Source: Kineothrix sp. IPX-CK (GTDB taxonomy: Bacteria > Bacillota > Clostridia > Lachnospirales > Lachnospiraceae). From it: a stretch of 64,000 nt of DNA. Positions 1-64,000 of the stretch are shown here, one piece after another (the first letter of the stretch is position 1; every line of letters begins with the position of its first letter). The translations under genes and the position numbers were made by a program. The notes below the pieces were generated by a model. That model ran no database searches. It had not been told where the DNA came from and was given only the letters and a program-made list of their open reading frames with translations. The stretch lies in assembly GCF_039134705.1 (NCBI RefSeq), contig NZ_CP146256.1:2108001-2172000 (forward strand), given 5' to 3'.

Positions 1-1026
1 GATGCCAGAAAAGAAGGGCAGGTAGCTAAGAGTAAGGAAATTGGCAATGCCTTCGGACTTCTCGCCTTATTTTTAGTGCTGAAGTTCTATGTGGGAAGTA
101 TGGGAAACAGCTTTTTAGAAGTTTTTTATGGCATTTACGGACAAATACCGAGTCTGATAAAGAACTATAACGGAGAGGTTCCTGTTACCAGTCTGCGTGC
201 CGTATTCAACAATATGGTTCTTGAGATGATTCTCATAATGGGTCCGGTGCTTATCATAGGATTACTGGTAGCGTTCATTTGCGATGTTGCACAGGTGAAA
301 TGGAGCCCAACAGGAAAGACTCTGCAGCCTAAGCTTAGTAAGCTTAACCCCTTGAAGGGATTTAAGAAGATTATTTCCAAGGATTCCCTGATGGAACTGG
401 TAAAATCATTGCTCAAAGTGGGCTTGATCATATATGTGGCATATTCTTATTTGAAGGATAAGTATGATTACATTTTCCTATTATATGATATTCCGTTAAA
501 CCAGGCTATTTTGCTTATTGGAGAATTGGTCATAGATTTAGGAATACGAGTTTCTGCTATTTATATACTCATAGGAGTTCTGGACTTCGCTTATCAGAAG
601 CATAAATTTAAAGAAGATATGAAGATGACGAAGCAGGAGATTAAGGATGAGTATAAGGATCAGGAGGGTGATCCTAAAATTAAGGGAAAGCAAAGACAGC
701 GCATGAGAGAAGCTTCTCAGCGCCGTATGATGCAGCAATTGCCTGAAGCGGATGTGGTAATTACCAACCCTACCCACTATGCGGTGGCAATCAAATATGA
801 CCCTGATAAATATGAGGCTCCTTTGGTCATTGCAAAGGGAGAGGATTATCTCGCGCAGAAGATTAAAGATGCGGCGAAGGAGCATCACATAGAAATTGTA
901 GAAAATAAGCCCCTTGCCAGAATGCTGTATGCGAATGTAGATGTGGGCGAGCTGGTACCTCCGGAGTTGTATCAGGCAGTAGCCGAGGTGCTCGCATTCG
1001 TATATCATTTGAAGGGAAAGACGTAA
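1..1026 (+). CDS. flhB: FlhB, flagellar export switch protein (5' end outside window)
   Basis: FlhB is the membrane component of the flagellar type III export gate and switches substrate class from hook to filament. The reading frame is open from base 1 and begins with DARKEGQVAKSKE, which matches the conserved cytoplasmic N-terminal segment of FlhB, so roughly the first 15-30 residues lie upstream. Membrane segments follow, then a charged linker and the autocleavage motif NPTH at 766-777, preceded by EADVVIT, as in the family. The C-terminal cytoplasmic domain is complete and ends 20 nt before flhA. The GTG at base 76 is an internal codon, not the start. First gene seen of the fla/che operon. 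Identity is secure; the missing start is a window-edge effect, not a truncation. Confidence 0.96.
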   Translation, partial: DARKEGQVAKSKEIGNAFGLLALFLVLKFYVGSMGNSFLEVFYGIYGQIPSLIKNYNGEVPVTSLRAVFNNMVLEMILIMGPVLIIGLLVAFICDVAQVKWSPTGKTLQPKLSKLNPLKGFKKIISKDSLMELVKSLLKVGLIIYVAYSYLKDKYDYIFLLYDIPLNQAILLIGELVIDLGIRVSAIYILIGVLDFAYQKHKFKEDMKMTKQEIKDEYKDQEGDPKIKGKQRQRMREASQRRMMQQLPEADVVITNPTHYAVAIKYDPDKYEAPLVIAKGEDYLAQKIKDAAKEHHIEIVENKPLARMLYANVDVGELVPPELYQAVAEVLAFVYHLKGKT

Positions 1027-1046
1027 GAAGAGAGGAGGAGTAAGGT

Positions 1047-3083
1047 ATGAAAAGGGCGGATATAAGTATTGCATTATTTGTGGTGTCTGCGTTTGTTATG
1101 TTTATCGTGCCTATTCCGGCGTGGCTGCTCGATATTTTTCTTGCTTTTAATATAGCGTTGGCATTTACTATCTTATTCGGTTGTATGTTTGTAAAAGAAG
1201 TATTGGATCTGTCATTTTTCCCGACGATGTTACTGTTTACTACTATATTCAGAATTGGGTTGAATATGTCTTCTACAAAGCTGATATTATCTTCCGGCGA
1301 CCCGGGTAATGTCATCTTAGTATTTGGTAACTATGTAGGTGGGGGCGATCTCGTAATCGGTGTTATCATTTTCATTATTTTGATTCTCATTCAGTTCATG
1401 GTTATCAATAAGGGCTCCGAAAGAGTTGCAGAGGTAACGGCGAGATTCACGTTGGATGCTATGCCCGGTAAACAGATGGCAATCGATGCGGATCTTAATA
1501 CAGGCGCGATTACGGATGTGGAAGCGAAGAGAAGGCGTGATAAGATTCAGGAGGAAGCGAGTTTCTTTGGTTCCATGGACGGTGCTGTGAAGTATGTTAA
1601 GGGAGATGCGATAGCCGGACTCATCATTACCGTAATCAATATTGTGGGTGGTATCGCGATGGGAGTGCTCCGCCAGGGAATGGATATAGGAGGGGCGGTA
1701 GATAAGTATACAATCCTTACTATCGGTGACGGTCTCGTCAGCCAGATTCCCTCCCTGCTCATTTCGCTTTCTACCGGTATTCTTGTAACGAAAGGCTCCA
1801 AGGATGCCGATTTCGGTTCGATGCTCATCCGCCAGTTGTTCGGTGTGCCGAAGGTATTGTATTTTGTTGGAACCATTTTAGCGGTGTTAGGTGTTGTCAC
1901 TCCATTAAATGACATTCTTTTTATTGCGATGGGATTAGTATTTATCGTAAGCGGAAGAGTCATGGCAGGAACCATCGAGACCGCGAAGATAGAGGCAGAA
2001 GTGGATATGGACGAAATGGCGGCGGAGGAAATCAGACAGCCGGAGAATGTGACCAGTCTTTTACAGGTGGATCCTATCGAGCTGGAATTCGGCTATGGAA
2101 TTATCCCTCTTGCTGATGTGAATCAAGGCGGCGACTTATTAGATCGCGTTGTTATGATAAGAAGGCAGATAGCTCTGGAACTTGGGACCGTTGTACCAAT
2201 TATCCGCCTGCGAGACAATATACAGCTGAATCCGAACCAATATATTATTAAGATAAAAGGTGTACAAGTAAGCGAGGGAGAGATTTTGTTCGATCACTAC
2301 ATGGCCATGAATCCCGGGTATGTGGAGGAGGAAATCACAGGTATTCCTACCTTTGAACCTTCTTTCCATCTGCCGGCGATTTGGATTACCGAGGGGCAGA
2401 GGGAAAGGGCCGAAAGTCTGGGCTATACGGTAGTAGACCCTCCGTCCATTATCGCGACGCACCTGACAGAAGTTATAAGGCAGTATATTTCCGAGCTGCT
2501 CACAAGACAGGATGTACAGAATCTTGTCAACAACATGAAGGAAACGAATCCCTCCCTGGTGGAAGAACTTGTTCCGAAACTGCTTGGTGTCGGCGAGGTT
2601 CAAAAGGTATTGCAAAATATGTTGAAGGAAGGAATCTCCATCCGGGATTTGCTTACCATTTTCGAGACGCTGGCGGATTACGCGGCGACCACGAGGGATA
2701 CGGATATTTTGACGGAATATGTAAGGCAAAGCTTAAAGAGAGCTATTTCCAGCAAGTATTTTCCTTCTAACGAGACCACCAGCGTGGTGACCATGGATCC
2801 GAAGCTGGAACAGGAGATTATGAACAGCGTAAAGCAGACAGAGCAGGGGGCATACCTTACTCTCGATCCGGAAAAGACGAAGACGGTCATCAAGTCGGTA
2901 GGAGACGAAGTGCAGAAGCTAGAGAATCTGGGTAAGAATCCTATTATTATCACTTCGCCTATCGTACGCATGTATTTTAAACGGCTGACGGAGGATTATT
3001 TCAGAGACTTGATTGTCGTTTCTTATAATGAAATCGAATCAAATGTAGAATTACAATCTGTTGGGATGGTGACGATAGCATGA
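1047..3083 (+). CDS. flhA: FlhA, flagellar export gate protein
   Basis: FlhA forms the nonameric export gate of the flagellar type III apparatus; its N-terminal half is membrane-embedded and its C-terminal half is a cytoplasmic docking platform for chaperone-substrate complexes. At 678 residues it has normal length. About eight hydrophobic segments occupy residues 8-330. The FHIPEP family signature, including ARFTLDAMPGKQMAIDAD, lies near residues 130-152. The C-terminal half is soluble. The ATG at 1047 is preceded by a strong GAGGAGGAG ribosome-binding site. The stop codon overlaps the flhF start (ATGA at 3080-3083), which indicates translational coupling. No unusual features. Confidence 0.97.
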   Translation: MKRADISIALFVVSAFVMFIVPIPAWLLDIFLAFNIALAFTILFGCMFVKEVLDLSFFPTMLLFTTIFRIGLNMSSTKLILSSGDPGNVILVFGNYVGGGDLVIGVIIFIILILIQFMVINKGSERVAEVTARFTLDAMPGKQMAIDADLNTGAITDVEAKRRRDKIQEEASFFGSMDGAVKYVKGDAIAGLIITVINIVGGIAMGVLRQGMDIGGAVDKYTILTIGDGLVSQIPSLLISLSTGILVTKGSKDADFGSMLIRQLFGVPKVLYFVGTILAVLGVVTPLNDILFIAMGLVFIVSGRVMAGTIETAKIEAEVDMDEMAAEEIRQPENVTSLLQVDPIELEFGYGIIPLADVNQGGDLLDRVVMIRRQIALELGTVVPIIRLRDNIQLNPNQYIIKIKGVQVSEGEILFDHYMAMNPGYVEEEITGIPTFEPSFHLPAIWITEGQRERAESLGYTVVDPPSIIATHLTEVIRQYISELLTRQDVQNLVNNMKETNPSLVEELVPKLLGVGEVQKVLQNMLKEGISIRDLLTIFETLADYAATTRDTDILTEYVRQSLKRAISSKYFPSNETTSVVTMDPKLEQEIMNSVKQTEQGAYLTLDPEKTKTVIKSVGDEVQKLENLGKNPIIITSPIVRMYFKRLTEDYFRDLIVVSYNEIESNVELQSVGMVTIA

Positions 3084-4294
3084 TAATTAAGAAATTCCAA
3101 GGAAAAACAGAAAACGAAGCCGTAGAAGCGGCAAAAAGAGAGCTAGGAAAAAATATCGTTATAATGAATGTGAAGGGCGTGAAAAAGAAAGGCTTTTTCC
3201 GCTTTTTCCGTTCGGATATGGTGGAGGTGACGATCGCTCTCGAGGAGGAAAATGAGAGATATTATCCATTGAGGAAAGAAGAAAAAAAGGAATCGGCAAG
3301 TCCATCGAAGGTGGTTTATCCGTCTCCATATAACGAGATTCAAAATTCCAGATCTCTCTTTGTCGAAAATCTTGATGAGGAAAAAAGAGAAAGCACTTTG
3401 CTGGAGGAGAAGCTGGATAATCTTCACATTCTTTTGGAACAGCAGCTCCAGCGTCCGGAGAGCGAAAAGGTGGAGGAAGAAGAGGCAGTACATAGTGAAC
3501 TTGAGAAATTCACCAAGATTTTATACAATACAATGTTGGATAATGAAGTAAGCGAGAAGAATGCCAATCAAATCATAGACGAAATTGAGAAAAATGTGAA
3601 GCCAAACATGCCCTTCGACTATGCGCTTTCCAGCATTTACCAAAAGATGGTTCTCAAATTCGGCAAGCCGGCAAGCATAACGCCTCCTGAAAACGGGGTA
3701 AAAGTGATCTTCTTCGTAGGTCCGACCGGAGTGGGAAAGACTACTACCATAGCGAAAATAGCTTCCAAATTCATCGTGGACGATAAGAAAAAGGTAGCGC
3801 TTTTAACTGCAGATACATACCGCATTGCGGCGGCAGAGCAGCTTCGCACCTACGCTAATATCTTAGAGGTGCCTTTTCGTGTGATATATGCTCCAGAGGA
3901 AATTGCGCAGGTTTTGGAGAATTTTGCGGATTATGATTATGTTTTTGTAGATACGTCGGGGCACTCCTACCAGAACGAGGAGCAGAAGGCCAATACCAAC
4001 GAGCTGATTCATTCAGCGGATGGTCTGGCTGAAAAAGAAGTCTTTCTAGTGCTCAGTGCTACCACCAAATACCGAGATTTGATCCGTATCGTCGATTCCT
4101 ATTCGCAAGTTACAGATTATAAGCTGATATTTACAAAGCTGGACGAGACTTCGGCGATGGGAAATCTACTGAATATCAAGCTATATACGGGCGCTTCATT
4201 ATCTTATGTTACTTGCGGGCAGAACGTGCCGGATGACATAGAAGAGTTCAATCCCCAGAAGACTGTAAAAAAATTACTTGGCGGACAAAATTAG
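3080..4294 (+). CDS. flhF: FlhF, SRP-type GTPase for flagellar placement
   Basis: FlhF is an SRP/FtsY-family GTPase that controls flagellar number and position. The 404-residue protein has a basic, variable N-terminal domain with glutamate-rich stretches (residues about 60-150), then the N and G domains. The P-loop GPTGVGKTTT lies near residue 213, the G2/G3 region includes DTSGH (FtsY and Ffh usually have DTAGR), and the G4-like TKLDETSAMG is near the C-terminus. It overlaps flhA by 4 nt and is followed after 12 nt by flhG, its regulatory ATPase partner. This order matches the Bacillus subtilis fla/che operon. Confidence 0.95.
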   Translation: MIIKKFQGKTENEAVEAAKRELGKNIVIMNVKGVKKKGFFRFFRSDMVEVTIALEEENERYYPLRKEEKKESASPSKVVYPSPYNEIQNSRSLFVENLDEEKRESTLLEEKLDNLHILLEQQLQRPESEKVEEEEAVHSELEKFTKILYNTMLDNEVSEKNANQIIDEIEKNVKPNMPFDYALSSIYQKMVLKFGKPASITPPENGVKVIFFVGPTGVGKTTTIAKIASKFIVDDKKKVALLTADTYRIAAAEQLRTYANILEVPFRVIYAPEEIAQVLENFADYDYVFVDTSGHSYQNEEQKANTNELIHSADGLAEKEVFLVLSATTKYRDLIRIVDSYSQVTDYKLIFTKLDETSAMGNLLNIKLYTGASLSYVTCGQNVPDDIEEFNPQKTVKKLLGGQN

Positions 4295-4306
4295 GAGGAC
4301 AGGATT

Positions 4307-5182
4307 ATGGATCAGGCTGAACAGTTAAGGAACATTATTAAGGCCAACAGTCATCCACAAAGACCTTTGGCTCGCGTCATCACAGTTACCAGCGGAAAAG
4401 GGGGAGTCGGTAAATCCAATACGTCCATTAATTTAGCAATTCAGTTCCGTAAGATGGGGCAGAAAGTGATTATACTCGATGCTGATTTTGGACTTGCGAA
4501 TATCGAAATTATGTTTGGAACGGTGCCAAAGCACAATTTGAGCGATTTGATATATCAGGGGAAAAATATCAAGGAAATCATTACACGGGGGCCGATGGAA
4601 GTGGGATTCATTTCCGGAGGTTCAGGAGTTGCGGCATTGTCTAACATTACTAAAGATAACCTGTCTTATATTATTCAGAATCTTGCGGAGTTGGATTCAC
4701 TCGCGGATACGATCATCATTGACACGGGAGCGGGTATTTCCGATGCGGTACTGGAATTTCTTGTGGCGAGTCAAGAAATTTTACTGATCACTACTCCGGA
4801 GCCGACTTCCATCACAGACTCCTATTCACTGTTAAAGGCGCTTTGCAGACATCCTGATTTCTCCAAGGAAGAAACGAAGGTCAGGATGATTGCCAACAGA
4901 GTGAGAAAAACAGGAGAGGGTGAGAATCTTTATAACAAGTTGTATTCTGTTGTAAAGAATTATCTCAGAACTCCTATGGAATATTTAGGGGAGATACCGG
5001 AGGACGGACAACTTTCCAAGGCGGTAATGCAGCAAAAGCCAGTATCCTTGGAAAATCCGGGTGCGAAATCAGCGTTAGCTTATGAGGAAATAGCGGCTAA
5101 GCTGATGAATAAAGAAATGAATAAGAATACAAGCATGCGGGGAATGGCGGCAATTTTTTCTCATATATTAGGAAAGAGATAA
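4307..5182 (+). CDS. flhG: FlhG (YlxH), MinD-like ATPase
   Basis: FlhG is a MinD/ParA-family ATPase that stimulates FlhF GTPase activity and participates in C-ring assembly and in limiting flagellar number. The 291-residue protein has the deviant Walker A motif SGKGGVGKSN near residue 30, the switch I region, and the Walker B-type segment ILDADFGLANIE. A short C-terminal stretch with alternating charged and hydrophobic residues could be the membrane-targeting amphipathic helix (inference). The ATG at 4307 has GGAGGACAGG upstream. It sits between flhF and a PilZ gene. Confidence 0.94.
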   Translation: MDQAEQLRNIIKANSHPQRPLARVITVTSGKGGVGKSNTSINLAIQFRKMGQKVIILDADFGLANIEIMFGTVPKHNLSDLIYQGKNIKEIITRGPMEVGFISGGSGVAALSNITKDNLSYIIQNLAELDSLADTIIIDTGAGISDAVLEFLVASQEILLITTPEPTSITDSYSLLKALCRHPDFSKEETKVRMIANRVRKTGEGENLYNKLYSVVKNYLRTPMEYLGEIPEDGQLSKAVMQQKPVSLENPGAKSALAYEEIAAKLMNKEMNKNTSMRGMAAIFSHILGKR

Positions 5183-5204
5183 ATAGGCAAAGAGATGGTG
5201 AATC

Positions 5205-5951
5205 ATGGCAGGTAAAATATTATCGAAATATGTGATACCGGGGAATAGAGTTGATATAAGGGAGACGCGAAAGAAAAAAGGGAAAGAAGATGAGACTGAG
5301 GCTCGAATCTATCAAAGTCATGTGTATGACGTTCTTTCTGAGGACCGAATAGAAGTTGTGATGCCTATGGAAAAGACGAAGATTATTCTACTTTCGATAG
5401 GCAGTGAATTCGATTTGTATTTTTATTTGACGGACAGTGTTTACCGATGCCGTGCGAAGGTAGTCAACAGAAATAAGAAAAATAGCACTTATCTTTTGAC
5501 TATGGATTTGATCAGTGATTTAAGGAGGGATCAGAGGCGGGAATATTTCAGGTTCAGTTGTGCACTGGAGATGAATTCCAGAGTTCTTGAGCCGGACGAG
5601 ATAAAGGCTTTGGAAAAAAGGGATAAGAAGGAGTTCAATACTCCGGGGCTGCCGCTTAAAAAAAGTATCATCGTGGATATCAGCGGAGGCGGGTTGCGCT
5701 TTGTGGCAGATTTTAAATATGAAGCGGGCAGCATGCTGCTTTGCAAATATCAGTTGGATACGGAGAATGGTACCAGAGTATACGAATTGACTGGAAAAGT
5801 TCTCAGCGTGAAAGAGGTGGAGAATCGCCAGGAAGTATACGAGCATCGGGTACAGTATATGAATATCGATAAAGATGTGCGGGAAGAAATCATTCGATTT
5901 ATTTTCGGTGAAGAAAGAAAGAACTTGAGGAAGAAAGGTGAAAATCTATAG
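5205..5951 (+). CDS. PilZ-domain protein, YcgR/DgrA-like c-di-GMP receptor
   Basis: A 248-residue soluble protein with the two-part layout of flagellar brake proteins: an N-terminal YcgR-type beta domain (residues about 10-95) and a C-terminal PilZ domain. The c-di-GMP-binding signature is present: the arginine-rich DQRREYFRF (RxxxR, near residue 110) and DISGGGLRF (D/NxSxxG, near residue 158). YcgR-type proteins slow or stop the motor when bound to c-di-GMP (established knowledge). Being inside the fla/che operon supports a motility role. An HD-GYP protein that could lower c-di-GMP is encoded at 51483-52562. A 157-nt gap with a candidate promoter separates it from cheB. Confidence 0.88.
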   Translation: MAGKILSKYVIPGNRVDIRETRKKKGKEDETEARIYQSHVYDVLSEDRIEVVMPMEKTKIILLSIGSEFDLYFYLTDSVYRCRAKVVNRNKKNSTYLLTMDLISDLRRDQRREYFRFSCALEMNSRVLEPDEIKALEKRDKKEFNTPGLPLKKSIIVDISGGGLRFVADFKYEAGSMLLCKYQLDTENGTRVYELTGKVLSVKEVENRQEVYEHRVQYMNIDKDVREEIIRFIFGEERKNLRKKGENL

Positions 5952-6036
5952 ATTCAGGCTGCTTTTCATAATTTGACATAAAATACCGAAAAATGATGAC
6001 TATTGATGACTTTGCACTCATGAGAAGGGCGGTCTA

Positions 6037-6045
6037 TGATATAAT
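6037..6045 (+). promoter_or_regulatory. Extended -10 promoter upstream of cheB
   Basis: TGATATAAT at 6037-6045 is a TGn extended -10 element with a perfect TATAAT. No good -35 box lies at 17 nt, which extended -10 promoters tolerate. It stands about 64 nt upstream of the preferred cheB start in the only sizeable gap of the fla/che operon, so cheB-cheA onward may have internal transcription by the main sigma factor. Confidence 0.5.
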
Positions 6046-6108
6046 CATTATAGGTAAAAGATTCCAAGTGAAAAGCAGAGCCGAAAAAGGATAGTGGAGC
6101 TTATGAAC

Positions 6109-6708
6109 ATGAGTATAGGTCAGGTACCGGGCGGTAAGATCGTGGCGATCGCCAGTTCTACCGGCGGACCGAAAGCTTTACAGGCAGTGATTACGAAGTT
6201 GCCGGCAAAGTTGAACGCTCCGATAGTTATCGTGCAGCATATGCCGCCTGGATTTACGGCATCTTTGGCGGAACGGTTAAATACGCTGAGTGAGTTAAAT
6301 GTAAAGGAAGCCAGTGAAGGAGATGTTCTGGCGGCAGGGAGCGTTTATATTGCCAAAGGCGGAAAGCATCTCAACATCCGTTATTCGGGGAACCGTCATG
6401 TGGTATATTATACGGACGAACCGAATAGAGAGGGCGTAAAGCCGTGCGCTAACTATATGTATGAATCGCTGTCGGAAAGCCGGTATGGCGAAGTAGTATG
6501 TGTAGTTATGACAGGAATGGGCGCTGATGGAACGAAGGGAATCACTTATCTGAAAAAACAAAAGAAAACACATGTCATTGCGCAGGAGGAAGAGAGCTGT
6601 GCGGTATATGGAATGCCTAAGAATATAGTGAATGCCGGGCTTTCCAATCAAATAGTTCCTCTTGAACGCATTGCGCAGGAAATAATCACGAACGTGGGGG
6701 TAATTTAA
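6109..6708 (+). CDS. cheB: CheB methylesterase domain protein without receiver domain
   Basis: CheB removes methyl groups from chemoreceptors and deamidates them. Only the C-terminal catalytic domain is present (199 residues from ATG 6109; usual CheB is about 350). The catalytic triad regions are intact: the Ser in SSTGGPKAL, the His in VQHMPPGFT, and the Asp in GMGADGTKG. ATG 6109 is preferred because GGAG lies 9 nt upstream; GTG 6094 and ATG 6103 are in-frame alternatives adding a few residues. In-frame sequence upstream reaches a stop at 6055-6057 without receiver-like residues, so the REC domain is truly absent. Its stop is 1 nt from cheA. A full-length CheB is encoded at 52605-53624. Confidence 0.9.
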   Translation: MSIGQVPGGKIVAIASSTGGPKALQAVITKLPAKLNAPIVIVQHMPPGFTASLAERLNTLSELNVKEASEGDVLAAGSVYIAKGGKHLNIRYSGNRHVVYYTDEPNREGVKPCANYMYESLSESRYGEVVCVVMTGMGADGTKGITYLKKQKKTHVIAQEEESCAVYGMPKNIVNAGLSNQIVPLERIAQEIITNVGVI

Positions 6709-6709
6709 A

Positions 6710-8812
6710 ATGGACGTAAGCCAATATCTCGAAATTTTCCTTGATGAAACAAAAGAACATTTACAGAGCTTGAATACTGAAATATTAAATCTTGAGCAGG
6801 ATCCGGAGAACGCGGATACGATCAATGAAATATTCAGGGCAGCGCATTCCTTAAAGGGTATGGCAGGAACCATGGGCTATAAGAGGATGCAGGCGCTCAC
6901 TCATGATATGGAAAATGTATTTTCAGAGGTGCGTAATGGCACAATCAAGGTGAAAGGGAATATGATCGATATCCTTTTCAAATGTCTGGATGCGCTGGAG
7001 GAATATTTGAATGCGATTCAGGCATCCGGCGATGAGGGAACTAACGACAACGCGGCGCTTATTAAGCTTCTCAATGAAGTATTGGAAAGCAAAGGAAGTG
7101 ATGGTGAAGCTGCTTCTAAGGCAGAGAAAAGACAAGATAGTTCCACTGACAATGTATCAAAGCAGATTGTTGTTCATGATATCGCTTTTGACGATACACA
7201 AAAGCGCGTACTGAACGAAGCGCTTAGACAGGGTAAGAATGTATACGGAATTACTGTAAAGGTTCAGGAAACTTGCATACTGAAGGCGGCGAGAGCATTT
7301 CTTGTATTCAAGTCATTAGAAGAACTGGGAGAAATCATCGTATCCGATCCGCCGGTTCAGGACATTGAAGATGAACGATTTGATCTCGAATTTAGCTTGG
7401 TTTTCATTTCTGACAGCCCGCTTGAGAGAGTAGTGGATGCGATTAAGCATGTTTCGGAAATCGAAGATGTGCAAGGCTCCATAATCGATAAAGAAAAATT
7501 GGCATATGTGTCTGGAAGCGACAGCATGGAAATGGATTTGCCTATGGCTTCTGAAAAGACCGGAAGCGTGGAAACTGTTTCCTCAGAAAGACAAGCGCTG
7601 CAGCAGATGGCAGGCAGCACAAAAACGGCAGAGAAGAAAACTCAGGTATCGAAGCCTGTAGTAAACAGAACGGTCCGTGTGGATATAGAGAAACTGGACG
7701 TGCTCATGAATCTGGTGAGCGAGCTCATTATAGCGAAGAACTCCTTAGTATCTGCTTCCGGTGGAGAAAGAGGAAATAACTCCAGCTTCAATGAGCAGAT
7801 TGAATATCTGGAAAGTGTAACGACGAATCTTCATGAATCCGTTATGAAGGTGCGTATGGTTCCTATCGAAAGCGTTGTAAATAAGTTCCCGAGAATGATT
7901 CGCGATTTGTCTAAGAAATTGGATAAAAAGATGGAATTGTACATGTCTGGCGAGGAGACGGAGTTAGACCGTACCGTAGTGGACGAAATTGGCGATCCTT
8001 TGATGCATTTGCTGCGTAATGCCGCGGACCACGGGTTGGAAACGGCTCAGATCCGTAAGGAAAATGGCAAGCCGGAGGTAGGCTCTATTTTCTTAGACGC
8101 TTATCAGGATGGTAATAATGTAGTGATCGAGGTGCGGGATGACGGTGCCGGGATCAATACTGAAATGGTAAAGAATAAGGCGGTAAGCAGGGGAATTATT
8201 ACTGCGGATCAGGGCGAGAATATGTCCGAGCCGGAGATTATGAACCTTCTGTTCCATGCAGGCTTCTCCACATCGGAGGTAGTGTCCGACGTATCGGGCA
8301 GAGGCGTTGGTCTGGATGTGGTAAAATCCAAGATCGAAGCGCTTAGCGGCGAGGTAGAGGTTAAGAGCAAGCTGGGTGCAGGAAGCACATGGACGATTCG
8401 CCTTCCGCTGACATTAGCTATTATTCAGGCTTTGATGGTAGACGTGGGCGGCGAGAAATATGCGGTTTCCCTCGGTTCCATACAGACTATCGAGGATATT
8501 TCGCCGAGTGAAATCAAGACGGTACAGAATAAAGAAGTAATCCATTTGAGAGGAATCGTTATTCCGCTTATAAGGCTGAGCGGCGTGCTCGATGTCACGA
8601 GCAAGAAAAACCCTGAAGATAACATGACAGTGGTCATCGTTAAGAAGGGCAGTCGGATGGCAGGCCTTGTAGTAGATGAACTTATGGGACAGCAGGAAAT
8701 CGTTATCAAGTCTTTGGGCAGATATATTACGAAATGTAAAGTAATCAGCGGAGCCACTATTTTAGGCGACGGTGAAGTTGCACTGATTCTCGATACGAAT
8801 GCGTTGTTTTAA
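6710..8812 (+). CDS. cheA: CheA chemotaxis histidine kinase
   Basis: CheA autophosphorylates on its Hpt domain and donates phosphate to CheY. The 700-residue protein has all five domains: P1/Hpt with the phosphorylatable His46 in AAHSLKGMAG; a P2 region around residues 150-270; the P3 dimerisation helices; the P4 ATPase with HLLRNAADHGLE, RDDGAGI and GRGVGLDVV; and a C-terminal CheW-like P5. This contrasts with the P5-less homologue at 54063-55367. It begins 1 nt after the cheB stop and is followed by cheW after 13 nt. Confidence 0.97.
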   Translation: MDVSQYLEIFLDETKEHLQSLNTEILNLEQDPENADTINEIFRAAHSLKGMAGTMGYKRMQALTHDMENVFSEVRNGTIKVKGNMIDILFKCLDALEEYLNAIQASGDEGTNDNAALIKLLNEVLESKGSDGEAASKAEKRQDSSTDNVSKQIVVHDIAFDDTQKRVLNEALRQGKNVYGITVKVQETCILKAARAFLVFKSLEELGEIIVSDPPVQDIEDERFDLEFSLVFISDSPLERVVDAIKHVSEIEDVQGSIIDKEKLAYVSGSDSMEMDLPMASEKTGSVETVSSERQALQQMAGSTKTAEKKTQVSKPVVNRTVRVDIEKLDVLMNLVSELIIAKNSLVSASGGERGNNSSFNEQIEYLESVTTNLHESVMKVRMVPIESVVNKFPRMIRDLSKKLDKKMELYMSGEETELDRTVVDEIGDPLMHLLRNAADHGLETAQIRKENGKPEVGSIFLDAYQDGNNVVIEVRDDGAGINTEMVKNKAVSRGIITADQGENMSEPEIMNLLFHAGFSTSEVVSDVSGRGVGLDVVKSKIEALSGEVEVKSKLGAGSTWTIRLPLTLAIIQALMVDVGGEKYAVSLGSIQTIEDISPSEIKTVQNKEVIHLRGIVIPLIRLSGVLDVTSKKNPEDNMTVVIVKKGSRMAGLVVDELMGQQEIVIKSLGRYITKCKVISGATILGDGEVALILDTNALF

Positions 8813-8825
8813 GGAGGAATAACAA

Positions 8826-9293
8826 ATGGAAGAATTAAAAGTCGGTTTAGAAAATGAGACCACTCAGTTCATTGTAGTGAGACTGGGTGAGGAGCAATAT
8901 GGCATAAATATCAAATATGTGGACAACATTGTGCGCATGCAGCATATTACGCGAGTTCCTAAGGTGCAGGAATATTTAAGGGGCGTTATTAACCTTAGAG
9001 GCGAAGTGATTCCTGTTATGAGCATACGCGTAAAGATGGATTTGGAACTGGATGAATATACGAAAGCTACGAGAATCATCATATTAAAGCTGGAACAGCA
9101 GGGAAACATCGGAATCATCGTGGATGAAGTGAAGGAAGTAGTAACATTGGATAACTCTCAGATCGAAAAGGTAGCATATGACAGCAAAGAAGAGCGGGAA
9201 AACTTTATCTTCGCCATTGGTAAATACGAGGACGGAGGGTTGATATCCCTTCTCGATTTAAACATGGTTGTTTTGGATAAAGAGAACGCATAG
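8826..9293 (+). CDS. cheW: CheW coupling protein
   Basis: CheW links chemoreceptors to CheA in membrane-associated arrays. The 155-residue protein is a single CheW domain of usual length. QFIVVRLGEEQYGINI opens the fold, and the family motif VINLRGEVIPVMSI lies near residues 56-70. An AAGGAGGAA ribosome-binding site precedes ATG 8826. It is the only CheW in the window and so presumably serves the CheA at 6710-8812. Confidence 0.96.
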   Translation: MEELKVGLENETTQFIVVRLGEEQYGINIKYVDNIVRMQHITRVPKVQEYLRGVINLRGEVIPVMSIRVKMDLELDEYTKATRIIILKLEQQGNIGIIVDEVKEVVTLDNSQIEKVAYDSKEERENFIFAIGKYEDGGLISLLDLNMVVLDKENA

Positions 9294-9303
9294 GAGGTTT
9301 CTT

Positions 9304-9918
9304 GTGGCTAATCTGGATTTGGAGACTATGTCTCAGGAGTATTACGACGTATTAAAGGAATTGGGAAATATCGGAGCTGGAAATGCAACAACTGCTTTGG
9401 CACAAATGCTGCAATGTAAGGTCGATATGTCAGTGCCGCAGGTCAGGCTTCTGGAGTTTCAGGATGTCGCTACCCTTATGGGCGGTGAGGAGCAGATTAT
9501 GGCAGGAATCTATCTGGGCGTAGATGGAGATATTACGGGAAGCATTATGTTTTTGCTGGAGAAGGATTCGGCCAGGCATTTGGTAAGCAAGCTTATGGGA
9601 ATGCACTTGGAAGGTGAAGACTTTTCGGAAATGGAGATGTCGGCACTGCAGGAGGTAGGAAATATTATAACAGGTTCTTATCTGAATTCCCTATCCTCAC
9701 TTACCGGGTTATGTATTTATCCTACGATTCCGTCCTTAGCAATAGATATGGCAGGTGCTATTTTAAGCGTTCCGGCAATCGAATTCGGAACTTTGGGAGA
9801 TAAAATCCTATTAATACAGACGCAGTTTTTTGATGAGATTCAATTGGATGGTTATTTTATCCTTATTCCTGATTTGGAGTCTTACGGAAAGATATTGTCT
9901 TCTCTTGGAATTGTGTGA
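9304..9918 (+). CDS. cheC: CheC, CheY-P phosphatase
   Basis: CheC dephosphorylates CheY-P and interacts with CheD in the Bacillus-type adaptation system. The 204-residue protein has both pseudo-symmetric active-site motifs (ExxN...): ELGNIGAGN near the start, and ALQEVGNIITGSYLN in the second half, so both sites look intact. The GTG at 9304 is chosen because TAGGAGG ends about 8 nt upstream. An in-frame ATG at 9268 lies inside cheW and would add residues not typical of CheC. It follows cheW and precedes cheD. Confidence 0.94.
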   Translation: MANLDLETMSQEYYDVLKELGNIGAGNATTALAQMLQCKVDMSVPQVRLLEFQDVATLMGGEEQIMAGIYLGVDGDITGSIMFLLEKDSARHLVSKLMGMHLEGEDFSEMEMSALQEVGNIITGSYLNSLSSLTGLCIYPTIPSLAIDMAGAILSVPAIEFGTLGDKILLIQTQFFDEIQLDGYFILIPDLESYGKILSSLGIV

Positions 9919-9960
9919 GGACAGTTTGTACCAAAGAAAAATAGGAGACTCGGAAGAGAT

Positions 9961-10446
9961 ATGAGTGAAACAATAAAAGTCGGAATGGCGGATCTTAAAA
10001 TATGCGTGAGTCCGGATGTCGTTACAACTTTAGGCTTGGGGTCTTGTGTTGGAATCGCAATTCGAGACCCCATAACTAAAATAGGAGGATTGGCGCATAT
10101 CATGCTGCCAGACAGCACGCAGATAAAAAACAACAGCAATGTTCCTAAGTTCGCGGATACAGGAATTATCGAGCTGGTACGCCAGATTGTCGCAAAAGGC
10201 GCGAATCAAAGCCGTCTTGTGGCGAAAATAGCAGGAGGGGCACAGATGTTCGCTTTTCAAAATAAATCGGATATGGTGCGTATTGGAGACAGGAATGTAG
10301 AAGCGACGAAGAAAAAGCTGGCAGAGCTAAAAATACCGGTTTTGGCACAGGATACCGGCGACAGTTATGGAAGGACGGTTATATTTTATCCGGAGACGGG
10401 CGATTTTGTAATTCGTGCGGTTGGTAAGGAGCAGAGAGTAATATAA
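9961..10446 (+). CDS. cheD: CheD, chemoreceptor glutamine deamidase
   Basis: CheD deamidates receptor glutamines and binds CheC. The 161-residue protein carries the catalytic triad expected from the Thermotoga enzyme: Thr23 and Cys29 in TLGLGSCV, and His46 in LAHIMLP. It lies 42 nt after cheC. CheC plus CheD marks the three-part adaptation system known from Bacillus subtilis. cheR, cheV and receptor genes are not in this window. Confidence 0.96.
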   Translation: MSETIKVGMADLKICVSPDVVTTLGLGSCVGIAIRDPITKIGGLAHIMLPDSTQIKNNSNVPKFADTGIIELVRQIVAKGANQSRLVAKIAGGAQMFAFQNKSDMVRIGDRNVEATKKKLAELKIPVLAQDTGDSYGRTVIFYPETGDFVIRAVGKEQRVI

Positions 10447-10474
10447 GAAACAGAAGAAAAGAGGGGTAACGGCA

Positions 10475-10735
10475 ATGAGAAGGAAATTAATACCACCTTT
10501 TTTGATGCTGTTTGCAGGCGCGATAACCAGTATTACTATGTGGGCGCTTCACTATGAAACCAGGACTATGCTTTCCATTTTACTTGGAGTATTGGTCATT
10601 TTCTACATAATAGGCTGTTTGCTGAAATGGATGCTGGATGTTTTCGATAAGCAGAATGTGGTGCCTGAGGCACCGGAGGAAGCACAGGAGCAGATACAAG
10701 AAGCAGCGGAGGAAGAAGGACAGGTGGACTCATAG
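10475..10735 (+). CDS. Small two-helix membrane protein of the fla/che operon
   Basis: An 86-residue protein of unknown function. Two hydrophobic helices (about residues 7-25 and 34-53) are followed by an acidic tail rich in Glu, Gln and Ala. It has a GAGGGG ribosome-binding site and lies 28 nt after cheD and 33 nt before the sigma factor gene, so it is very likely co-transcribed with them. The position suggests a motility-related role, but the sequence gives no functional motif. Confidence 0.75.
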   Translation: MRRKLIPPFLMLFAGAITSITMWALHYETRTMLSILLGVLVIFYIIGCLLKWMLDVFDKQNVVPEAPEEAQEQIQEAAEEEGQVDS

Positions 10736-10768
10736 AGAAGGCAATCTTAAGGGTAACTGGAGGAGAGT

Positions 10769-11536
10769 ATGGACGAAGCAGGCAGAAAAAAGATGTGGGA
10801 GGAATACGGGAGAGGAAAGTCAACTGAAGTACGCGAGAAACTTATCTTGGAATATGCTCCGCTCGTAAAGCTGGTAGCAGGCAGACTCAGCATGTATTTG
10901 GGGTATAACGTTGAATACGATGACTTGGTCGGTTACGGTATTTTCGGATTGATAGATGCCATCGATAAATTTGACAGTATGAAGGAGGTCAAATTTGAGA
11001 CTTATGCCAGTCTGCGCATTCGGGGAGCAATTCTCGATCAGATACGCAAGATGGACTGGATACCCAGAACGATAAGGCAGCGCCAGAAGAAGGTTGAGAA
11101 TGCGATAAAAGAAATCGAGGCAATACACGGAAGAAATGCGACAGAAGAGGAGATTGCGGTGTCCCTTGGAATTTCCGAGACGGAGTACGGTGAGTGGCAG
11201 TCGCAGATGAAGATTACGAATGTGGTATCTCTGAACGAGTTCATGGAACAGGGAAGCGAGGTGCCTTCCGAAAATAATAAAAATTCACATTTTTACAGTC
11301 CGGAAGAGGTGATTGAAAAAGCAGAGTTAAAGGTGGTATTAGGAGAGGCACTAGGTCTGCTTACGGAAAAAGAACGCAGAGTGATTGAATTATATTATTA
11401 TGAGGAATTAACGCTGAAAGAGATAAGCAGTATATTGGAAGTGTCAGAGTCGAGAATTTCGCAACTGCATACGCGGGGTTTGCAGAAAATGAAAACCAAA
11501 ATGGGGAACTACATAGGAATATTGACTATGAGTTAG
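10769..11536 (+). CDS. sigD: Flagellar sigma factor, FliA/SigD/WhiG family
   Basis: A sigma-28-type factor that directs late flagellar and chemotaxis genes. The 255-residue protein has region 2 (YDDLVGYGIFGLIDAID, the core-binding and -10 recognition helices), a sigma region 3 (NATEEEIAVSLGI), and region 4 with a helix-turn-helix, LKEISSILEVSESRISQLH. Length and order match SigD of the B. subtilis fla/che operon. A GGAGGAG site precedes ATG 10769. No anti-sigma FlgM is encoded in the window. Confidence 0.95.
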   Translation: MDEAGRKKMWEEYGRGKSTEVREKLILEYAPLVKLVAGRLSMYLGYNVEYDDLVGYGIFGLIDAIDKFDSMKEVKFETYASLRIRGAILDQIRKMDWIPRTIRQRQKKVENAIKEIEAIHGRNATEEEIAVSLGISETEYGEWQSQMKITNVVSLNEFMEQGSEVPSENNKNSHFYSPEEVIEKAELKVVLGEALGLLTEKERRVIELYYYEELTLKEISSILEVSESRISQLHTRGLQKMKTKMGNYIGILTMS

Positions 11537-11551
11537 TGGGGTTAGCTTATT

Positions 11552-13135
11552 ATGAATGGATATTTTCAACTTATTTGTGAAGAAGGTATAACGAGATTAC
11601 AAGTATTTCCACCGACAAACGCCGGAGAGCCAGTTAATTTAGGGGAAATTGTAGAATATTTATCGAGCAGAAATATCGTATATGATAATCAGGCACTGCA
11701 TTCTGTCATTGGAAAACAGGAGCCTTATGTGATAATTATTAATAGTGTGGCGCACATGGAAGAACGTGAGAGCTACAAACTGATGGTGAGTTCGGATAAA
11801 ATGACGGCTACCGTTCGTTTTTATCCTCCTTCTGTAAACGGCGGAAAGATGACTAAAAGCGAATTTATCGACGATCTTGGCTTTAAAGGGATAAAATTCG
11901 GAATACAGGAAGAAGAAATAAGCAAGTACTTTGAAAACAGACGTTATTGTGAAGATATCATCGTTGCGAGGGGAAAAGAGCCCCGTCACGGGACAGACGC
12001 TTATATAGAATACTATTTTAATACAGACTTAAAAGTAAAACCTACATTGAAAGATGATGGAAGCGTAGATTTTTTTAATCTAAATACAATCAATCATTGT
12101 CATAAGGGTGATGTGATTGCCAGGCTGTTTCCTGAAGACATGGGGGAATCTGGCACCAATCTGATGGGAGAGAGGCTGAAGCCGCGGGATGTAAAGAAAA
12201 AGATGCTGAAATACAGCAGAAATGTCACGCTCTCTGAGGACAAGCTCAGCATGATTTCTGAGGTGGACGGGCATGTTACCTTAGTGGATGAGAAGGTGTT
12301 CGTTTCCGACGTCTTATCTGTCGATAATGTGGATAACGCCACGGGAAATATAGAATATGATGGAAGTATTCAAGTCAGAGGAAATGTATGTGCAAATTTC
12401 TCGGTGAAATCAAAAGGAAACATCGAGGTTCAAGGGGTGGTAGAGGGCGCTTATCTAGAGGCTGACGGTGATATCACCATTGCCAGAGGTATGAACGGTA
12501 TGAATCGGGGAATACTGCGGGCGAGGGGAAATATCGTTGCGAAGTATATGGAGAATACCACGGCGACGGCAGGTGGATATGTGTCTTCAGAATCTATTCT
12601 GCACAGTACGGTGCAAGCAGGAACTGAGGTGACGGTAAGCGGAAAACGAGGCTTTATAACGGGCGGACGGGTATGCGCTACGAATGCGATAACTGTAAAG
12701 ACGTTGGGATCTCCGATGGGTGTGGATACCATAGTAGAGGTAGGCGCCAATCCTACCACGAAGACCCGTATTCAAGAGTTACAAAAGGAAATCCTGGAGG
12801 CGACAAAGGTAGTTAAATCGGTTCAGCCGATACTAACGTCCACGCAGCAGAAGTTGGCGAAGGGAGTAAAGCTGTCTCCGGAACAAATACAGTACATGAA
12901 GTCTTTGATTTTCTTAAGCAAGGAGAAGACGAAGGAGATAGAAGAAAAGACGGCGGAAATGGATGGGCTTCAGGAGTTTATCGGTAATATGTCGGGAGCA
13001 TGTGTCAACGTGACTGGTGTGGTATACGGAGGAACCCGTGTTTGTATAGGTGATTTATCCATGATAATTAAGAATGAAATGCAGTATTGCAAATTCATTA
13101 AAATGGATGGCGAGGTAAAAATGACGGCACTTTAG
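11552..13135 (+). CDS. FapA-domain (DUF342) protein
   Basis: A 527-residue FapA-family (DUF342) protein. The N-terminal quarter is variable. The centre (residues about 160-400) is rich in Gly/Val beta-helix repeats such as GNIEVQGVVEGAYLEADGDI and resembles a right-handed beta-helix. A helical coiled-coil-like stretch follows (about 405-480), then a short beta C-terminus. FapA-like proteins in other bacteria affect flagellar assembly or polar targeting (established for Vibrio), but the molecular role is uncertain. It sits 15 nt after the sigma factor gene. The bactofilin at 55481 has a related beta-helical architecture. Confidence 0.85.
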   Translation: MNGYFQLICEEGITRLQVFPPTNAGEPVNLGEIVEYLSSRNIVYDNQALHSVIGKQEPYVIIINSVAHMEERESYKLMVSSDKMTATVRFYPPSVNGGKMTKSEFIDDLGFKGIKFGIQEEEISKYFENRRYCEDIIVARGKEPRHGTDAYIEYYFNTDLKVKPTLKDDGSVDFFNLNTINHCHKGDVIARLFPEDMGESGTNLMGERLKPRDVKKKMLKYSRNVTLSEDKLSMISEVDGHVTLVDEKVFVSDVLSVDNVDNATGNIEYDGSIQVRGNVCANFSVKSKGNIEVQGVVEGAYLEADGDITIARGMNGMNRGILRARGNIVAKYMENTTATAGGYVSSESILHSTVQAGTEVTVSGKRGFITGGRVCATNAITVKTLGSPMGVDTIVEVGANPTTKTRIQELQKEILEATKVVKSVQPILTSTQQKLAKGVKLSPEQIQYMKSLIFLSKEKTKEIEEKTAEMDGLQEFIGNMSGACVNVTGVVYGGTRVCIGDLSMIIKNEMQYCKFIKMDGEVKMTAL

Positions 13136-13155
13136 TGAAAAAGGAGGTCATAACG

Positions 13156-13482
13156 ATGTCGATTAGCCGTATTGAGTTGCAGGGACAGATAACCCGTGCG
13201 CAGGATTATACTACGATAAAGCACAATGAAGACAATAAAGGAATGGTCGATCAGAGCAATTTCCAGAAACACTTCAGCAAAGTTGTGGATGATCGTATGA
13301 CGCAGGTGCATCAAGGGGAGAATACCGAAAAGCAAAACAAGCGCTTTGATGCCAAGGATAAGGGGAATGGCGAATATTCAGGCGACGGAGGACAGCACCG
13401 TAAAAAGGATGAGGAAAAGAAGGGCGGTCCTGACGGGAAGGTTATGATTAAAAATATGAGTCGGTTTGATATAAAGATTTAG
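13156..13482 (+). CDS. Small hydrophilic protein of the fla/che operon
   Basis: A 108-residue soluble protein of unknown function. ATG 13156 is chosen because AGGAGG lies 8 nt upstream; an in-frame GTG at 13135 would overlap that ribosome-binding site. The N-terminus (SISRIELQGQITRAQDY) looks structured. The second half is Lys/Asp/Gly-rich and probably disordered, ending MIKNMSRFDIKI. Located between the FapA-domain gene and the SwrB-like gene. No motif allows a functional call. Confidence 0.75.
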   Translation: MSISRIELQGQITRAQDYTTIKHNEDNKGMVDQSNFQKHFSKVVDDRMTQVHQGENTEKQNKRFDAKDKGNGEYSGDGGQHRKKDEEKKGGPDGKVMIKNMSRFDIKI

Positions 13483-13495
13483 GAGAAGACAATCT

Positions 13496-14293
13496 ATGAT
13501 TACAGCGGAAATTGTTCTTCTTATTATTGGCGGTATCATTTTGGTATTGAGCTTTGTTTTGCCTGTTTGGAAGGAGAAAACGGAGAAAAAAGAGCCGCAG
13601 ATAGATAAAGGACAAATAAAAGAACTGGTAGAAAAAGAAGTGGAAGAGGCCAAGAAGCGTATCGGCGATATCGTCGATGAGACGGTCACATATTCCATGG
13701 AGAAAACGGAGCGCAGTATGGAGCGGCTGGCAAATGAGAAAATCATGGCAGTCAACGAATACTCGGATCTTGTACTGGAAAATATTAATAAGAATCATAA
13801 TGAAGTAATTTTTTTGTATGACATGCTCAACGATAAGCACGAAAACCTTGTGAATACTGTAAGTGAAGCCGGTAAGGTCGCGAAGGAAATAAAGCAAGTG
13901 GTAAAGCAGCCTGAGGAAGAAATAAGCAAGGCAGAGAAAAAATCTGTTCCTGCAGCGGCAAAATTTCCTAAAGAAGAAACTGTGGCCGAGAAAAAGGTGG
14001 AAAGCGAAGCAGAAGTGTTCGTACCCATTGCTCCGGAGAAGGTGACTGTTAAAAAGAGCGGCAGACGCAAAGCTGCGGATGCGGTGAAAACGAAGGTTGT
14101 AGGCGGTGAGGTCGAAGTAAAGAGTGAGCCGGCTAAGTCTGAGCATGGTGGCAAAGAAGAAACGGTCAGAAACAGTAACGAAAAAATATTGAGTCTGCAC
14201 AAGGAAGGAAAATCCCAAACTGCGATAGCGAAGGAATTAGGACTCGGTGTCGGAGAGGTGAAGCTGGTCATCGATTTATTTGAGCAGGCTTAA
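13496..14293 (+). CDS. SwrB-like protein: TM anchor, coiled coil, C-terminal helix-turn-helix
   Basis: A 265-residue protein with an N-terminal transmembrane helix (residues about 5-23), a charged coiled-coil region (about 30-135), a low-complexity Lys/Glu/Ala/Val linker, and a C-terminal helix-turn-helix-like segment, HKEGKSQTAIAKELGLGVGE. This architecture and the position after the flagellar sigma factor and before rpsB match SwrB of B. subtilis, which activates flagellar export gate assembly. DUF6115 is the likely family label. Homology to SwrB is inferred from layout, not from an alignment. Confidence 0.72.
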   Translation: MITAEIVLLIIGGIILVLSFVLPVWKEKTEKKEPQIDKGQIKELVEKEVEEAKKRIGDIVDETVTYSMEKTERSMERLANEKIMAVNEYSDLVLENINKNHNEVIFLYDMLNDKHENLVNTVSEAGKVAKEIKQVVKQPEEEISKAEKKSVPAAAKFPKEETVAEKKVESEAEVFVPIAPEKVTVKKSGRRKAADAVKTKVVGGEVEVKSEPAKSEHGGKEETVRNSNEKILSLHKEGKSQTAIAKELGLGVGEVKLVIDLFEQA

Positions 14294-14330
14294 AGCACGC
14301 AGGCCGAAAGTAGGACGGGCAGGAACGGAT

Positions 14331-14969
14331 ATGAATTTGAAATATTATTTGAGAGGGCTTGGCTTGGGCATAATCATTACCGCTGTTATTATGGGACTTG
14401 CGACGGGCGGAAAAAGAGAAGCGCTTACGAACGAGGAAATAATAACGAGGGCGAGGGCTCTCGGCATGGTGGAGAATAAAGTCCTGACGGAGTATACCGA
14501 AGAGGTTAAAGAGGGAGATGTGCAGGAAAGCACTGATAATGAGGTGGATAATGCAGGGACGAAGGCTGCTGTAAAGGAGCAGGAAATTCTGTCTATGGAT
14601 GAGGCAGGAAAAGAAGCTGATGATGCGGCGGACTTGAAAGATACTTTGAGCGATTTGGACACTGATACGGCTAAAGCTGATTCTGACAGAGCTTTGGAGG
14701 ACGAGGCTGCCGGCACAGTGGATGTGGAGGCGGAGGAACCCGAGCCTACGATTTTCTCCGTGAAGAAAGGAGAAGCTCCCTATAGTATATGCAAAAGGCT
14801 TGTAGAAATCGATTTGATTTCATCAGCGGATGACTTCGATACGTATTTACTAAATAATGGGTATGACAGGAAGATCGTCGCGGCAGAATATAAAATACCT
14901 TCCGGAGCTTCCGAAGAGGACATCGCAACAATTATTACGGGCGGAAAGATAGAGAATGCAGTGCCATAA
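14331..14969 (+). CDS. Membrane-anchored protein with YceG/MltG-like segment, no catalytic domain
   Basis: A 212-residue protein with one N-terminal transmembrane helix (residues about 8-24), a long acidic low-complexity linker (about 55-135), and a C-terminal segment beginning IFSVKKGEAPYSICKRLVE and containing EYKIPSGASEEDIATIITGG. That tail resembles the LysM-like N-terminal part of YceG/MltG endolytic transglycosylases, but the catalytic domain with its active-site Glu is missing. ATG 14331 is preferred; an in-frame TTG at 14280 would overlap the previous gene. Possibly a peptidoglycan-sensing or structural protein (inference). Confidence 0.68.
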   Translation: MNLKYYLRGLGLGIIITAVIMGLATGGKREALTNEEIITRARALGMVENKVLTEYTEEVKEGDVQESTDNEVDNAGTKAAVKEQEILSMDEAGKEADDAADLKDTLSDLDTDTAKADSDRALEDEAAGTVDVEAEEPEPTIFSVKKGEAPYSICKRLVEIDLISSADDFDTYLLNNGYDRKIVAAEYKIPSGASEEDIATIITGGKIENAVP

Positions 14970-15000
14970 AAATTAATACAATAATTTCAGCAAATTATTC

Positions 15001-15026
15001 AAAAGCCCTTGTCAGAAGGGTTTTTG
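15001..15026 (+). terminator. Intrinsic terminator at the end of the fla/che operon
   Basis: Stem CCCTT (15006-15010) and AAGGG (15016-15020) with loop GTCAG, extended by a G-T pair and an A4/T4 flank, followed by TTTTT. It ends transcription from the flagellar operon. The loop contains the -35 box of the rpsB promoter. Confidence 0.82.
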
Positions 15027-15038
15027 TTATGTTATAAT
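15009..15038 (+). promoter_or_regulatory. rpsB promoter, overlapping the upstream terminator
   Basis: TTGTCA at 15009-15014, an 18-nt spacer, and TATAAT at 15033-15038 preceded by TG at 15030-15031 (extended -10). This is a strong housekeeping promoter for rpsB-tsf. The -35 hexamer lies in the apical part of the upstream terminator hairpin. Confidence 0.8.
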
Positions 15039-15044
15039 TCGAAT

Positions 15045-15155
15045 GTTGTGACTAAAAAACACGTGTATCCATTCATTGTCGGTGCTTTTGACGCTTAAGG
15101 TAGGCAATGGAGTATAAGATATGCGGAAGCAAATTAACCAAATGGAGGTAGAAAC
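15045..15155 (+). promoter_or_regulatory. rpsB 5' leader, possible S2 autoregulatory structure
   Basis: The untranslated leader of about 110 nt is long for a ribosomal protein mRNA. CCATT near 15068 can pair with AATGG near 15108, enclosing a G/C-containing middle. Ribosomal protein S2 leaders that bind S2 are known in several bacterial groups; a match to a specific Rfam family was not tested here. GGAGG at about 15144 is the ribosome-binding site. Confidence 0.3.
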
Positions 15156-15920
15156 ATGAGCGTTATTTCAATGAAACAGTTATTAGAGGCAGGTGTTCAT
15201 TTCGGACATCAGACGAGAAGATGGAACCCTAAGATGGCTCCTTACATCTTTACGGAGAGAAATGGTATCCACATCATTGACTTACAGAAGTCTGTAGGCA
15301 AGGTAGATGAAGCTTACAAAGCGGTATTTGATATCGCAACTCAGGGCGGGACAATTCTTTTTGTTGGTACGAAAAAGCAGGCACAGGATGCCGTTAAATC
15401 GGAAGCAGAGCGTTGCGGAATGTTCTATGTAAATGAGAGATGGTTAGGCGGCATGCTCACCAACTTCAAGACGATTCGCAGCAGAATTGACAGATTAAAG
15501 AAGATCGAGCAGATGTCCCAGGACGGAACTTTCGATGTTCTTCCTAAGAAAGAAGTTATTGCACTCAAGAAAGAGTGGGAGAAGTTAGAGAAGAATCTGG
15601 GTGGAATCAAAGATATGACAAGAATTCCCGATGCTATTTTCGTAGTAGACCCTAAGAAGGAAAGAATCTGTGTGCAGGAAGCTCATACATTGGGCATTAC
15701 GTTGATTGGAATCGGCGATACGAACAGCGATCCGGAAGAACTTGATTATATCATCCCGGGAAATGACGATGCTATCAGAGCCGTAAAATTAATCGTTTCC
15801 AAGATGGCTGATGCTGTAATTGAAGCTAATCAGGGAGAGGAAGCTTTCACAGAAGTGGCTGAAGAAATGACTGCTGAGGCTACAGAAGCAACCGATATTG
15901 AAGAAATTGCGGCAGAATAA
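15156..15920 (+). CDS. rpsB: 30S ribosomal protein S2
   Basis: S2 binds the 30S head-body junction. The 254-residue protein begins [20 protein letters not shown] and carries the expected [19 protein letters not shown] and [14 protein letters not shown] segments. The acidic C-terminal tail (about 25 residues rich in Glu, Ala and Thr) is longer than the conserved core, as in related clostridia. It has its own promoter and leader, and tsf follows after 42 nt. In Firmicutes it commonly follows the fla/che operon, as here. Confidence 0.98.
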
Positions 15921-15962
15921 GCCATAGTATAGAATAGTGCGAAGAAAGGAATGGTTATTTAA

Positions 15963-16898
15963 ATGAGCATCACGGCAGGAATGGTAAAAGAATTAAGAGA
16001 ATTGACCGGTGCAGGTATGATGGACTGTAAAAAGGCGCTTACCGAGAACAACGGCGATATGGAAGCTTCCATAGAATATTTAAGAAAGAATGGTCAGGCT
16101 AAGGCTGAGAAGAAAGCTGGAAGAATTGCGGCTGAAGGACTTTGTCGCGTAGCTACGGACGGCGACAAATGTGCGGCGGTTGTTGAAGTTAATTCCGAGA
16201 CGGATTTTGTTGCAAAGAACGAAGACTTCCAGAAGTTCGTTGAGAATGTTGCAGAGCAGGCAGTAGCATCCAATGCGGCAGATATTGACGCCTTTATGAC
16301 TGAGGCGTGGAAAGAGGATTCTTCTAAGACGGTAAAAGAAGCGTTGGTAGAAAAGGTTTCTGTTATCGGCGAGAATTTGAATATCAGAAGATTTGAAAAA
16401 GTGGTAGCTGAGAACGGCTGTGTAGTAACTTACGTACATGGCGGCGGAAGAATCGGCGTTATCGTAGAAGCAACTACGGATGTTGTGAACGATGCGGTAA
16501 AGGAAGCTCTTACGAACCTCGCTATGCAGGTTGCTGCACTTTCCCCGAAATATGTATCTACTGAAGAGGTTTCAGAAGAATACAAAGCACACGAGAAAGA
16601 AATCATTGCAGCTCAGATCGCTCAGGATCCGAAAATGGCCGGTAAACCGGAGAAGGTTATCGAAGGCGCAGTATTAGGACGTCTGAACAAAGAACTGAAA
16701 GAGGTATGCCTCTTAGAGCAGACCTATGTAAAAGCTGATGACGGAAAACAAACCGTTGCTCAGTATGTTGCGCAGGTTGCTAAGGAGAACGGTGCCAATC
16801 TTTCACTGAAGAAGTTCGTTCGTTTTGAGACGGGCGAGGGTCTTGAGAAGAAGGAAGAGAATTTTGCAGAGGAAGTTGCAAAGCAGATGGGAAATTGA
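15963..16898 (+). CDS. tsf: Elongation factor Ts
   Basis: EF-Ts recycles EF-Tu by nucleotide exchange. The 311-residue protein starts with the UBA-like domain containing LRELTGAGMMDCKKALTENN, then the TDFVAKN motif and the two core dimerisation repeats. Length is normal. It is co-transcribed with rpsB and closed by the terminator at 16921-16955. In most Firmicutes pyrH follows directly; here pyrH is about 39 kb downstream. Confidence 0.98.
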   Translation: MSITAGMVKELRELTGAGMMDCKKALTENNGDMEASIEYLRKNGQAKAEKKAGRIAAEGLCRVATDGDKCAAVVEVNSETDFVAKNEDFQKFVENVAEQAVASNAADIDAFMTEAWKEDSSKTVKEALVEKVSVIGENLNIRRFEKVVAENGCVVTYVHGGGRIGVIVEATTDVVNDAVKEALTNLAMQVAALSPKYVSTEEVSEEYKAHEKEIIAAQIAQDPKMAGKPEKVIEGAVLGRLNKELKEVCLLEQTYVKADDGKQTVAQYVAQVAKENGANLSLKKFVRFETGEGLEKKEENFAEEVAKQMGN

Positions 16899-16920
16899 TC
16901 TCACATTGAGAAATAAATCT

Positions 16921-16955
16921 AAGGAGCCGGAAAACGATGTTTTTCCGGCTCCTTT
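16921..16955 (+). terminator. Strong intrinsic terminator after tsf
   Basis: A perfect 14-bp stem, AAGGAGCCGGAAAA (16921-16934) with TTTTCCGGCTCCTT, loop of about 5-6 nt, and a T run. It closes the rpsB-tsf unit and forms the left edge of the block that separates tsf from pyrH. Confidence 0.92.
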
Positions 16956-17045
16956 TACGCATTTTTGAATTGTTGTAAAATATCGCAGAATATCACCTGC
17001 CTTTGAAGAAAAGTTGATAAAAACTATTATGATAATGGTAAAACC

Positions 17046-17075
17046 TTGTCAAACGGTGGGAAATGTGGTTATAAT
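17046..17075 (+). promoter_or_regulatory. Promoter for lgt
   Basis: TTGTCA at 17046-17051, an 18-nt spacer, and TATAAT at 17070-17075. It uses the same -35 hexamer and spacer length as the rpsB promoter. It stands about 70 nt upstream of the lgt start. Confidence 0.7.
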
Positions 17076-17144
17076 AGTTTTTACAAGTAGGTTGAATGAA
17101 ACAGTATTCATGATTTTTTAGAAATGGTAAGGTTGGAGGATAAG

Positions 17145-17954
17145 TTGAATAGATTTGCAGTGGAAGATTTGTTTGGAATTGAGGGCTTTAATATAGCCTG
17201 GTATGGAGTGATTATTGGATTTGCTATGTTGTTGGGGGTATTTATTGCTGATTACAGGGCGAAGAAAAATGGATACAAATCGGATTTGATTTTTGATTTT
17301 ATTCTAATTGCGCTTCCAATTGCTATTATTTGTGCTCGTTTATACTTTGTGTTTTTTGAATTGGAGAAGTATTTGAATAACCCATTAAAGATATTTGCAA
17401 TCAGAGAAGGCGGACTGGCTATTTATGGTGGCGTGATCGGAGGCTTTTTATGCGCAGTAGTTTTTTGCAGGATTAATAAATTTCCGATTTTTAAATTGAT
17501 CGATTTAGCGATACCTAGTTTAATATTAGGACAGGCAATTGGACGATGGGGCAATTTCATGAATCAGGAAGCATATGGTGCAATTATCATGAATCCAAAG
17601 CTTCGGTTTTTCCCCTATGGAGTATATATTGATGCGGTGTCGGAATGGCATCAGGCCACTTTTTTTTATGAGAGTATGTGTAATTTATTGTTGCTTATAA
17701 TTGTGCTTATTATTTCCGGAAAAACTAAAAAGGACGGGGTATTGCTATCAACTTATCTTATCGGTTATGGATCGGCCAGGTTTTTTATTGAGGGATTAAG
17801 AACAGACAGCCTTTACTTATTTGGAGAAATACGGGTGTCTCAGATTCTTTCATTTCTTTTGATAATCAGCGGAGGTGTTTTACTGGTTTTAATTAAGAAA
17901 AGTTATATAACAAATAAGGGATATAATGGGAAGTATTTGATTCCGAAATCCTAG
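17145..17954 (+). CDS. lgt: Prolipoprotein diacylglyceryl transferase
   Basis: Lgt transfers diacylglycerol from phosphatidylglycerol to the lipobox cysteine of prolipoproteins in the membrane. The 269-residue multi-pass protein contains the Lgt signature GRWGNFMNQEAYG, a YGGVIGG segment, and WHQATFFYESM corresponding to the conserved H...YES region. TTG 17145 is preferred since GGAGGA lies 4-5 nt upstream; an in-frame ATG at 17124 lacks a ribosome-binding site. The gene is visibly more AT-rich than rpsB-tsf and has its own promoter, so it may have a separate origin. Likely clients here include the lipoproteins at 30737 and 44989. Confidence 0.93.
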   Translation: MNRFAVEDLFGIEGFNIAWYGVIIGFAMLLGVFIADYRAKKNGYKSDLIFDFILIALPIAIICARLYFVFFELEKYLNNPLKIFAIREGGLAIYGGVIGGFLCAVVFCRINKFPIFKLIDLAIPSLILGQAIGRWGNFMNQEAYGAIIMNPKLRFFPYGVYIDAVSEWHQATFFYESMCNLLLLIIVLIISGKTKKDGVLLSTYLIGYGSARFFIEGLRTDSLYLFGEIRVSQILSFLLIISGGVLLVLIKKSYITNKGYNGKYLIPKS

Positions 17955-18022
17955 TTTTTCATTAGCTAAGCAGTCGGGGGACTAATTTTATGTTGAAAAT
18001 GCTTGTTTATGTATTTTTGCGA

Positions 18023-19252
18023 CTATACCGGAAAATACAAGAATAAATCAAATAAATTGCCTTCCGTCTTGATTTGGATATTTCCATTCTGCTGTTTTAC
18101 AATCTCCTGAATACTTGCCAGGCCGATGCCATGATTTTTGACATCAAGCTTCGTGGTTATGGGGATATTTCCGTCTACTACGATATTTGTCGTGGGATTC
18201 TTCATAGAAAGAACGAACATGCCCTTTTGCCAGTGACTTTCCAGAATAATATATCTGCTTTCATCCGAAATATTATTGCATGCTTCTATTGCATTATCCA
18301 GCGCATTGGCAAACAGTGCACAAACGTCTGCCTTATTGAGCGGCAGTTCTCCAGGTATCTCCACTTTTGCGTTAAAATGTATGTTATCCTTTTTCATTTT
18401 CTCTTCCTTTACAGTTAATACGGCATTAACTGTAGGGTCGCCGCAATAGATTAATGCCTTGGTAACCGCATCATTTTCAAGTAACTCCTGAATGTATACA
18501 TCTTTTCTATCTGATGGCAATGCGGACAGGGTATGAAGATGGTTCGCCATATCATGCTTTAGTCTTCGTATCTCGAAGTGCTGCTGTTTCATTGCATCAT
18601 AATACTTTCGATTGATCTCTTCATACATGATTTGCTGTTCCAGACTTCTCTGCTTTGATAGCATCGTAAAGGTCCATAAAAGTCCCGCAAAAGAAAATAG
18701 CGCTATAAGCAAAAGAGTAAAATATAAATTTTTGTTTTCCATAAAATTAGTCTGATACTCAGATAAAAGGATAACGCTTAAGACAATACCGATAGGGGTG
18801 GCTGTCAAAAGCAGCAGTAACTTCCACATGGAAGGAGATAAATCACTTTTTCTGACTGGCGCGAAAACTCTGATTTCCAGATATAATAAGATTGCCATCA
18901 GCAAACGAAATTCTGATTTGCCGTCGATATGCATTGTCAAAAAATTATCAATAATGGCATTGCCGGAAAATATGGTGCTTGATATCATAAGACCGATAGT
19001 CATTTTTTCTGTCAAAGAACCTTCAGAGGAAACCATTATTCCTGCCATAAAAATCAGAAAAGTAAGTGGCAGATTGCCCCAATCCGATATATAGATAATC
19101 ATGCCGGAAATCAAACAAGTAATCACAAACAAAACTGCTTTTGCCCACCACTTTCTTTTTACCTTCAAAAGCCGTACGATTGTCAGAAAGTTAATGGTAG
19201 ATGTTCCTATAAATAATAATATAAACTTAATGATAAATGTGACATGTTCCAT
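18023..19252 (-). CDS. GHKL sensor histidine kinase, AgrC/VirS-like
   Basis: A 409-residue sensor kinase. The N-terminal half has about six hydrophobic segments (residues 5-205) and resembles peptide-sensing AgrC-type kinases. The phosphoacceptor region is RRLKHDMANHLHTL, and the GHKL ATPase has NALDNAIEACN and GIGLASIQEIV. It starts 4 nt after the LytTR response regulator gene, so the two form one operon. The divergent BceAB-like transporter suggests that it senses a peptide or an antimicrobial and controls that transporter. No agrB or agrD gene is near. Confidence 0.88.
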   Translation of the reverse strand: MEHVTFIIKFILLFIGTSTINFLTIVRLLKVKRKWWAKAVLFVITCLISGMIIYISDWGNLPLTFLIFMAGIMVSSEGSLTEKMTIGLMISSTIFSGNAIIDNFLTMHIDGKSEFRLLMAILLYLEIRVFAPVRKSDLSPSMWKLLLLLTATPIGIVLSVILLSEYQTNFMENKNLYFTLLLIALFSFAGLLWTFTMLSKQRSLEQQIMYEEINRKYYDAMKQQHFEIRRLKHDMANHLHTLSALPSDRKDVYIQELLENDAVTKALIYCGDPTVNAVLTVKEEKMKKDNIHFNAKVEIPGELPLNKADVCALFANALDNAIEACNNISDESRYIILESHWQKGMFVLSMKNPTTNIVVDGNIPITTKLDVKNHGIGLASIQEIVKQQNGNIQIKTEGNLFDLFLYFPV

Positions 19253-19256
19253 CTTG

Positions 19257-19979
19257 TTATCCCCTTAGCATGGCCCTGGCTAATTTTTCAGTAGCTGCTT
19301 CTTTCAGCGCCCGGCTGACCGGAAGTTCTGCGGTTTCACCTCCGACCCCCGATATTATAATGGAGCTGTTTCCGATATGCCTTACTTTTATCTCATTTAC
19401 CAAGTATCTCTGATGAATTCTCACAAAGCTTACCCCGACTTTTTCTTCAATGACATCCAGCTTCCCATAAAAAGGATAACTACCCTTCGCCGTCACCAGA
19501 TTCACAAGCCTTCTATCGCTGTAAAAATAGAGAATATCTTCATAGGGGAACCGGTACAGTCCTTCTGTATTTTTAAGCACAAAGTTTGCCCCTTCATTTT
19601 GAAGTAAAAGTTCACGCACTCTTTTATAAACCGGCAAAAGCTTTTCTATGGTAACAGGCTTCATCAGATAGTCCAGTGCGCCTATCTGATAACCGTCAAA
19701 CACGTAATCTGCGTACCCAGTCACGAATACAATCATAAGACTTTTATCGAATTCCCGTATATTCCCAGCTGTTTTCATGCCATTGATTCCACTCATTTCC
19801 ACATCGAGAAATAAGAGATCGATTTCTCCGGGGTGCTTTTTCAGAAAACTTACTGTCCTTTCTCCGGAAAGGAACTCATAGACAATATCCTCCGACTCAC
19901 TGTTTATTATCTTCTCCAACTGTATTCTGAGCGAGTCTCTCGAATCTGTCTCATCATCGCATATAGCTATTCTAAGCAT
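19257..19979 (-). CDS. LytTR-family response regulator
   Basis: A 240-residue regulator with an N-terminal receiver domain (MLRIAICDDE; phosphorylated Asp in DLLFLDVEMSG; the conserved Lys in LDYLMKPV) and a C-terminal LytTR DNA-binding domain (FVRIHQRYLVNEIKV). The start at 19979 is chosen because GGAGGAAGGAAG precedes it and residues match the usual start of REC domains; an upstream in-frame ATG at 20051 would add 24 atypical residues. It is first in the operon with the GHKL kinase and faces the transporter genes. The TTTACA repeats between them are its probable binding sites. Confidence 0.92.
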   Translation of the reverse strand: MLRIAICDDETDSRDSLRIQLEKIINSESEDIVYEFLSGERTVSFLKKHPGEIDLLFLDVEMSGINGMKTAGNIREFDKSLMIVFVTGYADYVFDGYQIGALDYLMKPVTIEKLLPVYKRVRELLLQNEGANFVLKNTEGLYRFPYEDILYFYSDRRLVNLVTAKGSYPFYGKLDVIEEKVGVSFVRIHQRYLVNEIKVRHIGNSSIIISGVGGETAELPVSRALKEAATEKLARAMLRG

Positions 19980-20075
19980 AGGATTCTTCCTTCCTCCAAA
20001 TGTCTGTATATCATTTATATAACATTTATAGATTAACATTCGGGGTAGCATTTTGCAATCTGTCGGTTTTCAAAC

Positions 20076-20131
20076 TTTACATCAGGCGTGCAAAGCTTTA
20101 CAGATTTTACAGATAAGAGCAAAACTTTACA
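20076..20131. promoter_or_regulatory. Four direct TTTACA repeats, probable LytTR operator
   Basis: TTTACA occurs at 20076, 20097, 20106 and 20126, all in the same orientation. Copies 1-2 are 21 bp apart and copies 3-4 are 20 bp apart, about two helical turns. LytTR regulators bind pairs of short direct repeats with this period (established for AgrA and related proteins). The array lies about 50 nt upstream of a possible TATACT -10 (20182-20187) of the divergent transporter. Binding is inferred. Confidence 0.6.
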
Positions 20132-20216
20132 TAAGAACTACAGAAAATCGCATGTCATTAAATAAAAATTATTTTCTATATTATACTTATGAGAAACAGA
20201 AAAGGAGGTAATTATT

Positions 20217-20960
20217 ATGTTATATGTAAAAGACTTATATAAAACTTATATGATAGGAAAAACAGAATACTCTGTGCTGAAAGGACCTGGTTTTCATGTT
20301 GCGAATGGAGAATTTGTTGCAGTCATGGGTCCGTCCGGATCGGGGAAAAGCACGCTGCTCAATTGCATTTCGTGCTATATTCCTTTTGAGAAAGGCAGTA
20401 TTACCTTGGGCGGAAAACAAATAGCAAACTTGAAGGAAGAGGAGCTTTCAAAGATTCGGAATGAGAAGCTGGGGTTTGTTTTTCAGGATTTCATGCTTTT
20501 AGACGGGTTAACCGTCCGTGAGAATATTCTCGTGCCCCGTATCATTAAAGGAAGCGTGGATAAAGAAAGTGAAGAACGGGCCGATCAATTAATTTCGCTT
20601 TTCAGAATAGAGCATATTGCCGGTAAATATCCAGCCGAAATATCGGGAGGCGAGCGTCAGCGAACTGCAGTGGCAAGAAGCCTGATTAACAACCCATTGA
20701 TGATTCTTGCAGATGAACCTACCGGAAATCTTGACAGCAAATCCGGCAGAACGGTCATTGAATCCTTTGAAAATGCGAGGAAACAAATGGGTGCTACTAT
20801 CCTTATGGTAACCCATGACAGTTTTTCTGCCTCATTTTGTGACCGCGTCATTTTATTAAGGGATGGTGTTATTTACCGGCAGTTGGAAAAAATGGGAGAA
20901 CGCGAGGCATTCCACAGTCTGCTTTTGGATACGATGAAAGAAATGGGTGGTGAACAATGA
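20217..20960 (+). CDS. ABC transporter ATP-binding protein, BceA/MacB-like
   Basis: A 247-residue ATPase of the MacB/LolD/BceA group. Walker A is GPSGSGKST, the signature motif ISGGERQRTAVARSL, Walker B LMILADEPTGNLDS, and the H-loop VTHD. An AAAGGAGG ribosome-binding site precedes ATG 20217. Its stop overlaps the permease start (ATGA). BceAB-type transporters remove or sense peptide antibiotics at the membrane. Expression is probably driven by the divergent LytTR regulator through the direct repeats upstream. Confidence 0.93.
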   Translation: MLYVKDLYKTYMIGKTEYSVLKGPGFHVANGEFVAVMGPSGSGKSTLLNCISCYIPFEKGSITLGGKQIANLKEEELSKIRNEKLGFVFQDFMLLDGLTVRENILVPRIIKGSVDKESEERADQLISLFRIEHIAGKYPAEISGGERQRTAVARSLINNPLMILADEPTGNLDSKSGRTVIESFENARKQMGATILMVTHDSFSASFCDRVILLRDGVIYRQLEKMGEREAFHSLLLDTMKEMGGEQ

Positions 20961-23059
20961 CGACAATGAAAGAGTTGGAACAGAAATTACAACTTGCGGA
21001 TTATAAACAGGCAAGAATTTATTTATTCTGTAATTTTATTGCACTTATGTTAATTTCAGCCTACTCAGTAATGATGCTTTCTCCCACGGTATTAAATGTA
21101 CTGCCTGAAGGAGGAGACAGCCGGAAGCAGATGATTATGATATTTGTACTGACGCTATTTGGATGCACGGTATTTACTGTGTATGCCGCCAGTCTGTTCT
21201 TTAGAAAAAAGTCCGGACAACTTGGCATTCTGATGGCGATGGGGGCCTCCAGAAAAGCATTAAAGCCCGGGCTCTTTAAAGAGGTGCTGACCTTAAGTTC
21301 CTTTTCATCCCTTGCGGGTATCGCAGCGGGCTTTCCTTTTGTATGGATTCTTTGGAACTGTTTTAGACTTTTTGTCGTAGACAGTGCAGAAATGAAACTA
21401 CGGTTTAACTTAAAGTGTCTGTTGATTGCTTTTGTCTTTGCTTTTATTGTTATACTGTTTGCCTGCATAACAGCAGGACAATATTTGAAACGCACAAATA
21501 TTATTGATATTATACAAGAAGAGCATAGAAACGAACCGGTGAAAGAACTGGGAAGGTGGTGCGGTCCTATGGGACTTCTTCTGTTGTTTGCAGGGGGCGT
21601 CTCCGGCTACTTGGCACCGGGATTATACATTAGCGTATTCTCGGCATATCCTTCTGCACTGATCAACTTATTCTATATTCCTGTTTTTATAGGATTATAT
21701 ATGGTAATGCTGCACACTGTCGTTTATGGCTGGCGTTCCCGTAAAAAAGAGCCATATAAGAACATTATTTCCCGAAGTATGATGAAGTTTCAGGGAAAGC
21801 AGACGGTAAATAATCTCCTTGTAAGCACTGTCTTGATTGCCGGCGCCTGCTTTGCCGTATTTTATATTCCGATGCTTGCAACTGGCCAGCTTACCGGTGT
21901 GAAGGCCAGACCTTATGATTATATGTTTCATTACCGGTCAGATCAAAATGTGCCGGAAAGATTGGATATTGAAAATATGGCGTCCCGCTATGATATAATG
22001 ACAAAGGACTGGGGCGAATGCGAATATATAACACTTGGCATTGACGGAAATATAAGGGTAGAGGAAGCAAACGGCCATTTCCATCTTGAGTACCGAACGC
22101 TTTTACAGCAGGGCAAGTTCCTGGCAGAAACTGATTATAATCATATGACAGGCCAAAATGTGGATGTTCTTTCCGGTACATACCTTGCGGTCAGTAATAC
22201 GGCAGAAACAGGCACGTACTGGCTGCAGACGGATGCCAAAGTATTTACAAATATGGTGAACAGGCAAGTACTAAATACGCAATTTGCAGGCATGGTACAC
22301 TATGATATGCTGACGGATCAGATAGGTTATTACGTTCTGGATGATAAGGATTATAGAGAGGCCGCCGCCGGACTCTCTGACGAATGGAAGGGAATGATCA
22401 TGATATTTAATGTAGAAGGTGCTGATAACTATGCCTTTGCCAATGAGTTTTTCCGTACATTTGTATCGTCTTTCGATTCTAGCTGTGAGCTTCCGGCGTA
22501 CTATGACACTGTTACCAAAATCTCAGAGAATGAACGCGGAGAAATATACTGGGGAGATACTGGACAAATGACTAAAATCAGCTTCCAGCATCCTGATTCT
22601 TCGGATTTCCGTGCCTATTGGACATATATGCCTAAGTTCAGGATTCTGGATTACAATGATTTCCTGCGTAATTTTGCGGTGTATTTAATGGTATTTCTTT
22701 TTATTTTCATCGTGTGTATCTTATCTGCCCTGATCATCAGTTATACCCGGTGTCAGACCATTGCAATAAATAACCGTTATGTGTTCGATGATCTAAAACG
22801 GCTTGGTGCATCACCTGAATTTCTTACAAAAGAAGTAAAAATGCAGTGTCAAAAGGTTTTCCGAACGCCTTCTGTAGTAGGAATCAGCACTATGTTTCTA
22901 TTATATTGCATGCTCATGTACGCCAATGATGGTAAGTTTTCTGTGGATGAAATGGTTGGACTATTAGTCTGTGGTGCTGTCCTTATGATAGTCATATTAA
23001 TTATTTATTTTGTTTATCGTAAAACGGTGATTATTATAAAGAAACAATTAGAGATTTAA
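20957..23059 (+). CDS. FtsX-like ABC permease, BceB-like
   Basis: A 700-residue permease. An N-terminal helix (about residues 25-45) is followed by two further helix groups up to residue 310, a large extracytoplasmic domain (about 320-565), and a C-terminal FtsX-type unit of three helices. The segment LGILMAMGASRKAL matches the conserved FtsX cytoplasmic motif. The single large extracellular domain between helices is BceB-like. Translationally coupled to the ATPase. Bce systems usually pair with small BceS kinases; here the nearby kinase is a six-helix GHKL type. The substrate is unknown. Confidence 0.87.
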   Translation: MTTMKELEQKLQLADYKQARIYLFCNFIALMLISAYSVMMLSPTVLNVLPEGGDSRKQMIMIFVLTLFGCTVFTVYAASLFFRKKSGQLGILMAMGASRKALKPGLFKEVLTLSSFSSLAGIAAGFPFVWILWNCFRLFVVDSAEMKLRFNLKCLLIAFVFAFIVILFACITAGQYLKRTNIIDIIQEEHRNEPVKELGRWCGPMGLLLLFAGGVSGYLAPGLYISVFSAYPSALINLFYIPVFIGLYMVMLHTVVYGWRSRKKEPYKNIISRSMMKFQGKQTVNNLLVSTVLIAGACFAVFYIPMLATGQLTGVKARPYDYMFHYRSDQNVPERLDIENMASRYDIMTKDWGECEYITLGIDGNIRVEEANGHFHLEYRTLLQQGKFLAETDYNHMTGQNVDVLSGTYLAVSNTAETGTYWLQTDAKVFTNMVNRQVLNTQFAGMVHYDMLTDQIGYYVLDDKDYREAAAGLSDEWKGMIMIFNVEGADNYAFANEFFRTFVSSFDSSCELPAYYDTVTKISENERGEIYWGDTGQMTKISFQHPDSSDFRAYWTYMPKFRILDYNDFLRNFAVYLMVFLFIFIVCILSALIISYTRCQTIAINNRYVFDDLKRLGASPEFLTKEVKMQCQKVFRTPSVVGISTMFLLYCMLMYANDGKFSVDEMVGLLVCGAVLMIVILIIYFVYRKTVIIIKKQLEI

Positions 23060-23100
23060 CGCAGAACATCCAAAGCTTCCCGAAAAATGATTGATTTGAT

Positions 23101-23150
23101 AAAAGGTTCGTGGAGAAAGCATTATTCAGATTTCCCCACAAGCCTTTTTC
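23101..23150. terminator. Bidirectional terminator between permease and Gly-Pro protein
   Basis: An 18-bp stem, 23101-23118 with 23131-23149, using two or three G-T pairs, loop about 12 nt, with A-rich and T-rich flanks on both sides. It can end the transporter operon (+) and the convergent Gly-Pro-Phe gene (-). Confidence 0.82.
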
Positions 23151-23158
23151 ATTATAAA

Positions 23159-23677
23159 CTATACGCACGTAAACGCGTCGATTCTATTGAGAGAAACCCC
23201 AAAAAAGCTCCATCGGAAGAATCGGTTCCAACGGAACCCGGTTACGGTATTGCGGCTCACCTGAATAGGGAACATCCAGAACTCATCCCCGTTACTCATC
23301 CAGACATAGGTGAATCGTCCCAGACAGTTTCGAATGGAGGAAGGATCAACCCGGAAGGTAGTTATCTGCCTGGAAGGGGTGTAGTTTGGAGGCGCCGATG
23401 TGGGGGCGCCTGAACGGGGGCCTTCAGGTCCAGGCCCGGGTCCGAATCCAGGCCCAGGTCTGGGTCCAAATCCAGGCCCAGGTCCAGGTCCGAATCCAGG
23501 CCCAGGTCCAGGTCCGAATCCAGGCCCGGGTCCGGGTCCGAATCCAGGCCCGGGTCCAGTTCCGGAACCTGGTCTAGGTATCCCTGGAAATGGGGGCGGT
23601 GGAGGTGGGGGCGTAGGAGTTCTCGCTTGTTCTCTTCGCTTAGCATCTGAAAAGTCGTTCTGATTAGAATAATCCAT
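23159..23677 (-). CDS. Gly-Pro-Phe repeat protein with conserved aromatic C-terminal domain
   Basis: A 172-residue protein in three parts: a short acidic/basic start (MDYSNQNDFSDAKRR), a proline stretch and about six copies of an 8-residue unit GPGPGPGF (residues about 30-85), and a C-terminal domain of about 60 residues with many aromatics (CLGRFTYVWMSNGDEFWMFP...WSFFGVSLNRIDAFTC). Similar aromatic C-termini follow low-complexity regions in uncharacterised Firmicute proteins. No signal peptide or membrane helix. GGAGA lies 7 nt upstream of the start, with a promoter at 23714-23741. Function unknown; a surface or spore-related role is only a guess. Confidence 0.72.
   Translation of the reverse strand: MDYSNQNDFSDAKRREQARTPTPPPPPPPFPGIPRPGSGTGPGPGFGPGPGPGFGPGPGPGFGPGPGPGFGPRPGPGFGPGPGPEGPRSGAPTSAPPNYTPSRQITTFRVDPSSIRNCLGRFTYVWMSNGDEFWMFPIQVSRNTVTGFRWNRFFRWSFFGVSLNRIDAFTCV
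23426..23572 (-). repeat. 24-bp coding tandem repeat (about six units)
   Basis: On the + strand GAATCC or AAATCC recurs at 23444, 23468, 23492, 23516 and 23540, exactly 24 bp apart. Each unit encodes GPGPGPGF on the minus strand. The array is GC-rich against AT-rich flanks and is prone to copy-number change. Confidence 0.92.
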
Positions 23678-23713
23678 TTAATTTCTCCAAAAAAAGACAT
23701 AATTATTAATATT

Positions 23714-23741
23714 ATTATATTAACATATATAAATAGTGGAA
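23714..23741 (-). promoter_or_regulatory. Promoter for the Gly-Pro-Phe repeat gene
   Basis: On the minus strand: TTCCAC (23741-23736), a 16-nt spacer, and a perfect TATAAT (23719-23714). About 37 nt upstream of the start codon. Confidence 0.5.
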
Positions 23742-23835
23742 CCTAATACATCGTTTATTTCATCAGGTTGAACCATATGTTTTGCTCCATAATAACTACT
23801 AAAATTTCACGTCAGTTCTTGTTGCTTAACAGACC

Positions 23836-24201
23836 TCAATATTTCACTATATAAGGGAGCATATTTTGTAATATTTTGTGATAAGCATTAGCATACATAT
23901 GAATACCTTCAATCGTATATTCTTTCTTGAGCCTTCCCTGACAATCTGTCAGTCCTGAATTGACATTAATAAAACGACAGCATAATTGTTTCGCCATTTG
24001 TTCGATTTCGAGATTAACTTTTCTTATGGTTTCATTGTTTCTGTTTTTAAAGGTTAATCCTCCTGTCTCATTATCTGATAACTTATCCACCTCATTGACG
24101 GGATAATATGCCATTACATAGATCTTGGTATTTTCAAGCATATCAGTGGTGGTAAAACCACTAACTCCACGATTGTCGTCTCGCCAGCTCCGAAATTTCA
24201 T
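23836..24201 (-). pseudogene. SGNH/GDSL hydrolase remnant with internal deletion
   Basis: The 121-residue frame keeps pieces of an SGNH esterase. Near the start, DNRGVSGFTTTDMLEN matches the block after the catalytic-Ser region. It then jumps straight to TKIYVMAYYPVNEVDK, which in intact homologues lies tens of residues later. The C-terminal EYTIEGIHMYANAY keeps the catalytic DxxH-like motif in altered form (EGIH). The N-terminal GDS block with the nucleophile serine and the central GTND block are missing. I read it as a decayed gene with N-terminal loss and an internal deletion. A short expressed protein cannot be excluded. Confidence 0.7.
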
Positions 24202-24464
24202 TTTCGTTCATAATTTTTCTCCATTTTATATTTTCATAATTTATTTATAACGATTCAACGCCTTTGCAATTATCGCGTTACGATACAAATAAATTTGGGA
24301 TCTCCTTTATTATAATAGTGAATCAATATACTGTGCAATATATTAATATTATATAGACGATGTAATCCGTAAGTAGTAAAGCTCCAAAGAGTATGATAAA
24401 ATACTCAAAAAGAAGCATGCATAAATATTATGTATGGAAAATGCGGATTAGGGAGGGAGAATAC
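24202..24464. other. AT-rich spacer next to the SGNH remnant
   Basis: No convincing gene. A perfect TATAAT lies at 24311-24316 without a matching -35 box; the stretch 24330-24360 is nearly pure A/T. On the minus strand just upstream of the remnant a short frame (RNAIIAKALNRYK then stop) could be further decayed coding sequence, but it is too short to assign. Confidence 0.35.
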
Positions 24465-24941
24465 ATGAAATTTAGAGTAATAGCATTGCCCCCATTTAGG
24501 GCGGCGTCTTCGAAGCCGGATAAGAACTTCGATTTTTCTCCGACAGGTATTTTAGGAAAGTTCGATACTTATTTTTCAGCGATAAAGCCAAGTGACAGGG
24601 ATAGTTTTATGCCACGTGATTTTTTGTATTTCGATGAGGATAAACAAGGAATGATATGGATGTGGGCCCTGAGCGAAGGTATGGATGACGGAGGAAATGA
24701 GATCATTGACTTTGAAGGCGGTTATTACCTTACTTATGTATATAAAGACGGCGATGAGGAAACCGGCGGAAGGTTATATGAAGAAGCGCTTAAGTATATC
24801 GAGGAATCTGAAATACTGGAACTGGATGTTCGCGCCGGCCACTATGCGATGGGTCACATTATAACTCCTGAGCCAATAATAAAGGCGCAGGGGTGGGCAC
24901 AGATGGAAAGCTTTATTCCTGTCAAACTAAAAAAGTTATAA
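24465..24941 (+). CDS. GyrI-like / AraC effector-binding domain protein
   Basis: A 158-residue single-domain protein resembling the GyrI-like small-molecule-binding fold found alone or fused to AraC/MerR regulators. The pattern of an opening strand FRVIALPPFRAASSKP, a central YYLTYVYKDGDEE, and the closing AGHYAMGHIITPEPI...QMESFIPVKLK is typical. ATG 24465 follows GGAGGGAG by 6 nt; an in-frame ATG at 24393 would lack a good ribosome-binding site. It has no DNA-binding domain, so a ligand-binding or hydrolase role is possible. It lies upstream of the hydrolase-LytTR unit but with its own gap. Confidence 0.62.
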   Translation: MKFRVIALPPFRAASSKPDKNFDFSPTGILGKFDTYFSAIKPSDRDSFMPRDFLYFDEDKQGMIWMWALSEGMDDGGNEIIDFEGGYYLTYVYKDGDEETGGRLYEEALKYIEESEILELDVRAGHYAMGHIITPEPIIKAQGWAQMESFIPVKLKKL

Positions 24942-25017
24942 GCTGAAAATGCATTTCACCCATTCAAGAAGCATCTTATCCGGCGAATGATAGCCCTAAC
25001 TGTGCGGATGTGCTATG

Positions 25018-25043
25018 TTTTGTATAAGATAAATTATACAAAA
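25018..25043. promoter_or_regulatory. Perfect 10-bp inverted repeat before the hydrolase gene
   Basis: TTTTGTATAA (25018-25027) and TTATACAAAA (25034-25043) are exact inverted copies with a 6-bp centre, ending 4 nt before the AGGAGG ribosome-binding site of the hydrolase gene. It could be a dimeric repressor operator over the promoter or an mRNA hairpin near the ribosome-binding site. It is not the direct-repeat type LytTR proteins use. Confidence 0.65.
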
Positions 25044-25059
25044 CACAGGAGGCTTTTAA

Positions 25060-26370
25060 ATGGAAACTGTAATATTGATTCTGCTGATTATGGGAGAAAT
25101 CATTTTTTTGTTTTGGGCGCTCAAAACGGGAAACGTTAAGAGAAGAGAAAAATATATTTGGAAGGCAGTCTGTACTACGATTTTAGCACTATTGCTTATT
25201 GCCGGTGTCATGGAAGGGCTTTCGAGATATGGTGCGATACTGTTAGTCTTGCTTTTTCAGACTTGCATGGGTTTGCTTACAGAGCGCAGGCGTAAAGGCA
25301 AGCCCTATGGAAAAGTAACGATGACAGCGCTTTTTCTGGTCAATATCGCAGTTTATCTTTTGGCATTGCTCCCGGCATTTTTATTTCCCCAGTATAATCC
25401 GCTTGCGGTAACGGGCAAACATGCTGTGGAAATTGCGGAGTATACTTATGCAGACGAGAACCGCATTGAAACCTTTTCAGACATTGGCGAAAACAGGTCA
25501 GTAACTGTGAAGGTCTGGTATCCTGCCGAGGAAGGAGCTTATCCGTTAGTTGTTTTTTCCCACGGAGCATTCGGCGTTATTGACAGCAACAACTCCACTT
25601 ATACTGAGCTGGCTTCCCATGGATATGTTGTGGTTAGTATAGGGCATCCTTACCATGCGATGTTTGTCAAGGATGTAAGCGGAAAGACGACCTATGCCTC
25701 CAAGGAATTCATTGAGCAGATTTATGCCATGAACTCGGATGAAACGCCGGAGGGTGAAGATGATTCGGATAAGGAAATGACGACCTATTTGAACAGCCGG
25801 GAATGGATGAAGGTGAGGACAGAGGATATGAATTTTGTTCTTGATACTATTTTGGAGAAAGCGGATACCGTAAATGAGGTTCCCTTTTCCATGATCGATA
25901 GAAATAAGATTGGTTTATTCGGGCATTCTCTCGGCGGAGCGGCATCCGTTCAGGTTGGAAGAGAGCGGAAGGATATTGATGCGGTCATCGATTTGGAAGG
26001 TACTATGTTAGGCGAATATGCCGGATTTAAGGATGGTACGGAAATATTCAATGAAGAGCCGTATCCAATTCCCTTGCTGGATGTGAATTCTAAGGTAATA
26101 CACGATTTGGCTTTGGAAGTACCGGGAGATGGATATGTGAATTTTTATACAGGCGAACGAGCGCTTGATTATAGAGAAGTGATTTTCGATGATGCGGGCC
26201 ATCTGAATTTTACGGATTTGCCGATCGTTTCACCACCGCTTGCAAGGCTGCTCGGTGTGGGTGATGTGGATGCCAGAAAATGTATGGAGAATGTAAATTA
26301 TGTAGTACTTGCCTTTTTCGATTATTACCTGAAGGGAGAAGGGACGCTGACAATAGAAAAGGAATATTGA
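25060..26370 (+). CDS. Membrane-anchored alpha/beta hydrolase, PAF-acetylhydrolase-like
   Basis: A 436-residue protein with four N-terminal hydrophobic helices (residues about 3-115) and a C-terminal alpha/beta hydrolase. The nucleophile elbow is GLFGHSLGGAAS; the segment YPLVVFSHGAFGVIDSNNST gives the oxyanion region; an acid is likely in the DLEG region and the catalytic His in DDAGHLNFTD. This resembles PAF acetylhydrolase/dienelactone-type serine esterases. The substrate is unknown. It is followed after 1 nt by a LytTR gene, so hydrolase, LytTR and DUF3021 probably form one operon. Confidence 0.83.
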   Translation: METVILILLIMGEIIFLFWALKTGNVKRREKYIWKAVCTTILALLLIAGVMEGLSRYGAILLVLLFQTCMGLLTERRRKGKPYGKVTMTALFLVNIAVYLLALLPAFLFPQYNPLAVTGKHAVEIAEYTYADENRIETFSDIGENRSVTVKVWYPAEEGAYPLVVFSHGAFGVIDSNNSTYTELASHGYVVVSIGHPYHAMFVKDVSGKTTYASKEFIEQIYAMNSDETPEGEDDSDKEMTTYLNSREWMKVRTEDMNFVLDTILEKADTVNEVPFSMIDRNKIGLFGHSLGGAASVQVGRERKDIDAVIDLEGTMLGEYAGFKDGTEIFNEEPYPIPLLDVNSKVIHDLALEVPGDGYVNFYTGERALDYREVIFDDAGHLNFTDLPIVSPPLARLLGVGDVDARKCMENVNYVVLAFFDYYLKGEGTLTIEKEY

Positions 26371-26371
26371 C

Positions 26372-26821
26372 ATGAGGGTGACGGTAAGGAAGATAGACAA
26401 CAAAGAGCAGGAGCAGGTGATCATTGAATGTGTCGAGCTGACGCAGGAAATCAAGGATATTTACACCTATGCCATATCAAAAGGAATCGAGCTGTCAGGT
26501 GCGGAAAACGGACATATTATAAAAATTAAGCTTGAAGAAATATATTATTTTGAAGCGGTAGATGAAAAGTTGTTCGCCTATACACAGAATCGGGTATTTG
26601 AGATAAAGCTCCGGCTGTATGAGGCGGAGAGGGCTTATGCTCCTTATCACTTCATTCGTTGCTCCAAGTCCGTGGTACTGAACCTCATGCAGCTAAAGAG
26701 CATCAGTCCGGCACTGAACGGCCGTTTTCTCGCCCACTTGAAAAATGGCGAGAAGGTGATGATTTCAAGGCAGTATATAGGTTCTATCAGAGAGACTGTG
26801 TTTGGAGGAAATATAAAATGA
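26372..26821 (+). CDS. LytTR DNA-binding protein without receiver domain
   Basis: A 149-residue regulator. The N-terminal 45 residues are a short helical/beta extension, and the rest is a LytTR domain (KIKLEEIYYFEAVDEKLFAYT, FIRCSKSVVLNLMQLKSI, ISRQYIGSIRE). It lacks a receiver domain, as in the common LytTR-DUF3021 pairs of Firmicutes, where the membrane partner is thought to inhibit the regulator. Starts 1 nt after the hydrolase stop and overlaps the DUF3021 gene by 4 nt. Confidence 0.88.
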   Translation: MRVTVRKIDNKEQEQVIIECVELTQEIKDIYTYAISKGIELSGAENGHIIKIKLEEIYYFEAVDEKLFAYTQNRVFEIKLRLYEAERAYAPYHFIRCSKSVVLNLMQLKSISPALNGRFLAHLKNGEKVMISRQYIGSIRETVFGGNIK

Positions 26822-27249
26822 AATGTAAAAATTTGATATCCGATTTGGCTGCGGCCTTTTTCATCAGTACAACTCTAATAACTATAGGCAGTGCTATCAT
26901 AGGCAGTGTTTATCTTAGAGAGGTCACCTTCGGCTATTATGCCTTTTTTTCTCCGCCTCTGATAGGGGTGTTGTCCTCTCTCCTGGGTATCGTGAGTTAT
27001 TCCAAGAGAGAACTTAGTGTAGTCGAAGCTATTGTAAGGAAGGGGCTTCATCTGTTTTTGATCGAAGCGATGATTTTCGGACTTAACTATGCTTCGGGAG
27101 TTCGTTTTTCACCGGGACTTTCTGTCATTCTGACTCTCTTTATTATGCTCGTATTCGTTTCCGTATATGTAATTACGTGGTTGAATGATAAGCGAGTGGC
27201 CGATGCCTTCAATAGGGAATTGGAGCTTTTTCAAAAAGGAATTGAATAA
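26818..27249 (+). CDS. DUF3021 four-helix membrane protein
   Basis: A 143-residue membrane protein with four hydrophobic helices (residues about 8-30, 40-60, 72-92, 102-122) and a charged C-terminal tail. DUF3021 proteins are typically encoded next to stand-alone LytTR regulators and probably control them at the membrane (in the LytTR regulatory system concept known from streptococci). The start overlaps the LytTR stop (ATGA at 26818-26821), so the two are translationally coupled. Confidence 0.85.
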   Translation: MKCKNLISDLAAAFFISTTLITIGSAIIGSVYLREVTFGYYAFFSPPLIGVLSSLLGIVSYSKRELSVVEAIVRKGLHLFLIEAMIFGLNYASGVRFSPGLSVILTLFIMLVFVSVYVITWLNDKRVADAFNRELELFQKGIE

Positions 27250-27283
27250 CGATGACGTAATAAAGCAAATTATAACGCACTGG

Positions 27284-27318
27284 AAATCTTAAGAACTTTA
27301 AGATTTTCGGTGTTTTTT
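27284..27318 (+). terminator. Weak terminator after the DUF3021 gene
   Basis: AAATCTTAA (27284-27292) pairs with TTAAGATTT (27298-27306), loop 5 nt; a T7 run follows about 6 nt later. The AT-rich stem is weak. Confidence 0.45.
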
Positions 27319-27680
27319 TATTTCATAGAAAAGACAGTGAGCAGAGCACACTTTTGTTCTTTTCAAACGAGAATTCGGGATAGGACGGTGAGATATATAA
27401 AGTCGAAAGAAATTGATTTATATAATAAAATGTTAGGTAACAAAAAATATAAAACAAAAACATAAAAAAGAATGAAAAAAGAAAAAAGTAAAATAAAACA
27501 AAATTATTAATTTTTGCATGTTCAAAAATCGACGATAATTAGATAATATGGATAGAAAATAAAAACATAAAAATAAAAAATATACAAATTGCTAACTTGC
27601 TATTGCTAAAAAGTAAAAAATATGTTAAGTTAAATATAACAAATGTAAGCTAACAAATGATTTTGAAAAGGAGAGCGGAT
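27319..27680. other. A-rich intergenic region and LacI-gene upstream region
   Basis: No gene seen. From about 27420 to 27600 the + strand is dominated by A with runs of 4-6 A at near-helical spacing, suggesting curved DNA. TTGCTA occurs three times (27589, 27597, 27603); the copy at 27597-27602 with TATGTT at 27621-27626 (18-nt spacer) is a weak promoter candidate for the LacI gene. AAGGAGA at about 27668 is its ribosome-binding site. Confidence 0.4.
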
Positions 27681-28691
27681 ATGGCAGCGCAAAAACCAAT
27701 ATCCATGCAGAACATTGCGGATGAGTTGGGCATCAGCAAGGTAACAGTTTCCAAAGCCCTGAACGGAAAAGACGGCGTAAGCGATGAACTGAAGGATAGA
27801 ATTTTTCAGGTGGCGGAACAATATGGCTATATCCTTCCCGACTACGGACAGCGGAAGACGAGGAAGGTCGGGGTCATCATGAGTGACCGGTTCACCTCTA
27901 TGTCGGACAGCGGGAAATTTTATATAGGAATGTATGAGAGAATCATTAGTGAACTGAGAAAGGCATCCTGTACCAGCGTTATGATTACTCCTAACAGAAA
28001 CAGTCTCATGGGAGATTTAGAGACGATTGAGAAAAAAGGAATGTTTGACGGTCTCATCCTATTGGGGATTCTGGACCATGTAGTCAGAGATAAGGTGGAC
28101 TCCATCGAGCTGCCGAAGGTCTATGTGGACGTATACGATGAGACGCATAAGTCCGATTCCGTAGTAACGGAGAATATCTACAGCACCTATGAGATGACGG
28201 AATACCTTATGCAGATGGGACATAAAAATATTGGATTCGTAGGTACGGTAGGAGCCACCACCAGCATTACGGACCGTTATCTTGGATATATGCGGGCTCT
28301 TATGGAACAGAGAGTAGATCCTAACCCGCAGTGGCTGATACCGGATAGAACGATAGAGGGAGAATCGATAGATCTTAAACTCCCCGATACGCTTCCCAGT
28401 GCTTTTTTGTGCAACTGCGATGAAGCGGCCTTTCGTCTGGTAAGGGTTTTGAAGGAAAGGAATCTTCGCATTCCGGATGACATATCTATCGTTGGCTTTG
28501 ATAACGATATTTATGCGGAGCTGTGTGAGCCTCAGCTTACGACGGTGGCCGTTAATATGGAAGAAATTGGTAAGGTAGTATCGAGGAGAATCATCAGGCA
28601 CATGGATAATCCGAGTAAGAAGGGCGGAGAGGTCTACCGGGTGGTAGGCAAAAATATTTTCAGAAACTCTGTCAAAGATTTAAATAAATGA
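27681..28691 (+). CDS. LacI-family transcriptional regulator of the glycan locus
   Basis: A 336-residue regulator with an N-terminal helix-turn-helix and hinge helix (MQNIADELGISKVTVSKALN, residues about 9-28) and a periplasmic-binding-protein-like effector domain ending with ISIVGFDNDIYAELCEPQLT, a standard LacI-family segment. ATG 27681 has AAGGAGA 8 nt upstream; an in-frame ATG at 27657 would overlap it. It is the first gene of the sugar-transport and glycoside hydrolase cluster and probably controls it in response to a released sugar. The effector is unknown. Confidence 0.93.
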   Translation: MAAQKPISMQNIADELGISKVTVSKALNGKDGVSDELKDRIFQVAEQYGYILPDYGQRKTRKVGVIMSDRFTSMSDSGKFYIGMYERIISELRKASCTSVMITPNRNSLMGDLETIEKKGMFDGLILLGILDHVVRDKVDSIELPKVYVDVYDETHKSDSVVTENIYSTYEMTEYLMQMGHKNIGFVGTVGATTSITDRYLGYMRALMEQRVDPNPQWLIPDRTIEGESIDLKLPDTLPSAFLCNCDEAAFRLVRVLKERNLRIPDDISIVGFDNDIYAELCEPQLTTVAVNMEEIGKVVSRRIIRHMDNPSKKGGEVYRVVGKNIFRNSVKDLNK

Positions 28692-28731
28692 AGATGCGGC
28701 AGCCGCATAAAGGCAAAGGAGGAGAAAGCAA

Positions 28732-29691
28732 TTGAGAAGTGAAAGTGTTCGGACGAAACGGAAAAAGAGACATTGGACAAAAAATGATACCGAGCTTTCG
28801 ATATTGGCGCTTCCCACCACGGTATGGTATATACTTTTTTGTTTCCTGCCGATGTTCGGGTTGGTCATTGCGTTTAAGAATTATAAAATTACGGGCGGAA
28901 AGAGCTTCATTTATAATGTGATCCACAGCGAATGGGCGGGCTTCAAGAACTTTGAGTTTTTAATTAAATCGAATGACCTGTACATCATACTGCGCAATAC
29001 TATTTTATATAATTTGACATTTATTGTTTTGGGGATGGTACTTTCCGTAGGTATGGCGATTATGATCAGCCTGCTGCACAATAAGAGGAAGTCAAAAGTC
29101 TATCAGACATTGATGTTTTTTCCCTATTTCATGTCATGGGTCGTTGTAGCATATTTTCTGGATGCCTTTTTGAATCAGAGCAACGGACTCGTTAACGGAA
29201 TGATCAGGGATGCGGGAAATACACCCATTCAATGGTACATGAAAGCGGGGCTATGGCCATTTATACTCATCTTTATGTATCTGTGGAAGTCTACCGGATA
29301 CAACATGATCATTTACTTATCCAGTATTACAGGAATCGACACTACCTTGTATGAAGCCGCGGTGGTAGACGGGGCCAACAAACGCCAGCAGGTATGGTAT
29401 ATTACACTTCCTTGCCTTAAAAACGTCATTATTATGATGTTCATCCTGAATGTGGGAAAGATATTTTATTCGGATTTCGGATTGTTCTACCAGCTTTCAC
29501 AAGGAGCCAGCGGTTCCATATTTAACGCGACGGCTACAATCGATACTTATGTATTTAACGCGCTCCAGTCGGCGACTCCAATTGGAATGACTTCGGCGGC
29601 TACCTTCTTCCAGTCGGTGGCATGCTGCATTACCATTCTTGTAGCCAATGCTATTGTGAAAAAAATCGATGAAGACAGCGCTATCATATAG
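28732..29691 (+). CDS. Sugar ABC permease, LplB-like
   Basis: A 319-residue CUT1-type permease with six membrane helices. The cytoplasmic EAA loop is present: YEAAVVDGANKRQQVWYITL. The N-terminal basic segment and LPTTVWYILFCFLPMFGLVI are typical of LplB-like permeases. The start is TTG 28732, with AAGGAGGAG 7 nt upstream. Partners are the LplC-like permease and the lipoprotein downstream; no ATPase gene is present, so a shared MsmX/MsmK-like ATPase encoded elsewhere is expected. Confidence 0.93.
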   Translation: MRSESVRTKRKKRHWTKNDTELSILALPTTVWYILFCFLPMFGLVIAFKNYKITGGKSFIYNVIHSEWAGFKNFEFLIKSNDLYIILRNTILYNLTFIVLGMVLSVGMAIMISLLHNKRKSKVYQTLMFFPYFMSWVVVAYFLDAFLNQSNGLVNGMIRDAGNTPIQWYMKAGLWPFILIFMYLWKSTGYNMIIYLSSITGIDTTLYEAAVVDGANKRQQVWYITLPCLKNVIIMMFILNVGKIFYSDFGLFYQLSQGASGSIFNATATIDTYVFNALQSATPIGMTSAATFFQSVACCITILVANAIVKKIDEDSAII

Positions 29692-29707
29692 AAAGGAGGA
29701 ATGGAAT

Positions 29708-30634
29708 ATGGGAAAAAATAAAGAGGCGGAAAATTCAGCCTCCAGGCTTAACATGATTGCAGGAAAAACAAACGCATTTTTCAACATTATTTTTACGATT
29801 GTTGCCTTGATGTGCATTATACCTGTGGTATTCATATTTATCATATCCATTTCATCCGAGCAGTCTATTAAGATGAACGGATACCGTTTTATACCGGAAG
29901 CTTTTTCTATTGACTCCTATCTATTTTTATTCAGGGAAGGAGAAATGATAGTCCATGCTCTTGGTATCTCCATTCTCGTTACGGTAGTGGGTACGGTGCT
30001 TGGCGTAGCGCTTACTACATTGATGGGGTATGTGCTTTCGAGGAGCGATTATAAGCTGAAGGGTTTCTGCACGATGATAGTATTTATTCCCATGATTTTT
30101 AACGGAGGTATGATTTCCTCTTATGTGGTAAATACGCAATTCATGCACCTGAAGGATTCCATATGGGCTTTAATTCTCCCGCTGTGTGTCTCTTCCTTTA
30201 ATGTAATTATATGTAAGACTTTTTTTAAGACGAATATTCCCGACTCGGTAATTGAATCGGCACAAATTGACGGCGCATCCCAGCTTACTATTTTCGGTAA
30301 AATAGCCATACCGCTGTCTAAACCTTTGATAGCCACTATAGCGCTGTTTTTGACTTTTGGATATTGGAATGACTGGTTCCAGTCTTCTCTGTATATTACG
30401 AATACGAAACTGTTTTCCCTGCAGGCCCTTTTAGACCATGTGCAGAGGAACATTCAGATGATGGCGAATAATCCGACTCTGGGAGTCACGATGCAGCAAT
30501 ATATGAATTCTATGCCCAAAGAAGGCGCGAGAATGGCTATGGCGATTATCATCATCGTTCCTATCGCATGTACCTATCCGTTTTTCCAGAAATACTTTAT
30601 ATCCGGACTGACGGTAGGAGCGGTAAAGGGTTGA
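29708..30634 (+). CDS. Sugar ABC permease, LplC/YtcP-like
   Basis: A 308-residue six-helix permease, the second half of the importer. The EAA loop is ESAQIDGASQLTIFGKIAIP. ATG 29708 follows AAAGGAGG by 8 nt; an in-frame ATG at 29669 lies inside the preceding gene and was not chosen. It ends GLTVGAVKG, as many LplC-type proteins do. A CRE-like site lies just after its stop. Confidence 0.93.
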   Translation: MGKNKEAENSASRLNMIAGKTNAFFNIIFTIVALMCIIPVVFIFIISISSEQSIKMNGYRFIPEAFSIDSYLFLFREGEMIVHALGISILVTVVGTVLGVALTTLMGYVLSRSDYKLKGFCTMIVFIPMIFNGGMISSYVVNTQFMHLKDSIWALILPLCVSSFNVIICKTFFKTNIPDSVIESAQIDGASQLTIFGKIAIPLSKPLIATIALFLTFGYWNDWFQSSLYITNTKLFSLQALLDHVQRNIQMMANNPTLGVTMQQYMNSMPKEGARMAMAIIIIVPIACTYPFFQKYFISGLTVGAVKG

Positions 30635-30643
30635 TAAAAATTT

Positions 30644-30661
30644 TGAAAACGCTTGCGTTTT
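30644..30661. promoter_or_regulatory. CRE-like / LacI-type operator between permease and binding protein
   Basis: TTGAAAACGCTTGCGT (30644-30659) matches the Firmicute catabolite-responsive element WTGNAANCGNWWNCAW at 15 of 16 positions. It also contains a 7-bp inverted repeat, AAAACGC-TT-GCGTTTT (30646-30661). It may be bound by CcpA or by the LacI regulator of this locus, affecting read-through into the binding-protein gene or a local promoter. Confidence 0.58.
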
Positions 30662-30736
30662 ATTTTCAGGGAGCGAAAGTATTCCTGAAAGAAACACTTT
30701 TAAATGATATAAAAGTAAAAGAAAAGGAGAGGTTGT

Positions 30737-32236
30737 ATGAAAAAGAGATTTGTAGCAATGGCAATGGCGTGTGTTATGGGAATCGGCCTTCTTGCAGGAT
30801 GCGGAAGCAATGGCGGAGCACAGACTGGCACGGGCAATGAGACGGCAGGCAAGGAAACTACTGAAGCGCCTGCGGCGGGTGAGGAAAGCAGCAATAGCGG
30901 CGAGGTCGTTACGTTAAAATGGATTCAGGTAGGAAACGGAATGCCTACCAACTACGACGCATGGCTGGCTCAGATCAATCCTTATTTAGAGGAAAAAATC
31001 GGAGTGAATGTGGATATGGAAATCGTACCTTGGGGCGACTGGGATAACCGCCGCAGCGTAATCGTTAACTCGGGAGAGGCGTTCGACATTCTTTTTACAG
31101 ACCAGGCGAGATATAATTCGGAAGTAGCGACAGGAGCATTCCTAGATATGACCGACCTTTTAAAGACCTCGGCACCGGATTTGTATTCAATGATTCCTGA
31201 GGATTATTGGCGGGCGGCTTCCATCAACGGAAAAGTTTACGGAGTACCTACCTATAAAGACAGCTCTGTAACCGAATATTTTATCTGGGATAAAGCAGTA
31301 GCGGATAAATACAATATCGATATCAATACGGTAAATGATTTCACGAGCTTATATGATGCGCTTAAGACTATTAAGGACGGCGAAGGAACTGAGCCCTACT
31401 ATATGTCGAAATCGGGAGCCGATTTCCTTGTGACGGCTTATTTCGATCAATTGGGTGCAGGTCTTTCTGCTCTCGGTGTCAAATACAATGATGATACGAA
31501 GACTGTTGTAAATCCGTTGGAGGATGAGGACATTCTGAAAAATCTCGATATCATACATCAGATGTATAAGGAAGGAATTATAAACGGTGACGCTCCGACA
31601 GCGGACGATGCGAATAAATATAGAACGTTCTTCACAGCACAGGGCTGGAGTGGAGCGGCAGCTTCCACATGGGGACCGAACAACGGAATTGAAGACTGCG
31701 TAGCGGTACAGTACGGCGATACGGTAGTATCCAACACCTCAGTACGAGGTTCCCTGAATGCCATTTACTCGGGCTGTGAGCATCCGGATAAGGCGCTTGA
31801 GCTATTACAGCTTGTAAATACCGACTCCAAAGTACGTGACTGGTTATATTACGGCGTGGAAGGCGAGAACTTTAACTATACGGATGACGGCAAAATTGAG
31901 AAATTGAACTCCGACTGGAGCATGGCTGGATATACGCAGGGTACTTTCTTCAATGTTTCCCAGCTTGCAGAGACAGAAGTAAATCAGTGGGATGAAGTAA
32001 AGGAACTGAATGCAAACGCGGAACCTTCCGTTATGCTGGGCTTCGATATGGATACCAGCAGTGTAGAGACCGAGCTGGCAAGCTGCCGTGCGGTATATGA
32101 GAAATACAAATCCGAATTCTGGACCGGAGCCAGGGACCCGAGAGAATTGATCGAAGTAATTAAGGGCGAACTGGATGCAGCAGGCTGGGAAACCATCCGC
32201 GTGGAAGCTCAGAAGCAGGTTGATGCCGCGGAGTAA
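30737..32236 (+). CDS. Sugar-binding lipoprotein of the ABC importer
   Basis: A 499-residue extracellular solute-binding protein. Lipoprotein signal MKKRFVAMAMACVMGIGLLA with lipobox LLAGC (Cys22), a low-complexity Gly/Thr/Glu linker (residues 23-55), then a type I sugar-binding fold. The C-terminal part resembles the DUF3502 region seen in LplA-type binding proteins. Probable ligands are oligosaccharides released from mannose- or GlcNAc-containing glycans, inferred from the neighbouring hydrolases. Strong AAAAGGAGAGG ribosome-binding site. Followed by a terminator that would favour its expression over the hydrolases. Confidence 0.92.
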   Translation: MKKRFVAMAMACVMGIGLLAGCGSNGGAQTGTGNETAGKETTEAPAAGEESSNSGEVVTLKWIQVGNGMPTNYDAWLAQINPYLEEKIGVNVDMEIVPWGDWDNRRSVIVNSGEAFDILFTDQARYNSEVATGAFLDMTDLLKTSAPDLYSMIPEDYWRAASINGKVYGVPTYKDSSVTEYFIWDKAVADKYNIDINTVNDFTSLYDALKTIKDGEGTEPYYMSKSGADFLVTAYFDQLGAGLSALGVKYNDDTKTVVNPLEDEDILKNLDIIHQMYKEGIINGDAPTADDANKYRTFFTAQGWSGAAASTWGPNNGIEDCVAVQYGDTVVSNTSVRGSLNAIYSGCEHPDKALELLQLVNTDSKVRDWLYYGVEGENFNYTDDGKIEKLNSDWSMAGYTQGTFFNVSQLAETEVNQWDEVKELNANAEPSVMLGFDMDTSSVETELASCRAVYEKYKSEFWTGARDPRELIEVIKGELDAAGWETIRVEAQKQVDAAE

Positions 32237-32284
32237 AATATGAAATAATGAGCAACAAGCTTCACGGATTGCTCTTATATTAAC

Positions 32285-32326
32285 AAAGGAGCATTTTCAA
32301 TAGCATTAGGAGAATGCTCCTTTTTA
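32285..32326 (+). terminator. Terminator between binding protein and hydrolase genes
   Basis: GGAGCATTTTC (32288-32298) pairs with GAGAATGCTCC (32310-32320) with one G-T pair, followed by TTTTT. Flanking AAA pairs extend it. It probably acts as a partial terminator between the transporter and the glycosidase genes. A weaker GAGCAA/TTGCTC hairpin lies just upstream. Confidence 0.82.
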
Positions 32327-32344
32327 AAAAGTATGGGGTGTGAA

Positions 32345-34195
32345 ATGTATCTGATTCCTGAACCAAAAGCATTGACAATAAATGACGGATTCTATTATCT
32401 GCCTTACTGCGGAACCGTCGAAATACCGCTTTCCTGCTCGCAAAGGGCTTATGGTTTTGCGAAGCTGCTCCAGGAAGATATTATAGACGAACTGGGCTTT
32501 TTCTATGGGATCGTAAAAGGAACGAAAGAAGGAACGATAAATCTCAGCGTGAGGGAAACTCTTGGGAGTGAGCATTACCTGTTTGATGTCAGTGAAGAAG
32601 GCATTTATATACAAGGCGGAGATGAGAACGGACTTCTGTATGGAATCCAGACCTTTCGGCAGATTCTTCGTCAGGAAGGTGCCTGTATTCCCTGCCTTTG
32701 CATGGAGGATTATCCGTCTCTTCCTAACAGAGGCTTTTTTCACGATGTGACGAGGGGCAGAGTACCGACGCTTGAGTGGCTGAAGAATTTGGCGGATACG
32801 CTGAGCTTTTATAAGATGAATCAGATGCAGCTCTATATAGAGCACAGCTTTCTTTTTGCGCAGCTCAGTGAGATGTGGAGGGACGATACTCCTCTGCGCG
32901 CGCAGGAGATCATGGAGCTTGATGCCTATTGTATGGAGAGGGGGATTGAACTTATTCCTTCCCTTTCTACCTTTGGACATTTGTATAAGCTTCTGAATAC
33001 AAAAAAATACAGATATCTTTGTGAGCTGACGGATGCGGGAAGGAAACCCTTCAGCTTTATGGACAGAATGGCCCATCATACCATAGATGTCTCTAACGAG
33101 GAGAGCTTTTCTCTGGTCAAGCAAATGATCGCCGAGTATATGCCGTTATTTTCCTCGGGGAAATTCAATATTTGTGCGGATGAAACCTTCGATTTGGGAA
33201 AAGGAAGAAATAAGGAAAGGGCCTCGCAGGAGGGTGTTGATGCTCTTTACATGGAATATGTGGAGAAATTGTGCGGATTTCTTGCTGAAAACGGTCGCAT
33301 TCCTATGCTTTGGGGTGATGTCATGCTGGATTTCCCCGAATTTGCTAATCGGCTGCCGGAGGGGACGGTATGCCTGAACTGGGGCTATGCATATAATCAG
33401 ACAGAGGATTCTACCCGCATTTATGCGGAAAACGGAGTGAGACAATATGTATGTCCCGGTGTAGCGGGATGGAACCAGCTTTTGAACCTGCAAAGGAATT
33501 CCTACGAAAACATTTCCAGGATGTGTGAATATGCAATGAAATATAAAGCCGAAGGGATGCTCAATACGGATTGGGGAGATTTCGGTCATATCAACCATCC
33601 GGCATTCAGCATTCCGGGGCTTATTTACGGTGCGGCGGCTTCGTGGAACGGCGGCCTTCCTTCTTACGAGGAGATGAATGAGGCCATTTCTTCCCTGGAG
33701 TATGGAGATTCCTCCGGCACTTTGTTAAATATAGCAGGAAGGCTGGGGGAGCAGGAATGCTTTGGCTGGGGAAACGCTGTTTACTGGAAGGAAAAAGGCT
33801 CTAAATCGGATGTCTCCAGGAAGAAAGAAGTTCTGGCAGAAGCTGCAGAACGGGTGAAAACCATACCGGAGAAAAATCGGGAAATAGATGTCTGCGTACA
33901 GGAGCTTGCGGGATGCACGAAATTCATGGACGGCACAATGCGAAAGAGAATTTATCCCTATTTACTGGCGGCAGAAGGAATGAAGCTGTTTAACCGCATC
34001 GGGGGAATCGTTGTGAACGCCGAAACGGAAAGCTATGTTACAGAAGATGTATTTCAGGCTGCGGAGGAACTGGAAAAGTGGTATTATCAATATAAGCTTT
34101 TGTGGCACACGGTAAGCAGGGAATCGGAACTTTACCGCATTGGAGAGGTGATTTTCTGGTATGCCGATTATTTAAGGGATTTGAAAGGATTGTAG
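32345..34195 (+). CDS. GH20 family beta-N-acetylhexosaminidase
   Basis: A 616-residue cytoplasmic (no signal peptide) glycoside hydrolase. An N-terminal GH20b-like domain (about residues 1-120) is followed by the catalytic barrel with RGFFHDVTRGRVPTLEWLK and the Asp-Glu pair in NICADETFDLGKG (substrate-assisted catalysis in GH20). It would remove terminal GlcNAc or GalNAc from imported oligosaccharides. ATG 32345 is preferred over ATG 32333, which abuts the terminator; GGGGTG precedes it. First of five consecutive catabolic genes. Confidence 0.85.
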   Translation: MYLIPEPKALTINDGFYYLPYCGTVEIPLSCSQRAYGFAKLLQEDIIDELGFFYGIVKGTKEGTINLSVRETLGSEHYLFDVSEEGIYIQGGDENGLLYGIQTFRQILRQEGACIPCLCMEDYPSLPNRGFFHDVTRGRVPTLEWLKNLADTLSFYKMNQMQLYIEHSFLFAQLSEMWRDDTPLRAQEIMELDAYCMERGIELIPSLSTFGHLYKLLNTKKYRYLCELTDAGRKPFSFMDRMAHHTIDVSNEESFSLVKQMIAEYMPLFSSGKFNICADETFDLGKGRNKERASQEGVDALYMEYVEKLCGFLAENGRIPMLWGDVMLDFPEFANRLPEGTVCLNWGYAYNQTEDSTRIYAENGVRQYVCPGVAGWNQLLNLQRNSYENISRMCEYAMKYKAEGMLNTDWGDFGHINHPAFSIPGLIYGAAASWNGGLPSYEEMNEAISSLEYGDSSGTLLNIAGRLGEQECFGWGNAVYWKEKGSKSDVSRKKEVLAEAAERVKTIPEKNREIDVCVQELAGCTKFMDGTMRKRIYPYLLAAEGMKLFNRIGGIVVNAETESYVTEDVFQAAEELEKWYYQYKLLWHTVSRESELYRIGEVIFWYADYLRDLKGL

Positions 34196-34208
34196 GAGGA
34201 AGAGTCAT

Positions 34209-37200
34209 ATGTGGTTTATCGATAAAAGAATACAGGTAATCTGTGATGAATTGAAGAGGCTTACGATTGTAAAGGCTTCTCCCATAGAAAACATCAGTTA
34301 TAAAAAGGGCAGATATTTCTATCCGTCCGAAGCAGAGAAAAGCGAAGTTCCTTGGGAGGAATTCTGCCCTAAGACGATGAAGTGGTACGGTCCTGACGGG
34401 CACTACTGGTTTAAGGCAGATTATACCGTTCCCGGAGAATGGAATGAAAAAGCGCTTCGGCTTCATGTAAAGACTCAGATCGAGGAATGGGACGACGGGA
34501 AGAATCCTCAGTTTCTATTATTTGTAGACGGAAAAGAGACGCAGGGTTTAGATATGAACCACCGCACCGTTTCGCTTGCCGCAAGAGCTAAAGCGGGTGA
34601 GACATGGAAGCTGGACATACAGGCGTATACGGGAACCTTGCATGCGGAGTTCGATATGATCATGGAGATGCAGCAGGTGGATCTTGAAATAGAAAAGCTG
34701 TATTATGACTTGATCGTTCCGCTCCAGGCATTCAGCCGCATGGAGAAAGATGATAAGGTGAGAATGGATATTGAGACGGTGCTTAACGAAGCGGTGAATC
34801 TTTTGGATCTTCGCACACCCTATTCAGAAGCTTTTTATACAAGCATAAAAAAGGCTGATGCTTATCTGGAAAAGGCACTGTATGAAGATATGGGCGGATA
34901 CGAAGAGGTAATCGCAACCTGTATCGGACATACTCATATCGACGTAGCTTGGTGGTGGACCGTAGAGCAGACGAGAGAGAAGGTAGGAAGAAGCTTCGCC
35001 ACGGTACTGAAACTGATGGAAGAATACCCTGACTATAAGTTCATGTCCAGCCAGCCGCAGCTCTATGATTTCTTAAAAGAGCGCTACCCTGATTTATATG
35101 CGAGGATAAAGGAACGGGTAAAGGAAGGCCGCTGGGAACCGGAAGGCGGTATGTGGGTGGAAGCGGACACCAACTTAACCTCAGGTGAGTCTCTGGTACG
35201 CCAATTCCTGTACGGAAAGAAATTCTTCAAAGAAGAGTTCGGTGTGGACTGTAGAATCCTGTGGCTTCCTGATGTATTTGGATATTCGGGAGCTCTGCCT
35301 CAGATTATGAAAAAGAGCGGCATCGACTATTTCATGACCACGAAGCTGGCATGGAATCAAATAGATAAGATGCCTTACGATACCTTTAACTGGAAGGGCA
35401 TCGACGGAACATCTGTATTTACTCATTTGATAACGACGCTTGGCGTAGGTCAGAGCAGCGATGACTTCTTTACCACTTATAACGGAATGCTTCATCCTGA
35501 CGCGATTATGGGCGGCTGGAAGAGATACCAGAATAAGGAAATAAATAACGACATCTTAATTTCCTTCGGGTACGGGGACGGGGGCGGCGGTCCTACGAGA
35601 GAAATGCTGGAAACCTCCAAAAGAATGGAAAAGGGAATCAAAGGCATACCTAAGGTGCGTCAGGAATTCTCCGGTACTTATTTCGAAGAACTGTTTGAAC
35701 GTGTTAAGGATAACCGAAGGCTTCCTACCTGGGAGGGTGAGCTGTATTTCGAATATCATAGGGGAACTTATACCTCCATGGCAAGAAATAAGCGCGCTAA
35801 CAGAAAGAGCGAGTTTTTGATGATGAATCTGGAGCTGCTTGGCTTAATGGCCTCTTGGAAGGGCATAGCCTATCCGAAAGAAGAAATCGATAAAATGTGG
35901 AAGACGATACTTCTCAATCAATTCCACGATATTCTTCCCGGTTCCTCCATTCATGAAGTATATGAAGTGACAAAGAAGGAGTATGAGGAATTGGCTGTAA
36001 CGGGAAATGAACTGCTTACAGAGAGAATCGAGGCGCTCGCCGGAGAAGGAAAAGCGGTTACGGTACTCAATACCCTCGGTTTTGACAGAAATGATATCGT
36101 GCGTCTTCCTAAGGAGTGTAAGGGCGTATTAAAGGATGCGCAGGGTCATGTATATCCGATTCAGAACATGGAAAATGAAGCAGTCGCTTTCCTTGCAGAT
36201 ATACCCTCTAAAGGCTTCAAAAGTTTTGAAATGGCGGCGGGAGAAGCTGTGGAAAGTCCCTTCAAACGATTGGGCGGAAGTCTGGAAACGCCTTATTATA
36301 AGGTAGAGCTTGACGGAAACGGTCTCTTTACTTCCATTTATGATAAGAAGAATGAAAGAGAAGTGTTGAAAGAGGGGGAAAGAGGCAATCTCTTTAAGAT
36401 GTATGAGGATAAGCCCATTTATTATGATAACTGGGATATCGATATTTACCATACTGAGAAAAGCTGGAAGGCAGAAGCTGTCAAGAAGCTTGAATGGCTG
36501 GAAGAGGGACCGGTTTGTACGGTTCTTAGCATAGAACGCGAGGTGAGCAATTCCTTGATAAATCAGAAGATTTATTTCTATGCGGACAGCCCGAGAATCG
36601 ATTTCGAGACATATGTGGACTGGAAGGAGCATCAGCATCTTCTGAAGGTGCATTTTCCGGTGGACATCCATACGGATGAGGCATCCTTCGATATCCAGTT
36701 CGGCAATCTTACGAGAAAGGTTCACACGAATACGAGCTGGGATATGGCGCGCTTCGAGTCGTGCGGGCAGAAATGGATGGACCTTTCGGAAGGACACTAT
36801 GGCGTCAGCTTACTAAATGATTGCAAGTACGGATATTCAGTAAAGGATTCCGTTATGACACTTACTTTGATCAAGTCCGGTATCGAGCCGAATCCGGTAA
36901 CGGACCAGGAGGAGCATTTCTTTACCTACTCCTTATATCCTCATGCGGGCAGCTTGAGAGAATGTGATACAATAAAAGAAAGCTACTGCCTGAATGTGCC
37001 GCTTTTGTCTGTGGAATCCGGTAAGGCGGGCGTTAAGGAATCCCTTCTTTCGGTGGATGCACAAAATGTCATGATAGAGACGGTAAAAGTGTCGGAGGAC
37101 GGAGAGGGAATCATCATCCGTATGTACGAATATGAAAATGCAAAGACCCGAGGTACGGTATCCTTTGGGATGGGCAAGACGATCAAAAAGGTTTGCGAGT

Positions 37201-37307
37201 GCAATCTTATAGAAGAGAAAGAAGATAATTTGGTAGAATATACGGACAAAGAATTCCGGTTTACCATAAAGCCCTTTGAAATCAAAACCTACAAGGTGAT
37301 TTTGTAA
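34209..37307 (+). CDS. GH38 alpha-mannosidase
   Basis: A 1032-residue alpha-mannosidase of usual length for bacterial GH38. The zinc-binding motif is GHTHIDVAWWWTVEQTREK (His and Asp ligands), the nucleophile Asp lies in LWLPDVFGYSGALPQI, and a further zinc His is in NQFHDILPGSSIHEVY. Middle-domain helices and C-terminal beta domains complete the protein. No signal peptide, so it acts in the cytoplasm on imported mannosides. 13 nt after GH20 with a GGAGGA ribosome-binding site. Confidence 0.95.
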   Translation: MWFIDKRIQVICDELKRLTIVKASPIENISYKKGRYFYPSEAEKSEVPWEEFCPKTMKWYGPDGHYWFKADYTVPGEWNEKALRLHVKTQIEEWDDGKNPQFLLFVDGKETQGLDMNHRTVSLAARAKAGETWKLDIQAYTGTLHAEFDMIMEMQQVDLEIEKLYYDLIVPLQAFSRMEKDDKVRMDIETVLNEAVNLLDLRTPYSEAFYTSIKKADAYLEKALYEDMGGYEEVIATCIGHTHIDVAWWWTVEQTREKVGRSFATVLKLMEEYPDYKFMSSQPQLYDFLKERYPDLYARIKERVKEGRWEPEGGMWVEADTNLTSGESLVRQFLYGKKFFKEEFGVDCRILWLPDVFGYSGALPQIMKKSGIDYFMTTKLAWNQIDKMPYDTFNWKGIDGTSVFTHLITTLGVGQSSDDFFTTYNGMLHPDAIMGGWKRYQNKEINNDILISFGYGDGGGGPTREMLETSKRMEKGIKGIPKVRQEFSGTYFEELFERVKDNRRLPTWEGELYFEYHRGTYTSMARNKRANRKSEFLMMNLELLGLMASWKGIAYPKEEIDKMWKTILLNQFHDILPGSSIHEVYEVTKKEYEELAVTGNELLTERIEALAGEGKAVTVLNTLGFDRNDIVRLPKECKGVLKDAQGHVYPIQNMENEAVAFLADIPSKGFKSFEMAAGEAVESPFKRLGGSLETPYYKVELDGNGLFTSIYDKKNEREVLKEGERGNLFKMYEDKPIYYDNWDIDIYHTEKSWKAEAVKKLEWLEEGPVCTVLSIEREVSNSLINQKIYFYADSPRIDFETYVDWKEHQHLLKVHFPVDIHTDEASFDIQFGNLTRKVHTNTSWDMARFESCGQKWMDLSEGHYGVSLLNDCKYGYSVKDSVMTLTLIKSGIEPNPVTDQEEHFFTYSLYPHAGSLRECDTIKESYCLNVPLLSVESGKAGVKESLLSVDAQNVMIETVKVSEDGEGIIIRMYEYENAKTRGTVSFGMGKTIKKVCECNLIEEKEDNLVEYTDKEFRFTIKPFEIKTYKVIL

Positions 37308-37337
37308 GTGAGTGAGTTATGAGAAAGGCATGGTATC

Positions 37338-39677
37338 ATGGTGCAAGAGGACAAGATATTTCAGGACGGACAAGAGGTCTGTATCTATAAGGATGTGTCA
37401 CGCCCTGCGAAAGAGAGAGCGCTGGATTTGCTGAGCAGGCTGACCCTGAGGGAAAAGGTTGGACAGCTCAATCAACGGCTTTATGGCTTTAATGCCTACC
37501 TCCGCATGGGGGAGGACGTGCAACTTTCCGATGAGTTTAAGCGGGAGGTGGAGCTGTGGGGAGGGCTGGGAGCTCTTTACGGGCTGTACCGGGCCGATCC
37601 CTGGTCTGGAAAAGATTATGAAAACGGACTTTTTGGAGAAACGGCGATTAAGGCCTATAATCTAATGCAGGAATATGTCATAGTCCATTCCCGTTTCGGG
37701 ATTCCTGCGCTCTTATCCAGTGAATGTCCTCATGGGCATCAGGCTTTGGATGGATATTTGCTTCCTGTCAATCTGGCGATGGGTGCTACCTTTCATCCGG
37801 CGCTGGTAGAGGCGGCATATCATATCTGCGGTATACAGATGAAGGAAATGGGCGTGGATCTTGCGCTCATCTCCATGCTGGATGTGCTCAGAGATCCCAG
37901 ATGGGGAAGGAGTGAGGAGTGCTTTGGCGAAGACCCTTATCTTGCTTCCGTTATGGCGGCGGCAGTGGTGAGAGCCGTGCAGGCGGAGGGAGTAGGTGTG
38001 GTGGCGAAGCATTTCGCTGCCCAAGGTGAGACTACCGGAGGAGTGAATGCCAGCGCGGCGCGTATCGGTGAGAGAGAGCTTCGGGAGATTCACCTGCCTG
38101 CGGCGAAAGCCAGCGTGGAGGAAAAGGTTGCTGGAATTATGGCGGCCTATAATGAAATAGACGGAATTCCCTGCCATGCCAATGACTGGCTGTTGAAAAA
38201 GGTGCTGCGGGAGGAAATGGGGTTCGATGGAATTGTCATGGCGGACGGCTTTGCCGTGGATCGGCTGGATATGCTTACCGGCGATACGATGAGTTCCGGC
38301 GCCGGCGCCCTTATGAACGGTGTGGATATGTCCTTGTGGGATAACGGTTTTACTTTGCTGGAAGAGGCGATAAGCCGCGGACTGGCTGAGGAAAAGAGGC
38401 TGGATGAAGCGGTGCTTAGAGTACTGACGCTGAAGTTTGAAAGAGGGCTGTTCGAGCATCCTTATCTGGAGGAGGAAAAAAGAAAATTTGATTTTTCGGC
38501 TTGCCAAGAGAACCGGTATCTTGCAGAGGAGTCCGTTGTCCTATTAAAAAATGACAGCCGCATTCTTCCTCTTAGTGAGGACGGAATAAGCAGTCTTGCG
38601 GTAATTGGCCCGGATGCGCTTTACATTTATTCTCAGCTGGGAGATTATACTCCGCCGTTGAGACCCGGGACGGGTTCGAGTGTTGCGGAGGGAATCTTAC
38701 AATTTGCAGAAAAAAAAGGAAAGATACGTGTCACAGTGTGCAAAGGCTGCGGCGAAGAAGATGATAAGGAACAGCTTTCACATTGTGGTGAACCGTATCC
38801 TGACCGTGAAGGATTGTTCTCTCAGGCAATAAAAGCTGCGCAGGAAAGCGATGTTACGCTGCTAGTGCTTGGCGGTTCTTCCAGCCGCTTCGGGCAAGCG
38901 CAGTTCGATAAAAATGGAGCGGTCATAACGGATCGGAAGAAGAAGGCGAAGATGGACTGCGGCGAAGGCGTGGATTTATCCTCACTCAAGCTTCCGAAAG
39001 AGCAGCTGGCGCTGGCGCTGGCCGTATATCAGGCTGCGAGAAAGACGGTAACGGTTGTGATTGCAGGAAGACCCTATGATCTTCAGGGAATTATAGAGGA
39101 AACGGACGCGCTTATGTACGCGTTTTATCCCGGACCGGAAGGTGGGAAGGCGCTTGCCGGGCTTTTATTCGGTGAGGTTTCGCCTTCGGGAAGAATGCCT
39201 GTATCCATTCCTCGCGGTGCACAGCGCCTTCCGGCGTATTATAATTACAGGAGTTCTTATGACGCCATGCACTACTGCGACGGCGAGGACGGACCGCTTT
39301 TTTCTTTCGGCTATGGACTAGGATACGGGGACGCAAAGTATTCGGACTTCAAATTACGACCGGATGAAGCATGTGAAGGCGATATGGTACTGGAATTCGA
39401 TATAAAAAACGATGAAGACCGTACCGTATGGGCCGTGCCGATGGTTTTTATAAACCGTCTTAGGGGTAGTGTTATACCGAGAGCTAAAGAACTGATTGCC
39501 TTTGACAAGCGGAGACTTGCACCGGGGGAGAGAGTACGGGCGAGGATTCAATTGGGAAAGGAAACGTTTTTTAGCTGGAACAGGAAAATGGAATATAAGA
39601 CAGACCCTGGAAGGGCCCGCATAATGCTTTGGGACGGCGAAAAGGACTTATGGAGCGGGGATATCGGATTAGGATAA
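37338..39677 (+). CDS. GH3 family glycosidase (beta-glucosidase-like)
   Basis: A 779-residue GH3 enzyme with N-terminal TIM barrel (ECPHGHQALDGYLLPVNLAMG; KHFAAQGETTGG; nucleophile Asp in VMADGFAVDRLDML), the GH3 C-terminal alpha/beta sandwich (VVLLKNDSRILPL), and a fibronectin-III-like end domain. It lacks the NagZ-type KHFPGHG pattern, so beta-glucosidase or beta-xylosidase-like chemistry is more likely than GlcNAc release. Exact specificity cannot be read here. No signal peptide. The ribosome-binding site is modest (AAAGG). 30 nt after the GH38 gene. Confidence 0.9.
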   Translation: MVQEDKIFQDGQEVCIYKDVSRPAKERALDLLSRLTLREKVGQLNQRLYGFNAYLRMGEDVQLSDEFKREVELWGGLGALYGLYRADPWSGKDYENGLFGETAIKAYNLMQEYVIVHSRFGIPALLSSECPHGHQALDGYLLPVNLAMGATFHPALVEAAYHICGIQMKEMGVDLALISMLDVLRDPRWGRSEECFGEDPYLASVMAAAVVRAVQAEGVGVVAKHFAAQGETTGGVNASAARIGERELREIHLPAAKASVEEKVAGIMAAYNEIDGIPCHANDWLLKKVLREEMGFDGIVMADGFAVDRLDMLTGDTMSSGAGALMNGVDMSLWDNGFTLLEEAISRGLAEEKRLDEAVLRVLTLKFERGLFEHPYLEEEKRKFDFSACQENRYLAEESVVLLKNDSRILPLSEDGISSLAVIGPDALYIYSQLGDYTPPLRPGTGSSVAEGILQFAEKKGKIRVTVCKGCGEEDDKEQLSHCGEPYPDREGLFSQAIKAAQESDVTLLVLGGSSSRFGQAQFDKNGAVITDRKKKAKMDCGEGVDLSSLKLPKEQLALALAVYQAARKTVTVVIAGRPYDLQGIIEETDALMYAFYPGPEGGKALAGLLFGEVSPSGRMPVSIPRGAQRLPAYYNYRSSYDAMHYCDGEDGPLFSFGYGLGYGDAKYSDFKLRPDEACEGDMVLEFDIKNDEDRTVWAVPMVFINRLRGSVIPRAKELIAFDKRRLAPGERVRARIQLGKETFFSWNRKMEYKTDPGRARIMLWDGEKDLWSGDIGLG

Positions 39678-39678
39678 T

Positions 39679-39720
39679 ATATCCATGTTAGAATATCCAA
39701 GATAGGATATCTTTGAGATT
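39679..39720 (+). repeat. Three degenerate 14-bp tandem repeats before GH2
   Basis: ATATCCATGTTAGA (39679), ATATCCAAGATAGG (39693) and ATATCTTTGAGATT (39707) are consecutive 14-bp units filling the 54-bp gap between the GH3 and GH2 genes. ATATCC/GGATAT at 39693-39710 also forms a short inverted repeat. Possible regulatory or mRNA-processing element. Confidence 0.6.
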
Positions 39721-39731
39721 GGAGATAAGGA

Positions 39732-42158
39732 ATGAAGAAACAACAATTAACGACTGGCTGGCAGCTTTTATGGAACGATAGGCTTTTGGACACGCAGGTG
39801 CCCTTTTCCGTGTATTCGGACTTGCTTTCTCATGGAGAGATAGAGGATCCCTTTTACCGGGACAACGAGAAGGAGGCCTTTCCGCTGTCTGAAAAGGATT
39901 ATATATACAGGCTTACCTTCGATGCCGAGGAAACGCTGCTTTCCTGTGGAAAACAGTGGCTTAATTTTGAGGGCATAGATACGCTGGCTGAAATATACTT
40001 AAACGGAGTTTTCTTGGGAAAGACCTTTAACATGCACAGAACATGGGAATTTCCTTTAGAAAATATACTGAAGGAAAAGGGGAACCTGCTGGAAGTGCGT
40101 TTGTATTCTCCTACGCGCTATATGGAGGAGCAGATTGCCCTGCACGGAGCGATTCCCTGCAATACGGATACGCTGGACGGCTTCCCTTTCCTTCGCAAGT
40201 CAAGCTGTATGTCAGGCTGGGATTGGGCGCCTAAGCTTCCCGATATGGGGATTTTCAGACAGGTTACCCTGCTTGGCGGAGAAAACGGAAGGCTTTTGGA
40301 CGTGCATCTGCGACAGAAACATGAAAATGGCAGAGTGTGGCTTTATTTCCATGTGGATTTGGAGGTGTGGAAGGCGGAGGAAAGCAGCTACCGTGTCACC
40401 ATCATTTCTCCCGACGGAGAATCTGTTGTACTTAAGAATTCGCCGAAGGAAGCAGAAATATGCAGTCCTTCCCTCTGGTGGCCCAGAGGATATGGAAAGC
40501 AGGACCTATATACGATAAAGGTGGAGGCGGTGATAGACGGAAAGACAGAGGATATGTGGGAACGCCGTATCGGCCTCCGCACGATGAAAATGCGTCTGGA
40601 AAAGGATCAGTGGGGAGAGAGTTTCGCTCATGAAGTGAACGGAGTAGCTGTATTTGCTATGGGAGCAGACTATATCCCTGAGGATTCCCTTCTGCCGAGA
40701 ATCAGAGAGGAGAAGACGAGGAAGCTTCTGGAACAATGTGCTCTTGCCAATTACAATGCCCTTCGTGTATGGGGCGGCGCATATTATCCCGACGATTGGT
40801 TTTATGATGCCTGCGATGAACTGGGGATCATCATATGGCAGGATTTTATGTTCGCCTGCTCTACGTATCTTCTTACAGAGGAGTTCGAAGAAAATATTTC
40901 CCATGAAATAGCGCAGAATGTCCGAAGAATCCGCCATCATGCCTGTCTTGGGCTTTGGTGCGGAAACAACGAAATGGAGGATATGATACTGTGCGGCTAT
41001 ACGGAGATTCCCAGACTTCGCGGAGACTATACGCGGATGTACAGCTACGTCATTCCTAAAATAGTGAAAAAGGTAGATCCGGATACCTTCTACTGGCCGT
41101 CCAGCCCTTCTTCAGGAGGAGATTTCGACGAGCCGCAGGACGAGACGAGAGGAGACGCTCATTACTGGCAGGTATGGCATGGATACAAGCCCTTTCCCGA
41201 TTACAGAAAGCATAACTTCCGTTACGCTTCGGAATTCGGGTTCGAGTCTCTCCCGTCCTTAAAGACCATCGAGGCCTTTACTCTGCCTGAGGATAGGAAC
41301 GTATTTTCCTATGTGATGGAGAAACATCAAAGAAGTGAGAACGGATATGCAAAAATGATGGTTTATATGTCCCAGTATTTTAAATATCCCAAAGACTTCT
41401 CCTTGCTGGTTTATGCCTCCCAACTGATGCAGGGGCAGGCGATGCGCTACGCAGTAGAGCATTGGAGACGGCACAGGGGACAGTGTATGGGAGCTATCGT
41501 ATGGCAGCTTAATGACTGCTGGCCGGTGGCGTCGTGGTCCTCTATCGACTACTTTGGGCGCTGGAAAGCATTGCACTATTTTGAAAAAAGATTTTTTGCA
41601 CCTGTTTTGGTATCCTGCTGCGAAGAAGGGCTTCTGACCCAGAACCCCAATCCCAACGCACGGCCTTACGAGGTGGAAAAAAGTATTCATCTGAACGTTG
41701 CCAATGAGACGAGAGAGGATAGAAGAGTTACCGTATGCTACAGCTTAAGAGACAAGTATTCTTGCGTCATCGGAGAAGAGATGAAAGAGGAAGTATTCGT
41801 TCCGGCACTGAGCAGCGTGTGGCTGGAAAAAGAGGATTTGCCTCACGCAAGGCTGTATGAGGATCATGTTTTTTATACGTGTGTGCAGGAAGGTGAAGTG
41901 ATTTCGGAGGGAAGCGTAATTTTTTCCATGCCGAAGTTCCATAAATATGCTGATCCCGAGCTTACGGCCCGTATAGAAGGAGAGGAAATCGTCGTGACCG
42001 CCAAAGCTTACGCCGCTTCTGTAGAGCTTCTGAATGAGGAGGAGGACTGGGTTCTGTCCGATAACTATTTCGATATGGAAGCTGGAGAAAAAAGAGTAAG
42101 GATTATATCCGGCAAGGCGAAGAGAGTAGGAGTACGCAGCATTTACGACATCGGTTGA
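39732..42158 (+). CDS. GH2 family beta-mannosidase
   Basis: An 808-residue GH2 enzyme of the beta-mannosidase subgroup. N-terminal jelly-roll ([20 protein letters not shown]...[16 protein letters not shown]), an Ig-like domain, then the barrel with the acid/base Glu in [10 protein letters not shown] and the nucleophile Glu in [12 protein letters not shown]. The order and motifs match cytoplasmic beta-mannosidases. It would cleave the core Man-beta-1,4-GlcNAc linkage of N-glycans or mannobiose-type units (inference). Ribosome-binding site GGAGATAAGG. Confidence 0.9.
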
Positions 42159-42200
42159 TAAATACAGAAGAATATAAAAAAGACGGAGGAAAGAAAGGTT

Positions 42201-42881
42201 ATGAAACGTTCGGAAATCAATCAGCGTATCAAGGAAATGGAAAAGCTTGTAAGAGAAAATGGATTTCATCTGCCGCCCTTTTGCGGCTGGACTCCTGAGG
42301 AATGGAGAGAAAAGGGACATGAATATGACGAAATAAGGGACAATATGCTGGGCTGGGACATAACGGATTATGGCCTTGGCAATTGGGAAAAGGTAGGTTT
42401 CGCTCTGATCACGCTCAGAAACGGCGGACAGGATAACCCGAAGTATAAAAAAGTGTATGCGGAGAAGCTTTTGATGCTAAAGGAAGGCCAGCATTCCCCT
42501 ATGCACTTCCACTGGAAGAAATCGGAGGATATTATTAACAGAGGCGGCGGAACTCTAATTATTCATGTGTACAACAGCGACGACAAGGAAGAACTGGCAG
42601 ACACTGACGTATGTGTCAATTCCGACGGACGCTCCTATTATGTTCCTGCGGGAACCGGAGTAGAACTTAAGCCCGGAGAAAGCATTACGCTTTGGCCTTA
42701 CCAGTACCATGACTTCGATGTGAAACCGGGAACCGGGGATGTTTTGATCGGAGAGGTATCTATGTGCAACGATGACAATACGGATAATAGATTTAATCCG
42801 CCGGTAGGCCGTTTTCCTGCAATTGAAGAGGATATTGTTCCTTATAGATTCCTTTGCAACGAATATCCCGAAGCGGAGTAA
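42201..42881 (+). CDS. D-lyxose/D-mannose isomerase family protein
   Basis: A 226-residue cupin-type ketol isomerase (DUF1498 family). Metal-binding residues are in HSPMHFHWKKSED (His, His, Glu), with a later His in YQYHDFDVKPG. Characterised members convert D-lyxose to D-xylulose and D-mannose to D-fructose. In this operon, behind alpha- and beta-mannosidases, mannose-to-fructose isomerisation is the plausible role. GGAGGAAAGAAAGG ribosome-binding site; last gene before a terminator. Confidence 0.88.
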   Translation: MKRSEINQRIKEMEKLVRENGFHLPPFCGWTPEEWREKGHEYDEIRDNMLGWDITDYGLGNWEKVGFALITLRNGGQDNPKYKKVYAEKLLMLKEGQHSPMHFHWKKSEDIINRGGGTLIIHVYNSDDKEELADTDVCVNSDGRSYYVPAGTGVELKPGESITLWPYQYHDFDVKPGTGDVLIGEVSMCNDDNTDNRFNPPVGRFPAIEEDIVPYRFLCNEYPEAE

Positions 42882-42902
42882 TTGTAATTTTGATATAGTG
42901 CT

Positions 42903-42949
42903 AAAAGCATCGCCGGAGATTACCGATACTAAGGTATGGCGGTGCTTTT
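42903..42949 (+). terminator. Terminator of the glycan operon
   Basis: AAAAGCATCGCC (42903-42914) pairs with GGCGGTGCTTTT (42938-42949) with a G-T pair; ATTACC/GGTAT extends the stem inward. The 3' arm overlaps the next inverted repeat by 5 nt. Confidence 0.8.
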
Positions 42950-42989
42950 GCTTATGCAATAGGATTACCTCCTATTGCATAAGCAAAAG
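42945..42989. repeat. Perfect 20-bp inverted repeat, 5-nt loop
   Basis: CTTTTGCTTATGCAATAGGA (42945-42964) and TCCTATTGCATAAGCAAAAG (42970-42989) are exact inverted copies around TTACC. A related piece, CATAGGCAATAG, follows at about 42996-43007. The left arm shares CTTTT with the glycan-operon terminator stem, so the two hairpins compete. No coding potential. Confidence 0.9.
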
Positions 42990-43183
42990 TCGATGCATAG
43001 GCAATAGAGCATAAAATTTTGGATTTAATTAGCTGAATTTTGAATATTTTGTTGATACATTTGTCGGCTTGTGATATTCTAGTAAACGTGGTACTTTGAT
43101 TTCGGCAGTAGTTTTTTGTTGAATATAGTATGCTTGTTTAGGGGAATTATAACAACATATACAGCTTGATAAGGAGACGTAAT
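42990..43183. promoter_or_regulatory. PiT upstream region with extended -10 promoter
   Basis: TTGATA (43052-43057), a 17-nt spacer, and TATTCT (43075-43080) preceded by TG (43072-43073). The leader to the PiT start is about 100 nt, AT-rich, with no other gene. AAGGAG at about 43171 is the ribosome-binding site. Confidence 0.6.
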
Positions 43184-44230
43184 ATGAACATTGTTGACTT
43201 CATTTCGCAGGTCGTACAGAACCCCGTACTTTTGATTACCGTTATTTTAACCTGCGGTGTGGTATTTGTAAACGGATGGACAGATGCTCCGAACGCAATC
43301 GCGACATGTATCGCGACTCGCGCCATACCGCCCCGGGCAGCGATTATGATGTCGGCGGTGTTTAATTTCTTCGGAGTATTTGTTATGACCCTCATTAACT
43401 CCACGGTGGCCATGACGATTAAAAACATGGTAAATTTTGACGGAGCTACGGACGAGGCGATTCTCGCGCTGTGTGCAGCACTTTTTGCGATTATTATATG
43501 GGCTGTGGCAGCATGGTATTTCGGAATACCCACCAGCGAGAGCCATGCCCTGATTGCCGGCTTATCCGGAGCAGCCATCGCATTGCACGGCGGAATCAGC
43601 GGCATAAACGGTTCGGAATGGATGAAGGTTATTTATGGCCTCGTACTTTCCACCATATTAGGATTTTCCAGCGGTTTCATATGCACGAAGCTGACAGAGT
43701 TCTTATTCCGAAATGCGGACAGAAGAAAGACGGTAAGCTTCTTTCAAGGGGCTCAGGTCTTCGGAGGAGCGGCCATGTCGTTCATGCATGGTGCGCAGGA
43801 CGGTCAGAAATTCATGGGAGTGCTGATGCTCGGTGTTTTTCTGGCAAACGGAAGCGAGACTACGGGAAACGTACAGCTTCCTATTTGGATGATGGTACTT
43901 TGTTCTACGATAATGGCACTTGGCACCTCTATTGGAGGACGTAAGATTATAAAATCGGTAGGTATGGATATGGTAAAGCTGAATACTTATCAAGGCTTTT
44001 CCGCTGATTTGGGCGCAGCGCTTTCCTTGCTGGTGGCATCGCTTACAGGTATTCCGGTCAGCACTACCCATACCAAGACTACATCTATCATGGGAGTAGG
44101 TGCTACGCAGAGACTGTCGGCAGTCAATCTGGGAGTGGTGAAGGAGATGGTATTCACATGGATCCTGACATTTCCGGGGTGCGGTCTTATCGCATTTGTG
44201 GCAGTGAAAATTTTTAATTTGTTCGGTTGA
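43184..44230 (+). CDS. PiT-family inorganic phosphate transporter
   Basis: A 348-residue multi-pass permease with the duplicated PiT signature: NGWTDAPNAIATCIATRAIP near residue 30, and GIPVSTTHTKTTSIMGVG near residue 285. It imports phosphate (or metal-phosphate) driven by the ion gradient. ATG 43184 follows AAGGAG by 8 nt; an in-frame ATG at 43166 would precede that site. Followed after 20 nt by its usual partner, a DUF47 protein. Confidence 0.93.
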   Translation: MNIVDFISQVVQNPVLLITVILTCGVVFVNGWTDAPNAIATCIATRAIPPRAAIMMSAVFNFFGVFVMTLINSTVAMTIKNMVNFDGATDEAILALCAALFAIIIWAVAAWYFGIPTSESHALIAGLSGAAIALHGGISGINGSEWMKVIYGLVLSTILGFSSGFICTKLTEFLFRNADRRKTVSFFQGAQVFGGAAMSFMHGAQDGQKFMGVLMLGVFLANGSETTGNVQLPIWMMVLCSTIMALGTSIGGRKIIKSVGMDMVKLNTYQGFSADLGAALSLLVASLTGIPVSTTHTKTTSIMGVGATQRLSAVNLGVVKEMVFTWILTFPGCGLIAFVAVKIFNLFG

Positions 44231-44250
44231 TTACAAAAGGAGGATTTAAA

Positions 44251-44874
44251 GTGGCAAAGGGAAAAGATAGTTTTTATTTTCAGAATTTTTTGGAGAGTAT
44301 CCGCATTTCTAAAATGGCGGCCGACAAGCTGCAGGATATTATAAGAAATTATAATCACAGCGTTATCGAAAAGGATGTAGCTGCGATTCATGAAATTGAG
44401 CATATGGGCGATTCGAAGAAGCATGAGATGACGAGGGAGATCGTTAAGGCTTTTATAACTCCCATCGATCGTGACGATATCGTAAAGATAAGCAACTGCA
44501 TTGACGATGTAACGGATTCTATCGAAGATATCATTATTAATTTATATACGTGGAATATTATGGAACTGAGACCGGACGTGGTTCCCTTTGCAGAACTCAT
44601 TTCAAGCTGCTGTGATGCGGCGGAGGGCCTTTTGGGAGAGGTGCACGATTATAAGAAGTCACAAAAGATCATGGATCATATCATTGAGCTCAACCGTCTG
44701 GAGGAAAAAGGCGACGATCTTTATATCCAAAATATAAGAAAGCTTTCCATAGAGAATGCTGATCCCTATACAGTAATGGCTTGGAGGGAGATTTACCGCT
44801 CCTTCGAAACGGTATGTGATTGCTGCGAGGACTTGGCAGATGCGGTAGAAGCAGTTATTATCGCGAATACGTAA
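44251..44874 (+). CDS. DUF47 (PhoU-like) partner of PiT
   Basis: A 207-residue all-helical PhoU-related protein (DUF47/PitR type). Conserved metal-coordinating acidic patches appear in IEHMGDSKKHEMT and LNRLEEKGDDLYIQNIR. Such proteins are encoded beside PiT transporters and modulate them. The start is GTG 44251, with AGGAGG 6 nt upstream; the TTG at 44227 would overlap the PiT stop region. In one operon with PiT. Confidence 0.92.
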   Translation: MAKGKDSFYFQNFLESIRISKMAADKLQDIIRNYNHSVIEKDVAAIHEIEHMGDSKKHEMTREIVKAFITPIDRDDIVKISNCIDDVTDSIEDIIINLYTWNIMELRPDVVPFAELISSCCDAAEGLLGEVHDYKKSQKIMDHIIELNRLEEKGDDLYIQNIRKLSIENADPYTVMAWREIYRSFETVCDCCEDLADAVEAVIIANT

Positions 44875-44903
44875 GAAAATGCTTAAATAAGTTTAAGCTC
44901 TCA

Positions 44904-44966
44904 TTGACGATGTCATGCAAAACATGTTAAAATACTTGTATTGAAATTATAGGAAATATATTTCAA
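44904..44966 (+). promoter_or_regulatory. Promoter and possible operator of the nucleoside-uptake operon
   Basis: TTGACG (44904-44909), an 18-nt spacer, TAAAAT (44928-44933) with TG at 44925-44926 (extended -10). Just downstream, TTGAAAT (44941-44947) and ATTTCAA (44960-44966) form a 7-bp inverted repeat across the likely start site, a possible repressor site. Confidence 0.6.
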
Positions 44967-44988
44967 AAACAAGGAGGAAAGTTTTATT

Positions 44989-46155
44989 ATGAAGAAGAAA
45001 GTATTAGCTATGCTTCTTACGGGCGCGATGGTTCTCTCGTTAGCGGCATGCGGAAGTACACAGACAGCCCCTGCGGCTGAAACGGAGACTACCGAGACAG
45101 CTGAAACTGAGCCCGAAGCGGAAGTGACCGAAGAGACGACAGAAGCTGCAACCGAAGAATCGGCAGGCGGTTATGAACTCGCATTGGTAACAGACCTTGG
45201 AACGATCGATGACAAATCTTTCAATCAGGGTGCATGGGAAGGTCTTACCCAGTATGCAGAAGAAGCGGGCGTTACCTACAAGTACTATCAGCCTCAGGAA
45301 GCTACCACAGATTCCTATGTAGAGACTATTGGTCTTGCAGTTGAAGGCGGAGCGAAGCTTGTTGTATGTCCCGGATATTTATTTGAAACACCTGTTTACA
45401 TAGCACAGGAGCAATATCCTGATGTAACCTTCATTTTGTTGGACGGTGAACCTCACAGCGAGGATTACTCTGACTATGTTACAGGAAGCAACACCATGGC
45501 TATTTTATTCCAGGAAGACCAGCCGGGTTATCTTGCAGGTTATGCGGCTGTGAAGGATGGAATGACGAAGCTCGGTTTCATGGGCGGTATGGCTGTTCCG
45601 GCAGTAGTTCGTTTTGGTTATGGATTCGTTCAGGGTGCTGATGCGGCTGCTACTGAGATGGGTGTTAATGTAGATATTATGTATCATTATACGGGGGCGT
45701 TCGCGGCTACTCCGGAAGCACAGGCTATGGCAGCTTCCTGGTACCAGAACGGAACCGAAGTTATCTTTGGCTGCGGTGGTGCGGTAGGTAACTCCGTAAT
45801 GGCAGCGGCAGAGGAAGCTAATGCGAAAGTAATCGGCGTTGACGTAGATCAGTCCTATGAATCCGACACTGTAATCACTTCTGCAATGAAAAAGCTCTCT
45901 GTTTCCGTATATGACGGAATCAAGGCTTTCTATGACGGCAGCTTCCCGGGTGGTTCTACAACTATTTTCTCAGCAGAGAACGATGGTATCGGACTTCCTA
46001 TGGATACTTCCAAATTTACCAACTTCACACAGGCCGACTATGATGCAATTGTTGCGAGTCTTGTAGACGGTTCCATTACGATTAGTAATGATGTATCCGA
46101 TACGACGACAGCAGACCTTACTTTATCTTCGGCAAAGGTTACCTTTGTTGAATAA
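44989..46155 (+). CDS. BMP-family nucleoside-binding lipoprotein
   Basis: A 388-residue lipoprotein with signal MKKKVLAMLLTGAMVLSLAA and lipobox SLAAC (Cys21). A Thr/Glu-rich linker (residues 25-60) precedes the BMP (PnrA/Med-like) domain with LVTDLGTIDDKSFNQGAWEG, LVVCPGYLFETPV and a final VDVDQSYES segment. BMP proteins bind purine nucleosides for the NupOPQ-type importer encoded next. Strong AAGGAGGAA ribosome-binding site. A strong terminator separates it from the ATPase gene, a way to over-express the binding protein. Confidence 0.93.
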   Translation: MKKKVLAMLLTGAMVLSLAACGSTQTAPAAETETTETAETEPEAEVTEETTEAATEESAGGYELALVTDLGTIDDKSFNQGAWEGLTQYAEEAGVTYKYYQPQEATTDSYVETIGLAVEGGAKLVVCPGYLFETPVYIAQEQYPDVTFILLDGEPHSEDYSDYVTGSNTMAILFQEDQPGYLAGYAAVKDGMTKLGFMGGMAVPAVVRFGYGFVQGADAAATEMGVNVDIMYHYTGAFAATPEAQAMAASWYQNGTEVIFGCGGAVGNSVMAAAEEANAKVIGVDVDQSYESDTVITSAMKKLSVSVYDGIKAFYDGSFPGGSTTIFSAENDGIGLPMDTSKFTNFTQADYDAIVASLVDGSITISNDVSDTTTADLTLSSAKVTFVE

Positions 46156-46197
46156 ACTTAAGTGTTAGGATATTTAAAGGAAATTTGAGTTATAGCC

Positions 46198-46232
46198 AAA
46201 AAGGGTGCTTATTTGAATAAGCACCCTTTTTT
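46198..46232 (+). terminator. Strong terminator between binding protein and ATPase
   Basis: AAAAAGGGTGCTTATT (46198-46213) pairs with AATAAGCACCCTTTTT after a 2-nt loop, ending in T6. Any transcription of the nupOPQ genes requires read-through or a promoter downstream. Confidence 0.92.
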
Positions 46233-46316
46233 AACCAGAATACTGGTTCAGACCAGCCATATGAAAAGTCTGATTTTAGATAGAAATATTCAGAAGGAAT
46301 GGATGAGGGAAAACAT

Positions 46317-47864
46317 ATGGACTATGTAATTGAGATGATGGGGATCACAAAAGAATTTCCGGGGATTATTGCTAACGACAATATTACCCTGCAGTTGAAA
46401 AAGGGCGAGATTCATGCGCTGCTTGGAGAAAATGGCGCCGGAAAGTCTACTCTGATGAGCGTGCTTTTCGGTATGTACCAGCCGGAGAAGGGGATTATCA
46501 AGGTAAAGGGCCAGGAGGTTAAGATAAAGGGGCCTTTGGATGCCAATGCTCTGGGAATTGGTATGGTACACCAACACTTTAAACTGGTACATAATTTTAC
46601 TGTGCTTCAAAATATCGTGCTCGGCATAGAGACTGTGAAAAGCGGTATCCTTCGCATGGAAGATGCCCGCAGGAAAGTAGTGGAACTGAGTGAAAAATAT
46701 AATCTGTTCATTGAGCCTGATGCTCTTATCTCCGATATTACGGTAGGAATGCAGCAGAGAGTAGAGATACTGAAGATGCTTTACCGCAATAACGAAATTA
46801 TGATATTCGACGAGCCTACGGCGGTACTCACCCCTCAGGAAATCGATGAATTGATGATCATAATGAAAAATCTGACGAAGGAAGGTAAATCCATCCTTTT
46901 TATTACTCATAAATTAAATGAAATAAAAGCGGTAGCGGACCGTTGTACGGTACTGCGCCGGGGCAAATATATCGGCACTATCGAAGTGGCGGATACGGAC
47001 AAGGAGACGATGTCCGAGATGATGGTAGGGCGCAAGGTAAATCTGACCATCGATAAGCAGTCTGCGAAGCCAAAGGAGGTAGTGCTTTCCGTAGAGCATT
47101 TGTCTGTTAAGACCAAAAAGGAAGGTCACACGAAGGATTTGGTAAATGATGTGAGCTTTGAGGTTCGAAAAGGTGAAATCGTATGTATTGCTGGAATCGA
47201 CGGTAACGGTCAGTCAGAGTTAGTATATGCGATTGCCGGTATCGAGCGTATGAGCGAGGGCAAGATGATGATAAACGGTGAGGATGTGACAAACAAGAGC
47301 ATCCGCTATAAAAACACCCACGGCCTTTCTCATATCCCTGAGGATAGACATAAACACGGCTTGGTGCTCGATTATAATCTGGCTTACAACCTTATTTTAC
47401 AGCAATATTTTCAACCGGAATTTCAAACGGCCGGTTTTCTTAAGAACGAGAAAATATATGAATATGCAGATAAGCTGATCGAAGAGTACGATATCCGAAG
47501 CGGGGAAGGAACGGCAACTATCGTTAGAAGCATGTCGGGAGGCAATCAGCAGAAAGCCATTGTAGCCAGAGAAATCGGACGAGGTCCCGATTTGCTCTTG
47601 GCAGTCCAGCCCACAAGAGGTCTGGATGTGGGGGCAATCGAATACATCCACAAGCAGCTCATCAAGCAGAGAGATGAGGGAGCAGGTATTTTATTAGTCT
47701 CATTGGAACTTGATGAGGTTATGAACTTGAGTGATAGAATTCTCGTCATATTTGAAGGAAGCATCGTGGCGGAACTGGACCCGAAGGAAATTACGGTGCA
47801 GGAATTAGGACTTTACATGGCGGGTTCTAAAAGGCAGGTAAAAAAAGAGGAGGCAGGTTTGTAA
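46317..47864 (+). CDS. Nucleoside ABC transporter ATPase (NupO-like)
   Basis: A 515-residue double ATPase. The first half has Walker A GENGAGKST and Walker B IMIFDEPTAVLTP; the second half has a degenerate P-loop, IAGIDGNGQSEL, and signature MSGGNQQKAIVAREI, as in YufO/RbsA-like ATPases. It energises nucleoside uptake with the two permeases downstream. ATG 46317 is preferred since GAGGGA lies about 8 nt upstream; ATG 46299 is in frame but abuts its only ribosome-binding-like sequence. Confidence 0.92.
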   Translation: MDYVIEMMGITKEFPGIIANDNITLQLKKGEIHALLGENGAGKSTLMSVLFGMYQPEKGIIKVKGQEVKIKGPLDANALGIGMVHQHFKLVHNFTVLQNIVLGIETVKSGILRMEDARRKVVELSEKYNLFIEPDALISDITVGMQQRVEILKMLYRNNEIMIFDEPTAVLTPQEIDELMIIMKNLTKEGKSILFITHKLNEIKAVADRCTVLRRGKYIGTIEVADTDKETMSEMMVGRKVNLTIDKQSAKPKEVVLSVEHLSVKTKKEGHTKDLVNDVSFEVRKGEIVCIAGIDGNGQSELVYAIAGIERMSEGKMMINGEDVTNKSIRYKNTHGLSHIPEDRHKHGLVLDYNLAYNLILQQYFQPEFQTAGFLKNEKIYEYADKLIEEYDIRSGEGTATIVRSMSGGNQQKAIVAREIGRGPDLLLAVQPTRGLDVGAIEYIHKQLIKQRDEGAGILLVSLELDEVMNLSDRILVIFEGSIVAELDPKEITVQELGLYMAGSKRQVKKEEAGL

Positions 47865-48967
47865 TGAAAAAGAAGAGAAATATAAATCTGACCGGACCGG
47901 TATCTTCGGTATTTGCAATCGTCATCGGACTTCTGTTCGGGTTTGTCGTATTGCTGTTTTGCAACGCTTCTCAGGCGGTTCCGGGTTTTTTGACCATTCT
48001 GACGGGAGCTTTTACTCATGGGCTTAAGGGTGTGGGACAGGTGTTCTACTACGCAACACCGATCATTCTTACCGGTTTATCTGTGGGATTTGCATTTAAG
48101 ACCGGCCTTTTCAATATCGGAACACCGGGGCAGTTTATTGTAGGCGCATTCGGAGCGGTGTATGTAGGCATAGTGTTCACTTCTCTGGGCTCCGTACACT
48201 GGATCGTGGCGGTGTTGGTCAGTGCGGTGTGCGGTGCCGTATGGGGAGTTGTTCCCGGTTTGCTAAAGGCATTTTTCAATGTAAATGAAGTGATTTCTTC
48301 CATCATGATGAACTATATCGGCATGTATGCGGTGAACTGGAGTGTAAAGGCGGATAAGGTGTTATTCAACAGCATGCGGAACGAATCAAAGAATGTGGCG
48401 GTAAGCGCCCAGATACCTAAGATGGGAATGGATAAACTATTTCCCGGTTCCAGCGTAAATGGGGGTATCTTGATCGCTATCTTGGTGGTATTAATTATTT
48501 ATCTAGTTTTAAATAAAACTGCTTTCGGCTTTGAACTGCGTGCAGTAGGATTTAACAGGGAAGCGAGCCGTTATGCGGGTATCGATGAAAAGAAGAACAT
48601 TGTTTTCTCTATGATGATAGCAGGTATGATTTCAGGACTTGCGGGAGGTCTTCTTTATTTGGCCGGTACCGGCAAACATATTGAAATCGTGGATGTGCTG
48701 GCGTCAGAGGGCTTTACCGGAATTTCCGTAGCCCTGCTGGGACTCAGCCATCCTATCGGTGTTTTGTTCGCAGGAATCTTTATCGCTTATCTGACGGCGG
48801 GAGGCTTTTATTTACAGTTATATGAATTTTCCACCGAGATTATCGACATTATCGTAGCCGTTATTATTTATTTCAGTGCTTTTGCACTGATCGTGAAATC
48901 CTTCATGGCAAAGACTGCGCGCCGCAGGCAGGCGAAGAGTGAGAGGAAGGGAGGGAAGGGAGAATGA
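47864..48967 (+). CDS. Nucleoside ABC permease 1 (NupP-like)
   Basis: A 367-residue BPD-type 2 membrane permease with about nine helices. Conserved loop FELRAVGFNREASRYAGI matches the family. The start codon overlaps the ATPase stop by 1 nt (TAATG). Basic C-terminal tail. Forms the channel with the second permease. Confidence 0.92.
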   Translation: MKKKRNINLTGPVSSVFAIVIGLLFGFVVLLFCNASQAVPGFLTILTGAFTHGLKGVGQVFYYATPIILTGLSVGFAFKTGLFNIGTPGQFIVGAFGAVYVGIVFTSLGSVHWIVAVLVSAVCGAVWGVVPGLLKAFFNVNEVISSIMMNYIGMYAVNWSVKADKVLFNSMRNESKNVAVSAQIPKMGMDKLFPGSSVNGGILIAILVVLIIYLVLNKTAFGFELRAVGFNREASRYAGIDEKKNIVFSMMIAGMISGLAGGLLYLAGTGKHIEIVDVLASEGFTGISVALLGLSHPIGVLFAGIFIAYLTAGGFYLQLYEFSTEIIDIIVAVIIYFSAFALIVKSFMAKTARRRQAKSERKGGKGE

Positions 48968-49917
48968 GTGTAGTATATTTTATTTTCCAGCAGACGATGT
49001 TCTTTATGATCCCTCTCTTGATAGTGGCTCTGGGCGGTATGTTTTCCGAGCGAAGCGGCGTTGTCAACATCGCTTTGGAAGGGATTATGACCATGGGCGC
49101 ATTTACCGGAATTCTTTTTCTGAATCTGACGGGAGGCAGTATGAGCGGGCAGGGGCAGCTATTGATTGCCGTTGTCGTTTCCATGGTGACGGGAGGGATA
49201 TTCGCGTTATTCCATGCTTATGCTGCAATTAATATGAAGGCGGACCAGACTATCAGCGGTACAGCTCTTAACCTTTTTGCGCCGGCTTTCGCAATTTTCG
49301 TAGCCAGAGTTATTCAGGGGGTACAGCAGGTTCAGTTCACCAATACTTTCCGTGTTGCAAAGGTGCCCCTTCTCGGGGATATTCCGGTAATCGGTGATCT
49401 GCTTTTTAAGAACACATATATTACCACCTATTTGGGATTCGCGGTGCTCGGCATATCGGCGCTTGTTCTGTATAAGACGAGGTTCGGGCTCAGGCTGCGT
49501 GCTTGCGGAGAACATCCTCAGGCGGCGGATGCGGCCGGAATCAACGTGTACAGAATGCAGTATGCCGGCGTTGTCTTATCGGGAGCATTGGGAGGACTGG
49601 GGGGACTGGTATTCGTAGTACCTACTTCCACCAACTTCAACGCTACGGTGTCAGGTTATGGATTCTTAGCTTTGGCGGTACTCATTTTCGGACAGTGGAA
49701 ACCGGTGAAGATTCTGTGGGCCTCTTTGTTTTTTGGCCTGATGAAGGCGATAGCAGCAGCTTATTCCGGGATCCCCTTTTTGGAAGGACTGGGCATACCC
49801 AGTTATCTCTATAAGATGATACCTTATATTGCGACTCTCGTAGTGCTCATCTTTACTTCTAGAAATTCACAGGCTCCGAGAGCCTCCGGTATTCCTTACG
49901 ATAAGGGCGCGCGCTGA
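48964..49917 (+). CDS. Nucleoside ABC permease 2 (NupQ-like)
   Basis: A 317-residue permease of the same family as the preceding gene. It has LIVALGGMFSERSGVVNIALEG near the start and the loop FGLRLRACGEHPQAADAAGI. The start overlaps the upstream stop by 4 nt. Last gene of the nucleoside-uptake operon, followed by a terminator. Confidence 0.92.
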   Translation: MSVVYFIFQQTMFFMIPLLIVALGGMFSERSGVVNIALEGIMTMGAFTGILFLNLTGGSMSGQGQLLIAVVVSMVTGGIFALFHAYAAINMKADQTISGTALNLFAPAFAIFVARVIQGVQQVQFTNTFRVAKVPLLGDIPVIGDLLFKNTYITTYLGFAVLGISALVLYKTRFGLRLRACGEHPQAADAAGINVYRMQYAGVVLSGALGGLGGLVFVVPTSTNFNATVSGYGFLALAVLIFGQWKPVKILWASLFFGLMKAIAAAYSGIPFLEGLGIPSYLYKMIPYIATLVVLIFTSRNSQAPRASGIPYDKGAR

Positions 49918-49954
49918 TTGAACAAATTGAATATATTGATCTGTTATATTAATA

Positions 49955-49993
49955 TAAAAAAGACAGCTTTTCGAAAGAAGGGCTGTTTTTTTG
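49955..49993 (+). terminator. Terminator after the nucleoside permeases
   Basis: An imperfect stem around ACAGC (49963-49967) and GCTGT (49982-49986), loop rich in TTCGAAAG, with A-rich 5' and T7 3' flanks. Confidence 0.7.
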
Positions 49994-50044
49994 ATAACTT
50001 GTTTGGTAAAATAGTAACAGTAAGTATGGGCGGGGGCGATATAT

Positions 50045-51493
50045 ATGGAACAAAAGAGTGTGATGGAAATTCTCATGCAGGAAGCGCTGGAAATCATTAT
50101 AGTTTTCGGTTGTGATGGAAATATTTTGAAATATAACAAGGCCGCCGGTGAAGAACTGGGATATGGAGAGGAACTATGCGGTATCAATATCGCGGAAGTG
50201 CTGCGGAAGGAATTCGAAGGCGGGAGCGATGTTGTAACTGTGATGGAATACTTGAAGAACCGGAAGGAGACGGCAGTTTACAGGGACAACGGCACCTGCT
50301 TTAGCGTCAGGCTCCATATAGAATATGACAATGAAAACTGCAGATATTTCTTGTTCGCTTTGAATATGGAAGTCAATCGGGAGATGGCCAACGAAGTATC
50401 ACGTATCAAGGAAGTTGCTTCCCGGGCGATGGAGGTTAAGAACGATTTTGTCGCCAATATCACCCATGAGCTGCGGACTCCGGTAAACGGAATCAGGGGA
50501 CATGTGGAAAATTTAAAGGATACATATCTTACAACGCAGCAGAGACGAACTTTGGATATCATAGAGCATTGCTGCAACAACATGTCCTCGATCATCAACA
50601 ACATTTTAGACTTTTCAAAATTGCAGTCGGGCAAGTTCGAACTGGAAAATCGTAAGTTCGATTTGCGGGAGATGATGGAAGATATTGTGTCGGCAAATCT
50701 TGCGACGATAAATGAAAAGGGGCTTAAGCTGACTGTAAACGTGGATGAAAGCGTTCCGCAGATACTGATCGGTGACGAGCTTCGTCTGACACAAATATTG
50801 AACAATCTGCTGTCTAATGCGGTGAAGTTCACCGCTGCGGGCTTTGTCCGTATTGAGGTTGCTGTGACATTTAGGTTCAGCGATGAAATAGAGCTGTTTT
50901 TTATGGTATTGGATTCTGGAATCGGTATTTCAAAGGAGGAGCAGGATTGTCTGTTCCAGAGCTTCTCTCAGGTGGATACGTCTATAACGAGAAGATACGG
51001 AGGAACGGGGCTTGGGCTTACCATCAGCAAGGAATTGGTGGAGCTTATGAACGGCAAGATATATTTGCAGAGTGAGAAAGGGCGGGGCAGTAATTTCTCC
51101 TTCTCGGTACGCCTCCATACGGCGGAGATGACAGACTGCAGGGCGGAATATAAAAAAGAAATCAAGCAATTTCTCGGACAGCACAGTGAGGAGGCACAAT
51201 ATAAACAAATCGAAGAATGTTATTGCTTCGGCTCGAAGGAAAACAAAAATGAGCTGGCTGGACGAATGGAAAAATTAGTGCTCTGCATTGAGCTGGGGGC
51301 GTGGGAAAAAGCGGAATTCTGGGCGGGAGAACTGTCCAAGCTGCTTAAAAACGCAGATACGGATGTAAAAAGGGCCGCTCTTAAGCTGGAAATGGCAGTC
51401 AGAAAAGAAGATTACGATAAGAGTATGCTGCTCTATGAAGATCTGGAACGGCTGATTTTGGAGAGAACCGGAGAGATGCACTATGGATGTTGA
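50045..51493 (+). CDS. Cytoplasmic PAS histidine kinase with helical C-terminal extension
   Basis: A 482-residue soluble kinase, no membrane helix. An N-terminal PAS domain (residues about 8-115; IIIVFGCDGNILKYNKAAGE) is followed by HisKA with the phosphoacceptor His141 in NITHELRTPVNGI, and HATPase_c with NLLSNAVKFT, DSGIGI and GTGLGLTIS. About 105 residues follow the ATPase and are predicted helical (EKLVLCIELGAWEKAEFWAG), resembling an Hpt or docking helix bundle without a clear acceptor His. It overlaps the REC-HD-GYP gene by 11 nt, so that protein is its most likely phosphorylation partner. Confidence 0.88.
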   Translation: MEQKSVMEILMQEALEIIIVFGCDGNILKYNKAAGEELGYGEELCGINIAEVLRKEFEGGSDVVTVMEYLKNRKETAVYRDNGTCFSVRLHIEYDNENCRYFLFALNMEVNREMANEVSRIKEVASRAMEVKNDFVANITHELRTPVNGIRGHVENLKDTYLTTQQRRTLDIIEHCCNNMSSIINNILDFSKLQSGKFELENRKFDLREMMEDIVSANLATINEKGLKLTVNVDESVPQILIGDELRLTQILNNLLSNAVKFTAAGFVRIEVAVTFRFSDEIELFFMVLDSGIGISKEEQDCLFQSFSQVDTSITRRYGGTGLGLTISKELVELMNGKIYLQSEKGRGSNFSFSVRLHTAEMTDCRAEYKKEIKQFLGQHSEEAQYKQIEECYCFGSKENKNELAGRMEKLVLCIELGAWEKAEFWAGELSKLLKNADTDVKRAALKLEMAVRKEDYDKSMLLYEDLERLILERTGEMHYGC

Positions 51494-52562
51494 AATGAAG
51501 AATCAGAAAAATGCGCAGATACTCGTAGTCGACGATTTAAAGATGAACATCCTTTTTCTTGAAAAAATCATAAGGAAGATGGGTCATGAGCCGCTTTTGG
51601 CCGCCAACGGGAAGGAAGCGCTGCAAATTGTCAGATCATCCTCTCCCCAGGTTATCCTGATGGATATTGCCATGCCGGAGATGAGCGGCTATGAAGTATG
51701 TGAGATATTGAAGAAAAATAAGAAGACCAGAGATATTCCGGTTATATTCATTTCTGCGATGGATTCCAGTGAAAGCAAAATCAGAGGCTTTAAAGCGGGG
51801 GCGGTAGATTTTATCGTAAAGCCTTTTGAACCCTTAGAGGTTACCATGCGAATTGAGAATCACCTGAAGATGTACAAGCTTCAGGAGGAAATGAAAGCCT
51901 ATAATTATAAGCTCAATTGTCTGGTGAACGAGCAGATGAAGAGGATAGAAGCAGAGCAGAAGAATATTTTGTATGCTCTTGCCAAGGTTACGGAGGGAAG
52001 AGACAATTCCATAACCAATCATCTGGAAAACATCAGGTACAACAGCCGGATTTTAGCGCAGAGCCTTCAGTTTAGTCCCCTTTTCGAGAAGGAGATCACA
52101 GCAGGGTTCATCGAAAAGATAGGTGTTGCGGCGATGCTTCACGACATCGGAAAAGTACAAATCCCCGACGAGGTGCTCTTAAAACCCGGGCAGCTCAATC
52201 GCGAGGAACGTAAGGTCATTAAACAGCATGCGGAAATCGGCGCTCATATATTGGAGGAAATTCATGAGAATGCGGAGAAGAATGATTTTCTTCCGATGGC
52301 GATCAATATCGCAAAGTATCATCATGAAAAGTGGGATGGCACTGGTTATCCCGAAGGTCTTAAGGGAAAGGATATTCCCCTCTGCGCAAGAATTGTTTCG
52401 CTCATCGATATTTTTGACACGCTGACGGGTGAGCGGTGTTATAAAATAGCATATACGATAGAGGAAAGCCTTAAGATTATTGAAGAATGCAAGGGAATCT
52501 ATTTCGACCCCCACATTGTGGACATATTTATGAAGGTACATAAGCAGCTGCGTCATAATTAA
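51483..52562 (+). CDS. REC-HD-GYP response regulator, c-di-GMP phosphodiesterase
   Basis: A 359-residue protein: receiver domain (residues about 10-130; acceptor Asp in ILMDIAMPEMSG, Lys in FIVKPFEP), a short coiled linker, then an HD-GYP domain with MLHDIGKVQIP, a conserved KYHHEKWDGTGYPEG (the GYP motif is intact), and metal-binding His and Asp residues. HD-GYP proteins hydrolyse c-di-GMP. Phosphorylation by the overlapping kinase probably controls activity (inference). The PilZ protein at 5205-5951 is a possible downstream reader. Confidence 0.92.
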   Translation: MDVEMKNQKNAQILVVDDLKMNILFLEKIIRKMGHEPLLAANGKEALQIVRSSSPQVILMDIAMPEMSGYEVCEILKKNKKTRDIPVIFISAMDSSESKIRGFKAGAVDFIVKPFEPLEVTMRIENHLKMYKLQEEMKAYNYKLNCLVNEQMKRIEAEQKNILYALAKVTEGRDNSITNHLENIRYNSRILAQSLQFSPLFEKEITAGFIEKIGVAAMLHDIGKVQIPDEVLLKPGQLNREERKVIKQHAEIGAHILEEIHENAEKNDFLPMAINIAKYHHEKWDGTGYPEGLKGKDIPLCARIVSLIDIFDTLTGERCYKIAYTIEESLKIIEECKGIYFDPHIVDIFMKVHKQLRHN

Positions 52563-52604
52563 TCGGCGGCACCACATATTTTCAGGCAGAAGAAAGGACA
52601 GGAT

Positions 52605-53624
52605 ATGCGTCAGATAAAAGTATTGATTGTTGAGGATTCCGTTGTATTTCGGAATCTTTTGGTACAAGGACTGAATGAAGATCCAAATATAGATGTAGTT
52701 GGCGTGGCGGGAGATCCTTTTGAGGCCAAGGACCTCATCCCGCAGTGTAAACCGGATGTTATGACTCTTGATATCGAAATGCCCAAGATGAACGGGATTG
52801 AATTTCTTCGAAAGATGATGCCTCAGTATCCAATGCCGGTAATCATGCTAAGCGGCATGGACGATAAGGTATTCGATGCAATGGAAGCGGGAGCGGTGGA
52901 TTTCGCTCACAAACCGGTGAACATGTCGAGAACCACTGTCAATGAGTTCATAAGGCAGGAGCTGATTGCCAAAATAAAAATTGCCGCCTCCGTAGATGTG
53001 AGAAAACTGCATCGAGCGGAAGTGAGCAGGCCGGTCAGATGGGACAGGCTGAGCAATAGAAACTGTATCATAGCTATTGGAGCTTCTACCGGAGGGACTG
53101 AGGCTATTTATGATATTATAAAGCATTTTCATAAAGATATTCCGGGAGTGGTTATTGTTCAACATATGCCCGCGGGCTTTACTGAGATGTATGCAGCCAG
53201 AATGAATAATCAGTGCGTGGTGGAGGTAAAGGAGGCCAAGGATGGAGATGCGGTGAAAAGAGGACAAGTGCTTATCGCTCCGGGCGGCTATCAGATGCGC
53301 CTTGTGAAATCCGGCTCAGAATACTGTGTGGAATGTAAAAAAGAGCAAAAAGTCAGTGGACACTGTCCGTCGGTGGACGTGCTGTTCGATTCGGTAGCGA
53401 AGACGGCGGGAGCAGATTCCATCGGTATCATACTGACAGGCATGGGAGGTGACGGTTCCAAAGGCATGAAGTCAATGAAAAACAGCGGAGCTGTCACCAT
53501 AGGACAGGACGAGGCGACCAGCGTGGTATACGGGATGCCTAGAGTAGCCTATGATATTGGTGCGGTGAGATACCAGTTGCCTTTATGTGATATAGCCCAC
53601 AAGATTTATAGCCTGTTGGAGTAG
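52605..53624 (+). CDS. Full-length CheB (receiver + methylesterase)
   Basis: A 339-residue CheB with N-terminal REC (VLIVEDSVVFRNLL; acceptor Asp in MTLDIEMPKMNG; HKPVN with the conserved Lys) and C-terminal methylesterase with IGASTGGTEAIY, VQHMPAGFTEMY and GMGGDGSKG. All catalytic motifs are present. It is encoded away from chemoreceptors, CheR or CheW, between a REC-HD-GYP protein and a single-domain REC. It may supply the phospho-regulated methylesterase that the flagellar operon's truncated CheB lacks. Confidence 0.93.
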   Translation: MRQIKVLIVEDSVVFRNLLVQGLNEDPNIDVVGVAGDPFEAKDLIPQCKPDVMTLDIEMPKMNGIEFLRKMMPQYPMPVIMLSGMDDKVFDAMEAGAVDFAHKPVNMSRTTVNEFIRQELIAKIKIAASVDVRKLHRAEVSRPVRWDRLSNRNCIIAIGASTGGTEAIYDIIKHFHKDIPGVVIVQHMPAGFTEMYAARMNNQCVVEVKEAKDGDAVKRGQVLIAPGGYQMRLVKSGSEYCVECKKEQKVSGHCPSVDVLFDSVAKTAGADSIGIILTGMGGDGSKGMKSMKNSGAVTIGQDEATSVVYGMPRVAYDIGAVRYQLPLCDIAHKIYSLLE

Positions 53625-53640
53625 AAGAGGGGGGAAAATA

Positions 53641-54036
53641 ATGAAGATACTATTAGCGGAAGACGACTTTGCCAGCAGAAAGTTTATGTACAAATATTTG
53701 AGCCGTTACGGAGACTGTGACATCACAGTAAACGGGCTAGAGGCATTGGAGGCTTTTCAAATGGGTCTCGCCGAAGGAGACCCTTATCAGCTTATTTGTC
53801 TGGATGTTATGATGCCGGAAATGGACGGTTATCAGGCTCTTTGTAAAATTAGGGAAATTGAAAAAGAGAAAGGGATAAAAGGAGACAAAGCTGTTAAAAT
53901 CATTATGACCACAGCGTTAAATGAGGAAAAAAACGTAAAGAAGGCCTTTAACATGAACTGCACCGCTTATTCAGGAAAGCCTGTCGACACGGAGAAATTT
54001 GAGCTTCTTTTGAAGAAAATAGGCTTGATCACATAG
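53641..54036 (+). CDS. Single-domain receiver protein (CheY-like)
   Basis: A 131-residue stand-alone REC domain. Acidic pocket AEDDFASRKF, acceptor Asp in LICLDVMMPEMDGY, Thr in IIMTTALNEE, and the conserved Lys in AYSGKPVD. It lies between full-length CheB and the P5-less CheA, so it is the likely phosphate acceptor of that kinase. Whether it binds the flagellar switch like CheY cannot be told. Confidence 0.93.
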   Translation: MKILLAEDDFASRKFMYKYLSRYGDCDITVNGLEALEAFQMGLAEGDPYQLICLDVMMPEMDGYQALCKIREIEKEKGIKGDKAVKIIMTTALNEEKNVKKAFNMNCTAYSGKPVDTEKFELLLKKIGLIT

Positions 54037-54062
54037 AACATTCTTACTGGAGGAGGAAGACA

Positions 54063-55367
54063 ATGGAAGGAAGCTATGGTTCCGACGGAATGCTCGATAT
54101 GTATTTATATGAAAGTTTTCAATTGCTGGAACAGATGGAGACGATAGTCCTTCTGGAAAAGAACGAAGAGTTTCTGGATGAAGAGAGCGTTCAGGAAATT
54201 TTCAGGATCATGCATACGATAAAAGGTACTTCCGGCATTATGATGTACGATAATATAGCGGCTGCGGCGCACAAACTGGAGGATGTTTTTTATTACTTAA
54301 GGGAGGCCTATTCGGAGGAGATAGCGGCAAAGGAGCTGACGAAATACATCTTTATGGTATCGGATTTCATCGAAGAAGAGCTGATAAAGATAAAGGAAGT
54401 GAGAAATCCGGATGGAGATCCGGAAGAGATCATAAAATGTATCGATATGTTTTTAGTGAAATGGAAGGCGAAAATACGGAAAGAGGGAGGGGAACTTCCT
54501 CCTGAAAACGTGTATGTGGAACCCAGCCAGTTCTATATAGCTCCCGCCGAAGAACGCTCGGATAAACTGCCTTCTATCATCGATCTGGGGGTGGAGCCAA
54601 GTCCGGGAGATTATGTAATCAAAAACAGCGTACAAAAGGAAGAAACTATCATAGGTGTCAGCGAAGGAAAACTGGATAGGCTGACAAGGCTTGTGGAAAA
54701 CCTGATGGAGGCCGAGAAAAATACGCCGGAGGAATCGGATTGGCAGGAAATGAAAGAAAAGCTCTTGAAAATAACGGATGAGCTGGAGGATACGGTAATC
54801 CAGATGAGAAGGACCTCCCTTGCAGGAACCTTTCGCAGAATGAACAGACTCGTATACGACGTTTCCAGAAAGCTGGACAAGGAGATAGAGCTAAGCGTTT
54901 CGGGTGAGGATCTGGAGGTTGACAGAAAAACGATCGTGTGCATTTCCGACTCGCTGATTCATCTGGTGCGCAATGCTGCTGATCATGGAATTGAAGGACC
55001 GGACGAGCGTTCGCAGGCGGGGAAGACAGAAAAAGGCAGGATTTCTATAGATGCAAAGTTAGATGACGGCATTCTCTCTATTTGTGTGAGGGACGATGGA
55101 AGGGGTATCGATAAGAGGATAATATTCGATAAGGCCGGCCGAAAGGGACTTGTACATAAGGATATTAACGAATATACGGACAAGGAAATCTACCGGTTCC
55201 TTACCTATCCGGGCTTTACCACAAAGGAGAAGGTGACGGAATATTCTGGTAGAGGAGTAGGGCTTGATGCCGTAGTGGGCGGACTTGAGAAAATAGGGGG
55301 AAGATTGGATATCGACAGCGTGCAGGGAGAAGGCACGGAGATGATTATGAGACTTCCGCATGCTTAG
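54063..55367 (+). CDS. CheA-like kinase lacking P2 and P5 domains
   Basis: A 434-residue CheA homologue (canonical CheA about 650-700). The Hpt domain has His51 in RIMHTIKGTSGIM. A short linker (residues about 140-195) replaces P2. Then come the P3 dimerisation helices and the P4 ATPase with HLVRNAADHGIE, RDDGRGI and GRGVGLDAV. The protein ends right after P4 (MIMRLPHA), so the CheW-like P5 needed for docking in receptor arrays is absent. It is last in the signalling operon and should phosphorylate the adjacent REC and/or CheB proteins. The input signal is unknown. Confidence 0.9.
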   Translation: MEGSYGSDGMLDMYLYESFQLLEQMETIVLLEKNEEFLDEESVQEIFRIMHTIKGTSGIMMYDNIAAAAHKLEDVFYYLREAYSEEIAAKELTKYIFMVSDFIEEELIKIKEVRNPDGDPEEIIKCIDMFLVKWKAKIRKEGGELPPENVYVEPSQFYIAPAEERSDKLPSIIDLGVEPSPGDYVIKNSVQKEETIIGVSEGKLDRLTRLVENLMEAEKNTPEESDWQEMKEKLLKITDELEDTVIQMRRTSLAGTFRRMNRLVYDVSRKLDKEIELSVSGEDLEVDRKTIVCISDSLIHLVRNAADHGIEGPDERSQAGKTEKGRISIDAKLDDGILSICVRDDGRGIDKRIIFDKAGRKGLVHKDINEYTDKEIYRFLTYPGFTTKEKVTEYSGRGVGLDAVVGGLEKIGGRLDIDSVQGEGTEMIMRLPHA

Positions 55368-55390
55368 GCATTCTTTTTTCATTTTCTCTC

Positions 55391-55419
55391 TTTCCACTAA
55401 AGAATAGATGTGATACAAT
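55391..55419 (+). promoter_or_regulatory. Promoter for the bactofilin-pyrH operon
   Basis: TTTCCA (55391-55396), a 17-nt spacer, and TACAAT (55414-55419) preceded by TG (55411-55412). It lets the housekeeping genes from pyrH onward be expressed without rpsB-tsf read-through. Confidence 0.65.
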
Positions 55420-55480
55420 ATATTAGAATTGTGTAAAGCAATGACGAAAGAAGTATCCGGAACAGATGGAGGAGAATGGT

Positions 55481-56185
55481 ATGGGTTTTTTTACGGATTT
55501 AAAAGATGATTTATCGCAGGCTGTGAACGAGCTGATGCCGGCGGATGGAAAGGCTCCCGATGAGCCTGTCAAGCCGGAAATTGTGACTACGCAGACTGAA
55601 GCGGAGAATTCGAAAGGGCAGTTTGGCATGACGGATTTAAACGAATCGTCGGATATCCAACCAAAGCCGGATACGGTAAATTATCATACGCCAGAGCCGG
55701 ACACGACAGAGAGAAAAGTGTCGGATGAAGTAGCTATAATAACCGCAGGAATGACGGTAAGAGGTGACATTTCTTCGGAGGGTTCCATGGACTTGGTCGG
55801 AACGGTCATCGGTAACATAGAGGTGCTCGGAAAGCTGAACGTTACGGGGTGTATACAAGGCGATTCCAGGGCTTCAGAAATTTATGCTGAAAATGCCAAG
55901 GTGACAGGGGAGATTAACAGTCAGGGAAGCGTGAAGATAGGAAACAGCTCTGTCGTTATAGGTAATATTTTTGCGACCAGCGCGGTAATCGCTGGAGCAG
56001 TAAAGGGAGACATCGATGTACACGGTCCAGTGCTTTTGGATTCTTCAGCGATTGTCATGGGCAATATCCGTTCGAAGTCGGTGCAGATCAACAACGGAGC
56101 GGTTATCGAGGGTATGTGTTCGCAGTGCTATTCCGATATAATTCCGGCGAACTTCTTCGAAGAATTCAATAAAGGGAAGAAATAA
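55481..56185 (+). CDS. Bactofilin (polymer-forming cytoskeletal protein)
   Basis: A 234-residue bactofilin. An N-terminal extension of about 85 polar residues precedes the beta-helical polymerising domain (AIITAGMTVRGDISSEGSMD...VIGNIFATSAVIAGAVKGD), ending with a short charged tail. ATG 55481 has GGAGGAG 6 nt upstream; an in-frame ATG at 55466 overlaps it. Bactofilins BacE and BacF are needed for flagellar assembly in B. subtilis, so a link to motility or cell shape is reasonable. It ends 1 nt before pyrH and directly follows the CheA-like operon. Confidence 0.88.
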   Translation: MGFFTDLKDDLSQAVNELMPADGKAPDEPVKPEIVTTQTEAENSKGQFGMTDLNESSDIQPKPDTVNYHTPEPDTTERKVSDEVAIITAGMTVRGDISSEGSMDLVGTVIGNIEVLGKLNVTGCIQGDSRASEIYAENAKVTGEINSQGSVKIGNSSVVIGNIFATSAVIAGAVKGDIDVHGPVLLDSSAIVMGNIRSKSVQINNGAVIEGMCSQCYSDIIPANFFEEFNKGKK

Positions 56186-56186
56186 C

Positions 56187-56882
56187 ATGAAAAAAATTTT
56201 ATTAAAGCTCAGCGGTGAAGCTCTTGCCGGCGATAAGAAAACGGGGTTTGATGAAGAAACGGTCAGAAAAGTGGCATTGCAGGTTAAGCAACTTGTAGAG
56301 GACGGTATTCAGGTCGGAATCGTGATCGGAGGAGGTAACTTTTGGAGGGGACGCTCCAGCGAAAATATCGACCGAACAAAGGCGGATCAGATAGGTATGC
56401 TGGCTACAGTGATGAACTGTATATATACCTCCGAAATTTTTCGTTCTGCCGGAATGAATACGGAGATACTTACTCCCTTTGAATGCGGTTCCTTTACGAA
56501 GCTTTTTTCGAAGGACAGGGCCAATAAATATTTTTCACAGGGAAAGGTAGTGTTTTTCGCTGGAGGAACGGGTCATCCTTATTTCTCCACGGATACGGGA
56601 GTGGTTCTTCGTGCGGTAGAGGTGGAGGCCGAGGTCATTCTGCTCGCAAAGGCGGTGGATGGCGTTTATAATGACGATCCGAGGAAGAATCCGGATGCGA
56701 AAAAATACGGGGAAGTGACTATCGACGAGGTAATCGCCAAGAACCTTCAGGTGGTGGATATGACCGCTTCTATTTTAGCGAGAGATAATAAGATGCCTAT
56801 GTGGGTGTTTGGTTTGAATGAGGAAAACAGTATTGTAAATACTGTGAAGGGAAATTTTAACGGAACAAAGGTAACGGTATAG
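56187..56882 (+). CDS. pyrH: UMP kinase
   Basis: PyrH phosphorylates UMP to UDP in pyrimidine nucleotide synthesis. The 231-residue amino-acid-kinase-fold protein begins MKKILLKLSGEALAGD and has GIVIGGGNFWRG, the AGGTGHPYFSTDT nucleotide-binding loop and VYNDDPRKNPDAK. The start is 1 nt after the bactofilin stop, so translation is probably coupled. Normally it follows tsf directly. Confidence 0.97.
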   Translation: MKKILLKLSGEALAGDKKTGFDEETVRKVALQVKQLVEDGIQVGIVIGGGNFWRGRSSENIDRTKADQIGMLATVMNCIYTSEIFRSAGMNTEILTPFECGSFTKLFSKDRANKYFSQGKVVFFAGGTGHPYFSTDTGVVLRAVEVEAEVILLAKAVDGVYNDDPRKNPDAKKYGEVTIDEVIAKNLQVVDMTASILARDNKMPMWVFGLNEENSIVNTVKGNFNGTKVTV

Positions 56883-56944
56883 ATAGAGGTTATAGAAATA
56901 ATAGAGATAGCAGAAAAAGCAGAATCATTTACGGAGGTTGACAT

Positions 56945-57496
56945 ATGAACGAGAAATTACAAATTTATGATGCGAAAATGAAAAAAGCATTCGAATTTTT
57001 AGAAGCGGACTATGCTTCCATTCGCGCAGGACGTGCAAATCCCCATGTGTTGGATAAGATCAGGGTAGACTATTACGGAACACCTACTCCGATTCAACAG
57101 GTGGGTAACGTTACGGTGCCTGAACCGAGAATTATTCAGATCGCTCCATGGGAAAAATCCCTTATTAAAAATATCGAAAAGGCGATTATGGCTTCTGATG
57201 TAGGAATTACGCCTAGTAATGACGGCATAAGCATTCGTCTCGTTTTCCCCGAGCTTACGGAGGAACGCAGAAAAGAGCTGGTAAAGGATGTTAAGAAAAA
57301 GGGTGAGGACGGCAAGGTCGCAATCCGCAATATAAGAAGAGACGGGAACGAAGCCTTCAAGAAGTTAGGAAAGGGCGATGTTTCAGAGGATGAGATAAAG
57401 CAGCTTGAGGATGAACTGCAGAAGATGACGGATAAGTTCATTAAGGATATCGATAAGCTGATCGATGAAAAGTCCAAGGAAATCCTTAAAGTATAA
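56945..57496 (+). CDS. frr: Ribosome recycling factor
   Basis: RRF splits post-termination ribosomes with EF-G. The 183-residue protein has the standard sequence: IRAGRANPHVLDKIRVDYYG near residue 27, TVPEPRIIQIAPWE, and the C-terminal helix of domain I. ACGGAGG precedes ATG 56945. Same gene order as in other Firmicutes (pyrH-frr-uppS). Confidence 0.98.
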   Translation: MNEKLQIYDAKMKKAFEFLEADYASIRAGRANPHVLDKIRVDYYGTPTPIQQVGNVTVPEPRIIQIAPWEKSLIKNIEKAIMASDVGITPSNDGISIRLVFPELTEERRKELVKDVKKKGEDGKVAIRNIRRDGNEAFKKLGKGDVSEDEIKQLEDELQKMTDKFIKDIDKLIDEKSKEILKV

Positions 57497-57509
57497 TAAT
57501 ATAAAATGA

Positions 57510-57546
57510 AGAGGGACAGTCGATAGAAATCGCATTGTCCCTTTTG
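57510..57546 (+). terminator. Terminator or attenuator between frr and uppS
   Basis: AGGGACA (57512-57518) pairs with TGTCCCT (57536-57542) with an inner CGAT/ATCG pairing, followed by TTTTG. It may reduce transcription into the isoprenoid and lipid genes. Confidence 0.65.
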
Positions 57547-57596
57547 TAGGTATCACGAGAGAAGCATTCGTTCGTGAGAAGAAATAGGAGCAGGAA

Positions 57597-58331
57597 ATGC
57601 AGGAGAACAAGAATCAGACGGATTTGAAAATTCCAAAACATGTAGCGATTATTCTGGATGGAAACGGACGCTGGGCGAAGAGCAAGGGAATGCCCAGAAA
57701 TTATGGACATGTTCAGGGCGCGAAGGCGGTGGAGATCATTTGTGAGGAAGCATATAAGATGGGAATACAATATCTTACCGTTTATGCCTTTTCCACGGAG
57801 AACTGGAACCGGCCTAAGGATGAGGTAGATGCCTTGATGAAGCTTCTGCGCAATTATTTGAAGACCTGCTTAAAGACTGCGGAGAAAAATAGAATGTGCG
57901 TCAGGATTCTGGGCGATAAGTCGAGGCTGGACGAAGATATCCGAAAGAGGATCGACGAGTTGGAGTCTGCAACGAAGGATAATGACGGCTTGCATTTTCA
58001 GATAGCGCTGAATTACGGCGGCAGGGATGAGATCCTGCGGGCGGTAAGGGAAATCGCACGCGGAGTGCAAAGCGGAGCACTTAAGGTGCAGGATATTGAG
58101 GAAGAAACATTAAGTGCAGCGCTGGATACGAAAGAGCTTCCTGAGCCGGATCTATTGATCCGAACCTGCAACGAGCAGAGGATTTCCAATTTCCTGCTAT
58201 GGCAGCTGGCTTATACGGAGCTTTACTTTACGCCTGTTCCCTGGCCGGATTTTACAAAAGAAGAATTGGTAAAAGCCGTCGAAGCATATACTATGAGAGA
58301 CAGACGATATGGCTTGCTTAAGGAGGAATGA
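57597..58331 (+). CDS. uppS: Undecaprenyl diphosphate synthase
   Basis: UppS elongates farnesyl diphosphate to the C55 carrier lipid used in wall synthesis. The 244-residue protein has the catalytic Asp in AIILDGNGRWAKSKGMP, YAFSTENW, and the C-terminal PDLLIRTCNEQRISNFLLWQ. ATG 57597 has AGGAGCAGG upstream. Its stop is 3 nt from cdsA. Confidence 0.97.
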   Translation: MQENKNQTDLKIPKHVAIILDGNGRWAKSKGMPRNYGHVQGAKAVEIICEEAYKMGIQYLTVYAFSTENWNRPKDEVDALMKLLRNYLKTCLKTAEKNRMCVRILGDKSRLDEDIRKRIDELESATKDNDGLHFQIALNYGGRDEILRAVREIARGVQSGALKVQDIEEETLSAALDTKELPEPDLLIRTCNEQRISNFLLWQLAYTELYFTPVPWPDFTKEELVKAVEAYTMRDRRYGLLKEE

Positions 58332-58334
58332 TGT

Positions 58335-59162
58335 ATGTTTATGACACGTTTGTTCAGCAGTGCAGTGCTCGTTATTATTGCGCTCATTACTCTTTTGCAG
58401 GGAGGTTATCTGCTAGCAGCCATTCTTTTATTCATATCTCTTGTGGCCTATTATGAATTATGCAGAGCTTGTAAGATATGTGAGGAGGGGCAGAAGATCA
58501 AGGCTCCTCTTGTGATAGGATACGCCGGAATCATATGCTATTACGGGACGGTAGTATTTGCAAAAGAGGCGGTATTCCAGCTCCTTTGTATTTTATTCGT
58601 TCTTGTGGCATATATGTTTGTATACGTATTTTCCTTTCCGAAGTATCAGGCAGGGGAAATTATGTCCGCGTTTTTTAGTTTCGTATACGCGCCGGTAATG
58701 TTCTCCTTTATTTATTTGACGAGGGAACTTCCTAATGGCGTATATATCGTATGGATGATTTTTGTAGGCTCGTGGATCTGTGACACTTGCGCTTATGTAA
58801 GCGGAATGCTTTTTGGAAAGCATAAACTGGCACCGAAACTAAGCCCGAAGAAATCGATAGAGGGTTCTGTGGGAGGAATACTTGGCTCCGGGTTGGTGGG
58901 AGGCTTGTACGGATATTTCGTTGTGGAAAAAGTAGTGGAAGGGCAAGAAATCACTTGGATATTCGTGATTATCAGCATGATGGGGGCGGTAATATCCCAA
59001 ATAGGAGATTTGGCGGCTTCCGCAATCAAGAGAAATCATGAGATCAAGGACTATGGACGCCTGATTCCGGGACATGGAGGAATCATGGACCGCTTCGACA
59101 GTGTTATCTTTACCGCACCGATGATATATGCTTTGGCGGTGCTCTTGATAAAGCAGATATAG
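58335..59162 (+). CDS. cdsA: Phosphatidate cytidylyltransferase
   Basis: CdsA makes CDP-diacylglycerol for phospholipids. The 275-residue membrane protein has about eight helices and the CDS signature KRNHEIKDYGRLIPGHGGI followed by MDRFDS near the C-terminus. AGGAGG lies 8 nt upstream of ATG 58335 within the end of uppS. Confidence 0.96.
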   Translation: MFMTRLFSSAVLVIIALITLLQGGYLLAAILLFISLVAYYELCRACKICEEGQKIKAPLVIGYAGIICYYGTVVFAKEAVFQLLCILFVLVAYMFVYVFSFPKYQAGEIMSAFFSFVYAPVMFSFIYLTRELPNGVYIVWMIFVGSWICDTCAYVSGMLFGKHKLAPKLSPKKSIEGSVGGILGSGLVGGLYGYFVVEKVVEGQEITWIFVIISMMGAVISQIGDLAASAIKRNHEIKDYGRLIPGHGGIMDRFDSVIFTAPMIYALAVLLIKQI

Positions 59163-59227
59163 AAGGCAAGAGAACATAAATTTTTCACATGTATTTGGTA
59201 CGATAAAGAAGAGGCATGGTTAACGAT

Positions 59228-60373
59228 ATGAAGAAGATAGCAATTTTAGGGTCCACGGGTTCCATCGGAACGCAGACCTTGGAAATTATAAGAAGCAATG
59301 ATGATTTACAGGTAGTGGCTTTGGCCGCCGGCAGTAACGTGGAATTGATGGAAAAGCAGATTCGGGAATTTTCTCCGTCCATAGCTGCGATGTGGAGCGA
59401 GACAGCCTGTGAGGAATTGAAGATAAGAGTAGCGGATACTCCGGTAAAAGTGCTTAGCGGCATGGAGGGACTTCTCCAGATAGCTGTCATGGAGGAAGCG
59501 GATGTATTGGTTACAGCGATTGTGGGAATGATTGGTATTAAGCCCACCATAGCTGCGATAGAAAATGGAAAGACTATCGCACTGGCTAACAAGGAGACGC
59601 TGGTAACGGCAGGGCACATTATTATGCCGTTAGCCGCCAAACATCATGTGGATATCCTACCGGTAGACAGCGAGCACAGCGCGATTTTCCAATCCATGAA
59701 CGGCGAAAACAAAAGACGCATGAGCAAAATATTTTTAACGGCCTCCGGCGGCCCGTTTCGAGGAAAGACGAAGGAGCAGCTAAGGGATATGAGAGTGGAG
59801 GATGCCTTGAAGCATCCCAACTGGGCGATGGGACGAAAAATTACCATAGATTCTGCAACTATGGTAAACAAGGGCTTGGAAGTGATAGAAGCCAAGTGGC
59901 TCTTCGGCGCTGAGCTTTCTCAGATCGAGGTGGTAGTTCATCCTCAGAGCATCATTCACTCGATGGTGGAATATGCCGACGGTGCAGTAATTGCTCAGCT
60001 GGGCACACCGGATATGAAGCTTCCAATTGCTTATGCGCTTTTTTATCCGGATAGACGTCCTATGGATGGAAAAAGAGTAAACTTTTTCGACTTAAAGCAA
60101 CTTACCTTCGAGAAGCCGGATTTGGAAACCTTCCAAGGGCTGAAGCTGGCATTCGACGCGGCGAATCGCGGCGGCAGCATGCCTACTGTATACAATGCGG
60201 CGAATGAAAAAGCCGTCAGCTTGTTTCTGGATCGGAAAATAGGGTTCATGCATATCCCTGAGCTGATAGCAGCCTCTATGGAAAGGCATAAGCCCATCGA
60301 GAACCCCAAGGTGGAAGAGATACTTCGAGCAGAAGCAGAAACTTATGAATATATAAAGCAGGTGGTAAATTGA
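59228..60373 (+). CDS. dxr: 1-deoxy-D-xylulose 5-phosphate reductoisomerase
   Basis: Dxr catalyses the committed step of the MEP isoprenoid pathway. The 381-residue protein has the NADPH-binding KKIAILGSTGSIGTQTLEI, ALANKETLV, the metal-binding PVDSEHSAIFQ, and TASGGPFRGK. ATG 59228 gives the usual N-terminus; ATG 59216 is in frame and closer to GAGG, so four extra residues are possible. Start uncertainty does not affect identity. Confidence 0.96.
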   Translation: MKKIAILGSTGSIGTQTLEIIRSNDDLQVVALAAGSNVELMEKQIREFSPSIAAMWSETACEELKIRVADTPVKVLSGMEGLLQIAVMEEADVLVTAIVGMIGIKPTIAAIENGKTIALANKETLVTAGHIIMPLAAKHHVDILPVDSEHSAIFQSMNGENKRRMSKIFLTASGGPFRGKTKEQLRDMRVEDALKHPNWAMGRKITIDSATMVNKGLEVIEAKWLFGAELSQIEVVVHPQSIIHSMVEYADGAVIAQLGTPDMKLPIAYALFYPDRRPMDGKRVNFFDLKQLTFEKPDLETFQGLKLAFDAANRGGSMPTVYNAANEKAVSLFLDRKIGFMHIPELIAASMERHKPIENPKVEEILRAEAETYEYIKQVVN

Positions 60374-61425
60374 CAATAACGATAATTTTATTTCTAATCA
60401 TTTTTGGTATCATCGTAATATCCCATGAGCTGGGTCACTTTTTACTGGCGAAAAAGAACGGAATCAGGGTGGTGGAATTCGCAATTGGTATGGGGCCGAC
60501 GCTGTTTCACTTTAAAAGGGGAGAGACGGTTTATAGTCTTAAGATTTTCCCGATCGGAGGAGCGTGTATATTCGACGGTGAAGATGGAGTTAAGTCAGAG
60601 AACGGAGAAAAGGATGAAGGCTCTTTCTTGTCGGCAAGCGTTTGGGCCAGAATTTCTTCGGTTGCCGCAGGGCCGCTGTTCAATTTTCTTTTGGCTTTTC
60701 TTTTAGCGCTCATCATTGTGGCGTTCACCGGTTCGGACAGACCGGTGATCCAAGAGATAACTCCAGGCGGAGCGGCACAGACGGCGGGAATGGAAGCCGG
60801 AGATTTAATCACAAAGATAAACGGAGAAAAAATTCATTTATACAGGCAGGTAAATCTCATTTCTGCGCTGAACCATGGGGAGGATTTAAACATCGATTTT
60901 GTGCGTGACGGAGAGAAATACAGCGTTACCCTTACTCCCATTTACGACAGTTCGGCAGGCCGCTATTACATCGGCTTAACGGGAGCGGGAGAATATTTCA
61001 AATGCAATGCCCTTCAAGTGTTCCAATACAGCTATTATGAGTTGGAATATTGGGTAAGGGCTACATTCAAGAGCTTGGGAATGCTGTTTACGGGTCAGGT
61101 AACGAAGGACGATATGGCAGGTCCTGTGGGAATAGCGCAGATAGTAGGAGAGACCTATGAAGAGGTAAAGCCTTATGGAATTAGTTCTGTCGTATTCTCC
61201 ATGATGAACATTGCGATTCTTCTTTCCGTTAACTTAGGTATATTGAACCTTCTTCCTTTCCCGGCTCTGGATGGTGGAAGGCTGGTATTTCTTTTGATAG
61301 AAGCAATTAGAGGGAAGCCGGTTCCGCCGGAAAAAGAAGGAATAGTACATTTGGCGGGAATGGCCGCGCTTATGATACTTATGGTATTTGTGCTGTTTAA
61401 TGATATTTCGCGGTTGTTTTCGTAG
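60370..61425 (+). CDS. rseP: RseP/RasP site-2 membrane metalloprotease
   Basis: A zinc protease that cleaves transmembrane segments such as anti-sigma factors and signal peptide remnants. The 351-residue protein has HEXXH as VISHELGHFLLAKK near residue 20, one PDZ domain (residues about 125-195; VIQEITPGGAAQTAGMEAGD), and the second metal site NLLPFPALDGGRLV. Start is TTG 60370, overlapping the dxr stop by 4 nt. Last gene of the conserved block. Confidence 0.95.
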   Translation: MTITIILFLIIFGIIVISHELGHFLLAKKNGIRVVEFAIGMGPTLFHFKRGETVYSLKIFPIGGACIFDGEDGVKSENGEKDEGSFLSASVWARISSVAAGPLFNFLLAFLLALIIVAFTGSDRPVIQEITPGGAAQTAGMEAGDLITKINGEKIHLYRQVNLISALNHGEDLNIDFVRDGEKYSVTLTPIYDSSAGRYYIGLTGAGEYFKCNALQVFQYSYYELEYWVRATFKSLGMLFTGQVTKDDMAGPVGIAQIVGETYEEVKPYGISSVVFSMMNIAILLSVNLGILNLLPFPALDGGRLVFLLIEAIRGKPVPPEKEGIVHLAGMAALMILMVFVLFNDISRLFS

Positions 61426-61452
61426 CAGTTGAGGTGTGGAGATAACCGAGCC

Positions 61453-61484
61453 GGCCGCAAAGTACTTTCATGTACTATGCGGCC
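61453..61484. other. Strong hairpin after rseP without a T run
   Basis: GGCCGCAAAGTAC (61453-61465) and GTACTATGCGGCC (61472-61484) pair with one A-A mismatch. The following TTAATG lacks a U tract, so classic intrinsic termination is doubtful; it may protect the mRNA end or mark a processing point. Confidence 0.6.
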
Positions 61485-61520
61485 TTAATGCTGCATCAAA
61501 AAATTTGTGCATATTGCATA

Positions 61521-61549
61521 CTTGTTTCTTTGTTTAAAGCTCTATATAA
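61521..61549 (+). promoter_or_regulatory. Promoter for the PP2C-kinase operon
   Basis: TTGTTT (61521-61526), a 17-nt spacer, and a perfect TATAAT (61544-61549). Transcription would start near 61556. Confidence 0.65.
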
Positions 61550-61555
61550 TAAACC

Positions 61556-61816
61556 ATATCGAAGGTTGTGTTCGACCTTCAGAAATCAAAGTAAATTATC
61601 TGATGTGAGAGTCTGAGTCAAAGCCTCTTGCAATCCTACAATTTCTGTAGATTTTTATCCTAAAAAAGCAGGAAACTTCACTTGTCATTTCATAACCCGG
61701 CAGGGCACATGGATGCATTTTGCTGTCAACTTATCTGTATTTGCAGATGTACGCTCACCGCATTCCCTATTGTCATGTGCATTTGCGAAACCCGTAACTT
61801 TTGGAAAGGAGAAAAA
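61556..61816 (+). promoter_or_regulatory. Long (about 260 nt) 5' leader of the PP2C gene
   Basis: No gene seen. GAAGGT/ACCTTC (61561-61580) forms a hairpin at the 5' end. CTACA/TGTAG (61636-61650) followed by ATTTTTA looks like a weak terminator. AAAGGAG at about 61806 is the ribosome-binding site. An attenuation-type leader is possible. Confidence 0.4.
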
Positions 61817-62575
61817 ATGTACTACCTCACCGAGCTATACTGGAATACCGGTTTCCGCCCCTCAAATGAAGATTCCCTATCCCTCCAGGAAGTGTATATA
61901 AAAGGCGAACGCGCAGTATTCGCCCTCATATGTGATGGTATTGGCGGATTATGTAGAGGAGAGCAGGCCAGCGGCTTTGTGTCGGAGCGAATGACCGAAT
62001 GGTTTTACGCAGAGGCACTCCCTATGATGGCACGATACAAAAAAATGAAAAAAATAAAGCGGGCAGGAATACGAAGCCTATATGCCTGTAACGAAGAAAT
62101 GAGAAAATTTGCATCTCAGGAGCAGATACAATTTGGAACAACAATCACCATGATGATTTTTTACAAGAAACATTACTTGCTCTGGCACAGCGGGGATACA
62201 AGAGCCTACCGCATTTCCCTGAAAAGGAAAATGATTAAAACAAGTAAAGACGAAAGAATGAATTCCCAAGGAGTTCTAAAACGCCTGACCAGAGATCACT
62301 CGGCAGATGAGCATATCTTAACGAAATGTATTGGAAGCTTCGTGTGGAAGGAACCGGACAGCCATATAGGAAGAATAAAGAAAAAAAACACCTTTTTGCT
62401 CTGTTCCGATGGTTTCCGGCATGTAATCTCAGAGGAAAAGCTAACAGAGACGCTGCTCCCGTCCCATCTCACCTCGAAAGAACAAATAGGACGCAGAATA
62501 AAGGAAATTGCTGATTATTCCAAAAGGCGGGGAGAGAAGGATAATATTTCTGCCATAGTTATCAAAACCGGGTAA
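61817..62575 (+). CDS. PP2C-family Ser/Thr protein phosphatase
   Basis: A 252-residue PP2C phosphatase. Metal-binding motifs are present with small changes: NEDS near the start, CDGIGGLCRGEQASG (usually DGMGG), LWHSGDTRAYRI (usually GDSRAY), LLCSDGFRHVI and EKDNISAIVIK (usually DNITV). ATG 61817 follows AAAGGAG; a TTG at 61682 in frame would add 45 atypical Cys-rich residues and was rejected. Pairs with the kinase gene 14 nt downstream. Confidence 0.88.
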   Translation: MYYLTELYWNTGFRPSNEDSLSLQEVYIKGERAVFALICDGIGGLCRGEQASGFVSERMTEWFYAEALPMMARYKKMKKIKRAGIRSLYACNEEMRKFASQEQIQFGTTITMMIFYKKHYLLWHSGDTRAYRISLKRKMIKTSKDERMNSQGVLKRLTRDHSADEHILTKCIGSFVWKEPDSHIGRIKKKNTFLLCSDGFRHVISEEKLTETLLPSHLTSKEQIGRRIKEIADYSKRRGEKDNISAIVIKTG

Positions 62576-62589
62576 AGGAGGACAATGTC

Positions 62590-63993
62590 GTGGAAAATGA
62601 ATTAGGAAATTTGGAGGAAATACCGGAAGAAAAATATCAGATGGAAGGATTGCAAATAGGAAAATGTAAGATAGAAGAATTTCTGATAGAAAAATATCGT
62701 ATACAAGAAGAAATCGGAAAAGGGGGAAGCGGAATCGTATATAAGGCACAGGATGAACGCTTAGGACGTACCGTGGCAGTGAAGGAATTTCACGGTGGCA
62801 AATATGCAAGAAAAGAAATCGAACTGCTCAAGAAATTGAAACACCAGGCGCTTCCTGATATTTTTGATTATATAGTGGCGGGAGAGAAGAAATATCTTGT
62901 CATGGAATACATAGAAGGGGTGACCCTTGAAAGCTATGTGAAGAAATTTGGACCTATCTGTCAAAAGCAGGCACTCGTGTGGGCAGGTGAACTTGCGCAG
63001 GTTCTCCATTATCTGCATGGGCGAGGTGAACCGGTAATCTATCGGGATATGAAGCCTTCTAATGTGATGATAAACGATAGGGGCGAAGCCAAGCTTATCG
63101 ATTTTGGCAGCGCATATTTTAAATATGAGGAGAGGCAGGAACAGATATGCACGGGTACCTACGGCTATGCGGCGCCGGAGCAGTTTGGAAGAAGTGCGGG
63201 ATCGGTTGTGGATGAGAGGAGTGATGTCTATGGTCTGGGAGCAACCCTTCACTATATGCTTACGGGAAGCGATCCATCTCTGCCTCCTTTTCTGATACAG
63301 CCCCTTCGATTTTACAATGCAGCATTGTCACCCGGACTGGAAAAAGTAATTAAGAAGGCAACAGAGAAGGAGAGGGAGAGACGGTATCAGAACATAGCAC
63401 AAATGGAGGAAGCGCTAAAGAAGCAGAATGGGGCAGACAAGAGGCGGAAGTGGATGTATGCAGTGGCAGGCGTTATTTATTATATATTATTGCTTATCGC
63501 AGGGGGTATATTTTTGAACTTGTGGGAGTTATATATAAGATATGGAGAAGAGAGGCTTATCGGCAATGAATGGAAAGTGGAAGTTACAGCGGGAGTTATT
63601 ATTGCTCTTTGCCTTATAAAAACGGTACTTGGAAGCAGGAGAGCGGGGCCGTGCAAAAAGGTAAGGCAGATAAAGTCTGTTTACCTTTCCGCTAAAAAGA
63701 ACAGAGGGCTTATGATGATTTTTTGTATCGTAATGGCTTCCTTTCTTCTGGCGGCCCCTTGTATGGCTTCTGAAAAGGATGAGATCTTCCCTGTAGTCAT
63801 CCGGAACGAAAAGGGACAGAAGTTAATCATCCGGTATGATACTGTGTACAGTCCCCCGGGAGATATGAAATTAGAAGTACCGGCGGACAGTTTTGAAGGC
63901 GGGAAAGAATACGAGCTTACTCTTATTTGTACCGAGCTTGATACAAAGGACGAAAGAAGCAGAACTTTTTACTTGAAATTTCCCGCACCTTGA
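62590..63993 (+). CDS. Membrane-anchored Ser/Thr protein kinase with short extracellular domain
   Basis: A 467-residue Hanks-type kinase. The catalytic domain (residues about 33-275) has the glycine loop IGKGGSGIVYKA, VAVKEF with the ATP-binding Lys, catalytic YRDMKPSNVMIND (usually HRDLKPEN), and DFGSAYFK. Two or three hydrophobic helices (about 290-320, 330-350, 375-392) follow, then an outside domain of about 75 residues with beta character. PASTA repeats are absent, unlike PrkC. GTG 62590 follows GGAGG by 8 nt. The phosphatase upstream is the likely antagonist. Confidence 0.87.
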   Translation: MENELGNLEEIPEEKYQMEGLQIGKCKIEEFLIEKYRIQEEIGKGGSGIVYKAQDERLGRTVAVKEFHGGKYARKEIELLKKLKHQALPDIFDYIVAGEKKYLVMEYIEGVTLESYVKKFGPICQKQALVWAGELAQVLHYLHGRGEPVIYRDMKPSNVMINDRGEAKLIDFGSAYFKYEERQEQICTGTYGYAAPEQFGRSAGSVVDERSDVYGLGATLHYMLTGSDPSLPPFLIQPLRFYNAALSPGLEKVIKKATEKERERRYQNIAQMEEALKKQNGADKRRKWMYAVAGVIYYILLLIAGGIFLNLWELYIRYGEERLIGNEWKVEVTAGVIIALCLIKTVLGSRRAGPCKKVRQIKSVYLSAKKNRGLMMIFCIVMASFLLAAPCMASEKDEIFPVVIRNEKGQKLIIRYDTVYSPPGDMKLEVPADSFEGGKEYELTLICTELDTKDERSRTFYLKFPAP

Positions 63994-64000
63994 CACTAAA

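Follow-up and report, generated by a model that had tools for sequence, protein, structure and literature searches.

The window analysed here is a 64,000-nucleotide stretch of the Kineothrix sp. IPX-CK genome, and between positions 50045 and 55367 it carries five genes on the forward strand. The first (50045..51493) encodes a histidine kinase with HisKA and HATPase domains and a C-terminal four-helix domain. It is followed by a REC-HD-GYP response regulator (51483..52562; Pfam REC and HD_5), a CheB with receiver and methylesterase domains (52605..53624), a stand-alone CheY-like receiver (53641..54036; Pfam REC) and a CheA homologue (54063..55367; Pfam Hpt and HATPase). The open reading frames agree with the tight operon described by an earlier sequence-only reading: the kinase and REC-HD-GYP genes overlap by 11 nt, and the following gaps measure 42, 16 and 26 nt. 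A scan for promoters and terminators gave counts at chance level. That reading suggested a cytosolic system with a soluble kinase, and none of the five proteins contains a strongly hydrophobic segment. It also reported that CheW, CheR and receptor genes are absent, which holds for the operon by Pfam and, for CheW and receptors, for 6 kb around it on the same strand. The genome has CheW and receptors elsewhere (42 receptor-domain matches over the cut-off), together with two CheR. Could such an arrangement be accidental? The search for the same neighbourhood proposed at the time finds all five genes, identically ordered, in seven genomes spanning three genera, so chance is not the explanation. 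The bactofilin gene at 55466-56185 was set aside as a system member; genome G406 has nupQ-bactofilin-pyrH without che genes.

The most unusual product of the operon is its CheA. Both the Pfam scan and the alignment to a full-length relative bear out the earlier claim that P5 and P2 are missing. The protein stops at the P4/P5 junction, and no P2 or CheW-type domain appears in it at Pfam E<=10, a threshold at which the full-length relative yields P2, H-kinase_dim and CheW. P1 is clear (Pfam Hpt, 2e-12), with His51 aligned as the phosphorylatable histidine, a residue conserved in 13 of 13 clusters, and P4 is an ATPase domain with N, G1 and G2 boxes. Pfam lists no P3, even at E<=10; a helical hairpin in the structure model, a structural match to P3P4 and the alignment all point to one, in a shortened form. 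By alignment P3 spans 58-62 residues in all 60 other CheAs and 36-51 in six of the seven P5-less proteins, the exception being L164 with 59. Is P5 encoded nearby? The gap downstream of the gene holds stops in all three forward frames. P5 as a separate gene was likewise rejected, since the five CheW-type domains that the genome yielded are all accounted for by other proteins elsewhere: the flagellar CheA and CheW, the CheA and CheW of a second cluster, and a CheV-like protein of 306 residues with CheW plus receiver. The genome carries two other CheAs.

The other genes appear to be maintained. The proposed PAS kinase has HisKA and HATPase domains, and its H-box histidine is retained in 10 of 10 clusters. 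Its PAS domain is not called by Pfam and is supported by predicted fold: the model (mean pLDDT 68) shows a PAS-like fold at its N-terminus, with structural matches to LOV-histidine kinases, and the PAS_9 hit of an orthologue (9e-4) falls below the cut-off of the family. The window REC-HD-GYP has intact HD and HHE...GYP residues, which we take to be its HD-GYP motif residues, and on these it is a predicted c-di-GMP phosphodiesterase. They are also intact in two close relatives, and at least one is changed in each of eight other clusters checked (five P5-less, three full-length). The emphasis that the earlier reading placed on c-di-GMP is weakened by changes in 8 of 11 clusters. CheB (NCBIfam PRK00742 and PRK12555, both over cut-off) has a receiver plus a methylesterase with an intact Ser-His-Asp triad and fits a phospho-regulated CheB; its receiver and triad residues are invariant in 14 of 14 clusters, and the phosphorylation sites of the stand-alone receiver are conserved in 11 of 11. 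Against the Kineothrix alysoides orthologues, 87-92% identical, all five genes show dN/dS of 0.04-0.12 and are under purifying selection.

P5-less CheAs occur in at least 12 genomes of three genera, a lower bound based on short frames chosen by eye among the matches listed. Neighbours were counted at nine P5-less loci (10 short frames minus L057, whose 5' side is cut by a contig end; L095 and L174 have only 1.6-2.1 kb downstream). CheB is present at all nine, making it the output retained in every P5-less locus counted, and the histidine kinase, HD-GYP and receiver genes at six each; CheR, CheW and receptor genes accompany none of the nine. The 26 full-length CheA loci, which include other cluster types such as those of Desulfonema and the second cluster of the window genome, have CheW at 24, a receptor at 24 and CheR at 16. 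G402 has the five-gene order with an in-frame stop in the CheA frame. In G407, G408 and G409 the P5-less locus comprises only CheB and CheA, the latter with an altered P4 G1 box and P1 kept; kinase, HD-GYP and receiver genes are not there, and each of these genomes also carries a full-length CheA paralogue. A second P5-less lineage has the same gene set, which in G290 sits directly upstream of flgM-flgN-flgK. Two third-genus genomes, G413 and G386, gave no match at the search threshold. Short CheA frames in G622, G649, G665, G272 and G334 run into contig ends and were rejected as P5-less. A candidate short frame in G333 ends 87 nt before its contig end.

Where does this gene set come from? At 12 loci of relatives a complete Lachnospiraceae cluster of eight genes is found: histidine kinase, REC-HD-GYP, CheR, CheB, receiver, five-domain CheA, CheW and receptor. 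The order of the shared genes is identical, and the window operon lacks CheR, CheW, the receptor and the P2 and P5 of CheA. This comparison makes the operon a cut-down version of a complete, receptor-coupled cluster still present in relatives. The sequence-only reading missed this descent, as it did the spread of the P5-less form over three genera and its probable double origin. Two independent origins of that form are favoured: a single common origin is rejected by the concatenated test (8 P5-less and 17 other clusters), although separate tests on CheA (p=0.113) and on CheB (p=0.228) do not reject it. The main P5-less clade is supported at 100/100, and at 91.4/98 from CheA alone. The split G402 CheA was left out of the trees; dN/dS and the residue check used only its 3' piece. 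The idea that the genus simply truncated its complete cluster in place was rejected, since G407-G409 carry both forms and the main P5-less clade stands apart from the genus' full-length copies in the concatenated tree.

Outside the operon, the flagellar CheB of the window (6094..6708, forward strand) has no receiver domain; the same flagellar/chemotaxis operon encodes a YcgR-like PilZ protein (5205..5951, forward strand; Pfam PilZNR and PilZ). A receiver-less flagellar CheB is present in all seven main-lineage genomes with the five-gene form or a contig-cut version of it, and 31 other genomes examined keep the receiver. The sample covers 20 of 21 loci; the omitted one, L211, showed no flagellar CheA. 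G406 is the single genome that combines a flagellar CheB without receiver with no operon, and in the second genus the operon is found together with a receiver-bearing flagellar CheB.

What could such a pathway do? The best explanation, held with about even confidence, is a chemosensory pathway detached from arrays; the cut-down cluster, kept in some gut-type bacteria, may have been rewired so that an internal sensor drives it. The ancestor was a complete cluster, with a P1-P2-P3-P4-P5 CheA. P5, CheW, CheR and the receptor have been lost from the P5-less form, and P2 later, in the window genus. With P5, CheW, CheR and the receptor gone, CheA can no longer be controlled through an array of its own. 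Ancestry, gene content, lost domains, conserved residues and purifying selection are findings of the analysis; all phosphate routes and the physiological output we infer as follows. The PAS-type kinase would supply input in the receptors' place, and the P1-P3-P4 CheA would hand phosphate to the CheB receiver and the CheY-like receiver, either using its own P4 or serving as a P1 shuttle; the HD-GYP receiver would form another branch. Phosphorylated CheB would demethylate receptors belonging to the cell's other arrays and so adjust chemotactic gain or bias to an internal state, and in the window lineage the HD-GYP protein may also lower c-di-GMP.

Is the P5-less CheA really off the arrays? It might still be linked to them, for instance by forming P3-mediated pairs with a full-length CheA or by having its P1 phosphorylated in trans by one, like a natural short CheA variant. 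The proteins of G407-G409, with altered P4, intact P1 and a full-length paralogue, would suit this, as would the two other CheAs of the window genome. We nevertheless consider it unlikely, as the P3 of six of the seven P5-less proteins is shorter than in any of the 60 other CheAs, and therefore pairing should be hindered. Moreover, a full-length orthologue from this type of cluster is absent from the matches listed for the window genome, G397 and G402 and, at the thresholds used, from G290, G411 and the four third-genus genomes.

Somewhat less probable again is a decaying remnant, a complete cluster lost gene by gene and seen at an intermediate stage without dedicated function. The stop in the G402 CheA, the altered G1 box of G407-G409, the changed HD-GYP residues of many relatives and the losses within the window genus all speak of decay, but the low dN/dS of all five genes, the invariant CheB and receiver sites and the persistence of the same genes across three genera do not. 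We give least credence to the idea that kinase and HD-GYP protein form an ordinary two-component c-di-GMP pair, with the neighbouring che genes a separate unit: the 11-nt overlap of the two genes and the bare CheB-CheA loci of G407-G409 are consistent with it, whereas in complete clusters, and in the two P5-less lineages as well, kinase and HD-GYP genes sit alongside che genes.

How does this compare with known systems? Literature searches of open-licence papers, at the level of their listings, gave no match to the arrangement, in line with the earlier impression that it is not a described system; those on CheA without P5 or CheW returned no paper or only unrelated ones. A 2023 survey (Berry, Andrianova and Zhulin; PMC10782961) counts P1, P3, P4 and P5 as the CheA core and reports P5 in 100% of 13,673 CheAs, with a method that favours P5-bearing proteins. 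The window protein has P1, P4 and a probable, shortened P3 in common with canonical CheA, and clear common descent, but is without the core P5 and also P2. CheA searches keyed on the CheW domain would miss P5-less proteins, a likely blind spot. The introduction of that survey gives receptor, CheA, CheW and CheY as the core of a chemosensory system; the window operon has neither receptor nor CheW (6 kb, same strand). The closest relative is the complete Lachnospiraceae cluster, which unlike the operon has CheR, CheW, a receptor and a five-domain CheA. Che3 of Rhodospirillum centenum, whose output is non-chemotactic, likewise combines a separate histidine kinase, CheA and a CheY-like receiver with CheB, but still has genes for a receptor, CheR and two CheW, and its CheA3 and CheS3 are hybrid kinases; the available passages do not mention HD-GYP (PMC3868531). 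The Campylobacterota F3 class, as described in the available parts of PMC9321776 and PMC9239204, has an auxiliary CheB without receiver, like the flagellar CheB of the window, but a CheA with an extra receiver and the operon cheVAW.

More tentatively, and with rather less confidence than the array-detached reading itself, chemosensory pathways may be able to evolve repeatedly into stable receptor-free forms. CheA would shed P5 and usually P3 length, and receptor, CheW and CheR would leave the cluster; the P1-P3-P4 kinase and CheB would become a cytosolic module setting the methylation of other arrays. Some members of the lineage would then have given up the receiver of their flagellar CheB, phospho-control of adaptation being handed to the array-free module. 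The usual view makes P5 a universal core element of CheA and sees the receptor array as its control route. If true, a lineage under selection that recurs with no P5, CheW or receptors in its cluster would show that the kinase-methylesterase core can work off arrays. It would be a natural system for studying what P5 and P3 constrain, and it raises the question of how one pathway sets another pathway's adaptation.

An ORF reading of the window bore out the five tightly packed forward-strand genes proposed by the sequence-only reading (50045..55367), with their coordinates, 11-nt overlap and gaps. In operon order, their Pfam domains are HisKA-HATPase, REC-HD-GYP, REC-CheB, REC and Hpt-HATPase. 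Both sequence and predicted fold (mean pLDDT 74.6) identify the last protein as a CheA relative, and its top PDB matches are CheA P3P4 (4xiv) and CheA P4 structures. The claim that it lacks both P5, the CheW-like domain, and P2 also held: in alignment its C-terminal end is the P4/P5 junction, its P1 (Hpt) and P3 (dimerization) domains are 70 residues apart vs 196-202 in the four full-length proteins measured, and a Pfam scan of a full-length relative places P2 and P5 at positions absent from the window protein. The operon's kinase (50045-51493) ends in a four-helix domain (residues about 395-475) that is conserved among the aligned cluster kinases and by eye resembles an Hpt domain minus the histidine. 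How does a P5-less CheA compare with known ones? In the available sections of Berry et al. 2023 (PMC10782961), the core of CheA is P1, P3, P4 and P5, and 100% of 13,673 CheAs have a CheW domain. These sections give HATPase plus CheW as the means of recognising CheA, and the archaeal set was collected with CheW as query, so that P5-less proteins could have been missed. A phrase search of the open-licence literature for a CheA without P5 or CheW gave nothing relevant; the separate parts are known, and the literature searched contains no description of a P5-less assembly without receptors.

Is the operon then a novel assembly? Other Lachnospiraceae have a complete homologous cluster: in 12 loci, HK, REC-HD-GYP, CheR, CheB, REC, CheA, CheW and receptor genes all lie within 6 kb. 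The 26 full-length CheAs followed by 3 kb of sequence or more have CheW and receptor neighbours in 24/26 cases each and CheR in 16/26, vs 0/9 for each of the three beside P5-less CheAs, which neighbour CheB in 9/9 and HK, HD-GYP and REC in 6/9 each. On these gene counts, the window operon is a reduced chemosensory cluster and not a new assembly. The length of P3 seems to have been released together with P5: between fixed anchors it spans 58-62 residues in all 60 other CheAs of the alignment, and 51, 51, 50, 50, 50 and 36 in P5-less proteins, a seventh having 59. Such shortening would be expected if the array geometry constraint is gone. The window genome (4.72 Mb, single contig) holds a second, complete cluster at about 358.9-369.5 kb of G000:C1 (loci L051, 8913-18001, and L052, 16-1481), with REC, CheA, a 1172-residue hybrid kinase, REC, CheW, receptor, CheR and CheB. 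The receptor-coupled cluster type occurs in genomes G401, G400 and G404 (loci L101, L102 and L105), whole in the first two and truncated in L105, where the contig begins; no flagellar CheA is among the matches listed for them, so its role may extend beyond flagella.

The P5-less CheA occurs in 6/16 window-genus genomes, 2/2 of a second genus and 4/6 of a third, both outside genera having been found from short frames checked among the matches listed for 397 family genomes. The five-gene neighbourhood, which had been suggested for a search in Lachnospiraceae, recurs in the same order in the window, Kineothrix alysoides, window-genus G402, second-genus G290 and G411, and third-genus G087 and G412; at contig edges, G415 has four operon genes and G414 CheA alone. 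In G402, one of the six window-genus genomes counted, an in-frame stop splits CheA (L006 9986-11317) into two frames, one with P1 and the other with P3-P4; this may reflect fission, decay or assembly error. In three window-genus genomes (G407, G408, G409) the locus upstream of pyrH is down to CheB and CheA, and a complete-type full-length CheA is retained elsewhere. Their P4 G1 box is altered (D to N, G to E or K) and P1 is kept; P1 might receive phosphate in trans from the full-length paralogue. In G406 the site (L152 5418-7239) reads nupQ-bactofilin-pyrH, all five che genes being absent. Several same-genus genomes without the P5-less operon have a stand-alone Hpt gene upstream of pyrH: L153 (266-622) by Pfam, with comparable frames in L156, L157, L159 and L120. 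In G290 and G411, too, a stand-alone Hpt comes before the operon. The tsf and pyrH genes, often adjacent in other bacteria, are about 39 kb apart in the window (15963-16898 vs 56187-56882).

Did the P5-less form arise once? Window-genus and third-genus clusters form a single main clade (100/100 on the CheB tree and on the concatenation, 91.4/98 on CheA alone), and the second-genus clusters group with full-length clusters of the window genus (100/100, concatenation). One origin is rejected on the concatenation (AU p=1.6e-20), a test that presupposes a shared history of the joined genes, and is not rejected by CheA (p=0.113) or CheB (p=0.228) singly; two origins are therefore favoured, not proven. 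Because one second-genus and one third-genus P5-less protein keep P2, the main clade lost P5 first and P2 later. Within the window genus, the P5-less gene stands near pyrH on both sides of the species tree when this is rooted at its midpoint, a pattern suggestive of vertical inheritance and subsequent losses.

K. alysoides has orthologues of all five proteins at 87-92% identity; for the window compared with it, dN/dS is 0.12 for HK, 0.07 for HD-GYP, 0.08 for CheB, 0.04 for REC and 0.10 for CheA, vs 0.02 to 0.15 for those neighbour genes that allowed a comparison. The CheB receiver residues and catalytic triad are invariant in 14/14 clusters, as are the REC aspartates and lysine in 11/11 (the fourth site being T or S), the P1 histidine in the 13/13 where the piece read includes P1, and the HK histidine in 10/10. 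The HD-GYP motif residues are all kept in the window, in K. alysoides and in G402, and at least one is changed in each of the 8 other clusters checked, including all three full-length ones, some gaps possibly stemming from alignment. Invariant CheB sites beside a variable HD-GYP motif point to CheB as the steady output of the operon, HD-GYP activity being optional.

There are also links to motility. In G290, flgM, flgN and flgK directly follow the operon (Pfam), and G411 has flgN-like and flgK-like frames downstream. Among the products of the window's flagellar operon are a PilZ protein resembling YcgR and a receiver-less CheB methylesterase (6094-6708). Judged by size and alignment instead of Pfam, the receiver is present in flagellar CheB of 20/20 other Lachnospiraceae sampled, nine further window-genus members and both second-genus genomes. 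It is missing in 7/7 main-clade genomes with the five-gene or contig-cut form, the receiver-less protein being shared by the window, K. alysoides (G397), G402, G406 and four third-genus genomes. G407-G409 retain it, and G406 lacks it although the operon is absent. With two separate losses on the flagellar CheB tree (moderate support, 85.7/86) and this one exception, the association with the five-gene operon is suggestive only.

What would the reduced cluster do? According to the available sections of PMC3868531, a separate kinase also acts together with CheA in R. centenum Che3, but there receptor and CheW are retained. The window genome has 42 receptor-domain matches over the cut-off and two CheR, one of them in the second, complete cluster. 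In the most likely scenario, a cytosolic relay made up of the PAS-type kinase and the P1-P3-P4 protein would phosphorylate CheB and the CheY-like receiver by routes that are hypothetical, and CheB would then demethylate receptors belonging to other arrays.
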